From contig JAPLUT010000002.1 in the NCBI GenBank assembly GCA_026397475.1, positions 1-64,000 of the forward strand: a stretch of 64,000 bases of DNA, written 5' to 3'. The notes under the pieces are model-generated. The model ran no database searches and had not been told where the DNA came from. It saw only the letters and a program-made list of their open reading frames with translations. Below, one piece after another: positions 1 to 64,000 of the stretch (its first letter is position 1; every line of letters begins with the position of its first letter). The stretch comes from a candidate division SR1 bacterium. Its GTDB lineage: Bacteria; Patescibacteriota; Gracilibacteria; Absconditabacterales; Absconditicoccaceae. The translations under genes were made by a program, and so were the position numbers.

Positions 1-82
1 ACAAATCTTCAAAGTTTATAATCTTAATTTTCTTGCTATCCAATTTGAGGATATCATGCATCATTTCTTTATAATTTTTCAT
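1..82 (-). CDS. N-terminal fragment of an unidentified protein, cut by the window edge
   Basis: An ATG at 82-80 on the minus strand opens a frame that stays open for 27 codons to the window edge and begins MKNYKEMMHDILKLDSKK. A purine-rich stretch (gaagaaaaaaa) lies just upstream as a possible ribosome binding site. The visible part is lysine-rich and probably helical. It is divergent from the MORN-repeat gene, with about 110 AT-rich bases between. Too little is visible to assign a family. Confidence 0.5.
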   Translation of the reverse strand, partial: MKNYKEMMHDILKLDSKKIKIINFEDL

Positions 83-191
83 TTTTTTTCTTCTATAACC
101 AGATAAAATTATCTAATTATAGTTGTAAACCTCAAAAAAAGAAAATTTTCAACTACTTTTTTACAGAAGTTGGAAATAGACCCCCGAATAT

Positions 192-219
192 TTGACAGAT
201 AAAAAAAATCGGGTACAAT
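192..219 (+). promoter_or_regulatory. Sigma-70-type promoter of the MORN gene
   Basis: TTGACA at 192-197 and TACAAT at 214-219 with a 16-base spacer. Transcription would begin near 226. A TTG-initiated frame starting at 192 would begin inside this promoter, so the coding start must be further on. The element closely resembles the promoter at 12616-12643, including the flanking aatat and ggg. Confidence 0.7.
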
Positions 220-257
220 TAAGCTATATGTTTTTTTATGTGGTAAAAACAAATACA

Positions 258-2213
258 ATGGTAGAATTTAAACTTGATAAAGTCTATAGTAAAGAAGAAC
301 AAAAGAATTTTGATGAGATGATGCTTGATAAAACGACAAAGAAAGAGATTTTTAATCAAAAAAATTGGATCAAAGATGTCTGGAGAGATCACTTATCTAA
401 GGAACTTGAAGAATCATCACTTAAGCCAAACATGATCGACTTAGGAAAGGCAATTTTCGAAAAACCAGATTCAGAAGCGTATAAGCTTTTGGAGGCTTAC
501 TGTATAAGAGCATGAAGAGATATCAATGCAACTAAAAAATCTCTCGATAGGGGAAATCCTGATACTTTTCTATTGAATGCTCTCCTTCAAGCAGGCGCAG
601 TACAATGTTGTGGTAAGGCAGAAGTATTAAGAAACTTAGAGAAATACGTAGAATGAGGAAAGGCAATGTTGAGCAAAGCAGTTGATGCCGATCTCAGAGG
701 AAATACTATGGCCGCTTTGATGGCAATTTATGATGACAAAAAGGCGAGTGGAAAGTTAACGGTGGAAGATTTTGCATGAGGAATTCCTAGCGCAAATTAT
801 ATTTGTTCAATGATAGAAGATATTAGAACATCTGGAACAACATTACCACTTACAGATATTGATAAAAAAGAAATAGAGCTTAGTAAAAAACAAGTCGAAC
901 AAGATAAGACGTGAGCAAAAGAAGTTAAAAGTATAACAAAAACTCCTGAAATCATAAAATGAATGACAAAAGAAGCCTTAGCAAAAATGACGCCTGAAGA
1001 ATTAGAAAAAGTTGGTTTGATTGATGATGGTAAAAACTATTTTCCTATCAAATGATATCGATGGATAGATAGCAAAGATGATAGCTATGATGTAAAAAGG
1101 GTAGATATGAAAAGCGTTAAAAAAGAACGGTTGGATACTTTTGAAGAAGATAAATTAACTGAAGTTCATCTCAAGAGAGATTCCAAAGACTGAGAATATT
1201 CTGCATTGAATGGATATATTCGAGTTAATGATAAGGAAGGAAACTATGAAGTAAAAGAAGATAAGGATAAAAAACTTAGTTGATCAGACCTAGATGCATG
1301 ATACTCAGGCTATGGTAAATATGAATATACGGATACCAGCACAGTGAATGATGTAAGTAAGAGCTGGAATTACGAAGGAACACGAGTTAATGGTCACATG
1401 GCTTGAACAGGAAAGTGGAGTAATGCTAATGGTACATATATTTGAAATTTTGAATATAGTGCTTTTGATGGCAATAGTGCTTTTGATGGCAAATGAGAAA
1501 TGCTATATACAGATTGATCAAAAGTTGATTGAGAATTTAAAGAAGGAAAGATATTTAATGCTAAAAAGGTCGATAAAAATGGAAGATTCCTCCTTGAATA
1601 TATTGATGGAGTAGAAATCGATAAAAATAAAATCATTGATCAGAAAGAATACATGAATCGTTCAGAATTTAAGTTTACAGGATATGGTAAATTAGTTTTT
1701 ATTAACGATAAATATCCAAGTGCAAACTGGACCTACGAAGGAATGTGGAAAGAGGGAAAAATAACATGAGAATGAAAATGGACAAGCCCTGAAGGACGAA
1801 CATATACAGGAAGTTTTGTAGATAAAAAATTTGAAGGTAAGGGAAAAGAAATATATAAAGATGGCACAAAACTTGAATGAGAGTGGAAAGATGATGAGCT
1901 CTACAACGGTAAAGAAACTGATAAAAACGGAAAGATCGTTGGAGAATATATCGATGGAGTGGAAATCGATAGAAAAAAGATTCTTACGGAATATACTGAT
2001 TTCACAGGCTATGGTAAATATATAGATCCAGACTGAACGTTTTCATATGAAGGAATGTGGAGAAAATGAAAACTTGAGGGTCAAGGGACATATATTGATA
2101 AGGATAAAACAAAAAGCATCGGTGAATGGAAGGACGACTCTTTTATAAGCGGTAAGGAATTTGATAAAAATGGAAAGTTATTGGCGGAATATGAAAATGG
2201 AGTAAAGAAATAG
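258..2213 (+). CDS. MORN-repeat protein
   Basis: This 651-aa protein is read through about 20 TGA codons as Gly. The N-terminal half (to about residue 300) is charged, helical and unrecognised. The C-terminal half carries repeated MORN units such as YEGMWKEGKITGEGKW, YEGMWRKGKLEGQGTY and GEWKDDELYNG. MORN units usually bind membranes or act as rigid beta-hairpin scaffolds. No signal peptide is evident, so a cytoplasmic or membrane-associated role is inferred. One unit reads YEG-T-(CGA)-VNG with CGA exactly where the other units have Trp (codon 1383-1385). The start at 258 leaves a roughly 30-base leader. The in-frame ATG at 228 is an alternative that would give a nearly leaderless mRNA. A terminator follows at 2272. 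The exact function is unknown. Confidence 0.85.
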
Positions 2214-2271
2214 TTTCGCTAATCCACGGGACCGGCTTCGCTTGTATTTTCCAATAAAATCTATACATTAG

Positions 2272-2299
2272 CCACTATCACGCATGATAGTGGTTTTTT
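2272..2299 (+). terminator. Intrinsic terminator after the MORN gene
   Basis: Perfect 9-bp stem CCACTATCA / TGATAGTGG with a CGCA tetraloop, followed by TTTTTT. Confidence 0.9.
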
Positions 2300-2399
2300 G
2301 TTTGAAAATTTAAGCTTGATGTAACAAAATAACAATAGTCCATTCGCCTAGGCGGGCAAATCGAACATTATTCATTTTTCATTATTAATTTATTGTTCT

Positions 2400-2939
2400 A
2401 TGAATCTAGAAAAACTCTTCGGCAGCAAGACAAAAGTAGATATTCTCAAGTATCTTTTATTTAAGAGACAAGGAATATCTATGAGAGCACTCGAAAGTGA
2501 AATCGAACGAACTTTCCCTGCAATCAAAAAACAAGTAGACTCGCTCAATGAGTCAAACGTTATCAACGTAAATAAAGACTGACAATGACGATCTATCTCA
2601 ATCAAACCAGAATTTCATGACACCCTCAAAAATGTATTTTATTTCTGACTTCAGAACGACATCATCAATCTTTTCACGACTTACGAGGTGATGATCGACC
2701 AATATTATTTCGGGAAAAAATTCAACATAGATTTAGAAATGGATCTCGTCGTTATCTATAAAAATTGTGAGAAACCCCAGATAGATATGATCAAAGAAAA
2801 CATCAATGAAATATTCAGAAAGTATTTTATAGAAGTGGTTTCTGTAGTATTTATGAATATTGAAGAACGACAGAAGCGTGATAGATTGGCAGATAGATTT
2901 GTTATTCAGATTAAAAAAAGTTTACTTAAAAAAGCATAA
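2400..2939 (+). CDS. Winged-helix protein with nucleotidyltransferase-like C-terminus
   Basis: The 179-aa protein starts MNLEKLFGSKTKVDILKYLL, and residues 1-60 look like a winged helix of the kind found in ArsR/MarR-type DNA-binding proteins (recognition region near FPAIKKQVDSL). The C-terminal part (about 85-179) has alternating hydrophobic strands that could be a minimal nucleotidyltransferase-like fold, but no catalytic GS...DxD motif is seen. Two or three CGA codons occur, one before TFPAIKK, and would read Trp here. It ends 2 bases before the MEMO-like gene, so the two are probably cotranscribed. It is likely a DNA-binding regulator; the target is unknown. Confidence 0.75.
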
Positions 2940-2941
2940 AT

Positions 2942-3682
2942 ATGACAGTAAGTCCAGAAGTTATGGCAGAGCAGGTAATGGGATATGTGGTTTGAGCTTC
3001 AGAACTTATTCCAACCCTTCAACCTCCTCCAAATAAGTCCTATTCAATAGCGATCCTTCCTCAAGGACCGCATTTTTATACGTGATTATTGCAGGCCGCT
3101 GGGTATCTTTTGCTTGATGCTTCAAAAAAAAATTTAATGATAATATCTCAACAATCTGATGATCCCAAAACTATACTCGTTGATAGCACTAGTTATGGAC
3201 CAATATTTTGACAAAGCTGGGAAAATTCAATCGCTAAGACAAATGCACTTGCGAAGAGTATTGGAGGTAAAATAACTGCCCCAGAACAAAAAAATTTATT
3301 TGAACAAATGTTGTTTCAACTTCCGTTTCTTAGGGTCGTAACAAATACAGAGAGTATACATCATGTGAGCATAGGTAACAATACGCCTGTTGTATCAATA
3401 AAAAAATTGATGCTTTGGATCAAGAAGAATATGAGTAAATACAATATTGTGCTGCTTACGAATATCGATATTATAGGGTCAGTAAGATCAAAAAAAAATG
3501 ATGAAGAAAAACAAATAGCGAAGTTAATTCAAGATCCTCTTTCAAATATCACTATTCTTACTTTATTCCAAAATATACTCAAGTTAGATAAAAAGAAACC
3601 AGAAGTAATTGCCTATGTCAATCCTGGAGATTTCGGGAAAACATGATCATTGACGACAAGATATGTCTGTGCAGTAGCATAG
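2942..3682 (+). CDS. Degenerate MEMO-like protein
   Basis: This 246-aa protein retains the general outline of the MEMO1/AmmeMemoRadiSam-B family: an N-terminal strand ILPQGPHFYTG in place of the usual PHAGYxYSG, then FEQMLFQLPFLRVV, which matches the family's EHSLEVQLPFLQ, then a strand leading to the ISSD-like position (LLTNIDIIGS). The histidines and cysteine of the family's metal or redox-like site are mostly replaced, so an enzymatic role is doubtful. The gene lies directly behind the winged-helix gene. The family call rests on motif order only, and a different alpha/beta protein remains possible. Confidence 0.6.
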
Positions 3683-3776
3683 CCCTCTATTAATAATGAT
3701 TGTTTTTTTAAAAAAAGGAACAAATATTGTTCATTATTCATTATTCACTATTCATCAATTTTGTTGTCATTTTCCC

Positions 3777-3804
3777 TTGAAAAAGCCCTAGAATTTAGTA
3801 TTGT
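3777..3804 (+). promoter_or_regulatory. Candidate promoter of the secE operon
   Basis: TTGAAA (3777-3782), a 16-base spacer and TATTGT (3799-3804), about 40 bases ahead of secE. The -10 match is moderate. Confidence 0.35.
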
Positions 3805-3848
3805 ATTGGCACCAAACTTTTTTTTTATTGTTGAAAAAAAGGCACATG

Positions 3849-4034
3849 ATGAAATTTATATATGATAGTCTAGAAACTGTCAAAAAATTAAAGCATCCTA
3901 CCAAAAAAGATTTTATCAATCTAACGATTGCAATTTTTGTTGCTATTGTGGTTGCGGGAACTTATTTTATCGCTGCAGATACTGTATTTTCTGGTCTCTA
4001 TAAACGATTTTATGGTATTATGACGATAAAATAA
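3849..4034 (+). CDS. secE: Preprotein translocase subunit SecE
   Basis: A 61-aa single-span protein of the size typical for minimal bacterial SecE. Residues 1-25 form the cytoplasmic amphipathic part ending KKLKHPTKKDFINLT, followed by one membrane segment (about 24-45) and a short tail. SecE clamps SecY in the SecYEG channel. The position directly before nusG, rplK and rplA is the classic bacterial order and supports the call more strongly than the sequence. ATG at 3846 or 3849 could start translation. One CGA codon in the tail (LYK-CGA-FYG) would read Trp under the recoding inferred here. Confidence 0.85.
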   Translation: MKFIYDSLETVKKLKHPTKKDFINLTIAIFVAIVVAGTYFIAADTVFSGLYKRFYGIMTIK

Positions 4035-4060
4035 CAAACAGCTTTTATCTTTAAGCTAAA

Positions 4061-4651
4061 ATGAGTATGCAAAAATCAGAAGTAAATACCTGAGAGATTA
4101 AGAGACAGATTGAAGACAATACCTTCAAGTGGTATGTATTAAGCGTAGTCTCTGGACAAGAAGATATAGTGGTAGAGAATCTCAGAGAAAGAATAAAAAA
4201 ACAAGAACTTATGGAAACAGTAGAGGATTATATGTCTCCTATGGTTAATGAGTCTTCACTTAAAAAGTGAGAAAAAATCATTAAGCAAAGAAAACTTTAT
4301 CCTGGATATGTATTCATCAAATCCAAGATGAATGATAAAATCTGGTATGTAATTAGAAATACTCCAGGAGTAAGATTGATTGTGGGAGCAGAAACGCGCC
4401 CTATTCCGCTAACAGAAGATGAATATCTAAAAATTATAGAGCAGATTCAAAAATCTCAAGAAAGATCAGAGCTTAAGATTCCTTTTAAAGAAGGTGATGT
4501 TGTCTTGCTCAAAACAGGAGACTTTAAATGAATGAAGGGTAGTGTAAGAAATATAGATGCGAACAAGGGAACAGCAATCGTAAATATCGAAATGTTAGGA
4601 AGACTTACTCCAGTAGTTATTGATTTGGACAAAGTCGAACTTATGAGTTAA
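4061..4651 (+). CDS. nusG: Transcription termination/antitermination protein NusG
   Basis: This 196-aa protein has an N-terminal NGN domain (about 25-130) with KWYVLSVVSGQE and the family hallmark KLYPGYVFIK, followed by a KOW domain (about 145-190) with FKEGDVVLLKTGDFKGMKG. NusG binds RNA polymerase and couples it to Rho or to the leading ribosome. The glycine in GDFKGMKG is a TGA codon. It lies 26 bases after secE. An alternative start ATG is at 4067. Confidence 0.95.
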
Positions 4652-4682
4652 TCTCAATATATGCATGGAGAAACTAAAAAAA

Positions 4683-4775
4683 TAAATTTACAATTTAGAA
4701 TTTAGAATTTGAAATTCAAGAACATACCTTGTTTAAAAATTATAAATTTCAAATTTCAAATTTAAAATTATTTTG
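4683..4775. repeat. AT-rich inverted repeat between nusG and the next gene
   Basis: The left arm around 4686-4713 (tttagaatttagaatttgaa) is mirrored by the right arm around 4740-4770 (ttcaaatttcaaatttaaa). It is built from the AATTTAGAATT-type words that recur in many gaps of this window. Confidence 0.6.
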
Positions 4776-4819
4776 TCTGGTTTGCTTCTCTCCATAGCTT
4801 TTATTCGCTGATTATAAAA

Positions 4820-5497
4820 ATGCATACCAAAGAGCAGAAAATCCTCAAATTCTCGATGATGTTACTCTTTTTGGCGCTGATGATTGTTTATGTCGTTTGG
4901 TATCAAGTAAAAGGAAATGCATTTAAAAACATGAATCAATCAGAAAATTCGTGATCAGATATCCAAATTATTAGTAAGAGTTGAAGTCTTATGCCTACAA
5001 TAAGTTCAGTAGAGACTACAAATGAAAATGAAGTTGCTATAACAACCTGAACAAAAAATAAAACATGAAATATCGTTCCCGTCACAATAAGCAAATTGAC
5101 AACGGGGACTATGAATAAAAACACAAGTATAAAATTACTTTCGGGAACAAGTGTTTATTACGGACCCATAGAAGTTATAGAAAAATTATGAATTAAATAT
5201 CAATATGCCTTGGCTGACGAAAAAGGCATACGGTATGTGTATTTAGGGACGCCAAGCTACGATTTTGCAAGTATAGCAAGGGCACTCAAAGGAAGCTTAT
5301 ACACTTTGGCTACAGAGCAAGATATTATTCAGAATAAATTATTTGGAAATAAAGTGGTGTTCATAAATCTCCCAGAATATAAAGACAAACAGGTCATTAT
5401 GTTCATATATCTAAATGATGGTATATGGATGGTACAGATGGAATATTCACTCTATCATAAATCTAAAGCATATTTAAAATCTTTATTTATTGATTAA
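4820..5497 (+). CDS. Membrane-anchored extracytoplasmic protein of unknown function
   Basis: A 225-aa protein with one N-terminal membrane segment (about 11-30, KFSMMLLFLALMIVYVVWY), then a Ser/Thr-rich linker (about 40-105), then a small alpha/beta domain (about 110-225). That topology predicts an anchored domain outside the membrane. Five TGA glycines are present. It sits within the nusG-rplK operon and ends 5 bases before rplK, so it is probably cotranscribed with ribosomal genes although its role is unrelated in any obvious way. I do not recognise the family. Confidence 0.8.
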
Positions 5498-5502
5498 AAA
5501 AA

Positions 5503-5946
5503 ATGGCAGGAAAAATTACGAATATCCTTAATCTCGAAATACCAGCGGGAAAAGCACAACCATCTCCACCTTTAGGGCCTATGCTCGGAGCAAATGGAGT
5601 TAATATCGGACAATTCATCAAAGAATTTAACGAAAAAACTATGGATCTTATGAAACAATTTGGTGGAGCAGACGTAAAAGTAAAATGTCAGCTTACTATC
5701 TATGCAGATAGATCATTTGATCTCAAAATCTGAAGTCCTGTAACCTCAAATTTAATTCTTTGGAAACTTGGATTGAAAGCATGATCAGGAGAACCTAATA
5801 AGAATAAAATCTGAAAACTTACAAGAGCACAACTCGAAGAGATCGCTAACCTCAAAAAATGAGATATGAACTCTGAAAATATGGAATCTATGATCAAGTC
5901 TATTGCGGGAACAGCAAAAAATATGGGTGTAGAAATTGAGGGGTAA
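5503..5946 (+). CDS. rplK: 50S ribosomal protein L11
   Basis: A 147-aa protein of normal L11 length. The N-terminal domain starts MAGKITNILNLEIPAGKAQP and contains PPLGPMLGANGVNIGQF. The C-terminal rRNA-binding domain includes SGEPNKNKIG and ends with the family pattern of small residues (IAGTAKNMG). L11 forms the GTPase-associated stalk base. Several family glycines are TGA (KIGSPVTS, KAGSGEP). It is followed by rplA after a 68-base gap holding a candidate L1-type hairpin. Confidence 0.97.
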
Positions 5947-5969
5947 TCTATTCTTCAATTAACATAGCT

Positions 5970-5996
5970 GTGGGAGTCGAAAGACGCTAGAACCAC
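5970..5996 (+). promoter_or_regulatory. Candidate L1-binding leader hairpin ahead of rplA
   Basis: An outer helix GTGG (5970-5973) / CCAC (5993-5996) and an inner helix GTC-GAAA-GAC (5976-5985) with a GNRA loop are separated by an asymmetric internal loop of GA opposite GCTAGAA. Two short helices around an asymmetric loop is the general shape of L1 binding sites on rRNA and mRNA. The assignment is inference from shape and position; I could not align it to a known L1 leader. Confidence 0.35.
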
Positions 5997-6014
5997 TTTT
6001 AATTTATTATTATT

Positions 6015-6695
6015 ATGCCAATGGCAAAACATGGAAAAAAGTATCGTGAATCTGCAAAATTAGTAGATTCTACTAAAGTGTATCCTTTACACGACGCAAT
6101 AGCTTTACTCAAAAAATCCGGATATACAAAATTTGATGGATCAGTAGAGATTGCAGTCAAAACTTTCGCAGATGCGAAGTACAATGATCAAATGATGAGA
6201 GGAACAACAATTCTTCCTCATGGTACAGGTAAAAGCAAGAGAATCGCTGTATTCACTGCTGATGAGGCTGAAGCAAAAAAAGCTTGAGCAGATATAGCAG
6301 GAACAGAGGAATTGCTTAAAGATATCAAAGCATGAAAATTTGATTTTGATGTGTTGCTTACTACTCCAGAACATATTAGAGATTTAGCTCCTGTTGCAAA
6401 ACAACTTGGACCTAAAGGGCTTATGCCATCTCCAAAAGCAGGAACAGTTGCGATGAACATCGTACAAGCAATCCAGGAATTTAAGAAAGGAAAAATGGAA
6501 TTCAAACTTGATAAATCAGGAAATATAAATGCAGCAGTAGGAAGATTATCATTTACTGAAGCACAAATTGAGGAAAACATTAAAGCATTTATCAAAGCTT
6601 TGGAAGAGAATAAACCTACAGGAGTAAAAGGTAAATTGATTAAAAAAATATTCATAGCTCCTACTATGGGACCTGGGATTCAGATAGAATGTTAA
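6015..6695 (+). CDS. rplA: 50S ribosomal protein L1
   Basis: A 226-aa protein with the L1 layout: domain I is split around domain II, with VKTFADAKYNDQMMRGTTILPHGTGK and the diagnostic LGPKGLMPSPKAGTV (about residues 135-150), followed by EFKLDKSGNINAAVG. L1 forms the mobile stalk at the ribosomal E site and, in many bacteria, represses its own operon. Family glycines in AEAKKAG and KAGKFDF are TGA. A second ATG (6021) is a possible start. An intrinsic terminator follows. Confidence 0.97.
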
Positions 6696-6721
6696 TTCAT
6701 AAATACTGCAATTTTATAAAA

Positions 6722-6757
6722 AAACAGACTTGCATAATCGCTCGTCTGTTTTTTATT
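6722..6757 (+). terminator. Intrinsic terminator after rplA
   Basis: An 8-bp stem AAACAGAC (6722-6729) / GTCTGTTT (6744-6751) with a 14-base loop, followed by a T-rich run. It closes the secE-rplA operon. Confidence 0.85.
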
Positions 6758-6790
6758 TTATTTAAAACTTGCTCCCTGTAACTTTCTTTT

Positions 6791-7732
6791 TTATAATTTC
6801 TTGTTAAGTGCACGTGCAAAGAAGTAAGAAAAGCCGAATCCCACTCATGCTACAACAATAATTTCTGCTATGAAAATACCTAGAACTAAAGCGATATTGC
6901 TAAATACGCTCCAAAGCGTAACATTGAATAGGTTGTATACATAATAATTGATAGTGATTCCACTGATTAAGAGCAAAGCTAAACATATGATAAATGAGAA
7001 TCCAAGTACATTTACCGTAAGAGCGACAAATCATTGAATGATTTGATTGTACGTAGCTCATAAGATTTTTTTGACCTCAAGTTCCCTATGAAAAGTATGG
7101 AAAATATTTTTGAGTAAAAATCCTAAAAACGAAACAATAATAAGTAAGAGAATCGCAATAATAAGATAGGATAATCAGATAACGAAATTGCATAGGTTAA
7201 TGATGGTGAGAACTCTATTTTCTTGCTGTTTGAGTGTTGATCAGGTGTCGATATCTTTGGTATTTAAGATGATGTCTTTGTTCTTAATAATAATAGTTTT
7301 TAGTGTCTCATATTTGCTATCGCTATCAAACATCACATAAAGGGTAGCTGGCAAGGGGTTTTCTATACCAAATTTCTGAAAATTTCCAACAACATCAGGA
7401 ATTTTCTTTTGTAAAAATGCTAATGCGTCATCCTTTGAAGAAAACATAACTTTAAGTCAGTTTGATTCTAATTCATCTTTGAGCGAAATAACTCTTTTAT
7501 ATATCTCTGCAGTTTGAGTAGTATCTTCTTTAATATAAAAATACATCCCTAGTCTATCTTTGAGCTGACCTGTAAATTGATGAGCATAAAGAGAAACTCA
7601 TAAAAATATATTTAAAAGGAAAAGTAAGAATCCAATGAATATACTCACTCAAAGAATATTCGTCCAAGAAGTCTTAAGAAGGGAAGAAAGGTCCTGTTTA
7701 AAAATTTTTGAGAGTGAACTTTTTAGCATCAT
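6791..7732 (-). CDS. ftsX: Cell division protein FtsX-like permease
   Basis: A 313-aa protein with the FtsX layout: a short cytoplasmic N-terminus, TM1 (about 25-48), an extracytoplasmic domain (about 55-160) with the FtsX-type YFYIKED strand, then three more membrane segments (about 175-200, 225-255, 275-300). The region before TM3 (FHTFHRELEVKKILGAT) matches the FtsX/MacB pattern EIxxxKxxGA. FtsX normally works with the ATPase FtsE to activate peptidoglycan hydrolases; ftsE is not adjacent here. The start is one of two consecutive ATGs (7732 or 7729). Confidence 0.85.
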
Positions 7733-7798
7733 ACTATATAAGATAATAAATAACTTAATTAAAATTTAAATGAATATTCGATAAGTAGGCGTTGTTAG

Positions 7799-8419
7799 CT
7801 ATTTTTTAAACATATACTGAGTGGTAATAAACTTTTCAAATAAAGAGATTTTTTTATCATAGAAATCGAGTGCTTTATCTATAGTTTGTAATTTCTCGCG
7901 ATGTTTATAAAAATACTTAATCATATCCTTTGCTTGTTTATATTTGTGTTCGAGGATATAAAGTTCTATAAGGTTATAAATAACTTCCGCATCAGTGTTA
8001 TTAATATGAAAAGCATCTTTGATGAAATTAAGTCATTTTTCTCTGTTTCCATATCGATATTCACAGAGGCCATAACATCTAAGTATTTCATGATTTTCTG
8101 CTTTTGTAAGTTCTAATGCTTGTTGAAGATATTTTTTAGCTTCCATTCGATGGTTCTTTTCCATTTCAAGAACTCATTTAATATAGAGTCCCAATGGATC
8201 AGTATTATTTTTTCTTGCATTCAAAAAGTCTATGGCTTTAGTGGCCTTTCCTATTTCACCTTTTCTATATTGAATATCTGTTACCTGTAAAAGAGCATCC
8301 TCATTATTGGGATCTCTAAAGAGAATCGTATTTACTTTTTTGATGGCTTCATCAAATTTTCACAGCTCTTTAAGCTCTTCAATCTCATTGATAAGGGAAT
8401 CGGGTATATAAGTAGGCAT
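7799..8419 (-). CDS. TPR-repeat protein
   Basis: A 206-aa, all-helical, soluble protein with about four degenerate tetratricopeptide repeats. Examples are GKFDEAIKKVNTILFRDPNN, MEAKKYLQQALELTKAEN and EVIYNLIELYILEHKYKQA. TPR arrays bind protein partners. No signal peptide or enzymatic domain is seen. It lies between ftsX and the HtrA-type protease on the same strand, with gaps of 66 and 150 bases. The partner is unknown. Confidence 0.75.
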
Positions 8420-8569
8420 ATTATGAATTCATAAAATAAATGTCCTCATATATAAGTGTACCCTAGAAAGCAGCTATTTTCAAGTTTTATCCATTTATCA
8501 ATGGCATTGAGATTTACATTTATAGAAATAATGACATAGCTAGATGCTTTTAGAAAAAAATAGGGAATT

Positions 8570-9703
8570 TTATTGGGTGTTTCATCACAAAAGCACAGGA
8601 AGCGTCAGCTGTTTGCCATCTCTAAGAATATTTAGTGAAATAGTCTCTCCAGGAATATAGGTATAGAGTTGGTAAAGAAATGGCAATTGATCAGTGATAG
8701 CATTCCCATTGATACTAACAATGTTGTCTCATATTTTAATCCCTGCTAGTGATGCTGGTAAGTCAGCAATAACATCATTTATATAGATACCATTATGTAT
8801 AGCAGGAGAGGTATCTGTATATTGGATGCCTATAATCGGTCTTACTAGTTTTCAAAAGTTTTCTACAGATTTTATAGTAGCTTCTATAAATTCTTTACTT
8901 ATTGGTAATGCAAAAGCTATTCATTCTCATTCATCAATAGCAGTAGTAATACCTAGAATATCTCCATTGATATCAACAAGAGGACCGCCACTGTTTCAAG
9001 GACTCACTTTGGCATCAGTTTGATATAGTCCTATATAAATATTATTTTTATTGATAGTAAGTTGTTTATTTTTTCCTCAGATAATGCCCATAGTAACGTT
9101 ATTAGGGTATTTAGATAAGGAATTTCCTATAGCTAAAGCAAATTGCCCAACATCTATATTGGTATCAAAAGGAAGAAAACTAGCAGGATAAAAATCAGAA
9201 ACGTCCTTTCATTCATCTACAATTTTCAAGACTGCTAAGTCCAAAACACTATCAAACCAGATCTTATCTACATTATATGCTTTACCATCAGACAATAGTA
9301 CAGAATATTTCGCTGTGATATCTTGTACGACATGTTTATTAGTAAGAATATATCATTTTTTAGAAATAATAATACCACTTCATCATCAAACTTTAGCTAT
9401 TTGCTGCTGTATAGTTCCTGGTCCATTAAGTTGAGAAGGGTCTTCTACGTAAAATTTCACATCCTTGCTTATCGTAATAGTAACTACGGATTTTTTTACT
9501 TGAGTAATAGTTTCTATGAGAGAGGATTGTAGTGCGGAGAAATTAGATTTTTGTATCTCATTTACTTTATTCCCCATACGAGATTCTATAGAAATGCCTA
9601 GATATTTGAGTCTATTTTGAGTCACTTTCCATACTATACCACTTCCCAAAGATACAAGAAAAATATTGAAAACAACAAAGAATATAAGATGTCTTTTTTG
9701 CAT
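8570..9703 (-). CDS. HtrA/DegP-type serine protease
   Basis: A 377-aa protein with an N-terminal membrane anchor (about 6-27), a trypsin-like domain with the triad His124 (TNKHVV), Asp155 (SVLDLAVLK) and Ser238 (GNSGGPLVD), and one C-terminal PDZ domain (about 285-370). It is expected to degrade or refold misfolded proteins outside the membrane. The motif GGGSGIII is encoded by three consecutive TGA codons, and the first glycine of GNSGG is also TGA. Both are strong evidence that UGA is glycine. The protein ends at TAA after two further TGA codons. Confidence 0.95.
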
Positions 9704-9728
9704 ATTATAAGAGAAAAAAAATAATAAA

Positions 9729-12287
9729 TTATTCCATTTCTACAGAAGCTTCTTTCTCATTTTCTTCTACAGGTTCAGTATCTTCATCACTAATACCTCA
9801 TTTTTCCATCTTCTCAGCTTCTTTTTCAGCCCTTTTTCTTTCTTCTTTGTATCTTAGATTCTCATCTTTTTCTTCTCGTGGTCTATAAATTACTTCTATG
9901 TCTTTATCAACCATTTTTGCTAATGGAGTATCTGTCTCATCGAGATGTATATCATTCGAATGAAGAGTTTTGATATTACCATCTTTGAACCTGATTCTTA
10001 TCGCTCCTTCTATAATACTTATTCATCATTCGAGGATCTCTTTTCCAGTCATAACTACCTGTCCCTTTCTTGCTCTTTTTCGTATTTTAAGATCATCAAG
10101 ATTAAGAAGTTTTCCGTTTTTGTTAGCATGAATAAGGATAAATGGTTCTCATTTATGAAGGAACATATTCGCTACTTCATCACCCTCTTGAAGTTCAATA
10201 GATTTTACTCCTCCAGCCGTTTTCCCCATAGGCCTAAGATCGCTGCTCTTATAGAGTAACATCCATCCATGTTTAGTAAGGATTCCAATGTTGTCAGAGT
10301 CATTTACCGCTTCCACACTCAAGATTTTTTCTTTATCTGCAAGCTTCATAATTACTGTTGGAAATTTTTTGAACGACAATACAAGCTCTTTTTTTATTTT
10401 TTTTGTGCTATTTTGATTGGTAAGGAACACAAGATGTTGGTAGTCAAAATGTAAGGTCTTGGCAAATACAATCTTTCATTTAAGTCAGAAATGTTCATTA
10501 AGATTTATTGCATTTTGTTTCATTAATATACTTCATAAATCTTTTAATCTTTGAACCACCAATTCACCAATATCCGTAATTACAATAAGTTTATCTTGGT
10601 TGTGAGTATAAATAAGATCCATAGTTTCATCAGGGATAGCCTGTATTCTAGACTGATAAAGAATCCTTATACTATAGTCATTTCCAATCCATACGATAAC
10701 ATCTTCTTTTACCTTATCGGCAGCATCCATAAACGCTTTTAGGCTACCAGAGACATTATATACACTAAGATCCTCAGAAAGTTCTGTCTTCCTGTCATCT
10801 CAATATTGTTTTTTCATATATTTAATTTCGTCTTTTATCACAGCATCAAGTTTTTCTGGATTATCGATGATAGACTGAAGCTCTTCAATTGTCTTTTTCT
10901 TTTCTTCGATTTCATCGATAACCTTTTTGATTTCTAGTCCTACCAAAGATTGCAATCTCATCATTAAAATATACTCTGCTTGCATTTCAGAGAAATCAAA
11001 TTTACCAATCAAATTATCTTTAGCATCTTGTTTGGTTTCAGATTTTTTTATGGTTTCAATAACGGCATCAATAACATCAACTGCCTTTTTTAATCATTCA
11101 AGAATATGTAATCTGTCTTTTGCTTTATTGAGTTGGAATACTGATCTACGATAAACCACTGATCTTCTAAACAAAACAAACTCCATCAAAAGATCTTTGA
11201 TGTTCAGAAGTCTAGGTTGTTTCCCTGATTCTACAAGAGACACATTGTTTAGATTAAATGCACTTTGTAGTTCTGTATACTTATAAAGTTCTACCAAAAT
11301 TTTATTAGCATCAACTCCTGGTTTGAGATACATGGCGATTCTAATGTTATTTTTACTTGATTCATCTCTCATATCTGAGATACCTTCCAACTTTTTATCT
11401 ATAACTAATTCACTGATTTTAGAGACAAGAAGGGATTTATTTACTAGGTAGGGGATTTCATCAATGACGACGATATTCCCATGTTTATCTTCTTCTACAT
11501 GAGCTTTTCCTCTCATAATAATACCTCATTTCCCTTTTTTGTATACTTCTTTTATATTATTACTGTCATAAATAACTCATCAGGTAGGAAAATCAGGTCA
11601 TTTAATGATTTCCATAATGGCATCGATAGAAACCACAATAGGCTCTCATTTTTTATCCTTTTTGCCTTCTTTTTCTAAAAGAAGTAATGATGCGTCAAGA
11701 ACCTCATTTAAATTGTGTGGGGCCATATTCGTAGCCATACCAACAGCTATACCCATTGTACCATTACAAAGATGGTTAGGGAATTTTGTAGGAAGCATAA
11801 TAGGCTCTTGTAAGCTTCAGTCAAAGTTATCTCTTCGATCAATAGTATCTTGTTCAAGATCAGTAAGCATTTCTTCAGCAATCTTTGTTAATCTCGCTTC
11901 TGTATATCTCATCGCAGCAGGTCCATCACCATCAATAGATCAAAAGTTTCCTTGTCCATCTACCAATGGATATCTAAACGCCCAAGGTTGAGCCATACGT
12001 ACCATTGCTCAGTAGATACTGCTATCTCCATGAGGATGGTATTTTCCCATTACTTCTCAAACAATTCTTGCCGATTTTTTATGTTTTTGATTGAAAAAAT
12101 TATTCATTTGATACATGGCAAATAATATCCTTCTTAATACGGGTTTAAATCCATCTCTGGTATCAGGCAAAGCACGTGATACAATCACAGACATTGCATA
12201 TTCAATATACGATTTAGAGATTTCAGTCTCAACAGAGTGGGGGATAACGGTTCATGTAGCAATAATTTTCTTATCATCTTCTCTCAT
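9729..12287 (-). CDS. gyrA: DNA gyrase subunit A
   Basis: An 852-aa type IIA topoisomerase A subunit. The N-terminal breakage-reunion domain has [33 protein letters not shown] and the catalytic Tyr128 ([10 protein letters not shown]). A coiled-coil follows (about 420-490), then a C-terminal beta-pinwheel (about 500-800) and an acidic tail rich in Glu. The GyrA box (QRRGGKG) is not clear, so topoisomerase IV A (ParC) is an alternative. Length and a full pinwheel favour GyrA. A CGA codon at 11837-11835 falls in TID-x-RDNFDG where relatives have Trp or Phe. Confidence 0.93.
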
Positions 12288-12659
12288 GATTTATAATAAC
12301 AATATAAAGTTTTCTCTGACAAAAAAACTTTAAGGCAATAGCCTCAAAATTTTGAGTATGTTTATAACAAAAAAAATATAGTGGAAAAGAACAAAAATTC
12401 AACGCTTTCCCGCAATAAATAGTTGACAAAAGCACAAAAATAGATTTTCCAAAAAAAGCAAAATATCGTTATTTATTCATAATATATATGAAATATAGGA
12501 CATTTATAATCATTAAATTCATAATTAATTTTAAAATAGAGAATTTTTAAACAAATCACATATAAAGAAGTAGGATAATTGTAAAAAAGTCAAATATGTG
12601 ATTTATGGCGAATATTTGACAAATATAAAAATTGGGCTATAATAGTTATGTTTATCTCT
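12288..12659. other. Divergent intergenic region between gyrA and the antiporter gene
   Basis: A 372-base AT-rich gap without a credible gene. It holds a possible gyrA promoter on the minus strand (TTGTCA at 12322-12317, spacer 18, TATTAT, ending about 5 bases before the ATG, so gyrA mRNA could be leaderless), a perfect palindrome CTCAAAATTTTGAG at 12343-12356, a small AGGC-AATA-GCCT hairpin at 12333-12344, and the antiporter promoter at 12616-12643. Confidence 0.6.
12616..12643 (+). promoter_or_regulatory. Sigma-70-type promoter of the antiporter-Nudix-kinase operon
   Basis: Consensus TTGACA (12616-12621), a 16-base spacer and consensus TATAAT (12638-12643). It places the transcript start near 12650 and therefore favours the ATG at 12660 over the one at 12648. 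Confidence 0.85.
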
Positions 12660-14390
12660 ATGATAGAAAATATGGGAGAAGAAGTATTTATTACACTCAG
12701 TGTTATTATTTGAATCGTGCTCTTAAGTATGGGGCTGATGAAAGTACTTAAACAGCCTATGATTATATGATATATTATCGCAGGGACTGCCATCAGTTTT
12801 TTTATTCCATCATTACTTCAAGCCAATACGGCCTTTCAATCATTTGGGAATTTAGGTATTGCTTTGTTGCTGTTTATGGTAGGAATGGAGCTTAACCCCA
12901 CAATTATCAAAGATCTATGAAAAACGTCAGTGATTGCATGATTATTTCAGGTAATCGTTACAGGAGGATTGGGATATTTTATTGCTACAATGTTAGGCTT
13001 CCCTTCGACAACATCAGTATTTTTAGCCATAGGGTTCGCTTTTAGTAGTACAATCGTAGTCTTAAAGCTTTTGGGCGATAAAGAAGACATGGAATCTACA
13101 TCAGGAAGGTTAAGTATAGGGATATTGATCGTTCAAGATCTAATCGCTATGCTTTTGATATTTGGTATGGCGACATTTAAAAGTATAGAACATACCCCAT
13201 CAGCCATTATTGTATTCGTTTTAATTGCAAAAATCATAGGGCTTGCGATAGGTATGTACGTATTAAGCAAATATTTTATTCCTATAGTAACAAAAAAAAT
13301 AGCTGAATCTCAAGAATATTTATTTTTATTTTCAATAGGTCGATGTTTCATACTTGGAGCATTGTTTTACAAACTAGGCTTCGGTATAGAGATAGGGACA
13401 CTAATTGCATGAATAACCTTAGCTAGCTCATCCTATAGATTTGAAATAACAAGCAGAATAAAACCATTGAGAGATTTTTTCATTGTTATATTCTTTGTGA
13501 TGCTTGGTTCACATGTAAATTTTGGAACCATAACTATGGGGATGCTCTTGCCTGTAATTATATTTATAGGTTTTGTCCTCATTATAAAACCAATAATAAC
13601 GATGATAATTCTAGGATTTCTTGGCCATACCAGAAAAAACAATTTTCTTACCTGAATATCATTAGGACAGATTAGTGAATTCTCTTTTTTAGTCATCACA
13701 ATGGGAATCACATCATGATATATTCAGAACCCTGCAATACTTTCTATAATTACTTTAGTCGGATTGATTACAATTGCAGGATCAAGTTATTCTGTAATTT
13801 ATGGGAAAAAATTCTATCATTTTATTAAGCCTATACTAAGTTTTCTGCCTTGAGTTCGAAACAAAGAATATAAGATAATCAACAAAAAAGATTATGAAAT
13901 AGTGATTTTTTGATATGGAAGATTTGGGAGTAATATATATACGACACTCCATAAAACATACAAAAAAATTCTTGTAATTGATGAAAATCCAGGCATTATT
14001 GAACATTTACAAAAGAAAAAAATACCATGTATATATGGGGATATCAGTGACATAGACTTTATTCAGGAGTTGAATATTAAAAATAGTAAAATGATTATTA
14101 GCACGATAAAAACATTTGAAGAGAATCTGATCTTACTTAAGACGACAAAAATACGTAATCCCAACATAATCATTGTTCTCGTTTCTAATCAAATTCACGA
14201 AGCAATCAAATTGTATGAACAAGGGGCAGACTATGTTATTCTTCCTCATTATATTTGAGTAGATCATACTTCTTTGATGTTAGAAGAATATGGATTTGAT
14301 ATTCAAAGATTTATGGAAAACAAAAAAACATTAGTTCATGAACTAAAAAATAGGCATCAAGATTTAATGATAGAAATGTTGCAAAAGTAA
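12660..14390 (+). CDS. Kef/CPA2-family monovalent cation:proton antiporter with TrkA-N domain
   Basis: A 576-aa membrane protein. About 12 transmembrane segments (residues 5-395) include GNLGIALLLFMVGMELNP, GFAFSSTIVVLKLL and LTGISLGQISEFSFLV, all typical of the CPA2 exchanger core. A C-terminal Rossmann TrkA-N domain (about 410-530) begins YEIVIFGYGRFGSNI and should sense NAD(H) or another nucleotide. A CGA codon at 13341-13343 (SIG-x-CFILGALF) lies where relatives have Trp. Likely role: K+ or Na+/H+ exchange for pH or osmotic control. The start was chosen from the promoter position. Confidence 0.93.
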
Positions 14391-14493
14391 CATCCTAATA
14401 AAAAATAACATTGAAAATCCAGATAATATAATTATATGTTACGTATATATAAAGAAATATGTAAATATATAATTTATTTAAAATAAGTAAAAA

Positions 14494-15078
14494 ATGACAG
14501 AAATAGTTCCTATCTGAGAAAAGAAAATAATAACCTGAGCAGCAGGAATATTTTTTAATACCAAATGAGAAATATTGTCTGTCTTAGAAAGAGAGGGAGA
14601 AAAACAACAAAAAAGCCGAAAAAGAGCAGGACAGCTATTCGTTCCCGCATGAAAGAAAAGGTCACATGAAACAATGAAAGAAGCAATGAGGAGAGAGGCA
14701 TGAGAAGAGGGCGGACTTAAGGAAGAATTTAATATTTTCGGCGAGAATGATCTTCACCAGAAGTGAGAGCTAAAATTGGAGACCCACGATGCGATTCTAT
14801 CTGTTGAAGTTTTTTGATGCAAAAAAGAATTAGCTCCAGACGTCTTAGAAACATATCATAATTTTTATACTCACGAAATCATTCAAAGAGCATTTTTTGA
14901 TATTAGAGAGCTTTTGGAATTTGATCTCGACAAAATTAGACCTTGATTATATGAAATAATTTATTTATTCTATTGAGGAAAGGTAGAAGAGACAATATAT
15001 ATAGAAAACGGGAAATATAGAGCGGAAGATGGGAAAAGAATAGAAGATATAAAACAGAAAATACGAGATTTATTATAA
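14494..15078 (+). CDS. Nudix hydrolase
   Basis: A 194-aa protein with a complete Nudix box, GKKRSHETMKEAMRREAGEE followed by GGL, matching GX5EX7REUXEEXGU. Two of its glycines are encoded by TGA. Residues before it (GIFFNTKGEILSVLERE) form the usual first strands. Nudix enzymes cleave nucleoside diphosphate-linked substrates; the substrate cannot be told here. The next gene encodes an isopentenyl-phosphate-kinase-like protein 9 bases downstream, so the two may act in one pathway. This could include isoprenoid diphosphates, but that is inference. Confidence 0.9.
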
Positions 15079-15087
15079 AAAAATATC

Positions 15088-15753
15088 ATGATAGTATTAA
15101 AAATATGAGGATCCTTAATTGCCACAAAGAATACCCAAGAAGATATAAATAGAGAATATCTTAAAAAAATTTACATTCTATTGAGCGCATATAAGGATAT
15201 ATTATTGATACATGGAGCATGAAATGTGGGACATTGATTTATAAATGCTTTTTGATTATCACAAGAAAACAAACATCAACTTAGAAAAAATTTGGATGAG
15301 TATTTTCAAAAAATAGATACGATATTTTCTGATTTCCAGAGAGTAAGATTAGAAGATGTACTGAATTCTGAATCCAATTTCTCACTATACCCAAAAGTAA
15401 TTTGTTGATGAGATATTACGGACGATGCAAAACTAATTTCTTCCGATGAGTGATTCGCATATTTTCTCCACCATTCAAATGTTCAAGAATCTTATATACT
15501 AACTGATGTAGACTGAGTTTTTGATGAAAACAAAAAAATAATAGAAACGATAGATAAAAATAGTTGTAAGAACATTCAGTTTCGGAAAAAAGAATGAGAC
15601 GTAACTTGATCTATGGAACAAAAAATAAAAAAGTTATTTAAGGAAAGATCTGATTGAAAAAAAATTGTTTGGATTATTAATGGTAATAACTTAGATAATT
15701 TTAAAAATATTGTTACAAAAAAAGTATGAATAGGCACTAAAGTATATGTATAA
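15088..15753 (+). CDS. Amino-acid-kinase-family protein resembling isopentenyl phosphate kinase
   Basis: A 221-aa protein with MIVLKIGGSLIATKN at the N-terminus (Lys-Gly-Gly-Ser phosphate-binding motif), then LLIHGAGNVGHGFINAFGL, which resembles the HGGGSFGHP active-site segment of isopentenyl phosphate kinases, then YILTDVDGVFDEN and GDVTGSMEQKIKKL, matching DVTGGM. Such kinases phosphorylate isopentenyl phosphate to IPP. UMP kinase or another member of the superfamily remains possible. The first GG of IGGS includes a TGA codon. It is the last gene of an operon behind the Nudix hydrolase and is followed by a terminator. Confidence 0.8.
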
Positions 15754-15780
15754 TTGTAGGTCCTACATATTTTGCAATTA

Positions 15781-15831
15781 CAAAAAAAATGATGGAATCT
15801 GTTGCAGAGATAATAATGCCATCATTTTTTT
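15781..15831. terminator. Bidirectional terminator between convergent genes
   Basis: Stem AAATGATGG (15787-15795) / CCATCATTT (15819-15827) with A-run and T-run flanks. It can serve both the kinase operon and ybaB on the minus strand. Confidence 0.8.
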
Positions 15832-15837
15832 GTAGAA

Positions 15838-16203
15838 TTAACTCATTCCAGGAAGGCCGCCTCATCAAAGCATACCAGCCATATCAGAAGGATCTACTCA
15901 GAGGATTTCTTTTGTTTTTTCTCCGACTATTTCTTGTGCTTTAGTTTGTGCTTTTTGAAAACAAGCAGTAATTAGATTCTCAAGTTGCGACTTTTTTGAA
16001 GGATCCAACAATCAATCATCATTTATATGCAATTCTCTTAATTTCATTTCTCAGCTAATATCTACAACAATAGCATCTTGTTCTGTTCCATCTGATCATA
16101 TAAATTTTCCTTCTTTTCATCTAATAACAAGGTTTTTAAGAGCCTTTTGTAGGGTTTTGTATTTATCATACATTTTTTTCATTTCTCATAATTTTCAAAA
16201 CAT
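15838..16203 (-). CDS. YbaB/EbfC-family nucleoid-associated protein
   Basis: A 121-aa protein of normal YbaB length. An N-terminal helix (MFGKLGEMKKMYDKYKTLQK), a central beta region with the family theme of a charged strand (DAIVVDISGEMKLRELHI), then a helix rich in Lys/Gln and a Gly/Met/Pro-rich tail ending MAGMLGGGLPGMS. YbaB proteins bind DNA as dimers and are often beside dnaX/recR, which are not seen here. At least seven glycines, including those in the tail, are TGA. Confidence 0.85.
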
Positions 16204-16300
16204 ACGGGACTATAACAAAGTAAAATGTTGCAATGAATGTAAACAAACCATTCACGTTTTCAACTAAATATTCTGAGGGGATAAACATTGCTGGTTGAAA

Positions 16301-16339
16301 GGAGCAAGTTACAGGTTACAAATTGTAACAACCTGCTCC
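16301..16339. repeat. Imperfect hairpin upstream of ybaB
   Basis: GGAGCA (16301-16306) pairs with TGCTCC (16334-16339), with further pairing between GGTTAC and GTAAC inside. It lies between the ends of ybaB (5' side) and the PBP gene (3' side), so it may act as the PBP terminator on the minus strand, though no long U-run follows. Confidence 0.5.
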
Positions 16340-16361
16340 CTTCTTCCTGTACCCTGGTTTA

Positions 16362-18782
16362 TTATTTTTCTATCAACGCATAATTGATAATAAATTTTGC
16401 TAAGTCTCAAAATATTTTTCCTGCAGTTGCTCATCACCGAATATTTTGTCTTGGTCTACGTACTTGGATAACAACAACATATTTTGGATCATTTTTGGTT
16501 ATTATGCCCACGAATGATCCGTTTGTCCATCATACACCATTCATATATTTCCCTTTGTACGAAATCTGAGATGTTCAACTTTTTCATCCAAGCTGATATC
16601 ATTCTACTTTAGCATATTTTAGTTCTGAATTTTGATCTATGACACTAAATAATCATACTTTAAGGGCTTCTGCCGTCTCTGGTCTAAAAATTTGTTTAGT
16701 AATTTTAGTTGTTGTAGGATAATAGGTATTGGTTTTTCTATCAAATATTCATTTAATGATAGTAGGTTTGACATAATATCATCAGTTTACAATAGCCCCA
16801 TATCAAGCAGCTAGCTGAATAGGAGTAACAAGCAGTCACTGTCCAAAAGTATTATTGTAGAATCTAGCATCAGAGACAGATGTTACTCATTCTACGAATC
16901 AAGGATCTTCATTAGCGACCTCTATTCAAGTAATTTTACCAAACGCAAGTTTGTCGACATAGTTATAGAAGATTTCTTTTCCTAGTTTTTGAGCTATTCT
17001 GACCATTCATATATTACATGACCACACAAATGCATGTAAAAAATTCCAATCTCACATACACACTTTATCTGCATTGCTAATAGTGAATTGTCCCACTTTT
17101 ACTTTTCATGGATCATTGTAGGGATCGTAGAATCTAATCTCATCGGTATCTAGTCATATGGCAACAGTAAATGCTTTGAACACGCTTCATGGTTCATAGG
17201 CCATAGCAGTATTTTTATCTACTAATACTTGTGGCCCATAGCCATTTTTTGCTATATATTTTGGTATGGTTACATCAATTCTTTCATATGTAGTAGCAAG
17301 CTTATATTCTCATCCCGTTAAAATGTATACAGGATTCTCTATATAACTTAAATCATCAACCATATATCAATATTCTGGTCCAAGAGGTTGCAAGGTAAAT
17401 GCGTCATTATAATTGTTTGGATTATAAGAAGGATAACTCGCCGACGCCTTGATTTGTCAGTTAAAGGGGTCATAAACTAAAACACTAATTGAGTCATCTT
17501 TTAATATGTCATGATAAGCCTTTATTATACTTTCAGCCTCTTTTTGAATCCCAATATCTATAGTAAGGTAGATGTCGTTTCCATCTTGTGCTTCCTGTAG
17601 CTGGAATTCATTGGCTCATACCGGTCAAATCCATGCAGAAGCGCGTCAAACTATTTTTCAATCTTTTCCACGAAGAATATCATCAAAATATTGTTCTACT
17701 CAATAGTATGCATTATTGCTTTTATCTACGAATCACATAACATTAGAAAGAAAAGATCCATATTGATAGTATCTCTTGATGTAGGACTCCATGCCTAGGC
17801 CATGAAGAAGGGGAATTCTATCTTTGGAACGCGTTTGATAATATTTTAGCTTGAGATCTTTTATCTGTTGTGCAATCAATGGATTAGCATTAGAAATAAT
17901 TTTTACATATCTGTTTTCCTGCTTATAAAATGATTTTTCTAAACTAGGAAAATTGTTTAAGTATCAATATTTATCAAGTATCTTTTTTAATGGAACAATG
18001 TCCTTGTTTATAGTCCCAACTCTATCTGGCACTATATATACATAATTTATGCCTTGAACATCGATATAATTGAGATTTACCTTTTTGAGCTCTGTAAGAA
18101 AATTAGTATTGGCAAAAAAACCAAGATAGTTTTTTGGCTTGACGCCTATATAGATCATCTGATTAAGCCTTGTTTTAATTACACTAGCCGCGATATTAGC
18201 GGTGAATCAACTTAATATTTGCTGGAGTTGTAGGGTATATCATGTTTCGTCATAATAGTAATATCATGAAGAAATAATTCCACTACCATAATAAAAAAAT
18301 TGTGGTTTTGGGGGAATTATTTGTGTCTGCGTAAATTGCTCTATATTATGAACGCACTCAATTTTAGTGACGTCTTTCATGCCATAAAGCTCACAAAAGT
18401 GGTTATATACGACAGGAGCAATAATATCAATAAATTTTTCTTTATCCCAGATGAACTTTGGATCTACAAAGATATTATACATAGCAATGTTGTCGGTAAG
18501 TTGAATGTGTTTTTCTGCTTTATCATCTGCGAAAACATTTCATCTTTTTGCTTGAAGAGAGGTCTCACTTACATGCTGTTTATTTAGAAGCGTATCATAA
18601 AAATTATGTTGTATTATTTGAAGATAGAATAATCTAAGTATTAATATCAAAAATAAAAATCAGAAAAAAGAGAGTAAATAAAAATCCTTAGTTACTTTTA
18701 TATATTTTAAAAAAGTTTTGGTCTGTAGCCAATGTTCTAACTCCTGATCGAAAGTTTTATTATGTGATTGCGATCTTAGCAT
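16362..18782 (-). CDS. Penicillin-binding protein, class B transpeptidase
   Basis: An 806-aa protein with a cytoplasmic N-terminus, one membrane anchor (about 38-58), a long extracytoplasmic PBP-dimer region and a transpeptidase domain with SxxK at Ser533-Lys536 (EPGSVFKAF), SxN at Ser588 (WSCNIG) and KSG at Lys734 (GGKSGTS). It cross-links peptidoglycan, either as division FtsI or elongation PBP2. The region before the catalytic serine is about 200 residues longer than usual, and no PASTA domain is present. The glycine in KSG and in PGS is TGA. Start ATG at 18782. Confidence 0.93.
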
Positions 18783-18982
18783 TAAACATATAATAGTAAA
18801 GGGATAATATGCAGTCTATTTATTCTGCGTTTTTTTTCAACCCTAGTATTTTAACTATTACATATTAGCAATGAATACATTACCAAGCCAAAAAAATGAA
18901 AAGATTATCTGAATAAAAAATATAGTTGCAAAAGGGATAAAAATTTATATTCTTCATAAAGAATATGGTTTATAGAAACATC

Positions 18983-19012
18983 TTGATTTTAGATTCTATA
19001 AATCTATATAAG
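18983..19012 (+). promoter_or_regulatory. Candidate promoter of the VirB2-like pilin gene
   Basis: TTGATT (18983-18988), 18-base spacer, TATAAG (19007-19012). Transcription would start near 19019, leaving a leader with a purine-rich aaagaaagaaa just before the ATG. Confidence 0.45.
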
Positions 19013-19054
19013 ACATGAGTTATTCTTTTTAACTTTTTTAAAGAAAGAAAAAAA

Positions 19055-19453
19055 ATGAAAAAATTATCGTTAAAAGTATTGTCAGTATTTGCTTTTTGAA
19101 TAATTGCTTTAGGTGGATTGTTTGCTACACATGCACAAACTGTTACGACACAATTTGGTGACCCTACATCTACTAGTAGTGTAGGAGTATCAGGAACAGG
19201 GACACTTCAAGGAGGAAAATTAGTAGATGTTATAAAAAGTTTCATCAACTGGATGTTGGGAATATTGGCATTAATCGCTTTGGTTATCTTATTGTTTGGA
19301 GGTTTCTCAATGGTTACTGCAGCTGGAGACGATGCTAAATATAAAAAATGATTCAAAATCTTACAACAAGCAGCTGTATGATTGGTATTTATTGGAGTAT
19401 CTTGGCTCATGGTAAGTGTGATCTTCTGGTTGTTATGAGTAGTAGGAGTATAA
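19055..19453 (+). CDS. Small VirB2/TrbC-like pilin or membrane protein
   Basis: A 132-aa protein with an N-terminal signal sequence (MKKLSLKVLSVFAFGIIAL...THAQT, cleavage near residue 28), a short polar region, and two hydrophobic segments (about 62-88 and 106-130) separated by a charged loop GDDAKYKKGFK. Short, signal-bearing, two-span proteins of this kind are typical of VirB2-like pilins and are common in Candidate Phyla genomes. The family is inferred from this layout, not from conserved motifs. It is a single-gene unit with its own promoter and terminator, compatible with high expression. Confidence 0.75.
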
Positions 19454-19477
19454 TACAATTAAATGTATAATATATAT

Positions 19478-19505
19478 AAAACCCTGCAGTGATGTAGGGT
19501 TTTCC
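19478..19505 (+). terminator. Terminator after the VirB2-like gene
   Basis: AAAACCCT (19478-19485) pairs with AGGGTTTT (19496-19503) around a short loop with additional TGCA/TGTA pairing. Confidence 0.75.
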
Positions 19506-19610
19506 TATAATAAAGAAAATATTTAATGCTGCATTTGTGTTTGAAAATTCTCACTAAATAACTATAAAAAAACTGTAGATGTGTTTTTTTGTATTCTTAA
19601 TACTATCTTC

Positions 19611-19645
19611 TAAATTCTGAATTCTAAATTCTTAATTCTGAATTA
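19611..19645. repeat. Dispersed intergenic repeat, family A
   Basis: Consecutive words of the type TTCTAAATTCTGAATTC directly in front of dnaE. Related copies occur near 4690, 28005, 39580, 46828, 46900, 48775, 48995, 54680 and 54995. Confidence 0.6.
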
Positions 19646-19651
19646 ATAAAC

Positions 19652-22513
19652 ATGCATATTCATGAGTTTGAATTACGTTATCTGGCATATAAATGATTGA
19701 ACCACAAATTTGACCTATGATGGGATCAGAATATTATTTTAGAGATGACAAAAAATTCAGACAAATGAATCTTAAGTAAACCAGTACAAGAGATAGAGCC
19801 AAAAGAACTACATGAAATAACATTGGAAACCTACACTAATTTTAAAAAACAATTTTTAGAAAAAAATAAAGAAAAAGAACTTATTCCTGTATGATGAACG
19901 TTATCATTCGGAACCTTAGGAGAATATATAGATCGTTTGGAGTATGAGCTTAAAGTAATCAATGAAATGTGATTTAACTCTTACTTTCTAATTGTTGCAG
20001 ATTTTGTGGGTTGGGCGAAAAAAAATATGATTGTCGTTGGCCCATGAAGGTGATCAGGAGCATGATCAATATTGGCTTGGGTAATAAGAATCACTGATAT
20101 CGATCCACTACAATTTGGCTTACTTTTTGAAAGATTTCTAAATCCAGCTCGTATATCGATGCCAGATTTTGATATTGATTTCGAGGATATACAAAGGGAA
20201 AAAGTTATTCAATATGTAACAGAAAAGTACTGACAAGATCAAGTAAGCTCAATATGAACATATATGCAGATGGCAAGTAAGGCGGCATTTAAAGACGTAG
20301 CTAGGGTACTTGGTGTCCCCTTTGAAAAATCGAATCAGATATCATGACTTATGCCCGATAAAATATCTCTTCTTCAGGCAGTACAATCTCCTGATGCCAC
20401 AGAAGAGCTTAAGGCACTCTATGAGTGAGACGCAAAGATAAAACAAGCTGCAGAATTGTCAGAAAAGTTAGAAGGGAATATGAGGCAGCTTGGTATGCAT
20501 GCATGTGGGATTATCATTGCGCCAGATAAGGTAACGAAATATTCTCCAGTTCAATATATCAAAGAGAATGATAGTACAATTGTGAGTCAATATGACTGAC
20601 CAACATTAGAAACGATATGATTATTGAAAATGGATTTTCTGGGTCTTAGAAATTTATCTGTTATAAAAAATTGCATAAAAATTATACAAAAGAAATACCA
20701 AAAAGAAGAAAAAATTCTTCCGGAAATGTTTTCACGTTTTTTTGAAGATACATCATTTCAACCACCATTAGATGACCCATTTACTTTTCAAAGAGTATTC
20801 CAACTTGGAGACACTACAGGGATATTCCAGTTTGAGTCTAGTTGAATGAGAAAGTTTCTAATAAAATTAAAAGCGGATTCCATTAATGATCTTGTGGCAA
20901 TGAACGCATTATATCGTCCAGGGCCTATGGAGTTTATCCCCAATTATATCGCAAGAAAAAATGGTGAAGAGCTTGTCGGATATATGAGTCAAGAATTAAG
21001 AGAAATGTTAGTAGAGAAGTACGGAGAAGAGGAAACCGATAAAGAAAACATTAAACTTGTAGAGGATCTCGCACCTATTATGAATCTTACTTATGGAATT
21101 GCTGTTTATCAAGAACAGTTGATGTTTTTGGTTCAATCTATGGCAGGATTTTCTCTTGCAGAAGCGGATTTGCTCAGAAGATGAGTAGGTAAAAAGAAAA
21201 AAGAAATTATCGAACAAATCAAAAAAGAATTTACAAAAAGATGTAAAGAATATAGGGAATATAAAAAAGAGACCGCTATATATATCTACGAAAAAATGAT
21301 AGAGCCAGCAGCATCTTATTCATTCAATAAATCGCATTCTGTATGCTACGCTATGATTGCTTACCAAAATGCCTACCTAAAAGCGTATTATCCGGTAGAA
21401 TTTTATGCCTCGTTAATAAGATCTGTGGAAGGGGATAATGATGAATTGGGTATATACATATCTGAAGCACAAAATCAGGGAATCCATGTTTTACCACCCC
21501 ATATAAATAATTCCTTCAATCATGTGGCAGCCATAGGAGATGAAATTAGATTAGGTTTCTTTTGTATCAAATGATTGTGACTGGAGATAGGAGAAGTTAT
21601 TCAAAAAGAAAGACAAACAAATTGAATATATAAAAGTTTAGAAGACTTCATCAAAAGATGTGCAGCTATTGTAAATAAAAAATCTATAGAGTGACTTATT
21701 AAGTCATGAGCATTTGATGATTTTGGAGATCGTGGTGTTTTACTGGCTAACTGAGAGACTATCTTAGAATGGGCCAAAAAATCAAAAGATTCTTGATGAT
21801 GATTGTTTGCTATGATGGAAATGAGCAACAAAATGACGCTCAAACCATGACCGACAACCACAATGATGGAAAGGTTGATGTTGGAATATGAGGTGTTCAA
21901 GGTATTTGTGTCAGGGAATCCTCTTGATTGATTGTACGCGTATATTAAAAGATATAATTTCATTTCACAATTTAAAGAAAAAGAAAATTTTTGAAATCTG
22001 ATTATTATTTGATATATAAAAAATATTCAAAGAGCAAAGAAAAAATGATTTTTCGTTCAGATTGAAGACATATCTGGAAGTACCGAAATTTTTATTAGAG
22101 AAGTATTGGATTTCAAAAAATTTGATATTCTTATGATTACCTGATTTAAATGAAGATCAATAAGTATAGAAAAAATAGTAAAAATATCTCGTGATCAATT
22201 AGTAAAACAAGCAGGAAGTAAGTATGACCCAGAAATGAGTGTAGTAAAGGCAAAAGCATTGAGGCGTCCAACCGCACAAGATATAAGCGCAGAAGAAGAT
22301 AAAACACTGACAACGACAACTCAAGAAGAAAAAGCAGTAATATTAGCGCAATCGCAAACAGTATTTGATTTACCTGATAGTGCAAAAAAAATTAACGATA
22401 TTATAGATTTAACGCAAACGCATAAATGAGATCAAGAAATATATATAAACAACAAAAAAATATTGCTTAATGAAGAATGAATAGAAAAAATACGTACTTT
22501 ACTTGCCAAATAA
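19652..22513 (+). CDS. dnaE: DNA polymerase III subunit alpha lacking the N-terminal PHP domain
   Basis: A 953-aa replicative polymerase subunit. Polymerase motifs are intact: [19 protein letters not shown] with Asp172 and Asp174, and LKMDFLGLR with Asp328, corresponding to E. coli D401, D403 and D555. HhH and OB-fold regions follow (OB about 775-850, with [16 protein letters not shown]). The catalytic residues are about 229 positions earlier than in E. coli, and the ORF begins just after where PHP would end. An in-frame TAA at 19625-19627 and no ATG between rules out a longer frame. The PHP part, which gives proofreading or structural support elsewhere, is not encoded nearby. Confidence 0.95.
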
Positions 22514-22518
22514 CAGAA

Positions 22519-23520
22519 ATGGATAAAAATATTGTCATCGCTAAACATATGATTGAAAAAGCAAAAAAGATAGCTTTGTTTGGTCACATGAGCCCAGATT
22601 GAGACTGTATAGGCGCCATGCTCGGTTTTGGAAGATTATTGGAGAAACAGAAAAAAAATATTAGCTATTTTGTGCCAAATAAGCCAAGTAAAATATTTAA
22701 TTTTGTGAAAGGGATAAAAAAACTCAAAACCAATTTTGATTACAAACAGTATGATCTTTTGCTTTTTCTCGATTTTACATGACTTAATCGCATATGAATC
22801 ATTGGGCAGGCTAAGCCACAATACTTTACAGACAAGTCTATTATAATATTTGATCATCATCCAGATGATAATTGACTAGCGCATGGCTTATTAGTAAAGG
22901 ATGTTACCAGCATAAGTACTTGTGAAATATTATTTGAACATACGAATAAGTGGTGGCCACACTTGTATGATAAAGATGTTGCTACATATTTTTATTTAGG
23001 GATTACGTCTGATTCAGGCAATTTCCTTTTTGAAGAAGATCACGTAAGGACATTTGGGAATGCATTAAAATTACTTAAACTAGATGCTGATAAAGATTCA
23101 GTAGTAAATAATCTTATTCGTAAGAGATCATTAAATGCTATAAAGTTTCTTCAATTGCTCCTCAATAGGATAAAGGAGAAAGATTGATTGCTCTATACCT
23201 ATTATGATGAGGATGAAATGAAAACATATAATGTTGATGCAGAAGAAGCTGCTTACGCACTACATATTATCCAGAATGTTGATGGACCAAAAATGTTTTT
23301 ACTTATGAGAAAAATAGGTGACGTCATCAAAGGATCTTTAAGAGCAAAGAAAGCGGAAGGAGAAAATCGCACCCAATGAAAAATAGATTGTAATGCGATA
23401 GCAAAAGCCTTATGATGATGATGACATAGATTGGCAGCATGATTTGCTGTCCCGGTAAAAGGAAAGTTTGAACAGCAGATACAAGATATTATAAAATATA
23501 TTAATAAAAATAGATTTTAA
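22519..23520 (+). CDS. DHH/DHHA1 phosphoesterase, NrnA-like
   Basis: A 333-aa protein with the full DHH set: GHMSPDGDCIGAMLG (motif I), a LLLFLDFTG segment (motif II), DHHPDDNG (motif III) and, in the C-terminal DHHA1 domain, ALGGGGHRLAAGF. This is the layout of NrnA-type enzymes that degrade nanoRNA and pAp or c-di-nucleotides using Mn2+. TGA codons supply glycines in the GGGGH substrate-binding loop (three of four). It starts 5 bases after dnaE, and so is likely cotranscribed. Confidence 0.93.
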
Positions 23521-23538
23521 ATTTTGTATCACAATAGG

Positions 23539-24930
23539 ATGAAACAAAAGTACAATATCTTACTCCGTCTATTTAGACCAGTGCTTCACCTTGGTATAAT
23601 TATTTTAGTATTCTATGTGATGTATAGAGTACGTCTTTTCACTGATTTGATACCAGGAATTCAGCTTAAGATACCTGTAATAAATTACCAAGAGAACATG
23701 GCATTTGGCATAATAGCAGCATTCGCATTTGTATGTATAGGTATTGTAAAAGATCTTTATGAGTTACACAAACCTATTCAAAGATATTTTCAAACATTTA
23801 GCAAAACTCGATTATATCGGATTATTGTTATTACTTTTATATGATATTTTGGACAAGGATTTGTTTTCTTTTTTTGAATATCAAGATTTATAATCGTATT
23901 AGGAGCTTTAGTCAGTTTTATAACATTATTTCTATTTGATCAGATACGAAATTATTTGGAAGCAAAAAGACATAGAGATGGAAACAACAAAATACTTATA
24001 GTAGGAAGTGATGCATTAGAAAGTTACAAAGCTATAGAAAAAATAAAAAGTGGATTTTCATTTAAAACAGAATTCGCTAGTCACAATGACATTAAAGATA
24101 TAGATATTACAAAATATTTTATTGTGGTTGCAGTAGGAAGCTTTGAAAAAGAAGTTCTCCAGTGAATTTTCGAGAGAGTAAGATTTAGCGATAACACAAG
24201 ATTTTATCATATCAGTGAAGGATTCTTTTTGGAAGATGTTGTTTATTCTCCAGAGAATATAGACAATATAATAGCATTAGAATACAAACACTCAAGGCTT
24301 GATGGACGATCTATTATACTCAAAAAAATATTTGATCTTATCTCAGCAGCATTCTTGATCATCATCACACTACCATTCATGGTTTTGATAGCAATTTTTA
24401 TAAAAATAGATTCGCGTGGACCTATACTTTATAGATCAAAGAGAGTTGGAAAGCAGGGAGAGTTGTTTAGCTTCTTTAAGTTTCGTACGATGTACACCCA
24501 CATGAGTGTGGGATATTGAGGAGAACAAGCAGATGCACTATATCAAAAATTAATTCAATCAGATGCAAATGTTAGACCAGGAGTATTACCAAAAATAGCA
24601 GATGATCCAAGAGTTACAAGATTAGGTAGGTTTTTAAGAAAAACATCATTGGATGAACTCCCACAATTATTTTGCGTGCTTCGATGAACGATGTCACTTG
24701 TCTGACCGAGACCCCATCTTCCGAGCGAAGTAAAAAATTATGAATTACGACAAAAGAGATTGTTATCTATCAAGCCAGGGATAACTTGATATGCACAAGT
24801 ATTTGGAAGAGATAATTTAGACTTTGAAGAAGAAGCAAAACTGGATTTATATTACATTCAAAATCGATCCCTCTTCTTAGATGCATATATTATTCTAGCT
24901 ACTTTTTGAGTAGTATTTAAAGGAAAATAA
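23539..24930 (+). CDS. Polyprenyl-phosphate sugar-1-phosphate transferase (WbaP/WcaJ type)
   Basis: A 463-aa protein. N-terminal membrane segments (about 12-145), a Rossmann-like region with [14 protein letters not shown], another membrane helix (about 275-300) and the C-terminal bacterial sugar transferase domain: [44 protein letters not shown] and KPGITGYAQV. It should transfer a sugar-1-phosphate from a nucleotide sugar to undecaprenyl phosphate, starting a surface glycan. A CGA codon at 24307-24309 (LDG[10 protein letters not shown]) occupies a usual Trp position. TTG at 23524 is an unlikely earlier start. Confidence 0.93.
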
Positions 24931-24967
24931 CATACTAAACTACAATTTATCAATTAATTTATTACGG

Positions 24968-24984
24968 ATTTCGAATTACGAATT
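24968..24984 (+). repeat. Left copy of a 17-bp inverted repeat
   Basis: ATTTCGAATTACGAATT. Its exact reverse complement occurs at 25420-25436, so the pair brackets the four-helix-bundle gene. Confidence 0.9.
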
Positions 24985-25030
24985 TTAACATATTAATCAA
25001 AATGTATGTTTATATTGTAATCATATATAT

Positions 25031-25438
25031 ATGAAAATAGAAAAATTTGAAGATATACCTGTTTGGAAACTAGCATTAAAAATAACTAAATTAATCTATG
25101 ATACTTCATCCACAGAAAAGTTTTCAAAAGACTACGGTCTAAAAGATCAAATAAGAAGAGCAGTAGTATCAATAAGTAGTAATATAGTTGAGTGATTCGA
25201 AAAAAACAATAATAATGAACTCGTAAGATATTTAAAAATTGCAAAATGAAGCTGTTGAGAAACAAGGAATCAAGTATATATTGCTCTAGTAGTCTGATAT
25301 ATCAACCAAAAAGATTTTGATGAAATTAATAATTTACTATTAGAAACATGAAAACAAATAGGATGATTCGTTAAATATTTAGAAGAATTAAAAAAGAACT
25401 TAACTACAAAAAAATCCGCAATTCGTAATTCGAAATAG
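25031..25438 (+). CDS. Four-helix-bundle protein of the S23/IVS family
   Basis: A 135-aa, all-helical protein. The N-terminus MKIEKFEDIPVWKLALKITK and the segment LKDQIRRAVVSISSNIVEGFE match the family known from 23S rRNA intervening sequences and from accessory (avd-like) proteins of retroelements. It probably forms oligomers and may bind nucleic acid; no enzyme activity is known for the family. The last six codons lie inside the right copy of a 17-bp inverted repeat that brackets the gene, suggesting the unit moved as a block. Confidence 0.85.
25420..25436 (-). repeat. Right copy of the 17-bp inverted repeat
   Basis: AATTCGTAATTCGAAAT, the exact reverse complement of 24968-24984. It overlaps the 3' end of the four-helix-bundle gene. 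Confidence 0.9.
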
Positions 25439-25465
25439 TTTAATCATTTAATTGAATTAAAGTAA

Positions 25466-28003
<2,538 letters not shown>

Positions 28004-28019
28004 ATTCTGAATCTAATTT

Positions 28020-28691
28020 ATGTTGAGTAAAATCACCTTTGCCTTTCTCAAAGCAGTCAAAGAAAATAATAATCTAGACTGGATGAATAAAAATAGAGAT
28101 CTTTATCATATGGAAAGAGATAATTTTTTATGATTTTCGAAAGAACTTATAGAAAAAATAAGTAAAATGGATAAGAGCATCTGAGAGCTTCAAGTAAAAA
28201 ATGCTACCTTCCGTTTCAACAAAGATATTCGTTTCAGTAAAGATAAATCTCCCTACAAAACAAACTTTTGAGTGATCATTCGTGAAGATGGAAAACGTGG
28301 TATCGGAGCAGGATATTACATACATATAGAGCCAGGGAAGTCTTTTATTGGAGGTTGAATATATCTTCCACCAGGCCCTGTTTTACAAAGACTAAGAATG
28401 TATATTGCAAAAAATTATAAACAACTAGAAAAAATTATTGCCAATCCAACATTTAGAAAAACATTTGGTTGTCTTATCTGAGAAGAACTTAAAAAAATCC
28501 CTAGATGATTTGATAGCAATCATAAAGCAGGGAAACTCCTGAAAATGAAATCACGATTTGTAAAACATGATATCTCAAACAAAGTGGTACTAGAAAAAAA
28601 CTTTGTAGAGCATTGTCTTTCAATAGCAAAAATACAAAAACCGCTTAACGATTTTCTTAATAAGTGAGTATTTTATACTCCTACAAAGTAA
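28020..28691 (+). CDS. DUF2461 family protein (TIGR02453)
   Basis: A 223-aa protein with the family markers: FLKAVKENNNLDWMNKNRDLY at the start, DIRFSKDKSPYKTNFG in the first third, YYIHIEPGKSFIGGGIYLPP in the middle and KKIPRGFDSNHKAGKLLKMKS further on. The fold and function of the family are not established. A CGA codon follows MKS, where relatives usually have an aromatic residue. It ends directly against the convergent pth stop codon with no bases between. Confidence 0.9.
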
Positions 28692-29222
28692 TTATTTAGA
28701 AAGAAATTCTTCTATCAACTTTTCTATATCATTGATTTTAGAATCAATCGTATTTTTTTCTTCTTTTTTGAAAGGAGTAAGAACATAGTCAGCAACTTGA
28801 TCTTGATTGCTTGGTCTATTGATACCAATCCTCAATCTTCGGAAATTCGGAGTATCTAATCATGCTATAATGTCTTTTAGTCAATTATGTCATCCACTAC
28901 TTCATCAGAGTTTAAGCTGAATTTTACTCATAGGAAAATCTATATCATCATGAATCACTAGGATATCTTTAGCTTCGATTTTATAAAAATGGGCCGCCAT
29001 AGTTACAGCTCATCATGAACGATTCATAAATTCCATCGGCCTTAAAAAAACTACTTTCTGACCATCAATACTACTTTCTAATACATCTCCACGCATTTTT
29101 CAATATTTTCGTCCTTCAATATTTTTACGTTTAAGAAAATCATCCACAATCATAAATCAGATATTGTGTCTTGTTTTTTCATACTCTTTCCCTGGATTTC
29201 AAAGTCACACTATTAGCTTCAT
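28692..29222 (-). CDS. pth: Peptidyl-tRNA hydrolase
   Basis: A 176-aa protein with all Pth motifs: [20 protein letters not shown] including catalytic His20 (approximate), PMEFMNRSGG, HDDIDFP and LGGSSGGHNGLKDI. It releases peptides from prematurely dissociated peptidyl-tRNA. CGA at 28841-28839 lies in NF-x-RLRIG, where Pth proteins commonly have Trp. Glycines of GNPG and GGSSGG include TGA codons. Confidence 0.96.
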
Positions 29223-29260
29223 AATAAGATGAGTTTAAAATTTTAAATTATAAATTGTAG

Positions 29261-29312
29261 TTTACCAACCAAATAAGTTCGATATGCAATGAGGAATTAT
29301 GTAGTTGGTAAA
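29261..29312. repeat. Inverted repeat between pth and infB
   Basis: TTTACCAAC (29261-29269) and GTTGGTAAA (29304-29312) form a 9-bp stem. A second nested imperfect repeat (atatattcttca ... gagaatatat, about 29313-29360) follows. Both genes run on the minus strand, so the element lies downstream of infB and upstream of pth. Confidence 0.6.
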
Positions 29313-29376
29313 TATATATTCTTCAATCAAAATTGAATATAATTTTGAAGGAGAATATATAAATTTAAAATTATTT

Positions 29377-31812
29377 CTAGTCCGGTTTATCTTGCATTTC
29401 ATAAAATTCTATAATATCTGATATTTCTATTTTTTTACCGGTAATAACCTTGAGCCCACATTCATCTCCTTCACCAACTTCTTTGACGGTATCTTTATTT
29501 TTATGAAGAGAAACCACATGTCCAGTACAAATAATGTCTTCACCTCTCATAACGCTAAATTTAGGCTTACCATGAAGTTTTCCAAAGATAACTTTTCCTC
29601 AAATCGTCATATCTTTATTTTTTGTAAAGAATATTCCAAGCACTTCCAGTTTTGCAAACATCACTTCATGTTGTTCGATTTCAACCATTCCAAGAAGGAG
29701 TTTATTAAGATAATCTACGAGTTCATAGATAATATCAAAATTTTTCATTTCTATTTTCATAGAGTCAGCTTTTTTCTTGAGCATGGCATTCATAGAGATA
29801 TTGAATCCTAAGAGTAATGCTCCTGATGCTTGTGCAAGGGAAAGATCAGAATCAGAAAAATGACCTACATTTGCCTGAATAACTCTCATAGTAACATTTT
29901 TTGGCAAAACTATAGCATTAACCGCTTGTTTAAGGGCTTCTAAGCTACTTGATCAGTCAGATTTCAATATAAGTTTTAACTCTGCTCCAAAAGCACCTGC
30001 TTGTACCTGAGAAATAAATTGTTTTACGATTGAATCCCCAGCATTTTTATCAACCTGTTCTTGAATAAGAGATATTTTTTCTTGTGCTTCTTTTTCATTT
30101 TTTACAACCTCTACAATACGTCCTGGCTCTGGTAAATCAGTAATACCAAGGAGCTGTATGGGCTCTCATCATGTAGCTGAAGTAATACTTTGTCATTTCC
30201 AGTTTTGCATCCTTCTAATCTTTCCTGTAGTATTATATGCAACAATTGTATCTCATATTTTAAGTGTTCCTGTCATCACAATAATCGTAGAAACAACTCC
30301 TTGTTTAGGGTCTTTGTGTGCATCTACAATAACTCAAACTGCAGATCTATTAGGATTATATTTAAGATCAAGCATTTCCGTCTGTAAAAGAACGGTCTCA
30401 AGAAGTTCAGGAATCCCTTGTCCTGTTTTTGATGAAATACCAATCATAGGAGTATCGCCTCACCAATCTTCTGGAGTAAGTCCATATTTTGCAAGATCTT
30501 GTTTAATGTGTTCAATATTTTTACCCGGCTTATCTATTTTAGTAATAGCAATAATAATAGGCACTCCAGATTCTTTTGCATGTCAGATAGATTCAATAGT
30601 TTGTGGCATCACACTATCATCTGCTGCTACCACTATAATCGCTATATTTGTAAGTTTAGCTCATCTTGCTCTCAAACTTGTAAACAATTCATGTCCTGGT
30701 GTATCAATGAAACATATTTTTTTCCCATCATATTCTACAACAGAGGCTCAAATAGACTGAGTAATTCCTCCTGCTTCGCCTTCGGCGATGACCGTCTTTC
30801 TAAGATAATCAAGCAAAGACGTCTTTCCGTGATCTACGTGCCCCATTACCGTAACAATAGGGGGTCTTGGTAACAAACATTCTGCACCTTTATCCATATC
30901 AAGGATTGCTTGCAAATCTCAACTCATAAAGGTTTGAACATCTACCTTATTGTCATTTTTTTTCACTACAATACTAAACTCTGATGCAATCAATGCCGCA
31001 GTATCAAAATCTAGAGAAGCAGTAATAGAAGTCATGATTTTATTTTGAATTAACTTTTTCATAAGCTCTGGCAAGGGTACTCACATTTTTTCAGAAAATT
31101 CCTTTACGGTGATTTTATCATTAATATATATCTCAATTTTTTTGACAAGATTTGCCGAAGTAGTAGCAATTTTTTGTACTTTTGGTGCTTGAGGAACAAC
31201 AGGTTTAGATTGTTGAAACGCTGGTTTGTTAAATGGTCTATGTGCTTGATTGTTTCAGTATTGAGGCTTAGATCATTGATATCCCGTTCTTACAGGAAAT
31301 TGCTTACCTCAATGCTGAGGGGCAGTATTTCTTGGTCTAATAGTTGGGGCGCTTGTAGGTCTTATACTAGGCCTAGCAATTGGAGTTCCTGGTCTAACAG
31401 AAGCCCTGATATTTGTTTTTCATACAAATGAATCATCTCTTCTTCCTACTATGCTTGGTGTTGTAGATTCTACTTTGTCAAAAGACATAGGGCTACGTCT
31501 AGGCTTTTCAAGAACTATGCTTTCTTGTTGTTCTTCTTCAATACGCTTTTCTTCTTCTTTTTGTTTTATAGTTTTGTCTTCTTTTTTAAATCCTAATCAT
31601 GATAAAAATCATCCTCATCACCCGAGAAGCTCATCTGATTTTAACACTTTTGCATTACTATCTTTTTCTACAAGTTTTTTTTCTTCTTTTATTTTTGAAG
31701 AAACCTTGACTTGTGGTTTTATGGCTGCTTTGGGAGTTGTTTTTTGTGGCGCTTGTGCTGGGATTTTTGCCGTAACTTTTTTTGTTGTAAGTTTCACTGG
31801 TGTCTTAGGCAT
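29377..31812 (-). CDS. infB: Translation initiation factor IF-2
   Basis: An 811-aa protein. The long N-terminal region (about 1-240) is low-complexity, rich in Lys, Pro and Gln. An IF2_N-like segment ([20 protein letters not shown], about 250-270) precedes the GTPase domain with [27 protein letters not shown] and IAITKID. C-terminal domains II-IV follow with GIISSxx-like beta barrels and end at PD. IF-2 positions initiator tRNA on the 30S subunit. TGA codons encode several glycines, including a run GGGG near residue 85. The upstream ATG at 31872 would add 20 unlikely residues. Confidence 0.96.
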
Positions 31813-31920
31813 ACATTGAAAAATAACGTAAAAATATGCAGAAGATAGTACAAATATATACCCGAATATCAAGTGGAAACGCTTAATAAAAATCCATTCA
31901 AATAGAAATTTTACATTACT

Positions 31921-31960
31921 CGAAGAAACGCACCAGAATTTGTTTACAAATTTCTCTTCG
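31921..31960. repeat. Hairpin between divergent infB and the adhesin gene
   Basis: CGAAGA (31921-31926) pairs with TCTTCG (31955-31960), and AGAATTTG (31935-31942) pairs with CAAATTTCT (31947-31955) with one bulge. Confidence 0.5.
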
Positions 31961-32007
31961 AAGAATCTATATATAATATTTTCCTTAAAGTTTATCCGGA
32001 GAGAAAT

Positions 32008-32036
32008 TTGCTTTTTTTAGTGGTTCTGGGTATAAT
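32008..32036 (+). promoter_or_regulatory. Promoter of the adhesin-like gene
   Basis: TTGCTT (32008-32013), 17-base spacer, TATAAT (32031-32036). Start of transcription is expected near 32043, about 35 bases before the ATG. Confidence 0.6.
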
Positions 32037-32077
32037 TATATAAGATACAAATGCATTTAATACTAATTACAATAATT

Positions 32078-33406
32078 ATGTTTATGTCTCATAAACTAGA
32101 ATCAAACGCCATTTCTATAAGAAATATGATTTTCTTGTTTTTTACAATAGTTTTATGATTTGCATCAGTAATCACTCTTGCACAAATAAGTATTCCTTCG
32201 ACAATAGATAATGCTTGGCAGACCATATGAAGAGTAACAATCACTAGCGATGGAACTGATAGTGGGAATACTTTATGGGATTTTAATTATGATAATAATG
32301 GCAAGACATTTATTGAAACATCTACTTTAAGCGCACAAACAAACTTCTCTGGGAAATTACTTTGAATAGATAGTAATGGAGACCTTATCTATGTATACAG
32401 CAATGATCTTCTCCTCTCATGAGCAAGCTGATGAGGAGGAATGGTTGGAGATAGGTATTGGACATGATCATGAAACGACATATGGGATATCCTTAGATGA
32501 AATGTGGGAATTTGAACCGATACCATGAGCGGGAAAGTACATATAGTTAATTCAGCAGCGACGGAGCTCTATTTAGAAGAAGCAAATCCAATTTATGCAG
32601 CAAATATTAATCTTAAAAATACGATAAATACTCGAATGGTATGATGATTTTCAGATAGGTTTTATATTGGAAACGATAGTGTAGCATTTTTTAACATTAT
32701 AACATGAGGAGACGTAGGTATTGGGACCATAAACCCAAAGTCCAATCTTCAAGTAGTGGGAAATTTTATAGCAGGATCTTATAGCAATACCCTAATAGGA
32801 ACTACTACTTTCATCGGATGATGAAGTGGGAACACAATAGATGGTACATCCTCTAACGGTATAATATGATGAGACAATAACAGAATATTACAAACCTATT
32901 GAGAAACAGACTATAACACGATAAATTGATGAAACTGAAACACGATAGATGCAACGAACAATTCTTCCATAGCATGATGATCTGGAAATAGTATATTTTT
33001 CGCCGAATTTTCTTTCATTGCATGATGACATTGAAACACGATAGATAGTTGAGCTTTTTATAGTTTCGTAGGAGGAAAAAATGCAAAAGCATTGCATTCA
33101 TCTAGTTTCGTACGAAACGGTGATTTAATAAAAAACTTCTCTACAACAAAAAACAGTACCTTTATTATTAATGCACTCAATGGCGTAGGTATTAGAACTG
33201 AAAATCCTCAGTGAGATCTTGATATATGAGGCAATTGAACGGTAGTTTTTGAACCACAAGAAGCTAATCCTCAAGGAGTTGGATGAGCTTCACCTCCATG
33301 TACGACTACTGGATCTGTGGTCTTTACCAAAAAAAATAATAAACTTTGCTATTGTGATGGGGCATATCGGGAATATATAGACAGCAATTCTTCTTGTGAA
33401 TTCTAA
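32078..33406 (+). CDS. Secreted adhesin-like protein with YadA-head-type repeats
   Basis: A 442-aa protein with an N-terminal signal or anchor (about 16-37), two VGIGT segments (NVGIGTDTMSGKVHI and DVGIGTINPKSNLQV) of the kind seen in tail-fibre and surface proteins, and then five short repeats of the form (I/V)xGGxxNxI (about residues 245-345), reminiscent of the beta-roll of trimeric adhesin heads. The C-terminus has a cysteine-bearing small domain (CYCDGAYREY). Most repeat glycines are TGA codons. Surface attachment is the likely role, given the parasitic or predatory lifestyle of such bacteria (inference). Start could be 32078 or 32084. Confidence 0.8.
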
Positions 33407-33420
33407 ATAACATATAAGAT

Positions 33421-33448
33421 AATCCCTCTCCAATAGAGAGGGATTATT
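33421..33448 (+). terminator. Terminator after the adhesin-like gene
   Basis: A perfect 10-bp stem AATCCCTCTC / GAGAGGGATT with a CAATA loop; the U-run after it is weak. Confidence 0.7.
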
Positions 33449-33564
33449 GTTCTTATAATTTTTTGTTGAAATGCTAGTAGTTTTTAGTATTATAACACTC
33501 ATCAATTTTTTCTTATTGCACAACAATTTTTAAAGAAATCTTATTTTATATATTTACGTTTATA

Positions 33565-34806
33565 ATGGAAAAACAGGTAAAAAAATGAACTCACGCAAAT
33601 TACGGAATTCAGCTTACAATCACCGACAAAGAGTTTGAAGATGCTAAGCTTATGATGCTCAAAGAATTTCAAAAAGACTATGAAGCTCCAGGATTTAGGA
33701 AGGGAGCAGCTCCATTGGATATGGTGGAAAAAAATATTAAACCAGAGTATGTTTCTACTTGAGCATATGAAAAATTAATCAATAAGGGACTTCAAGAAAT
33801 ACTCAAAGAACAACCAGATATAAAACTTATCGGAGAACCGTACGACCTTAAACAAGAAAAAAAAGAGGGGAATACGATAATAGATATGAAGCTTGATATC
33901 TTTCCAGAAGTTGAAGTAGTTGATAATAATCGAGAAAAACAATCCGTAACACCGATTGATAATACGGCTACAAAAGAAGAAATTGAAGGAACCTTAATGA
34001 ATATCAAAAAACAATATGCTGATTACGAAGACGTTGAGACTATTCAACTTGATACTATCTCAAAGATCGCACTTGAATATCTCGACAAAGAAGGAAAGAT
34101 AATTAACACAGGACACACATATATCGGAGAACAAGAATTTGCGGAAGATCCATTTTTTCCTAAAACTTTTGTGAACAAGAAAAGAGATGAAATCATAGAG
34201 TTTAATCATGATGAAAAAAAACTTCCTGCGGTATTTCACAATAAAAAAAGTGACACAAAAGCAGAAAAAATCAAGCTTACTGTAAAAGATATTAAAAAGA
34301 TAGTACTTCCAGAAATGGACGCTGAGATGCTCAAAAAACTCTTATGAGAGGATACAAAATTCAAAAATGAAGATGATCTTATCGAGCATATAAAAGAATC
34401 TATCGAACATCAAAAATATGATCAGGAACTTATCAAAAAAATAGAGGAAGTATTACAAAATTTAAGAAACAAATCTATGAAAGTAATGATTCCACAAACA
34501 TTAGTTAATGAAGAACTTAAGACAAGAATACAAAGCCTGGAGAAGAAACTATGAGGAAAAGAAAAGATGGATGAATATTTCAAAAAAATGGGAGACGAAA
34601 AAGCAAAATCATTTTTTGAAGACATTATAAAAGCAGCAGAAGAAAGTTTAGAAAAATTCTTTATTTTACAAAAATTCACACAATTGCTTAAACTAGATAT
34701 AGACTGGAATCAAGCTGAACATATGGCAGTAGAACAGAAAATATATGATAAATTGGTGAAGAACGATGGAACTGAAAAAAACACAAAAAAACCGCATGGA
34801 CACTAA
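33565..34806 (+). CDS. tig: Trigger factor
   Basis: A 413-aa ribosome-associated chaperone. The N-terminal ribosome-binding domain has DYEAPGFRKGAAPLDMV, close to the family GFRPGKVP signature. A middle region (about 150-235) is the degenerate FKBP-like PPIase domain, and the C-terminal half is helical with LRNKSMKVMIPQTLVNEEL. Trigger factor shields nascent chains. The family proline/glycine tail is replaced by a short polar end. A CGA codon sits in VDNN-x-EKQS where either Arg or Trp would be acceptable. It follows the adhesin gene after its terminator. Confidence 0.92.
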
Positions 34807-34865
34807 TAAAAATTAACTAACAACTAAAAGTGAACAATTAATAATGATGGTATCTTTTTATTTTG

Positions 34866-34912
34866 TCCTCCTTTTTTAAAGGAGGGGAGGTGCGAAGCAC
34901 AGGAGGATTTAT
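34866..34912. repeat. GC-richer palindromic repeat
   Basis: CCTCCTTTTTTAAAGGAGG is followed by GTGCGAAGCAC and GGAGGATTT. It forms nested hairpins in the otherwise AT-rich gap after tig and may terminate tig transcription or be a dispersed element. Confidence 0.5.
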
Positions 34913-34926
34913 CTTAAATTAATTTC

Positions 34927-35130
34927 ATGCTAAAATTCTTCCGAGATCTAATTATTTATCCTTTTGATTCTCACAAAGAAACAAATAAATTTGCTGGATT
35001 CCTCAAAATGACCTTCAAGGAATATCCTGCATTCCTCTGGGTAAAACCGAGCTTAAAAAAGGTCCTTGTATTTCCGTTTATCATGCTCTATTGTATTTTC
35101 AAAGGAAAGGCACCAATAGACAAGAGGTAG
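34927..35130 (+). CDS. Small basic protein of unknown function
   Basis: A 67-aa protein, MLKFFRDLIIYPFDSHKETN at the start, with about 17 basic residues and a hydrophobic stretch near 42-57 (KVLVFPFIMLYCIFKG). It could associate with the membrane. No TGA codon interrupts it. It lies 30 bases upstream of the DUF218 gene and may share its transcript. I recognise no family; the evidence is an open frame in a good position with an ATG. Confidence 0.55.
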   Translation: MLKFFRDLIIYPFDSHKETNKFAGFLKMTFKEYPAFLWVKPSLKKVLVFPFIMLYCIFKGKAPIDKR

Positions 35131-35159
35131 TATGTATTTTTATTACTTTAATTAAGATA

Positions 35160-35813
35160 ATGACAGAAGAAATTTTGGAATTATCTAAAATTCTTTGGGA
35201 CTATCACCATCTCAATCATATATTAGAAAAAAGCGATATCATTATGGTGCTTTGATCGCAAGACATAAGAGTTGCCAAGAGATGAGTCGAATTATACAAA
35301 CAATGATTAGCTGATAAAATACTTTTTTCTTGATGAATAGGGAGACTCACACAAGCAGATAAAAAATTTCAATGAACAACAGAAGCTGATAGGTTTGCAG
35401 AAATAGCAATTGAAAGCTGAATCCCAAAGGAAAAAATCATCATAGAAAACAAGTCTACCAATACATGAGAGAATATAATTTTTTCTGCTGCTCTCATAAA
35501 AGATTTGGGGATTACAAGCATTATCATAGTTCAGAAACCTTATATGGAAAGAAGGACATTCGCAACGTTTTCGAAACAACGGCCTTGAGCCAAGGTTGAA
35601 TTTTATATAGCATCACCGCAAGTATCATTCAAGAAATATCCTAATGAGAATATATCGCTAGAAACATTAATAAATATGATGGTATGAGATATGCAAAGAA
35701 TAATAGAATACCCAGCCAAATGATTTCAAATCTATCAAGAAATTCCTGAGAATGTTATGATAGCATATAATAAATTAATAGCGTTCTGATTCACGAAAAA
35801 TTTAGCGAAATAA
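35160..35813 (+). CDS. DUF218/YdcF-like protein
   Basis: A 217-aa protein with the DUF218 order: DIIMVLGSQDIRVAKRGVEL, KILFSGGIGRLTQ, STNTGENIIFSAALIKDLG and KPYMERRTFATFSKQ. The family includes ElyC, SanA and YdcF proteins linked to envelope polysaccharide biology; no signal peptide is present here, so a cytoplasmic YdcF type is favoured. The CGG codon at 35580-35582 follows FSKQ and precedes Pro, where I expect Trp (QWP) in close relatives. This is the best CGG = Trp site in the window. TGA glycines occur in the SGGIG and LGS motifs. Confidence 0.88.
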
Positions 35814-35825
35814 GAGCAATTAAAT

Positions 35826-35856
35826 AAAAAAATCTCAACATACGTTGAGATTTTTT
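35826..35856. terminator. Bidirectional terminator between convergent genes
   Basis: Stem AAAAAATCTCAAC / GTTGAGATTTTTT around ATAC at 35826-35856, usable on both strands. Confidence 0.85.
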
Positions 35857-35873
35857 CTTATTAATCAATTTTA

Positions 35874-36770
35874 TTAATCAGCCTCTGTTTCTGAATAATG
35901 TTCTTCGAGGTATTTTCTAGATTTTTTAAGGATTATTTTTACCTTGTCCGAATCGGCGAGATCAGATTTTGATATAGTTATTTTTGTGCTTATATAGCGA
36001 TTATATCCATATTCCTTAAGCTTCTTAAGAAATGTAGGTAGTTTCAAAACTCAGTCTCCAGGTAAGATATGGTCCTCTCAAACTCTACTTTTATCAGAAA
36101 AATAAATAACAGAAAGGTAAGGAAGGAAATCTTTTATTTTTCTTAAAAAATCATTTTCAAAAGAGTCAGAATCAAGATTAGAGATATCCAGTCAAATATA
36201 ACAAAGATATTTTTTTACAATTTCTACCATATTGCTAAAACGATATTTTGGGATCGGTAAAGCGAAAAGACTTGAATCTTCTGGATTAATAATAGAAAAA
36301 TGGATATTTTTATTTTCTTTTCTTCGTTTCAATATATTGTCAGAGATAAATGCAAACGCCTTGAAGTTAAAAAACTTAGGAGCATTTATACTTATTGTAT
36401 CTGCACCAAGAGCATAACACAAATCTATAGCCCTATTGATTTCTTTGTCATTAAGGTTATCTGAAGTCTGGATAATTCTAATAGGAAGTTCATATTTATC
36501 AGAAAGTTTTTTTACATAGTCTATTTTTCGAGAATCAAAGTTTTTCCATATTGCTAAATCTATCCCATCATATCATGCTTCTTTACAAAGCTCGAATACA
36601 AGGTCTAATCAATATCCAGAAAGAGAATCCGTACTAAATAAGCAGTTAGCAAGCTTAGATCCTCCTTTGATGTTTTCAGAAGATTTTTGGTCCTCCATAT
36701 CAAAAAAGAAGTCCTTTTTAATAGACGACAATTGTGATACTTCCATTGTTTTTTCTTTTTTGTTTATCAT
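35874..36770 (-). CDS. TIM-barrel protein of the sugar phosphate isomerase/endonuclease IV family
   Basis: A 298-aa protein with the xylose-isomerase-like TIM barrel outline: LVFELCKEAGYDGIDLAIW near residue 65, ALGADTISINAP near 125, then a strand pattern ending in GEDHILPGDGVL, typical of the last barrel strands (an invariant GxGxxD-like segment). Metal ligands are not all obvious. The first 40 residues are a low-complexity extension; an alternative start at 36744 (MEVSQ) would shorten it. The substrate is unknown; the gene is convergent with the DUF218 gene. Confidence 0.78.
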
Positions 36771-36864
36771 GCTTTGTTGATATAAACAAGTAAATTATAT
36801 CTAATTATACTGTTTTTAGAAGATTTTGCAAATTTTTTGAACAACTTTTTAGAGAGAATAAAAG

Positions 36865-37878
36865 CTACTTTTTGATGCTTAATGTAAATAAAAATGCCTT
36901 GTGATCAGACCCTGGCATAGTAAGGGCATTAAATTGAGGCACATTCAATCCAAAACTAGCCCAAAGATGGTCAATATGAGCAAAAAATAGAGGTAATATG
37001 TTGAGTCTTCGAGTAAAAAGAAAAGGTATGCGTTTATCTACATTCAAAAGTTCCCCAGAAAATGCGCTAGACAATGTTTCATAATATGAAGACCAGGGAG
37101 TTATATTAAAATCACCTATTACAACAATATTGTCATGTTTTTGTATATTTTCGTGATTTTTAAAGTCCTTTACAAGGGTGACGATTTGATCGTTTCTCAT
37201 AATATAATGATTGTAGCTATTAGGAGAACTTGTATGCACAAGATAGAAGTATATCTCTTGGTTTTGATAGAAAATTGAAAAATATCCATATCTTCGCATT
37301 CATTGAGGGAAATCATTCGCTTTATTACTAAGTGGATATTTGCTAAATACGACATTCCCTATAAATTTTTTGGATCGACTAACGTTATTGATATAAGGAT
37401 ATTGTTTTTGTAAAAATTCTTTGAGATGACTATAATGATGGTCAGCAAATTCAACAAACATAATAATATCTGGATCTGCATTAGAAATAGTTTTTTTTAT
37501 TTCATCATACTGGATATTGTTTTTATGGATATTCGCAAATAATATTTTAAGATCGCCAGTCGAGCTATTCGATATGTTAAACTGTTTTCCTGTAGTACTA
37601 TCTATTTTCGGAATATAGAAGGTATTAAACTGTTTACTATACCAAAAGAACAAAAAACAAAATACAAAAAATGAGGCTCATCGAAAATAGCGATGGACGG
37701 GGATAGGATAGTCTGGCTTTATCTTTTTTCTAAGATGAACAAAACTTATGATGACGAATACCGCACTAATAGCAGCCAAATAAGGCAAAAAACTAACAAG
37801 TAATTCAGTTATATAGTATCCAGGAAAAAATAGAGGGAAGACCAATAGAAGTACGAGAACAAATATTAACGTAATCAT
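36865..37878 (-). CDS. Endonuclease/exonuclease/phosphatase family membrane protein
   Basis: A 337-aa protein with three N-terminal membrane segments (about 1-20, 25-48, 68-80), then an EEP-superfamily domain: LKILFANIHKNN, ADPDIIMFVEFADHHY (catalytic Glu), VVIGDFNITPWSSYY and HIDHLW ... GSDHKAFL at the end. Membrane-anchored EEP enzymes act on phospholipid or nucleic acid phosphodiesters. A CGA codon in LFT-x-RLNILP lies where the family often has Trp (PTWP). Another CGA follows YF in the third membrane segment. TGA codons are at FPQGMRR and FRGAS. Confidence 0.87.
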
Positions 37879-38009
37879 TGTGGATATAACAAATTAAACT
37901 CCAGAAGTTTAAAGTATTATCATATAAATGCAAGAATTTTATTGATTACAAAAAACAAATCGCTACCAATGGGTATCATTCTAGTAAATTTATTCATAGT
38001 GACAAAAAT

Positions 38010-39476
38010 ATGAAGTTCCACATATTAACCTTCGGATGCCAGATGAATTATGCAGATAGCGCGAGAATTAAAGCAGTATTAAGTAATTGCTGATTTTTCT
38101 ATACAGAAAACATCAAAGATGCCGATGTGGTAATATTTGATACCTGTTCCGTAAAGCAAAAATCAGAAGATAAAATCACAGGGAAACTTAAATCAATCAG
38201 GCCAGATCAGAAAGTACGAATTACTTGATGTATGATCCAACATAATATGAGAAGCGGAAAGCTTAAAACATGAAAATCGGCATTTAATGTAGGAAATTTT
38301 ATGGGAACTATAAAAACAAAAAATCCTCAAGTAATTGGTCTGACTACAGACGAAATAAATTTGATGAAAGATGCAGATAAATCTTCTGAAATAATAGGCG
38401 TGAACAATGCATTTAACCCAGTATTTCATAGCCTTACCCAAAAATGGAAAAATATAGAACTTATACGAAGAATAGATGACACATGATTTCTTCCTTTGAT
38501 ACTTAAAAAATTAGGATACAGATTCTCTTACGATAGAGAGCTCATCAACGAATACGAAAAGATTATTCCTGAAAATATTGAAACTTCAATGAATACTCAT
38601 AAAAAGACAGTATATATCCCAATATCTACATGATGTAATCAGTTCTGCGCATATTGCATTGTACCTTATGCAAGAGGATTAGAAAAACACTTTCCCGTAG
38701 AACAAATAATAAATGAAGCAAAAACACATCTCAAAAATGGAGCAAAAGAAATAGTTTTGCTAGGCCAAATCGTAAACAAACACCCCGAATTTGTTAATAT
38801 TTTAAAAAAAATTTTGAAGCTAAAGGGACTTAAACGACTAAGATATACTTCACCTTATCCTACGTATTATAGCAAAGAGCTTCTTTCATTACACGAAAAT
38901 GAGCCCAAGCTTTGTCCTCATATCCATATCCCATTACAATCAGGATCAGATAGTATTCTAAAAAAAATGTTTAGAGGATACACGGTTAAAGAAGCCAAAA
39001 AATTCCTTTCTCATATCAAAAAAATCAAAAGGAAAATTAGTATTACGACAGATATCATAGTTGGATTCCCCGATGAGACGGAAGATGATTTTCAGCAAAG
39101 CTTAGATTTGATAAAATATGGAAAATTTGATATGGTATATATCGGAATTTATTCTCCTAGGCCAGGAACTTTGGGAGCAAAGAACTATTCTGACAACATT
39201 TCATCTGAGACCAAACGAGAGAGGTGGGATAGACTCAACAAGCTCTTGATTACCATCTCACGCAAAAATAATGAAAAAGAGATTTGAACGACAAAAGAAA
39301 TGTTGATAAATAAGCTAAATAAATGAATAATCGAAGGATATACAGAAAATATGAAGCAAATAATAATTGAAAATTTAAAAGCAAAAAAGGCAAATTCGAA
39401 AATTAAAGTAGGGGACTTTATGAAGGTTAAAATAACGAAGGCAATACCATTCAAAATGTATGGAGAAATGATATAA
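38010..39476 (+). CDS. MiaB-family radical SAM methylthiotransferase
   Basis: A 488-aa protein with the MTTase fold: N-terminal UPF0004 domain with three Fe-S cysteines (FGCQMN, DTCSV, TGCM), radical SAM core with CNQFCAYC (CxxxCxxC) followed by IVPYARG, HIHIPLQSGSD and a C-terminal TRAM-like region. MiaB adds methylthio groups to i6A37 of tRNAs; MtaB or RimO relatives are alternatives. There is a long insertion between the UPF0004 and radical SAM parts (about residues 95-190). CGA codons occur in KV-x-ITGC and GLK-x-LRYTS; the second is a site where Arg would also be normal. Confidence 0.92.
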
Positions 39477-39602
39477 TGAACTGAAAATAAGAGACATTAC
39501 CTAAACTGAATTTCCCTTGAATATCCAAAGGGAATAAATATCAATTTGCGAACATTCTAAGGAATATCTTTTTGTTATTATTCTTAATTCTTAATTTATA
39601 TT

Positions 39603-40304
39603 ATGCAATATCCAAAACACGTAGCTATAATACCTGATGGGAATAGGACACGAGCCAAGGCAAATGACAAAACAGTCGCTGAATCCTACATGATATCATA
39701 TGAGAAAGCAGTGGAATTAATCATACATACATTTACTCATACTGATGTCGAAGTATTCACTCTTCGAGGTCTTAGCACAGAAAATGCAAAGAAAAGACCA
39801 AAAGAGGAGTTTGATTTCCTTATGACGATGTATAAGATTGTAGAAGAAGATCTTGATGAATTCATGAAAGAGCATAAAATCAATTTCAAGGCTATATGAG
39901 ATCTTTCAGGAATTACAGAAGATTTTAAAGATTATTTGCTAGCCAAAGAAGAAAGAAATACTTATGATACAAATAGATATTTTGTTTTTGCAATCAATTA
40001 TTGAGGAAGAGATGAAATTGTTAGATGAATCCAAAAACTAGCAAAAGAAAAAAAAGATTTAACATGAGTTACTGAAGAAGACATAAGCAAAAACCTAGAT
40101 CTTTGAGGCCTTCCTCCTATTGAACTTGTGATAAGAACAAAATGAGATCAGGCACAAAGGACATCAGGATTTATGTCACGATGGATAGGCTATGCAGAAC
40201 TATATTTTACCAACAAAAAATGCCCAGAATTCGACGTAGAACAGTATAAAAAAGCATTAACCTGGTTCAATGAAATGGCAGACTTACGTAACTATGGAAA
40301 ATAG
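39603..40304 (+). CDS. uppS: Undecaprenyl diphosphate synthase (cis-prenyltransferase)
   Basis: A 233-aa protein of normal length with AIIPDGNRT-x-AKA, where x is CGA at 39651-39653 and the family has the invariant Trp of GNRRWA. Other motifs are LRGLSTENAKKRPKEE (STENWxRP region), NYGGRDEIV and WIGYAELYFT. It elongates farnesyl diphosphate to the C55 lipid carrier for cell wall and surface glycans, linking to the PBP, PAP2 phosphatase and WbaP-type genes in this window. Family differences include TSGF in place of RxSNF. ATG at 39603. Confidence 0.94.
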
Positions 40305-40413
40305 ATTAAAAGACTAAAAAATTATGAGAATTAAAAAATTATGTTTGCTCGTAAATTTAAGTAACAAACCTTTTAATCTTATCAATCTTTTAATATTTTA
40401 ATCATCCAGTATT

Positions 40414-41547
40414 ATGAAAATTACTATAGAAACAGCTAAACTCTTAGAAGTCATAGATCTTGGATTGAGATTTGTATCTAAAAATGCAACCTTACCTATT
40501 TTACAAAATTTCTATTTCAAGGCGGCTATCGATGGATTATTGTTGAGGGCTACGGATATGGAAAAATATATTGAGATAGAAATCCCATGTAAAATAATTA
40601 TGGAAGGTGCAATTACTGTAAATGCAAGAATGTTTTCTGATATCATCAAAAGTATAGAAGAAAAGGAAGTAGAAATCAGCGTAGATCAGAAATCACAAGT
40701 TATGACAATCAAGTCAGCAAAAGATAATTTTGATATTAATGGTATCGCAGCAAATGAATATGTCGCATTGCCAGAAGTCCCAAATGAAAACACGCTTTCT
40801 GTAGAGACACAATTATTCGCAGAAGGAATATCAAAAGTGGAATATGCAGTTACAGAAAAAAATTTCAGTCCTGTTTTGACGTGAGTATTATTAAAAGCTA
40901 AAGAAGATAGTTTGATTTTCGTAGGTACAGATTCTTTTAGATTATCAGAATTTAAAGCCGCCTCTGGGATTAAAGAAAGTGATTTTGCTTTGATTGTACC
41001 TAAGGTAACTATGACTGATATTCAAAAAATATCTGAATATGCAATCGCTAATGAATCAGAAACATTAACAATCAAATATTCAGAAAATCTTATTGCATTC
41101 CAAGTACAAGTAAAAGATATGAAAATATTAGCAACATCACTCCTTATTCAAGGAAATTTTCCTGAATACGATAGAGAAGAAATTATGCCAAGAACATTCA
41201 ACACTAAAATATTAGTAGATAAAAATCTTTGCGAAAAAGCTATCAGAAAAATAGGTATCCTTACAAGAGATATCAATAATTACATTCAGATAGAGACGAA
41301 TAAAGATAGCATTATCATTTCTTCAGGAAAAACTGATAAGGGAGCAGGTACTACAAATATCCCAGCCATCATAGAATGACCTTCGCTTAGTTTCTGAATA
41401 AATGGGAAATACATTACAGATTTTATAAAAATTATCAAAGGTGACGAATTAACATTCAATGTTATTGATAATCAAAAGCCGCTTATTCTTATGGATAAAG
41501 ACGACGCTTCTTATAGATATGTGGTAAGACCACTTATAAATTCTTAG
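40414..41547 (+). CDS. dnaN: DNA polymerase III beta subunit (sliding clamp)
   Basis: A 377-aa protein of normal clamp length. Three tandem domains begin with MKITIETAKLLEVIDLGLRF, LFAEGISKVEYAVTEKNFSPVLTG (about 135-155) and KILVDKNLCEKAIRKIGIL (about 265-285). Motifs include ATDMEKYI and FVGTDSFRLSEF, and the end YRYVVRPLINS approximates the clamp C-terminus. The ring tethers DnaE to DNA; dnaE is also in this window, 18 kb away. Only three TGA codons occur, in TGVLL, IEGPS and SFGIN. Confidence 0.95.
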
Positions 41548-41663
41548 ATAGTTAATGGATAATGAATAGTGAATAATGAATAATGTCGGAAATATATTTA
41601 TTAATAAAAAAAATACCATCATTTTTCATTATTAATTTTTAATTTTTCATTATTTTTTTATCT

Positions 41664-42275
41664 ATGGATAAAAAAAGTTGATTCAGCTTCCTCGAAATTC
41701 TCATCGTCATGATGATTGTTGGTATTTTATTCGTAGCATTTAGATCTTCTTTTCAAATAAAAAATAAGGATACATTATATGGTCAAGCATGCATAGAAAC
41801 AATATATGGACAAGTTAACAATTTTTTGCATGCAGGACTAAGTAGCAAATCAATATCTAGTTGAAGTATAGTAATTTTTCCAGATCAATACATCATAAGC
41901 TTTGTTCCAGATCAACAACGCATAGAATTGCTTTATCAAGAACAGGGGAGTATATATATATATAGTAGTATAGAAATAACAGGAAATATAAGCAGCAATT
42001 ATTGTACTAGCAATGGTTATACCATAGAATTAAGTTGAGATACCTATGAACTCCATATCAACAAAGGACTTCAAGAAAATCAAGCTATGCAATTTTTCTA
42101 TATCAGTGGGACAAATGTAATAAGTACAGGATGAACTATTTTCTTACAATGTGATACTCAGTGAACGTGATGTAAAACAATGGCACGTTTTGAAAGTGAT
42201 ACAAGAACCATACAATTAAAAAAATATATGTGTTTAAGTTTTAGCGGAACTGATTGTCTTGAGTGGGACAATTAA
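41664..42275 (+). CDS. Type IV prepilin-like protein
   Basis: A 203-aa protein with a class III signal, MDKKSG followed by FSFLEILIVMMIVGIL, where cleavage after Gly6 would leave Phe1 and Glu5. That -1 glycine, invariant in prepilins, is a TGA codon. The remainder is a secreted domain with several cysteines near the C-terminus (CDTQGTGCK and CLSFSGTDCL). It should be processed by PilD and assembled by PilB/PilC, which are encoded 14 kb downstream. It may be a minor pilin or pseudopilin (FimT/GspH-like size). Confidence 0.88.
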
Positions 42276-42296
42276 TATTTTATTTGTAGACTCGAA

Positions 42297-44030
42297 ATGC
42301 AAAATAGCATATGAAAAATAAAGAGATTCCTTAAGCCAATATCCTACACTAAATGATGGTGGTGGGGATTGTTTTTTACTGATATTTTTGATGGATTTCA
42401 AAGCATCTTTACGATACAAATAGGGGCATATATCGTAGCTGCGATAGAAAGGAAAGATATATATAGCATCAAATTTTGGTGTATTATGCTAGCAATAATC
42501 TTCATCTTTTCTTATGTTATGAGACGAGTGTCTGAAATGACAATGGAAATGTCAAAAGGATTGTGCGAGATAGAATTCAGAAAAGAATATTTCAAGCAAT
42601 ATCTCAATCTTGATAATACCAAAACAGAAAAAATATGAACAGGGAAAATGCAAAATATTATTTTTGAAGGAATTCGCAACCGGATAGCAATATTGCTTTT
42701 CGTTTTTCCAGAAACCATCGTAAGTATTTGATCAACAATATACGCATTTATTCTTATTGCAAATAAAGTTCCTAATCAAAAATATTTTGTATGATTTTTA
42801 CTATTATTCATAATAGCAGCTGGTCTTATGCGAGTATGACTAGGTCTAATGAGGAAAACAAGAAAGAAATGAAAAGAAATATCATTAGAGATCGCTCGTA
42901 GAGATATCAAGATTATAATGTCAAAGTTTGAAATATTGCAAAACAATAAGCTCTGAGAAGAGATAGAGAAACAAGCAGTTTCAGTAAAGAAATTTATTAA
43001 AATACGACAAAATGGGAATACTATAAAACTTTTGCGGCAAACAAGTTCAAGTATGATTATAGATTGAATTCAGTTATCAATATATGTAGTTGTCGGAATA
43101 GGCATAATAACAGGAAACTATACTTTTGCATATTTAATGTTACTTCTCCAGTTGCTCAATACTATTAGCAAATATCTCTGGGTCATAAGAAAACAACTCA
43201 AAGAATATTACTTAGGAATCACGCATGTAGAAAAACTTAGAGAAACATTTGAATCAATACCGCAGATGAAAATTAGCAAAAATGAAAAAAACTTTATATA
43301 TAAAACAGGCGATATCGAAATAAAAAATATCTCTTTCGCTTATGATGCACTACCTATTTTCAAAGACCTAAATTTAGTTTTACAATGATGAACAAAAACT
43401 GCTTTTGTAGGAGAATCAGGATGAGGAAAAACCACTTTAATAAAATTATTAGCATGATATATCAAAGCAGATAATGGAGAAATAATTATTGACGGACAAA
43501 AAATATCCAAAATAAAACTAACAGACTATTACAAACATATTGGATATCTTTCACAGGAACCCTCAGTATTCGATGGGACTATTCATGAAAATCTCGTCTA
43601 TGCTTTAGACAAAGAACCAGATAAAAAAGATTTGGAAAAGGCAGTAAATGACGCAAAATGTGAATTCATCCGAGAGTTCGCTGATTGATTAGAAACAGAA
43701 ATAGGGGAAAGAGGAGTCAGATTAAGCTGATGACAAAAGCAAAGACTCGCCATCGCCAAAATTATGCTTAAAAATCCAAACATCATATTTCTCGACGAAC
43801 CAACTTCGGCACTTGATAGTTTCAACGAAGAGCTTATAAATATTGCATTACACAATCTTTTCAAATGAAAAACAGTTATCGTAGTAGCGCATAGATTGCA
43901 AACAGTAAAAACCGCAAACAGAATCCTACTGATAGAACAATGAAGAATATTAGAAGAAGGAACTCACGCTCAACTAGTAAAAAAGAACGGAAAATATAAA
44001 AAGATGCTAGATCTGCAAAGTTGATTTTAA
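42297..44030 (+). CDS. ABC exporter, fused permease and ATPase (MsbA-type)
   Basis: A 577-aa half-transporter. The N-terminal domain (about 1-320) has six predicted membrane segments; the ATPase domain has Walker [28 protein letters not shown] (Q-loop), [13 protein letters not shown] (signature), [12 protein letters not shown] (Walker B) and VVAHRL (H-loop). Two of the three glycines in the SGGGK Walker A run and one in LSGGQ are TGA. It probably exports lipid, peptide or drug substrates as a dimer. CGA and CGG codons lie in the membrane half (for example RN-CGG-IAIL). It starts 21 bases after the prepilin gene. Confidence 0.93.
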
Positions 44031-44046
44031 TAACAATACACAAACG

Positions 44047-44442
44047 ATGAAAATATACATAACAGCCTCATTCAAAGACGGGAACAACAAAGACGAGATT
44101 GAACAGTTGTGTGGAATAGTCAGAAGATCTTGATTTGAGGAGTATTGTTTTGTTCGTGATGAAAAAGACTTTGTTAACGAGCATGAGATGATGCAAAGAG
44201 CAAAAGAAGAAATAGAAAAATGTGATGCCTTATTAATTAAATACGATGGACCAACACACGGTCGCATGATAGAACTTTGAATAGCTTATGCAATGAATAA
44301 AAAAACAATACTCATTACAAAAAAATGAACCCCCATTAAGGATACTGTAAGAGGAGTCATAGATAGTAGTATTGAATATGAAGAACTTGAAGATAGTATT
44401 GAACCCATGTCGAAATTATTAATACATTGGAAAAAACAATAG
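44047..44442 (+). CDS. Nucleoside 2-deoxyribosyltransferase-like protein
   Basis: A 131-aa protein with MKIYITASFKDGNNKDE at the N-terminus, IEKCDALLIKYDGPTHGRMIE in the middle and LGIAYAMNKKTILIT near residue 80. This is the layout of the nucleoside 2-deoxyribosyltransferase/DUF4062-like Rossmann family, in which the Glu of the GxxxELG segment is catalytic. Here the motif reads THGRMIELG. It probably salvages bases or cleaves nucleosides, though the exact substrate is unknown. It lies 17 bases after the ABC exporter. Confidence 0.78.
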
Positions 44443-44473
44443 AATTTTTCACCCCATTCTCTATATACAGGAT

Positions 44474-45370
44474 ATGCTCGAAAATTCTTCATTTCCTCTA
44501 GCAAATACCCTGGATGATCAACAACATCTGATCTTCTACAAAATCATGAATTACGAGGTCCCACGTCATTCTAGTTATTTTCTATTTGAGAAGAAATGAT
44601 GGAAAAAGCAGGAAAATATTCTCAGAGGGCAAGAATTTCCTCCAGATGAAGGGAAGTACAGCTGGGACAAAAAAACCCCCTATATGGACGATTTTATAGT
44701 GTATATTAAGAAATTCAGCCGATTATATAGGTCAATACCGTTTATTCAGTCAATATATCTCTGCAATTCCATTACATTCAATGCTTTACACCAAGACTCT
44801 GATATAGATATTTTTATTGTCACCAAAAAATGAGCATTACGACGTGCGAGATTTTGGAGCGCAATATTATTTTTTTTCTTTGGGCTCAAGAGAGGAGCAG
44901 TGCGAGGAAAAAAGAAAAAATTCTGCCTGAGCTTCTATGTAACTCATACTCATCAAAATTTGTATAATATTATGCTTCCACAAAATGATATCTACTTTAT
45001 GTATTGGTTAGCACATTTAGTACCATTATACCAAGAAACACCAGAAAATATTTACAAACAGAATAAATGGCTAGAAAGCGCATTACCAAACTTCCCAGGA
45101 AGGCATTGTATCAATATTTGACTCAATCCAACATCAGGTACCACTCAATTCAAAAAAACAGCTGAATTTATCTTTGGCGGAATCATTTGAAAAGGAATTG
45201 ATCTCCTAATAAAACTAGTTCGATTACCTATAGTTATCTATAAAACTAAACGCTTAAAAGATAAAGGTTGGGGCATTGTAGCAAACAACAATATGCTAAA
45301 ATTCCATATGGATATAAGGAAAAAAATACATTTATTGTATATAATGTATAAGAAAAAAATGGGAAAATAA
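44474..45370 (+). CDS. Nucleotidyltransferase-domain protein
   Basis: A 298-aa protein. Residues about 80-120 have IYLCNSITFNALHQDSDIDI, the DxD-containing signature of polymerase-beta-type nucleotidyltransferases, though the leading GS is degenerate (CNS). The remainder is helical with basic, possibly membrane-touching, segments (RFWSAILFFFFGLKRG). A CGA codon follows GAL at 44840-44842, where related proteins in my recollection read RLW. The substrate is unknown; it is the last gene before the palindromic terminator region. Confidence 0.75.
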
Positions 45371-45371
45371 A

Positions 45372-45504
45372 TTACCTCACCCCGACCTTCGGTCGACCCT
45401 CTCCATTTCATGGAAGAGGGTTTTTTTATTCCCCTCTCTACGAAGTGGAGAGGGGATTAGGCGTGAGGTAACCTAATAAATCAGATAGCTAACGATACGT
45501 TAGC
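45372..45504. repeat. Nested palindromic element
   Basis: The outer arms TTACCTCAC (45372-45380) and GTGAGGTAA (45463-45471) enclose a small hairpin GACC-TTC-GGTC, a terminator hairpin (CCCTCT...AGAGGG plus seven T) and a second stem CCCCTCTC/GAGAGGGG. A separate perfect hairpin GCTAACG-ATA-CGTTAGC follows at 45488-45504. It is GC-richer than its surroundings and resembles a small dispersed element. Confidence 0.7.
45397..45427 (+). terminator. Terminator within the palindromic element
   Basis: CCCTCTCC (45397-45404) with GGAAGAGGG (45412-45420), followed by TTTTTTT. Confidence 0.75.
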
Positions 45505-45647
45505 AATAGACATTTTCAGAAAAAATTAACTGATAACCATTGTATATCACAATAGATAAATATGGGTTTGTTTTTTATAGAAGTATGAATACATCAATGA
45601 TGAACAAATTGTTAAAATTTTTTATTTGACTAACACAAAGAACGAAT

Positions 45648-46826
45648 ATGAAAGACATCAAAGCAGTCTTCGATATCGGAAATGATGTCATCAAATGAGT
45701 GGTTTTTGCTAATGACGACTGAAAAGAGATCATTCTAGCTAAACAAATGGAACCTACTCAATGAATGCGTAAATGAAAACTTCTAGACACAGAAGCTTTT
45801 GTGAACACTATCAACAGGATCACAGAATCATTCATCAAAAAAATCTGAGAAGATTTTATAGAAGAGGTATTCGTAGGAATTTCACATCCAGAAATGATCG
45901 TAACAAGGATAATAGAACAAAAAAGAATTATGACAGATGAAATAGTCCCAGAAGACGTAGAACACCTTTCAAAGGTTATTGCAGAGATTTCTAGCAAAAG
46001 CAACTTTGAAACGATAAAAATCGTACCCGTACACTTTCTTATAGATGAAACTAAAAGAGAAAAAGATCCAATCGGGATGAAAGGAAAGAAGCTAGAACTC
46101 ATCGCAGACGTGTTTATGATTCCAAAAAATATTTATAATGGAATTATAGATGCATTTGAAAAAGTAGGATTAAATATTGTAGATATCGTGCCAAATATTA
46201 TCGCTGCAAGTGAAGTGGCATTGGATTATGATCATAAAGACTTATGAACAATTCTTATCGACATAGGAAAGAATCAAACAAGCTATGTAATATATGAAGA
46301 TGGATATCCTTTAGGATATGGAACACTTGCTATGGGAAGCGAAGACGTCACAAAAGACATCTCTATCGGAATGCAAGTAGACATCAAAGAAGCTGAAGAA
46401 ATAAAAAGAACACATGGATCAGCTATTGTGCAAAAAGATAGAGTAGCAGACGACAGTTCTATAGACAGCCTATTTCTTTCAGACATTATTAATGCAAGAT
46501 ACGAAGAAATATTTATGAAAATAAACAATCATCTCAAAGAGCTAGAAAGAGATGGAAGATTAGCAGGAGGAGTTCTCCTGATCTGATGATGAGCTAGAAT
46601 GCCAAACCTAGATCTCTTATCTAAAGAAATATTTAAACTGGCTACATTTTACGGTAAAGATAGCATACTTAATCTTGGAGACATTTCTTCAAACATTCAG
46701 TTCATCAACGTATTAGGAACTTATGTATGGTCAAACAAATATACAGAGGGAAGAAAAGGGGTAGGATTAAAATTCAATCTCGACTTCGTTGGAAAGATCT
46801 GAACCTTCTTCAAAGACTTATTTTAA
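45648..46826 (+). CDS. ftsA: Cell division protein FtsA
   Basis: A 392-aa actin-fold protein with VFDIGNDVIKGVVF (phosphate 1), EEVFVGISHPEM, LIDIGKNQTSYVIYEDG (phosphate 2) and GGVLLIGGGARMPNL (adenosine binding). It tethers FtsZ to the membrane and ends in KIGTFFKDLF, a plausible amphipathic tail. ftsZ follows 102 bases downstream. An in-frame ATG at 45585 would add 21 residues; the start at 45648 gives the normal N-terminus. GGGAR has two TGA glycines. Confidence 0.93.
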
Positions 46827-46928
46827 TTCAGAATTCAAAATTCACTTGTCCTCGAATGAGGGGAATTCAGAAAAAATATTAATTTTATATTCTACATTAT
46901 ACATTTTAAATTCTAAATTCATTAAAAG

Positions 46929-48092
46929 ATGGTAATTCATGAAATCAATCCAGAATTTATCCCAGGAGCTAAAATCAAGGTAATAGGAGTAGGGGGATGT
47001 GGAAACAAAGCACTTAATAGAATGATCACAGAGTGATTAGACGGAGTAGGATTTGTCGCTATCAATACTGATGCACAAGATCTTGCGACAAACTTAGCTG
47101 AAAAGAAAATAAACATAGGACTTAATCTTACTAAAGGTCTTGGTGCTTGAGCCAATCCTGAAATAGGAAGAAAAGCAGCTGAAGAAAGCGAAACAGAAAT
47201 TAAAGCTATGCTTCAAGATACCGACATGGTATTCATTACATGCGGAATGGGAGGAGGAACAGGAACAGGTGCTGCTCCAGTTATTGCAAATGTAGCAAGA
47301 GGAATGTGAATTCTTACGGTAGGTATAATCACTAAACCATTTAGTTTTGAAGGAAATAGAAGAACAGGAAATGCTGACGAAGGTGTTAAAAAAATGAAAG
47401 AAGCAGTAGACACACTTATTGTAATACCAAACGATAAAATTTTCAACGTAATAGACAAAAAAACAAGTTTCAAACAAGCATTCACTATGATAGATAAGAT
47501 TTTATTCTTAGGAGTTCAAGGAATATCAGACTTAATAATCAAACCAGGGGATATCAATATCGATTTCGCTGATGTAAAAGCAGTAATGACAAACTCTGGA
47601 AATGCATTACTTGGAATTGGATACGGAGCTGGAGAAAAGAGAGCAGTAGAAGCTGCAAGAAAAGCTATTGAAAATCCATTATTAGAAGAGAATTTAGATG
47701 GAGCAAAGAGCATTATATTTGCAGTAACAGGTGGACATGATTTAACTCCTGCAGAAGTAAGAGAAGCAGCAGCGGTAGTTGAAGAAATAATAGATCCAGA
47801 TGTAAATTTCTTTTGGGGAATGACATTGGATGACAGCATGGAAGACGAAATCAAAGTTACTATCATCGCTACATGATTCGAAGAACAAAGCAAAGAAAAA
47901 ATACTTAAACAACCCCAAAGAGATATCCTTGGAAGACCTACAGTACCAGCAAGAAGAGAATCAGAAAATTTCATTATGAGAGGAATCAAAAAAGATGGTG
48001 TTACAGAAGCAAAAGCAGAAGAAGTAACTCCAACTGAAGACCTAGAAACTCCAGCATTTATAAGAAGATCTCTCAACAAAGACAAAAAATAA
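46929..48092 (+). CDS. ftsZ: Cell division protein FtsZ
   Basis: A 387-aa tubulin-like GTPase with [45 protein letters not shown] (tubulin signature), and [12 protein letters not shown] in the C-terminal domain. It ends with the linker and the short conserved peptide LETPAFIRR before SLNKDKK, so the FtsA/ZipA-binding tail is present. It forms the division ring. The glycine in GAGANP is TGA. Confidence 0.97.
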
Positions 48093-48158
48093 ATAATGTC
48101 AACCCAAACACATACTCAAGAAGCAAGATATTTGCATGAAAAGATATCCGGAATATAA

Positions 48159-48211
48159 TTATTCTACCGCCAAAAGAATTTATTTATGAATTATTTTGGA
48201 TGATAGAATAA
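48159..48211. repeat. Long imperfect hairpin between ftsZ and the AtpC-like gene
   Basis: TTATTCTA (48159-48166) pairs with TAGAATAA (48204-48211), and CCAAAA (48170-48175) pairs with TTTTGG (48194-48199), with AA/TT pairs inside. No U-run follows. The rest of the 220-base gap has no credible gene. Confidence 0.55.
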
Positions 48212-48312
48212 TGCCAATGATTTAAGAAACAATAAACACGAATAAAATGAAGTGATTATTGCTTTCGAAAACAATTGGTGTTATATAGTATTTATACCCT
48301 AACAAATACACT

Positions 48313-48741
48313 ATGAAACTAAAAATCTCAACACCCTTAAAAGTAATTTATCAATGAGAGATTGAAAAAATATCAATCCCCACTGAGAATTGAAACCTAA
48401 AAGTTATGGATGGTAATGCTCCTATGGTTACTTCAATTAAACCAGGAATTATCAAGTTATGGCCTATAGGGAACAATATGAGAGTAGGACATGAAATATA
48501 TGTGAGCACATCAAAAGGCATGGTGTTTATTGATGGAAAAATTGTTCGCATAGTAACGCCAGAAGCCACACTTGCTCCTGAAGAATCAGAAAGCAACTTA
48601 CTTCAAAATAAAAAAAATCTTGAAGATAAGATCAAAAGACTAAAAACCGAATGAAGCATAGAAGAAATAGAAAAAGCATTAATTAAACTAGAAAAGATTA
48701 ATGCTGATATCGAGCTCAAAAAAATGCTTCAAACAGCATAA
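48313..48741 (+). CDS. ATP synthase epsilon-subunit-like protein
   Basis: A 142-aa protein with the AtpC beta-sandwich pattern: MKLKISTPLKVIYQGEIEKI at the start, IPTENGNLKVMDGNAPMVTS (LPGExGxxGVLPGHAPLVT in the family), IKPGIIKLW and MVFIDGKIVRIVTPEA. A C-terminal two-helix segment follows (about 95-142). Epsilon couples rotation and inhibits ATP hydrolysis in F-type ATPase. No other ATP synthase gene is in the window, so either it is separated from an operon elsewhere or serves another role. One EKISIPTENG-proximal glycine is TGA. Confidence 0.75.
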
Positions 48742-48906
48742 TTAGTATCAAGTAGAAAGTATAAGGTAGAAAGATAATTCTGAATTCTACACTCTACATT
48801 CTGCATTCAAAACGCCGAGTATATATAAGAGATATATTATTGTCATACACTACAGAATATTTGTTTAGCAACTTAATATTTTGTATCATAATGACTAGGG
48901 AGAATA

Positions 48907-48935
48907 AAGTTTACCGAAAGGTAGCTTTTTTCTTT
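48907..48935 (+). terminator. Terminator in the gap after the AtpC-like gene
   Basis: AAG-TT-TACC with a GAAA tetraloop, GGTA-G-CTT, followed by TTTTTTCTTTT (48907-48935). The remaining 281-base gap holds copies of the family A repeat near 48775 and 48995. Confidence 0.7.
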
Positions 48936-49022
48936 TGTATTTTTTAAGCAATTAAGTATATAGTTCATAACAAACAAATGTTTGAATATTCTAAATTTTA
49001 AATTCTAAATTAATTTTAAAAT

Positions 49023-50108
49023 ATGTATTTTGCCATCTTGTGAAAAAATCCGGAAATAAGTTTGCATGAGCTAGAATTAGTCAAAGCAAAAGAAATATCT
49101 TTCCCCAAGAAGGGGATAGTGATTTTTGATACAAAATACAAAGAGTTATTGCCTCAGCTTGGGTGAATTATCAAAGTGGGTACTGTTGTCAAAGAGAAGG
49201 AATTGCAAGAGATATTGTCCGACGTGAAGATTATCGGGATTCAAAATGAATCGAACGGGAAACACCTCAAAAATACCATAGGAATTAGAAGATACAAGTT
49301 AGTCGACATCTTTCATACCGACAGAGAAATAAAAAATAAATGAAAAGAGGTTATAAACCTAGAGAACGGCCTCTACGGCATAGTAGAGCAGTATCAAAAT
49401 ATAGAACTTTATGAAGATGTAGATTTTGGTAAGCCATGACGCAGCATGGAAATGGGGATGATGCCAGGGAAATTAGCTCAGATTATGGTAAATATCTGAC
49501 TTTCCAATCTGATTCACAATTCAGACATAAATATCGATGACATATGCATATACGATCCCTTCGTATGATCAGGGACGACATGATTTATCGCAAATTATCT
49601 TGGTTACGACTTTGTTGGATCAGACATCAATATAAATTATGCAGAACAAAATGCATTATGGCGAAAAACTAGCAAATTTTATACAGCGGATAAACAATTT
49701 ACGATTTTTAATCACGACATTCTCTCCCCACGAAAACACCCACAGCCAAAAGATATTTTTGGAGAAAAAATTCCTAACCTTATCGTTACAGAATGACGAC
49801 TTGGACCGATTATAAAAGCAAGAATGAGTGAAAACGATATACAAAGCGCACAAAAGGAAGTTATGAAACTCTATGAATGATTTATTCTTCAAATACACAA
49901 TCTTTTCCTTTCTCAAGAACAAAAACCTATCATTATTTGTACTATTCCAATCTATCCAGGAGACAATTATATAGAATCTGGATTAGCAAAACTCATAGAA
50001 GATCTAAAATCTACGAAAACCGCAAATCATCGAACCCTATCTTCGATCCCAGAGATTTATCAGAGAGAAAATCAGCATATAGGAAGAAAAATACTAATAA
50101 TACAATAA
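49023..50108 (+). CDS. SAM-dependent RNA methyltransferase of the Trm11/TrmG10 type
   Basis: A 361-aa protein. The N-terminal half (about 1-160) could hold a THUMP-like RNA-binding domain. The methyltransferase part has MGMMPGKLAQIMVNI, ICIYDPFVGSGTTGFIA (SAM motif I) and VGSDIN (motif II). The catalytic position reads VTEG-x-LGPII, where x is CGA at 49797-49799. Relatives have an aromatic (TEPYLGP), which fits Trp. Near the end QRENQHIGRKI matches the family RExQxVGR. It is likely a tRNA guanine-N2 methyltransferase-like enzyme. The arginine in KPGRSM is CGC. Confidence 0.82.
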
Positions 50109-50130
50109 TAAACAAATATGTCAAACCATT

Positions 50131-50157
50131 AACCTCGCTCTAGCGGGGTTTTTTTGT
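50131..50157 (+). terminator. Terminator after the methyltransferase gene
   Basis: AACC-T-CGCT / AGCG-G-GGTT stem (50131-50150) around a CT loop, followed by seven T. Confidence 0.85.
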
Positions 50158-50181
50158 GTTTAAAAGCCCTTCTAGCTACAA

Positions 50182-50210
50182 TTAGACTGTAAAACATTTT
50201 ATGTTATGAT
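50182..50210 (+). promoter_or_regulatory. Candidate promoter of the 96-aa and 1061-aa genes
   Basis: TTAGAC (50182-50187), 17-base spacer, TATGAT (50205-50210), just ahead of the ATG at 50218, so the transcript would have almost no leader. Confidence 0.5.
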
Positions 50211-50217
50211 CTGAGGT

Positions 50218-50508
50218 ATGAACAAGAAAGAATATATTTTAAAAGTTCTAGATGCACTTATTGAATACCGACCTCTTGCAAGAGGCCTCAAGATTTTAGT
50301 AAACGGAAACGCATTAGACGACACTACTATCGACGGACTGATAGAGATTTTCACTAAGACGATAGAAGGAATCAATGAGGGTGAAATCAAAGAAAAAATA
50401 CAAAGATCTAAGGATGTTCTCGAACAACTCAAAAAAATAGAAGAAGAACAACACCTTCGTGATGAGAAGTCCTTAAATGATTTAGATGAAATGATTAATA
50501 AAATTTAA
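50218..50508 (+). CDS. Small helical protein of unknown function
   Basis: A 96-aa acidic, all-helical protein starting MNKKEYILKVLDALIEYRPL and ending in a coiled-coil-like stretch rich in Glu and Lys (LEQLKKIEEEQHLRDEKS). It lies 25 bases before the 1061-aa unknown and shares its transcript. It could be a chaperone or partner for the large protein. This rests on position only. I do not recognise the family. Confidence 0.7.
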   Translation: MNKKEYILKVLDALIEYRPLARGLKILVNGNALDDTTIDGLIEIFTKTIEGINEGEIKEKIQRSKDVLEQLKKIEEEQHLRDEKSLNDLDEMINKI

Positions 50509-50533
50509 TATTTATTATATTATAAAAATAACA

Positions 50534-53500
50534 ATGACAGCAGAGAAACAATTACAAGTGGAAGAGAATAAAGAGCAGGTAAAGAACGCTATAGGAGACA
50601 AGGATAAAAAATCTGTTGACACTTTTGTAAAAACATTAAAAGATGAATGAAAAAAAGCTGAGAAAAACAATAAGGAAAATTATGATTTAAAAATAAAAAC
50701 AGCAAAAGAAACAAATAAGACAGAAGAGATAAAAGACAATTTAAAAAAAGAAAAACAAGAAAAGGGGAGGTCAGCAATAGAAGGAGCAACGATTGAAGCA
50801 TTCAATAAGCAATCTCCGGCAGTAATAGATGCGATAGCAAAAAACATAGAAACTAATTTTGATAAAATAGGGAATACAAAATGATTTGAACTTTCTGTAT
50901 TTGAAAACGCTAAGAAAGCATTTGAAACAGATATAGCATCATTTAATATTACAAATCCTGAAGTTAAAAATAGCATGAAAAAGCTTGAAAACTGGATTGC
51001 TCTCAAACAGATAGACGCAAGAAAAGATTGGCCAAAAGAACATTTAGCCGAGCTCAAAACATTTGCTAACGCACAGACAGGATGACCAGATATGTCAGCA
51101 ACAGTTACGAGCATACAAACAAAGCTTGATATAATAAGTTCTCAAGAAGAAAAAAACACACAAAAATTATTAAATAAAGCAACAAGCGAAACAAATTCAA
51201 AAGAGGCTATCGAAAACAAAAAAAACTACGATCTTATGATCAATAGCGTTCGAAAAAGCGATAGCGATAAAAGTCTAACAATAAAGAAAGCTGATATAAA
51301 GCAAGATTCTAACGAATATAAATTTATGGAGACCATAGCTAAATATAATAGCATAGGAATTAAGGACTTAGACGCCATCAAAATAGTAAACGCACAAGCC
51401 AACGATGCTAAATATCCGCTATGAACAAAATATATAGAATTAGAAAAAACAACGAATAGTATTTTAAAAAAAGGCAATACTTCAATAGCATGAATAACTT
51501 TTTCATTAGATAATGATGGTAAATTAAAAAAGGATGGTTTAGAAATAAGTGATTTAAGTGAAACATACAAGGTATGAACGACTAAAATACAATTTAAAAA
51601 AACAGAAAAAGGAGAATTCGAAATAACCACTACAGTGGTAACAGAGAACACTCCAGGTACACAAGATGATATGCACAAACTAAGAGCAGAAAAATCCAAC
51701 ATAAAAACAATAAATTGGAATACAGAAAAACCTTTGGCTATGTTTGATGATAGATGAAATTACAGAGCGTTTGAAAAATATCTTAGCACCACAGAAGATA
51801 CTATCGGAAATAGTTTTAAAACTATTTTAGAAAAAATTAATTGATATACACCAGACAAATTAACATGAGATGCTATGGATACAGGAAGCTGATTTAAAAA
51901 TGGATATGCAAATGTGCTTACCGACTATCTAATAAGGAAAAATGATGCATCATTAAACGCTGACTTTACAAGTTTTTTAACAAAGCCAAATCCCGATCTC
52001 AATGTGCTCTGATGAGATAAGACGACAAGAAGCGCTAATTACGATAAATTGATCCCTATGCGAAATAGAACATTAAATACAGCAGATAAACAAAAAATTA
52101 TAGAAGTCGGAATGCTTATAAAAAATCAAGAAAAACTAAGTCCTATAGATGCTATTTGAAAAGGGTTTAATTCGCTTGTAGAGCAGTTTTGACCAATGTT
52201 TTTGAGCGCGATGAAAATGTTCTGATTTGGGAAGTGATCACTTACAGAAATGTTTCCTAACTTCAAAGAAAAAATCAATAAAATGTTTGGAAAAGAATTC
52301 GGATTAGACAAAGAAGAGGTAAAAGTAATTAACTCTATTGCTACTAAATGATATTCAGATAAAGAACTATTCAGTGGACAAGAACATCCTCCAACAGATA
52401 AACAATTGAAAGACAAATTCGATGATATAGATAACTATTTAGAAAAAATTTCTTCAAAAGAAAATTGCAGATATATCAACGTATCTATACTTCAAAAGTG
52501 ACTTAATGTATATAACAAAAACAAAAAATCCGATATTAACATCAATGACATAATCACCATAGAAACAGATAGCGACAAGAAACAATCCATAAAAGAGATA
52601 AACAACACAGAAGCATTTACATGAGCGATGAAATGCATCTTAGAAGATGAAGCTACGCGAACAAAAATTGCTACAACTAACGAAGAGATACAGACGGCAG
52701 GAAAAGAAAAACCCAACATTAACTCACAATGAATCCCTCTAGAAACCGCAAAACAATCTTATGGAATTCACAATCAACAAGATATCGTAAGATATCTTAC
52801 AGCATCACTTTTTTCTAATAAAGATCTCTCTTATGTGATGACGGAAAACGAGTTGAAGTGAGAATGAAGAGTAAACCCACCAGAAACTATTCCAGAAAAG
52901 AAATTAACATTTAAAGATGATTATGCAAAAGATTGAGTAGTAACAAAAGCTGGAGCAAGTAAAATGATTCATGAAGTTATGGATTATTCGACAGCACCAA
53001 GCAATTTATTATTTACGCCTAAGTTAGAAAAATCTGCTAAACAAATAGAAAAATGAAAGACAATAATTTCATGAAAAGAAGTGGATACCTATGTATACAC
53101 AGACAATAAAAAAGAAAGAGTAAAAATAAATGAATGAGACAAAATAGAAGCAGTAAGTGAAACAACAAACGTAGAGGAGAAAAAGGCTCGAGAAAAAATG
53201 GCAGAAGAGACAAATAATAATAAACTAATATCAGATTTTCAGAATGATATATATAAAAACGAAATAAACTTTAATGATTTTAAATGAACAGAATCTACCG
53301 CAGAACAATTTGAAAAAGAAATTTTAAAACCATTTGAAAATTTCTTATTGGGGACAACTGAATATAATTGAAAAAAGTATGACAATTTAAGTCTTACAAT
53401 AAAATATACTGACTGAGGTGAGCATATAAGTAGATTTGCAAGACTTTTAAGAAGTTCTCTCGTTTATTGGTCAATCAAACAAAAAGCAAATAGCAAAGAT

Positions 53501-53719
53501 GATACATATTGAACCGATAAAATATCTTTCGATGAAAAAATAATACAAAATTTTAATACCAATAAACAAGCATACTGATTATTGACTCCCGAAGGGAATA
53601 GCTTGACTATAAAAGTATCAGAAAACGATAAAGATCAGTGAAAAATTAGTATATCAAAAGACACAAAAGGAAAATTAACAATTGAACGAAAAGAAGAAAC
53701 AACAGCAAAGAAAGTCTAA
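50534..53719 (+). CDS. Large protein of unknown function (1061 aa)
   Basis: A 1061-aa protein with no signal peptide or membrane segment that I can see. The first 90 residues are charged and coiled-coil-like (EEIKDNLKKEKQEKGRSAIE). Middle regions are lysine-rich and helical with several short beta-like stretches (TKIQFKKTEKGEFEITTTVV), and a hydrophobic patch GKGFNSLVEQFGPMFLSAMK near residue 540. The C-terminal 200 residues are strand-rich. More than 30 TGA codons are read as Gly. No known domain is recognised. It ends tail-to-tail with the PAP2 gene, with stop codons overlapping by two bases. Confidence 0.85.
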
Positions 53720-54333
53720 ATTATTTTTCCAATTCTCTCAGCAATCCCTGTTCCAAATTTATAAAGAGGATTCCACATAAGAACTAAGGGAACAATGATA
53801 CCCACAAGACTTCCTGCGATAATATCCGTTGCCCAATGTACTCCAGAAGTCACTCTAGCAAACCCTGTTATCAATGAAAATATAATTAGGATTCCTCCAA
53901 ATCGGAGGAATTTTTTGTCTTTATTTTTTATCCCTCGAAAGAGTGACATCATAGCGATACTCATAGTAAGCGTTGCATGGTCAGAAGGGAAACTACTTGT
54001 CGGCATATATTTATTTAGAATAGTTTCATTTTTGAGATCCGCCAATCATAAAACAATATTTGGTCTAGCCTTATCTACCAAAAATTGGATACCTATATTT
54101 ACGACAAAACTTACGATAGCACCAGCAAAGATATAAAGTGAAGCTCTTTTGAAATACATTTTTTTCTTAGCCATACCATAAATATAGAGTGCCAGAAAAT
54201 AAATAGGGTAGGTGAACACAAACACATCGGCCAAAATTGGAATCCGATATGCCCAAAACCCACTCGCTTGCATCCAGGCAAACAAGAACTTAGAAATAGT
54301 AATTCACCACTGAGGTTCTACGATCTTAAACAT
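53716..54333 (-). CDS. PAP2-family phosphatase
   Basis: A 205-aa membrane protein with about six spans and the three PAP2 motifs: DKARPNIVL (KxxxxxxRP region), PTSSFPSDHATL (PSGH-type) and RVTSGVHWATDI (SRxxxxxHxxxD). It probably dephosphorylates undecaprenyl diphosphate (BcrC-like) or another lipid phosphate, fitting with uppS and the sugar transferase. The start ATG at 54333 lies 8 bases inside the end of nth, so the two are likely translationally coupled. Confidence 0.92.
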
Positions 54334-54991
54334 GATTTTTTTTATAGAATAAACAAATACTTTTCAACTTACATCCTTCACATTTAGGATTTTTAGCTGT
54401 ACAATAATAACGACCAAACAATACCAGTGCATGATGTGCCAAATGTTTGTAGCTATCTGGTATACGCTTTTCAAGAAGTTCTGACGTTTTTTCAGGAGTA
54501 GTAGTCTTAACAAGTCCAAGCCTATTACTTACTCTATGAATATGGGTATCTACAGCGATATAAAGCTTATCATACAATATATGTGCTACAACTTTTGCGG
54601 TTTTTATTCCTACTCATGGCAACTTCATCAACTCTTCCAAGGTATCTGGTATTCCATTTTTATATTTTTTCTTTTTTTCATTCTGCATTCTGCATTCTAA
54701 ATTATGAATTATTTTTGCCGTTTCAAAAATGTGTTTTGCCTTCGTATGATAGTAATTAATTGAAGAAATTTGTTTTTCGAAGATAGGAAGTCCCATCGTC
54801 AAAAGATCATCAGATACCTTTATTTGTTTAAAAAGTTTAGCCGTTACCTTATTTACTTGGATATCCGTTGCCTGGGCAGATAGCATTACGGCTACAACAA
54901 GCTGAAAAGGAGTAGAGTAGTTAAGCTCTGTTTCGGGGTTCGGGAAAAGTTTTTCAATATACGAAAAAATAAGTTTTATTTTTTTATCCAT
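54326..54991 (-). CDS. nth: Endonuclease III (DNA glycosylase/AP lyase)
   Basis: A 221-aa protein with LSAQATDIQVNKVT, the helix-hairpin-helix LPGVGIKTAKVVAH holding the catalytic Lys, VDTHIHRVSNRLGLV with the catalytic Asp, and a 4Fe-4S loop CTAKNPKCEGCKLKSIC. It excises oxidised pyrimidines. Between the KAKHIFETAKIIHN helix and GIPDTLEELM it has about 12 extra residues (LECRMQNEKKKKYKN) compared with E. coli Nth. These are encoded by a copy of the intergenic family A repeat. Confidence 0.95.
54677..54712. repeat. Family A repeat lying inside nth
   Basis: Plus strand reads cattctgcattctgcattct followed by aaattatgaatt. The same words (ATTCTGCATTC, ATTCTAAATT) are found in gaps such as 48775-48805. 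Here they are translated in frame within nth. Confidence 0.75.
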
Positions 54992-55021
54992 AGTAGTTCT
55001 AAATTTTAAATTAAGTTTATC

Positions 55022-55092
55022 CAGGGTGAGTAGGAATCGAACCTACATCGCTGGTTTCGGAAACCAGCATTCTACCACTTAACTATCACCCT
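55022..55092 (-). tRNA. tRNA-Trp-like gene with anticodon CCG
   Basis: The 71-base cloverleaf read on the minus strand has acceptor AGGGTGA/TCACCCT, discriminator G73, D arm GTTAAGTGGTAGAAT, anticodon arm CTGGT-TTCCGAA-ACCAG with CCG at 55060-55058, and T arm GTAGG-TTCGATT-CCTAC. CCA is not encoded. A1-U72, G73 and the loop TTCC-x-AA match bacterial tRNA-Trp (usually CCA), and U20 rather than A20 argues against tRNA-Arg. A CCG anticodon reads CGG, so this tRNA should deliver Trp at CGG codons. By anticodon alone it would be called tRNA-Arg(CCG). Confidence 0.9.
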
Positions 55093-55108
55093 ATTTCGGA
55101 CGTTAAAA

Positions 55109-55579
55109 TTATCCCTCATTTCTCCGTATTTCATAACTTACACGTTTTTGATTAACGCAATCTCTAAGCATTTGCTCATTTTTATTAAGAGCAGAAACAC
55201 CACTTTTAATTTCTAAAAAGACTATTTTACTGAGATTCCCCCTTGAGAGTCAATCGAGAACAAGGTAATCGACTCCTTTTCACAAAAATACCAAATCTTT
55301 ATAAGAATAAGGAAAATTTGGAAGCAAAGGAGCTATTTTCTCATGAACATGCCCAAGAACAACATTACGAGATCTGTTTACAGCATCACTTCTCTGTCTC
55401 TTGATTTTGACCATAAAGTATAATTTAGCAACAAGATATCCAACGATAAGTCATATAATAACTCAAACAACAATCAATCAAAGATCAGGATTCATAGATA
55501 TACGTATCAAATAAAAGCAAATAAAGCTTACAAAAAACCAGGAGAAAAACAACTCAGTTATAATGAGATTATATGACAT
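55109..55579 (-). CDS. Predicted membrane-anchored nuclease related to Holliday junction resolvase (COG4741)
   Basis: A 156-aa protein with an N-terminal hydrophobic region of one or two spans (about 8-55), then GHVHEKIAPLLPNFPYSYKD, KGVDYLVLDGL and IVFLEIKSGVSALNKNEQ, which match the order seen in COG4741 proteins. The D...ExK pattern is that of PD-(D/E)XK nucleases. The biological role is not known. It ends 16 bases upstream of the tRNA on the same strand. Confidence 0.8.
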
Positions 55580-55689
55580 AAAAATAATGAGTCAATGGTA
55601 TTGGTACTATACTAATTTGTAATAGAAGGAAGCTGGACTTTAGTTTATTTTTCTATTAGTGTATTCTTAGATATTTTCTCTTCAGAAAT

Positions 55690-55718
55690 TTGCATTTTTT
55701 GGCATTTTCGAGTATAAT
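55690..55718 (+). promoter_or_regulatory. Promoter of the pilB operon
   Basis: TTGCAT (55690-55695), 17-base spacer and consensus TATAAT (55713-55718), placing the start of transcription near 55725, about 34 bases before pilB. Confidence 0.7.
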
Positions 55719-55758
55719 TAAAGCATATTAACATTTAACATATATTACCAATCAAACA

Positions 55759-57078
55759 ATGGTCGATATTGATTACAAAGCAAAATTAGATGAAGCGGTC
55801 GTACAATCAGATGTGGTGAAAATTTTTGATAATCTTTTGACAGTTGCTGTAGAATCAGAAGCATCAGATATTCATATTGAACCACTAGAAAACTACTGCA
55901 GAATCAGAATCAGAATTGATGGGATATTGCAAGAACTTGTTCAATACCCAAAAAACCTTCATGAGAGTATTATCTCAAAATTTAAAATAGAGTCTGGACA
56001 AATGAGGCCAGATGAAAAAAGAGTTCCACAAGATGCTAGAGTATCAAGCGTTACCTTAACCAACAAAGAAATAGATCTTCGTGCAAACACTTTCCCAAGC
56101 GTATGGGGAGAATGTCTCGTAATGCGTATTGTCGACAAATCAAAAAGAATTCCCCCATTGGAAAAATTAGGGATAGAAGGAAGCAACAAAGACATCATCT
56201 TTAGACATCTCAAATATCCAAACGGGATTATCCTTATGACAGGACCTACAGGTTCAGGTAAAACTACGACACTTTACGCGTGTCTTGATTATGTAAATAC
56301 CACAGCAGTGAATATTATAACCTACGAAGATCCGGTCGAAAATAAAATGGCAGGACTCAATCAAGCGCAGATTAGATCTGACATTGGGTTTACCTTTGCT
56401 AATGGTCTTAGAGGAGGACTAAGACAAGATCCAGACATTATGATGGTATGAGAAATCCGTGATAGAGAAACGCTTGATATGGCAATGGAATCAGCCATGA
56501 CAGGACATTTGGTATTTTCAACCGTACATACGAATTCATCATCAGAAACCATAACAAGAGTATATAATCTCTGAGCAAAGCCTTATATGATCGTAGGAAC
56601 ATTTAACTTGGTAATGGCAGAAAGATTGATAAGAAGAGTCTGTGATCACTGTAAAATACATACCTCAGTAAAAGATAATCCAAAATATAAATTTGCCAGA
56701 GAAAGTTTCAGAAATTTTGATAAAGAGGCGCTTAAAAAAGAAATTCTTAGTAGAGGAATAAACCAACAACAACGAAATGATTTTGTAAACAATGCGATGA
56801 TATACACAGGAAGTGGGAAAGATCCCGCAAGTTGAGAAAAATGTTCTGTATGTAATGGAACAGGATATAAGTGAAGAGTTGGTCTATTTGAAATGATGGA
56901 CTATACCGATGAGATAAAAAATCTTCTCTTAGAAGGGAAATCATCGTTTGAAGTAGAAAGCGCAGCCCTACAAAAGGGAATGATAAATCTAGAAAGAGAT
57001 GGAGTATTTAAAATCATAAAAGGAATGACAACATTAGACGAAGTATACAGATACGTAAAAGCAAAATTTGATAATTAA
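55759..57078 (+). CDS. pilB: Type IV pilus assembly ATPase PilB (GspE family)
   Basis: A 439-aa secretion ATPase with ASDIHIEP, the Walker A motif [13 protein letters not shown] (from Gly162), ITYEDPVE (Asp box), DPDIMMVGEIRDRET (Walker B; the VGE glycine is TGA), [11 protein letters not shown] (His box) and a four-Cys zinc motif (CDHC ... CSVC). It powers pilus extension. The usual N-terminal N1/MshEN domain (about 130-180 residues) is absent, so it is shorter than standard PilB. pilC follows 33 bases downstream; no pilT is in the window. Confidence 0.95.
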
Positions 57079-57111
57079 TACTAGCTAATAATTTTAAATT
57101 ATATATGGGGC

Positions 57112-58200
57112 ATGGAAGTAAATAAATTATGATTCTTTGAAAAATTCGTTATCAAAAAGTTTTTTGCTCCTAAGCTTACTCAAAAAACTAATTTTTTCAG
57201 ATTGTTGGCATTAGCACAAAGATCATGATTAGGACTTAGAGATGCATTACTTTCTATCAAAAAATCTGAAACAAATAAATGATTAATTATGATAATCGAA
57301 GATTTAATTGATCAACTTACTCAAGGATCAACATTTTCACAAGCAATGGGGAATCACGATTATTTTTTCGAAGAGGAGGAGATTGCTCTTGTGCAATCAG
57401 CTGAAACAATGGGGAACCTTCCAGAGATTTTAGAAGAAATAGCAAAAGAACTTGAAAACTCAGAAAGAATAAATGGTAAAATAAGAAAAGCAATGACCTA
57501 TCCGATTGTACTTATTGTATTTGCTATTGTAGCAGTAACAATACTACTTATCTACGTAATTCCAACAATAGTTACTATGTTTCCAAACCAAGAGTCATTA
57601 CCAAGCCTTACAAAATTTATGATGTGAGCATCTACATTTTTACAAAAAACACGATATCTCATACTAATAATTATCATAGGAGCAATCGTACTTTACAGAT
57701 TCTTATATAAATCTGTTTTAACATTCAAAATATTTATTGATAAACTAATGGTAACCCTCCCAGCGGTATCAGGAGTCGTGAAGACATACTATATGTATAG
57801 ATTTTCTAAGTTATTAAGTCAACTCTATAGCGCATGAGTGAGTCCTATTCTTTCTTTAAAACTAATGGGGAACACTTTTACAAACTTTTTTTACAGAAAA
57901 AAAGTAATTGAAATAAAAGAGAACCTAAATGCTGGATTTTCATTCGCAGAATCAATGGAAGGATCTTCTTTGTTTGATCCAATATTAGTTCAAATTATTC
58001 ATGTAGGAGAAGATACAGGAAATATTACGGAAGTTCTCAAAAAGATGTCTGACTTCTATCGTGATATATTACAAAATAGAATAGACATCCTAATGAGTCT
58101 TATTGAGCCTATTCTTATGGCAATGATTGCAGTAGTAATAGGAGCAATTGTCGGAGCAATATTTTTACCTATGGCGGAACTAGTAAACGTTATTAAATAA
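57112..58200 (+). CDS. pilC: Type IV pilus inner membrane platform protein PilC (GspF family)
   Basis: A 362-aa protein with two copies of the GspF domain (about 20-145 and 220-345): FFRLLALAQRSGLGLRDALL ... ESAETMGNLPEIL and FSKLLSQLYSAGVSPILSL ... VGEDTGNITEVLKKM. Three membrane segments occur (about 128-150, 180-200, 330-355). It is the rotor partner of PilB. A CGA codon at 57652-57654 (LQKT-x-YLIL) lies at the start of a membrane helix where Trp is usual. Confidence 0.94.
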
Positions 58201-58225
58201 TTTTACATACTCTCTCTCTATCTTT

Positions 58226-58984
58226 ATGAAAAAGATTTTTATTATCATTCTGGTGTGTTGTACAATACTAGGGATCCAAAATAGATTCCAAGGATTCTAT
58301 GTGCAGGCACAGAGCCTCATACAAACACAAGAAATTGGGGTAGGAGATGTTATTTTTGAAAACAAAGCAGAGGGCACGATAGCTCATGGATTTCCTATAA
58401 ACGAATTGAGCTACACACTCACAAAATTACATCTTTTTATTGCAGAAAGAAATATTGAATCAGCTAATTATGAATGAGACGCACTTACAACGATAAAAAA
58501 GCTAGAAGAACTTACCAAAACAGATGTAATAGAGTTACTAAACATATCAGCAGATAAACAAAAAGAATTATCAAAATATCTAACTACCTGTGACAATGAG
58601 CTCCAAAAATGAGATACAATAGCCGCATACATGAAACAAGAAATGGGAATACTTAAATGAGATATGGAATCATGTTTAATAGAAAAAAACGTAAGCGATA
58701 AATCATATTTTGATGCTATAGATAGATACGATCAAAAAATCATGGAAACGTCTCTTAAGGAGTCAATACAGCATGAAACATGTGCTACACAAAACAGAGT
58801 ACAATATAATGCCAAAACAAGTATTGCACAAAAACTTGTATTTTATTTATGAGTATTACAGAAAAAATATGATGTACTCTTTGCCAAGCAAGAAATATTA
58901 GCACAAAATTTTCAAGTATTTAGAGACAAGATACTGCCAGATCTTATAGAAATTGATCAACTCCTACAACAATATAAATTTTAA
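58226..58984 (+). CDS. Secreted helical protein of unknown function
   Basis: A 252-aa protein with a signal peptide (MKKIFIIILVCCTILGIQNR..., cleavage near residue 29, VQAQS). The rest is mostly helical with four cysteines (TCDNELQ, SCLIEK, TCATQ and one near the start). It is encoded 25 bases after pilC, so a link to pilus assembly is possible but not shown. Similar in size and style to the secreted protein at 59760. Confidence 0.75.
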
Positions 58985-59049
58985 ATATTGTTCGCGAATA
59001 AGTTTGACCACAAAAGGATAAAGAGATATATTTTATATGATTAAATATT

Positions 59050-59694
59050 ATGTATAAGAAATACAAAATACGATTAATAGCAATAATTAGCCTATTATTT
59101 ATAGCATGAGTAATCCTTACCACGTACACATATTCAACTTGATTTGATTTTAATAAATTTTTCTTATCTCTTTCATTCACTATTTATTACAAAGTAGGGA
59201 TCATAATTCTTTTATATTTATTTAGAAATTATCTATTCGTCCCGTCTACAATAATAATAATCATAGCCTGACTTATCTTCAAAGATTTTTTTCTAACTGC
59301 GACAGTGAGTATGGTTTGAGTGTGTATTTGACTTATTCAAACCTATTTTATATGATATTTCATTTGAGGAATAATCACCAAAAAAAAAGTAGCTACCCTT
59401 GTCAAAAAGAACAGTAAAGAAATTAAAGAAAGCTGAGCTAAGGTAATTTTTCTTGGTGCCATGTCGCCCATATTACCTACGGATTTAATATGTTATGCAG
59501 CGGGATTGATAAAATATAATTTTATAAAATTTTTTATTGCCGCCACGTTATGAGAGCTACCAATAGTTATTCTCTATGCGTATCTTGGCGTACAAGCAGA
59601 GAAATACACTAATTATTTTATATACTTTGTAATAACATCCTTATTAGCTTTGGGGATATATTATTATATTAAAAATAAAAGGAACAATAACTAA
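59050..59694 (+). CDS. DedA/VTT-domain membrane protein (TVP38/SNARE-associated family)
   Basis: A 214-aa protein with five or six membrane segments. The segment FLGAMSPILPTDLICYAAGL, followed by a long hydrophobic helix and GELPIVILYAYLG, matches the VTT/DedA signature (re-entrant loops with Pro and Gly). Family members are linked to polyprenyl phosphate or phosphatidyl lipid flipping, which would suit the envelope genes here. TGA supplies several glycines. Confidence 0.8.
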
Positions 59695-59728
59695 TATTGA
59701 AGTTCTTATATAAATAAGTAATATCGAG

Positions 59729-59755
59729 TCAGGAAAATTATCCTGAAATATTTTG
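59729..59755 (+). terminator. Weak terminator-like hairpin before the next secreted protein
   Basis: TCAGGA (59729-59734) pairs with TCCTGA (59741-59746), followed by AATATTTT. The stem is only 6 bp. Confidence 0.35.
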
Positions 59756-59759
59756 ATGT

Positions 59760-60941
59760 ATGAGCACAAAACATATCAACAATAAATATACGCACATATT
59801 TACTATCATGGCATGCATAGGATTATTTTTTTCGTGTATTTTTATTATAAAAGCATTTAATGAGTCAAAAATATATGATAATCCATGAGACAATGCAAAA
59901 AAAGCTTTAGGGGCAAAGATAATAAGCATGGAAAATACATTAAAAGCAGATCTTGCACTTAAAGAAGGACAATATGAAAAAGCGCTGCTCCTCATAAGTT
60001 GAAATACAAGCGAAGATTATTATAACCGTTGAACTCTGCAAACAATATTAGTATATAAAAATGCCCTACAGAGTAATCTTTCATGATTAGAAAATGCGCA
60101 AATACTCGTAGCTCAGGCACAAAAAAATCTTGATATTGCCAAAAGATTAGCTACTGCACAAAGAATAAAAAATGCCATAACAGACAATCAATCTACTCTT
60201 AATTCACTCTCCACAGTAGTTGATATAAAAAATTGTTACGGTAGAGGAGACGCTGTTGTCAGATGAATAAATACCACAAACAATATCATCAAAGGCATCA
60301 AAAGCACTTTGGATGAGGAACAGTGATATATAAGCAAAAGATCAGCTAGTTTAGATCCTAGTTGTTATGAAAAATTAAATTATATTCTAGATACTAGTAG
60401 AGAGCAAGTAGGACTGCTTGATCTTCAGATGCAAAAAAACAGTATAAAATATAAATCTGATTTGTCTGACAGAATAGACGAACCGGCGATTTGCATACAA
60501 TCTCCGTACGAGAATATATTACCCTCGATACGAAAAGGAGAAGCGGGACTCCAAGAATACGAACAACAGCATCAGAATACAATAGAAGCGCTCAAAAAAA
60601 ACGATAGTCAAAGCATAAAAGATGTCTGTGATCAATCAAAAAATGATGCTCAAATAAACCAAAAGATAGAAAGCTCAGTGCAAGAATTACTTCAAAAACT
60701 AGAAGAGAATAAGATCGAAAATCAAGAAAAAAAAAGGTCAAGCAATCAGGCAAATTACAAAGATTTCTTCAATGAAGATGAAAAAAATGCATTACTACAA
60801 ATAAAGAAAATAAATCAATGACGGATAGAAAATACACTCGAAATAAGAGGAAAATGAAATTATAGCCCAGAAAAATATATCAATAATATGTTCAATCAGT
60901 TTTACGGCAATTCAGGCGACTTTATAAATTTACATAAATAA
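59760..60941 (+). CDS. Membrane-anchored helical protein of unknown function
   Basis: A 393-aa protein with an N-terminal membrane anchor (about 13-35) and a long, mostly helical extracytoplasmic part. Around residues 60-180 TPR- or coiled-coil-like helices occur (LKADLALKEGQYEKALLLIS). A Glu/Lys/Gln-rich coiled coil lies near 300-340. CGG near the C-terminus (NQG-x-IENT) would read Trp. It lies upstream of sufC by 22 bases. I recognise no family. Confidence 0.75.
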
Positions 60942-60963
60942 TTTTATTTGATACTACATAAAA

Positions 60964-61695
60964 ATGCTTTCAACAAAAAACTTATCCGTAGAAGTAGACA
61001 ATAAAATAATCATAGATTCGATTTCTATGAATTTCGAACTTGGAAAAAATTACTGCATCATAGGGAAAAATGGTTCTGGGAAATCCTCACTAGCGATGAC
61101 AATTATGGGACATCCAAAATATATTCTTAGTAGTGGAGATATTTTAGTAGACAAAAAATCTATTACAAAATTAGATCCTCATGAAAGAGCAAAATTAGGT
61201 ATATTTGTCGCATTTCAACATATCCCTGAAATTAAATGAATTAAACTATTTGAGTTTCTTAAATCAATATATGATGCAAAAAACGACATCGCTACATCAT
61301 TTTTGAGTTTCAAAAATATAGTAAAGCCTATTATGGAAGAACTCTCAATTAATGTAGAATTTCTTCGAAGAGATCTTAATGTGGGATTCAGCGGGGGAGA
61401 GAGAAGAAAGATAGAAATACTTCAATTAAAATTATTAGAACCTAAATATATTTTTTTAGATGAAATAGATAGTGGGTTAGATGTAGATGCCTTCAAGTCT
61501 GTAGCGAAAATGATGGCTAAATTAAATCATGAAAAAAATAGTTTTATTGTAATCACCCATATTTTTGATATTTTAAAACATATACCCGTTGATCAAGTAT
61601 ATGTCTTAGAAAAAGGAAAAATCATAAAAGAATGAACCCAAGAATTAATCAAGAAAATTAAGAAAGAATGATTTACTGATATACAAAAAAATTAA
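60964..61695 (+). CDS. sufC: Fe-S cluster assembly ATPase SufC
   Basis: A 243-aa ABC-type ATPase with IIGKNGSGKSSLAMTIMG (Walker A), VAFQHIPEIKG (Q-loop, SufC-type), VGFSGGERRKIEILQLK (signature) and YIFLDEIDSGLD (Walker B). The GGER(R)K and EIDSGLD forms are diagnostic of SufC. It pairs with SufB, encoded 2 bases downstream, in the scaffold complex for Fe-S clusters. The Gly after EIK and in KEG are TGA. Confidence 0.96.
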
Positions 61696-61697
61696 AC

Positions 61698-63083
61698 ATG
61701 TCTCTAAAAAACACACTCGAATCATCAGATAAAATTAAATATGAACTCTACCTTACAGGACTCAACGAAGAGACTGTCAGGAAAATTTCTGCTGATCAAA
61801 AAGAACCGGAACGAATGTTAGATCATCGTTTACAGTGTTTAAAAATTTTTAATGACATGAAGCTTCCTACACGATGACCGGACCTTTCTGGACTTAGTTT
61901 GCAGGACATTGTCTACTACGCAAAACCTCATCAAGAACAAAAATGATATGCAAACGATCGAGAAGATGTTCCAGGAGAAATCAAAGAAAAGTTCAAAAGA
62001 CTTTGAATACCTGAAGCAGAACAAAAATATCTCGCTTGAGCAGGAGGGCAGTATGATTCTCTTAATGTTTATCATCAAATAAAAGAAAAGCGATCATCAA
62101 AAGGAATTATTTTTGAAGATATGCCACAAGCCGTTATCAAATACCCTGAACTAGTAAAAAAGCATTTTATGAAATTAGTGACGCCCAACGATCATATGTT
62201 TGCGGCATTACATGGTGCAGTTCGAAGCTGAGGGACGTTTATTCATGTACCTAAAGGAGTTAGACTTACCGATCCCCTGCAAGCATACTTTCGTATGAAT
62301 ACCTATGGAGGAGGACAATTTGAGCACACTATGATCATTATAGATGATGATGCGGAATGAAGTTATATCGAATGATGTTCAGCGCCAAAATTTGACAAAG
62401 CGTCTCTTCATGCAGGACTTGTAGAGGTTTTCGTAGGAAAAAATTCAAAAATGAAATACTCATCCGTAGAAAATTGGTCAACAAATACTTATAATTTAAA
62501 TACTAAAAGAGCGATAATAGAGGAGCATGGCTATATGGAATGGGTGAATGGGAATCTATGATCTCACACAACAATGCTTTATCCTTGTTCAATCTTGAAG
62601 GGAGATTATAGCAAGACAGATATGCTCGGAATAGCGGTAGCAGGAGAATGACAACATCAAGACACATGATCAAAAGCAATTCACATAGGAAAATACACTT
62701 CATCAAATATCGTAGCAAAATCTATTTCTAGAAAATGAGGAATCAACACCTATCGCTGACTGGTAACTATAGGACCAGGAGCAGATTATGCGAGTAATCA
62801 CACACAGTGCGATGCCTTACTCTTCGACGACACATCAACGTCTAATACCATACCTGACATCAAATCTAGCAATGACACAGCTATTGTAGCCCACGAAGCA
62901 AGCGCAGGAAAAATAGATGAATCTGAACTTTTCTACCTCATGGCTCGCTGACTAACAAAGGACAAAGCAATCACCATGATCGTAAATGGATTCTTTTCTT
63001 CCGTAATAAAAAAACTCCCTCTAGAATATGCAGGAGAATTAAATAAATTAGTAGAGTTAGAAATGGAAGGAAGTATAGGATAA
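61698..63083 (+). CDS. sufB: Fe-S cluster assembly scaffold SufB
   Basis: A 461-aa SufB with [48 protein letters not shown] (SufB Cys), [25 protein letters not shown] and [20 protein letters not shown]. Three CGA codons fall on conserved Trp positions: LPT-x-GPDLSGL (61872-61874), ND-x-EDVPGEI (61959-61961) and GAV-x-SGGTF (62223-62225). A standard translation would give Arg at all three. CGC serves as Arg at MARGL and TYRGL. SufD, SufS and SufU are not in the window. Confidence 0.97.
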
Positions 63084-63115
63084 CATCGATACATTTATTT
63101 TCTAATATATTCTCA

Positions 63116-63655
63116 ATGAGAAGAAAGCCTCTCGCTAGATTTGTCAACAAAGAAAATTTAAAAATCAGAAAGCTGAATAAACTTGTTGCAGATGCCATCA
63201 AAAACGACGAAAGCATAACTCAGACATTATGAGAAGTAAATACAGAAGAGCTTACAATAGGACAAAGAATGGCAGATAAGGTAGCTTCATTTGGATGAAG
63301 CTGGAGGTTTATAATTATGTTTGGCATAGGCATGCTATTATGGATAACTATGAATGCAGTCCTTCTTATGAATAAATGATTTGATCCTTATCCTTTCATA
63401 TTACTAAACTTAGTCCTCTCATGTTTAGCAGCTATTCAAGCACCTATTATCATGATGAGTCAAAACAGAAAAGAAGAAAAAGACCGCAAAAGAGCAGAGA
63501 ATGATTATATGGTAAATCTCAAAGCAGAAACGCAAATCAGAAATATGGATAAAAAAATTAATATCCTCGTCGTAGAACAAATGAAAAAAATGTTCAAACT
63601 TCAAGAAGGACAGATTACCTTGCTCAATGAGATCAAAAAAGTATTAAAAAAATAA
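63116..63655 (+). CDS. DUF1003 membrane protein
   Basis: A 179-aa protein with two membrane segments (about 62-85 and 95-115) and the DUF1003 pattern: MADKVASFGGSWRFIIMF, NKGFDPYPFILLNLVLSCLAAIQAP and then IIMMSQNRKEEKDR with a coiled-coil tail. The family has no established function. Tryptophan in SWRF is TGG, and the three glycines before and inside the first span are GGA or TGA. It follows sufB after a 32-base gap. Confidence 0.9.
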
Positions 63656-63685
63656 TATTTATCTTTTCTTCTTTTAAATATAAGA

Positions 63686-64000
63686 ATGTATATCGTAACA
63701 AAAGAAGATCAAATCAAAGAATTAATAAGTCGCATACCGCCAATTCTAAATATTGATTTGGTTATTTTTAAAAAAGACAAAGACAACATCTATGCAGAAC
63801 CAGAATTTCTTGTAGGTAAAAAGATTGCTCATGTTAATATTAAGAATAAAATAGAACGAATTTTTCCCTGAGGAAGAATGCATTTTGACGAAACACCAGA
63901 AGATACTATCAACAGAATCCTAAAAAAGGAGATTCCCTGAGTCGAAGCAAAAATAAAAAAAATGATTACGGCCGTATCAGATAAATGATATGATAATCGC
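63686..64000 (+). CDS. Nudix-family protein, cut by the window end
   Basis: The first 105 residues are visible. After a lead-in ILNIDLVIFKKDKDN, the Nudix-box region reads GGRMHFDETPEDTINRILKK followed by EIPG. The second Glu of the REUXEE part is not canonical (RILKKE). This variant is known from GDP-mannose mannosyl hydrolase-type Nudix proteins and so may still be active. The C-terminal part lies outside the window. Confidence 0.75.

What the first reader, a model, noticed from the sequence alone, without database searches (positions are those of the whole stretch)
55022..55092. A tRNA with tRNA-Trp features but a CCG anticodon
Seen: A1-U72 pair, G73, U20 and anticodon loop TTCCGAA, which differs from a tRNA-Trp loop by one base (CCA to CCG). 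A tRNA of this type would read CGG as Trp, matching the CGG at 35580. Because C34 cannot normally read CGA, CGA codons need either another tRNA (UCG) or a modified C34.
Basis: partly seen in the sequence, partly recalled or inferred. Interest (0 to 1): 0.88.

Follow-up and report, generated by a model that had tools for sequence, protein, structure and literature searches.

The report
Tryptophan tRNA reading an arginine codon
This bacterium (Absconditabacterales, candidate division SR1) carries a tRNA that should insert tryptophan at the codon CGG, which normally means arginine; it is real, but it belongs to an alternative genetic code already published in 2021.

Summary
Confirmed, and already known. 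Window 55022-55092 (minus strand) is an intact tRNA with anticodon CCG, A1:U72, G73, U20 and a 5-bp anticodon stem. The genome is an Absconditabacterales (SR1) bacterium: its best named matches are SR1 genomes, and RAAC1_SR1 is a relative. UGA is read as sense (Gly) throughout.

Codon comparison settles the meaning. Across 159 orthologues, CGA aligns in RAAC1_SR1 with UGG 102 times, CGA 60 and Arg codons 0. CGG aligns with UGG 6 times, Arg 0. AGA aligns with Arg 611 and Trp 0.

Trp-type CCG and UCG tRNAs occur throughout the order (43/43 and 47/47); nearly all sampled outgroups are Arg-type.

Shulgina & Eddy 2021 (PMC8629427) described this code. Modest additions: CGA is the commonest Trp codon here (51%; UGG 45%, CGG 4.5%), above their reported ceiling. 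In sister Gracilibacteria, CCG tRNAs are Trp-like while the UCG tRNAs found are Arg-like, suggesting CGG moved first.

The parts
55022..55092 (-). tRNA with anticodon CCG, predicted tRNA-Trp(CCG); A1:U72, G73, U20, 5-bp anticodon stem, 4-nt variable loop
55058..55060 (-). anticodon CCG, reads codon CGG
   Evidence: sequence
55759..57078 (+). pilB/GspE-type ATPase gene (Pfam T2SSE); the tRNA lies just upstream of it in this genome and in at least 9 relatives
35580..35582 (+). in-frame CGG codon in a DUF218 gene (35091-35813), context SKQ-CGG-PGA
61668..63083 (+). sufB gene with five CGA codons; EPE-CGA-ML and AV-CGA-SGG align with UGG in RAAC1_SR1, and EPE-CGA-ML with Trp in solved SufB (5awf)
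23524..24930 (+). sugar transferase gene; five of its six CGA codons and its one CGG align with UGG in RAAC1_SR1; the CGA at 24865 aligns with Trp in solved WbaP
16437..16439 (-). CGG codon in a penicillin-binding-protein gene, aligned with UGG in RAAC1_SR1

Best explanation
The tRNA is a tryptophan acceptor that reads CGG. With a separate Trp-type tRNA-UCG (which reads CGA and, by wobble, CGG) and the ordinary tRNA-Trp(CCA) for UGG, it carries out the Absconditabacterales genetic code: CGA and CGG = Trp, UGA = Gly. Arginine is written with AGA, AGG, CGU and CGC and read by tRNAs UCU, CCU and GCG. Shown here: the tRNA set, the identity elements, and the codon meanings by comparison. Inferred: charging by the genome's single TrpRS and rejection by ArgRS (no A20).
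For: Codon exchange in 159 reciprocal-best orthologues with RAAC1_SR1: own CGA to UGG 102, CGA 60, Arg 0, Lys 1; own CGG to UGG 6, Arg 0; own AGA to Arg 611, Trp 0. In the window, aligned CGR codons meet UGG 22 times, CGA 24 times and an Arg codon never. Masked CGR positions fall on Trp in distant solved proteins: SufB twice, WbaP once. Own tRNAs: CCA, CCG and UCG with G73 and U20; Arg tRNAs with A20 and A73. In the order all 43 CCG tRNAs parsed have A1:U72 and G73, and all 47 UCG tRNAs have G73 and not A20. Only two PF00579 proteins, identified by sequence as TyrRS and TrpRS, so one TrpRS. Lineage SR1. Published code for this clade.
Against: No proteomics or charging data. TrpRS normally uses the anticodon CCA as identity, so G36 and U34 must be tolerated; eight fixed TrpRS differences from outgroups were seen, but none is tied to anticodon reading. 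CGG is rare (27 codons in 159 genes), so its own evidence is thinner than for CGA. Eight of the 47 UCG tRNAs in the order have G1:C72 rather than A/G1:U72.
Confidence: 0.95

Rival explanations
1. It is an ordinary tRNA-Arg(CCG), as the automatic label says, and CGG remains arginine.
For: Anticodon CCG pairs with CGG; ARAGORN labels it Arg.
Against: No A20 and G73 rather than A73, unlike the genome's Arg tRNAs; CGG and CGA never align with Arg codons in 159 orthologues.
Confidence: 0.01
2. CGA and CGG are read ambiguously, mostly as Trp but partly as Arg, because tRNA-GCG or leftover ArgRS activity competes.
For: CGG is rare and tRNA identity rests on few elements; no tool result points to it directly.
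Against: No Arg partner among 137 informative CGA or CGG sites; no Arg-type CCG or UCG tRNA found in the genome.
Confidence: 0.03
3. The tRNA is a leftover or pseudogene, and tRNA-UCG alone reads CGA and CGG.
For: UCG can wobble to CGG; no CCG match was found in G022 (96% complete), which has UCG; CGG is rare here.
Against: The gene is fully paired, scores 67.5 bits, is conserved in nearly all genera and keeps its place beside pilB.
Confidence: 0.04

Closest known systems
Absconditabacteria (SR1) genetic code of Shulgina & Eddy 2021, PMC8629427 (NCBI table 37, from memory)
   Same: CGA and CGG to Trp, UGA to Gly, tRNAs UCG and CCG with Trp features, GCG for CGU/CGC, Arg mostly AGA, low GC.
   Different: CGA is the most frequent Trp codon here (52 per 10,000 in conserved genes, against under 37 reported for all their species in Pfam-aligned regions).
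Anaerococcus and RFN20 Bacilli codes: CGG to Trp (PMC8629427)
   Same: Trp-like tRNA-CCG reads CGG as Trp.
   Different: There CGA stays Arg and tRNA-UCG is missing; here a Trp-type tRNA-UCG exists and CGA is Trp.
Gracilibacteria (sister order, UGA to Gly)
   Same: Some genomes carry tRNA-CCG with A1:U72 and G73.
   Different: The UCG tRNAs found there are Arg-type (A20, A73); most genomes gave no match to the CCG pattern.

Membership tests
Absconditabacterales genetic code (CGA, CGG = Trp; UGA = Gly) | CGA translated as Trp | tested here: met
   102 of 126 informative sites are UGG, 0 Arg
Absconditabacterales genetic code (CGA, CGG = Trp; UGA = Gly) | CGG translated as Trp | tested here: met
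   6 of 11 informative sites are UGG, 0 Arg; fewer sites
Absconditabacterales genetic code (CGA, CGG = Trp; UGA = Gly) | UGA is sense, with a tRNA-Gly(UCA) | tested here: met
   About 500 in-frame UGA in window genes; tRNA-UCA with G1, C2, G3 and U73
Absconditabacterales genetic code (CGA, CGG = Trp; UGA = Gly) | Lineage is Absconditabacterales/SR1 | tested here: met
   PilB 82-90% to SR1 MAGs from Lac Pavin, 75% to RAAC1_SR1
tRNA-Trp | G73 and A/G1:U72, not A20 | tested here: met
tRNA-Trp | CCA anticodon (standard tRNA-Trp) | tested here: not met
   Anticodon is CCG; the genome has a separate CCA gene. So it is a Trp-type tRNA of the altered code, not a standard tRNA-Trp.
tRNA-Trp | Charged by TrpRS | not testable with these tools
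   needs an aminoacylation assay
tRNA-Arg | A20 (major Arg identity element) | tested here: not met
   U20

The most novel reading that the evidence does not exclude
The reassignment was stepwise. CGG was taken over first, by a Trp-type tRNA-CCG, before Absconditabacterales and Gracilibacteria split. CGA followed only in Absconditabacterales, when the Arg tRNA-UCG was replaced by a Trp-type tRNA-UCG. In this species CGA has since become the main tryptophan codon.
Probability: 0.35. Interest if true: 0.45.

Novelty: already known. Interest (0 to 1): 0.3.

Why it matters
Sense-codon reassignments in bacteria are few and were first found in 2021. Proteins from this lineage are mistranslated in public annotation unless CGA, CGG and UGA are reread. 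A genome in which CGA is used more than UGG for Trp would be a good subject for proteomic proof, since about half of all Trp sites would test the reassignment. The tRNA survey gives a testable order of events for how two Arg codons changed meaning.

Tried and rejected
An apparent block of 18 Arg partners for one CGA codon came from a spurious ORF antisense to pilB, judged by inspection, and was excluded; later counts used non-overlapping ORFs and reciprocal best hits. Origin by mutation of a tRNA-Trp gene: whole-body identity does not single out tRNA-Trp, so left open. A second, specialised TrpRS: only one TrpRS found. A first, loose anticodon pattern gave mostly chance matches and was tightened. 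Arg-type CCG and UCG tRNAs in G003 and G030 (L154, L230) were treated as likely MAG contamination, unproven. PDB matches for GyrA, MiaB and LigA were too distant to place Trp.

Full report
Observation. The window holds one tRNA gene, on the minus strand at 55022-55092, anticodon CCG. The Rfam tRNA model scores it 67.5 bits. It has A1:U72, G73, U20, a 7-bp acceptor stem, a 5-bp anticodon stem and loop UUCCGAA. This genome's tRNA-Trp loop is CUCCAAA, so two loop bases differ here, not one.

Genome context. The window lies in a 1.17 Mb genome in 8 contigs, 99.6% complete, GC about 0.31. UGA is a sense codon: about 500 in-frame UGA in window genes, and a tRNA-UCA with glycine features. The PilB protein next to the tRNA is up to 90% identical to candidate division SR1 genomes from Lac Pavin and 75% to RAAC1_SR1, so this is Absconditabacterales. 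In at least nine relatives a CCG tRNA sits just upstream of pilB.

The tRNA set. The genome has tRNA-Trp(CCA), tRNA-CCG, tRNA-UCG, and Arg-type GCG, UCU and CCU tRNAs; ACG was not found. The Arg tRNAs have A20 and A73. CCA, CCG and UCG have U20 and G73; position 1:72 is A:U in CCA and CCG, and G:U in UCG.

Codon meaning. About 0.5 Mb of this genome was compared with 0.8 Mb of RAAC1_SR1, with CGA and CGG masked in the alignment. In 159 reciprocal-best pairs, at sites with conserved flanks, own CGA meets UGG 102 times, CGA 60, CGG 1, aromatic or other residues in small numbers, Lys once and Arg never. Own CGG meets UGG 6 times and Arg never. Own AGA meets Arg 611 times; Trp does not appear among its listed partners. 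Within the window, aligned CGA and CGG codons meet UGG (22) or CGA (24) and no Arg codon. Two SufB sites and one sugar-transferase site also fall on Trp in distant solved proteins. RAAC1_SR1 shares the code, so the exchange test shows synonymy with UGG; that UGG is Trp rests on the normal tRNA-Trp(CCA) and on the solved-protein matches.

Codon use. In the 159 conserved genes the Trp codons are CGA 305, UGG 271 and CGG 27, that is 50.6, 44.9 and 4.5% (52.2, 46.4 and 4.6 per 10,000). In RAAC1_SR1 they are 32.7, 65.1 and 2.1%. Shulgina and Eddy gave CGA below 37 per 10,000 for all their Absconditabacteria, measured in Pfam-aligned regions, so the comparison is approximate. Short loci from other species show CGA shares from 0 to about 0.6, on small counts. 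CGG is the minor codon, so tRNA-CCG serves few sites.

Survey. In 49 genomes of the order, 43 CCG tRNAs parsed cleanly and all have A1:U72, G73 and A37, and none has A20; 47 UCG tRNAs all have G73 and none has A20; 30 CCA tRNAs have A1:U72 and G73. Some genomes gave no CCG match; one likely reason is a variant T-loop missed by the pattern, as in L072. In 20 CCG and 20 UCG tRNAs from other families of the class nearly all are Arg-type (A20; A73 in all but one). The exceptions are CCG tRNAs of G101 and G059 (A1:U72, G73), from families f14 and f12, whose TrpRS genes also contain in-frame UGA. A second survey of that order found four more A1:U72, G73 CCG tRNAs in f14, one of them (G215) in a 2.7 Mb bin that may be contaminated, and only Arg-type UCG tRNAs. 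In f14 the genomes with Trp-like CCG gave no clear UCG tRNA; one match, in G229, was not parsed. This suggests, without proving it, that CGG changed before CGA.

Mechanism. Shown: gene set, identity elements, codon meaning. Inferred from established tRNA biology: TrpRS charges tRNA-CCG and tRNA-UCG through G73 and the acceptor end; ArgRS does not, for want of A20. There is one TrpRS. Eight alignment positions are fixed in four Absconditabacterales TrpRS and differ from 18 outgroups; whether any touches the anticodon is unknown.

Known work. Shulgina and Eddy 2021 predicted CGA and CGG to Trp in Absconditabacteria, with tRNA-UCG and tRNA-CCG reading them, and noted mixed CGG meaning in Gracilibacteria. 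A 2026 paper reports that CCG tRNAs in Absconditabacterales have 5-bp anticodon stems, as here. The finding is therefore an instance of a published code. The new points are small: the high CGA share, the wider tRNA survey, and the hint of a stepwise order.

Noticed in passing
Gracilibacteria-like family f14: L423, L425, L426, L427 (CCG) against L467-L470 and L305 (UCG): CCG tRNAs are Trp-like (A1:U72, G73) with an unusual D-loop (AAUUGAAAG or AAUUCGAAG), while UCG tRNAs are Arg-like; the two were not found in the same genome with these patterns.
   Followed up: partly
L256 and L258 (G006, G008, same genus as the window): tRNA-Trp(CCA) with a C31-A39 mismatch, a 4-bp anticodon stem, in UGA = Gly organisms, where misreading of UGA as Trp would be a risk. 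PMC13092985 reports four such genomes in this class; these may be among them.
   Followed up: partly
L162 (G012): tRNA-CCG with mismatches at 31:39 (C-A) and 27:43, so a shortened anticodon stem, unlike the 5-bp stems reported for the order.
   Followed up: no
G010:C55:79460-79488: A second tRNA-like match with loop CUCCAAA and a 4-nt variable loop, resembling a tRNA-CCG body with a CCA anticodon.
   Followed up: no
L033:14-105, next to tRNA-Arg(GCG): ARAGORN reports an extra 92-nt Arg(GCG)-like gene with a long insert beside the normal one; possibly a degenerate copy.
   Followed up: no
L077 (PilB locus): In this relative CGG outnumbers CGA and UGG among Trp codons (15, 9, 4 in conserved genes), unlike its neighbours.
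   Followed up: no
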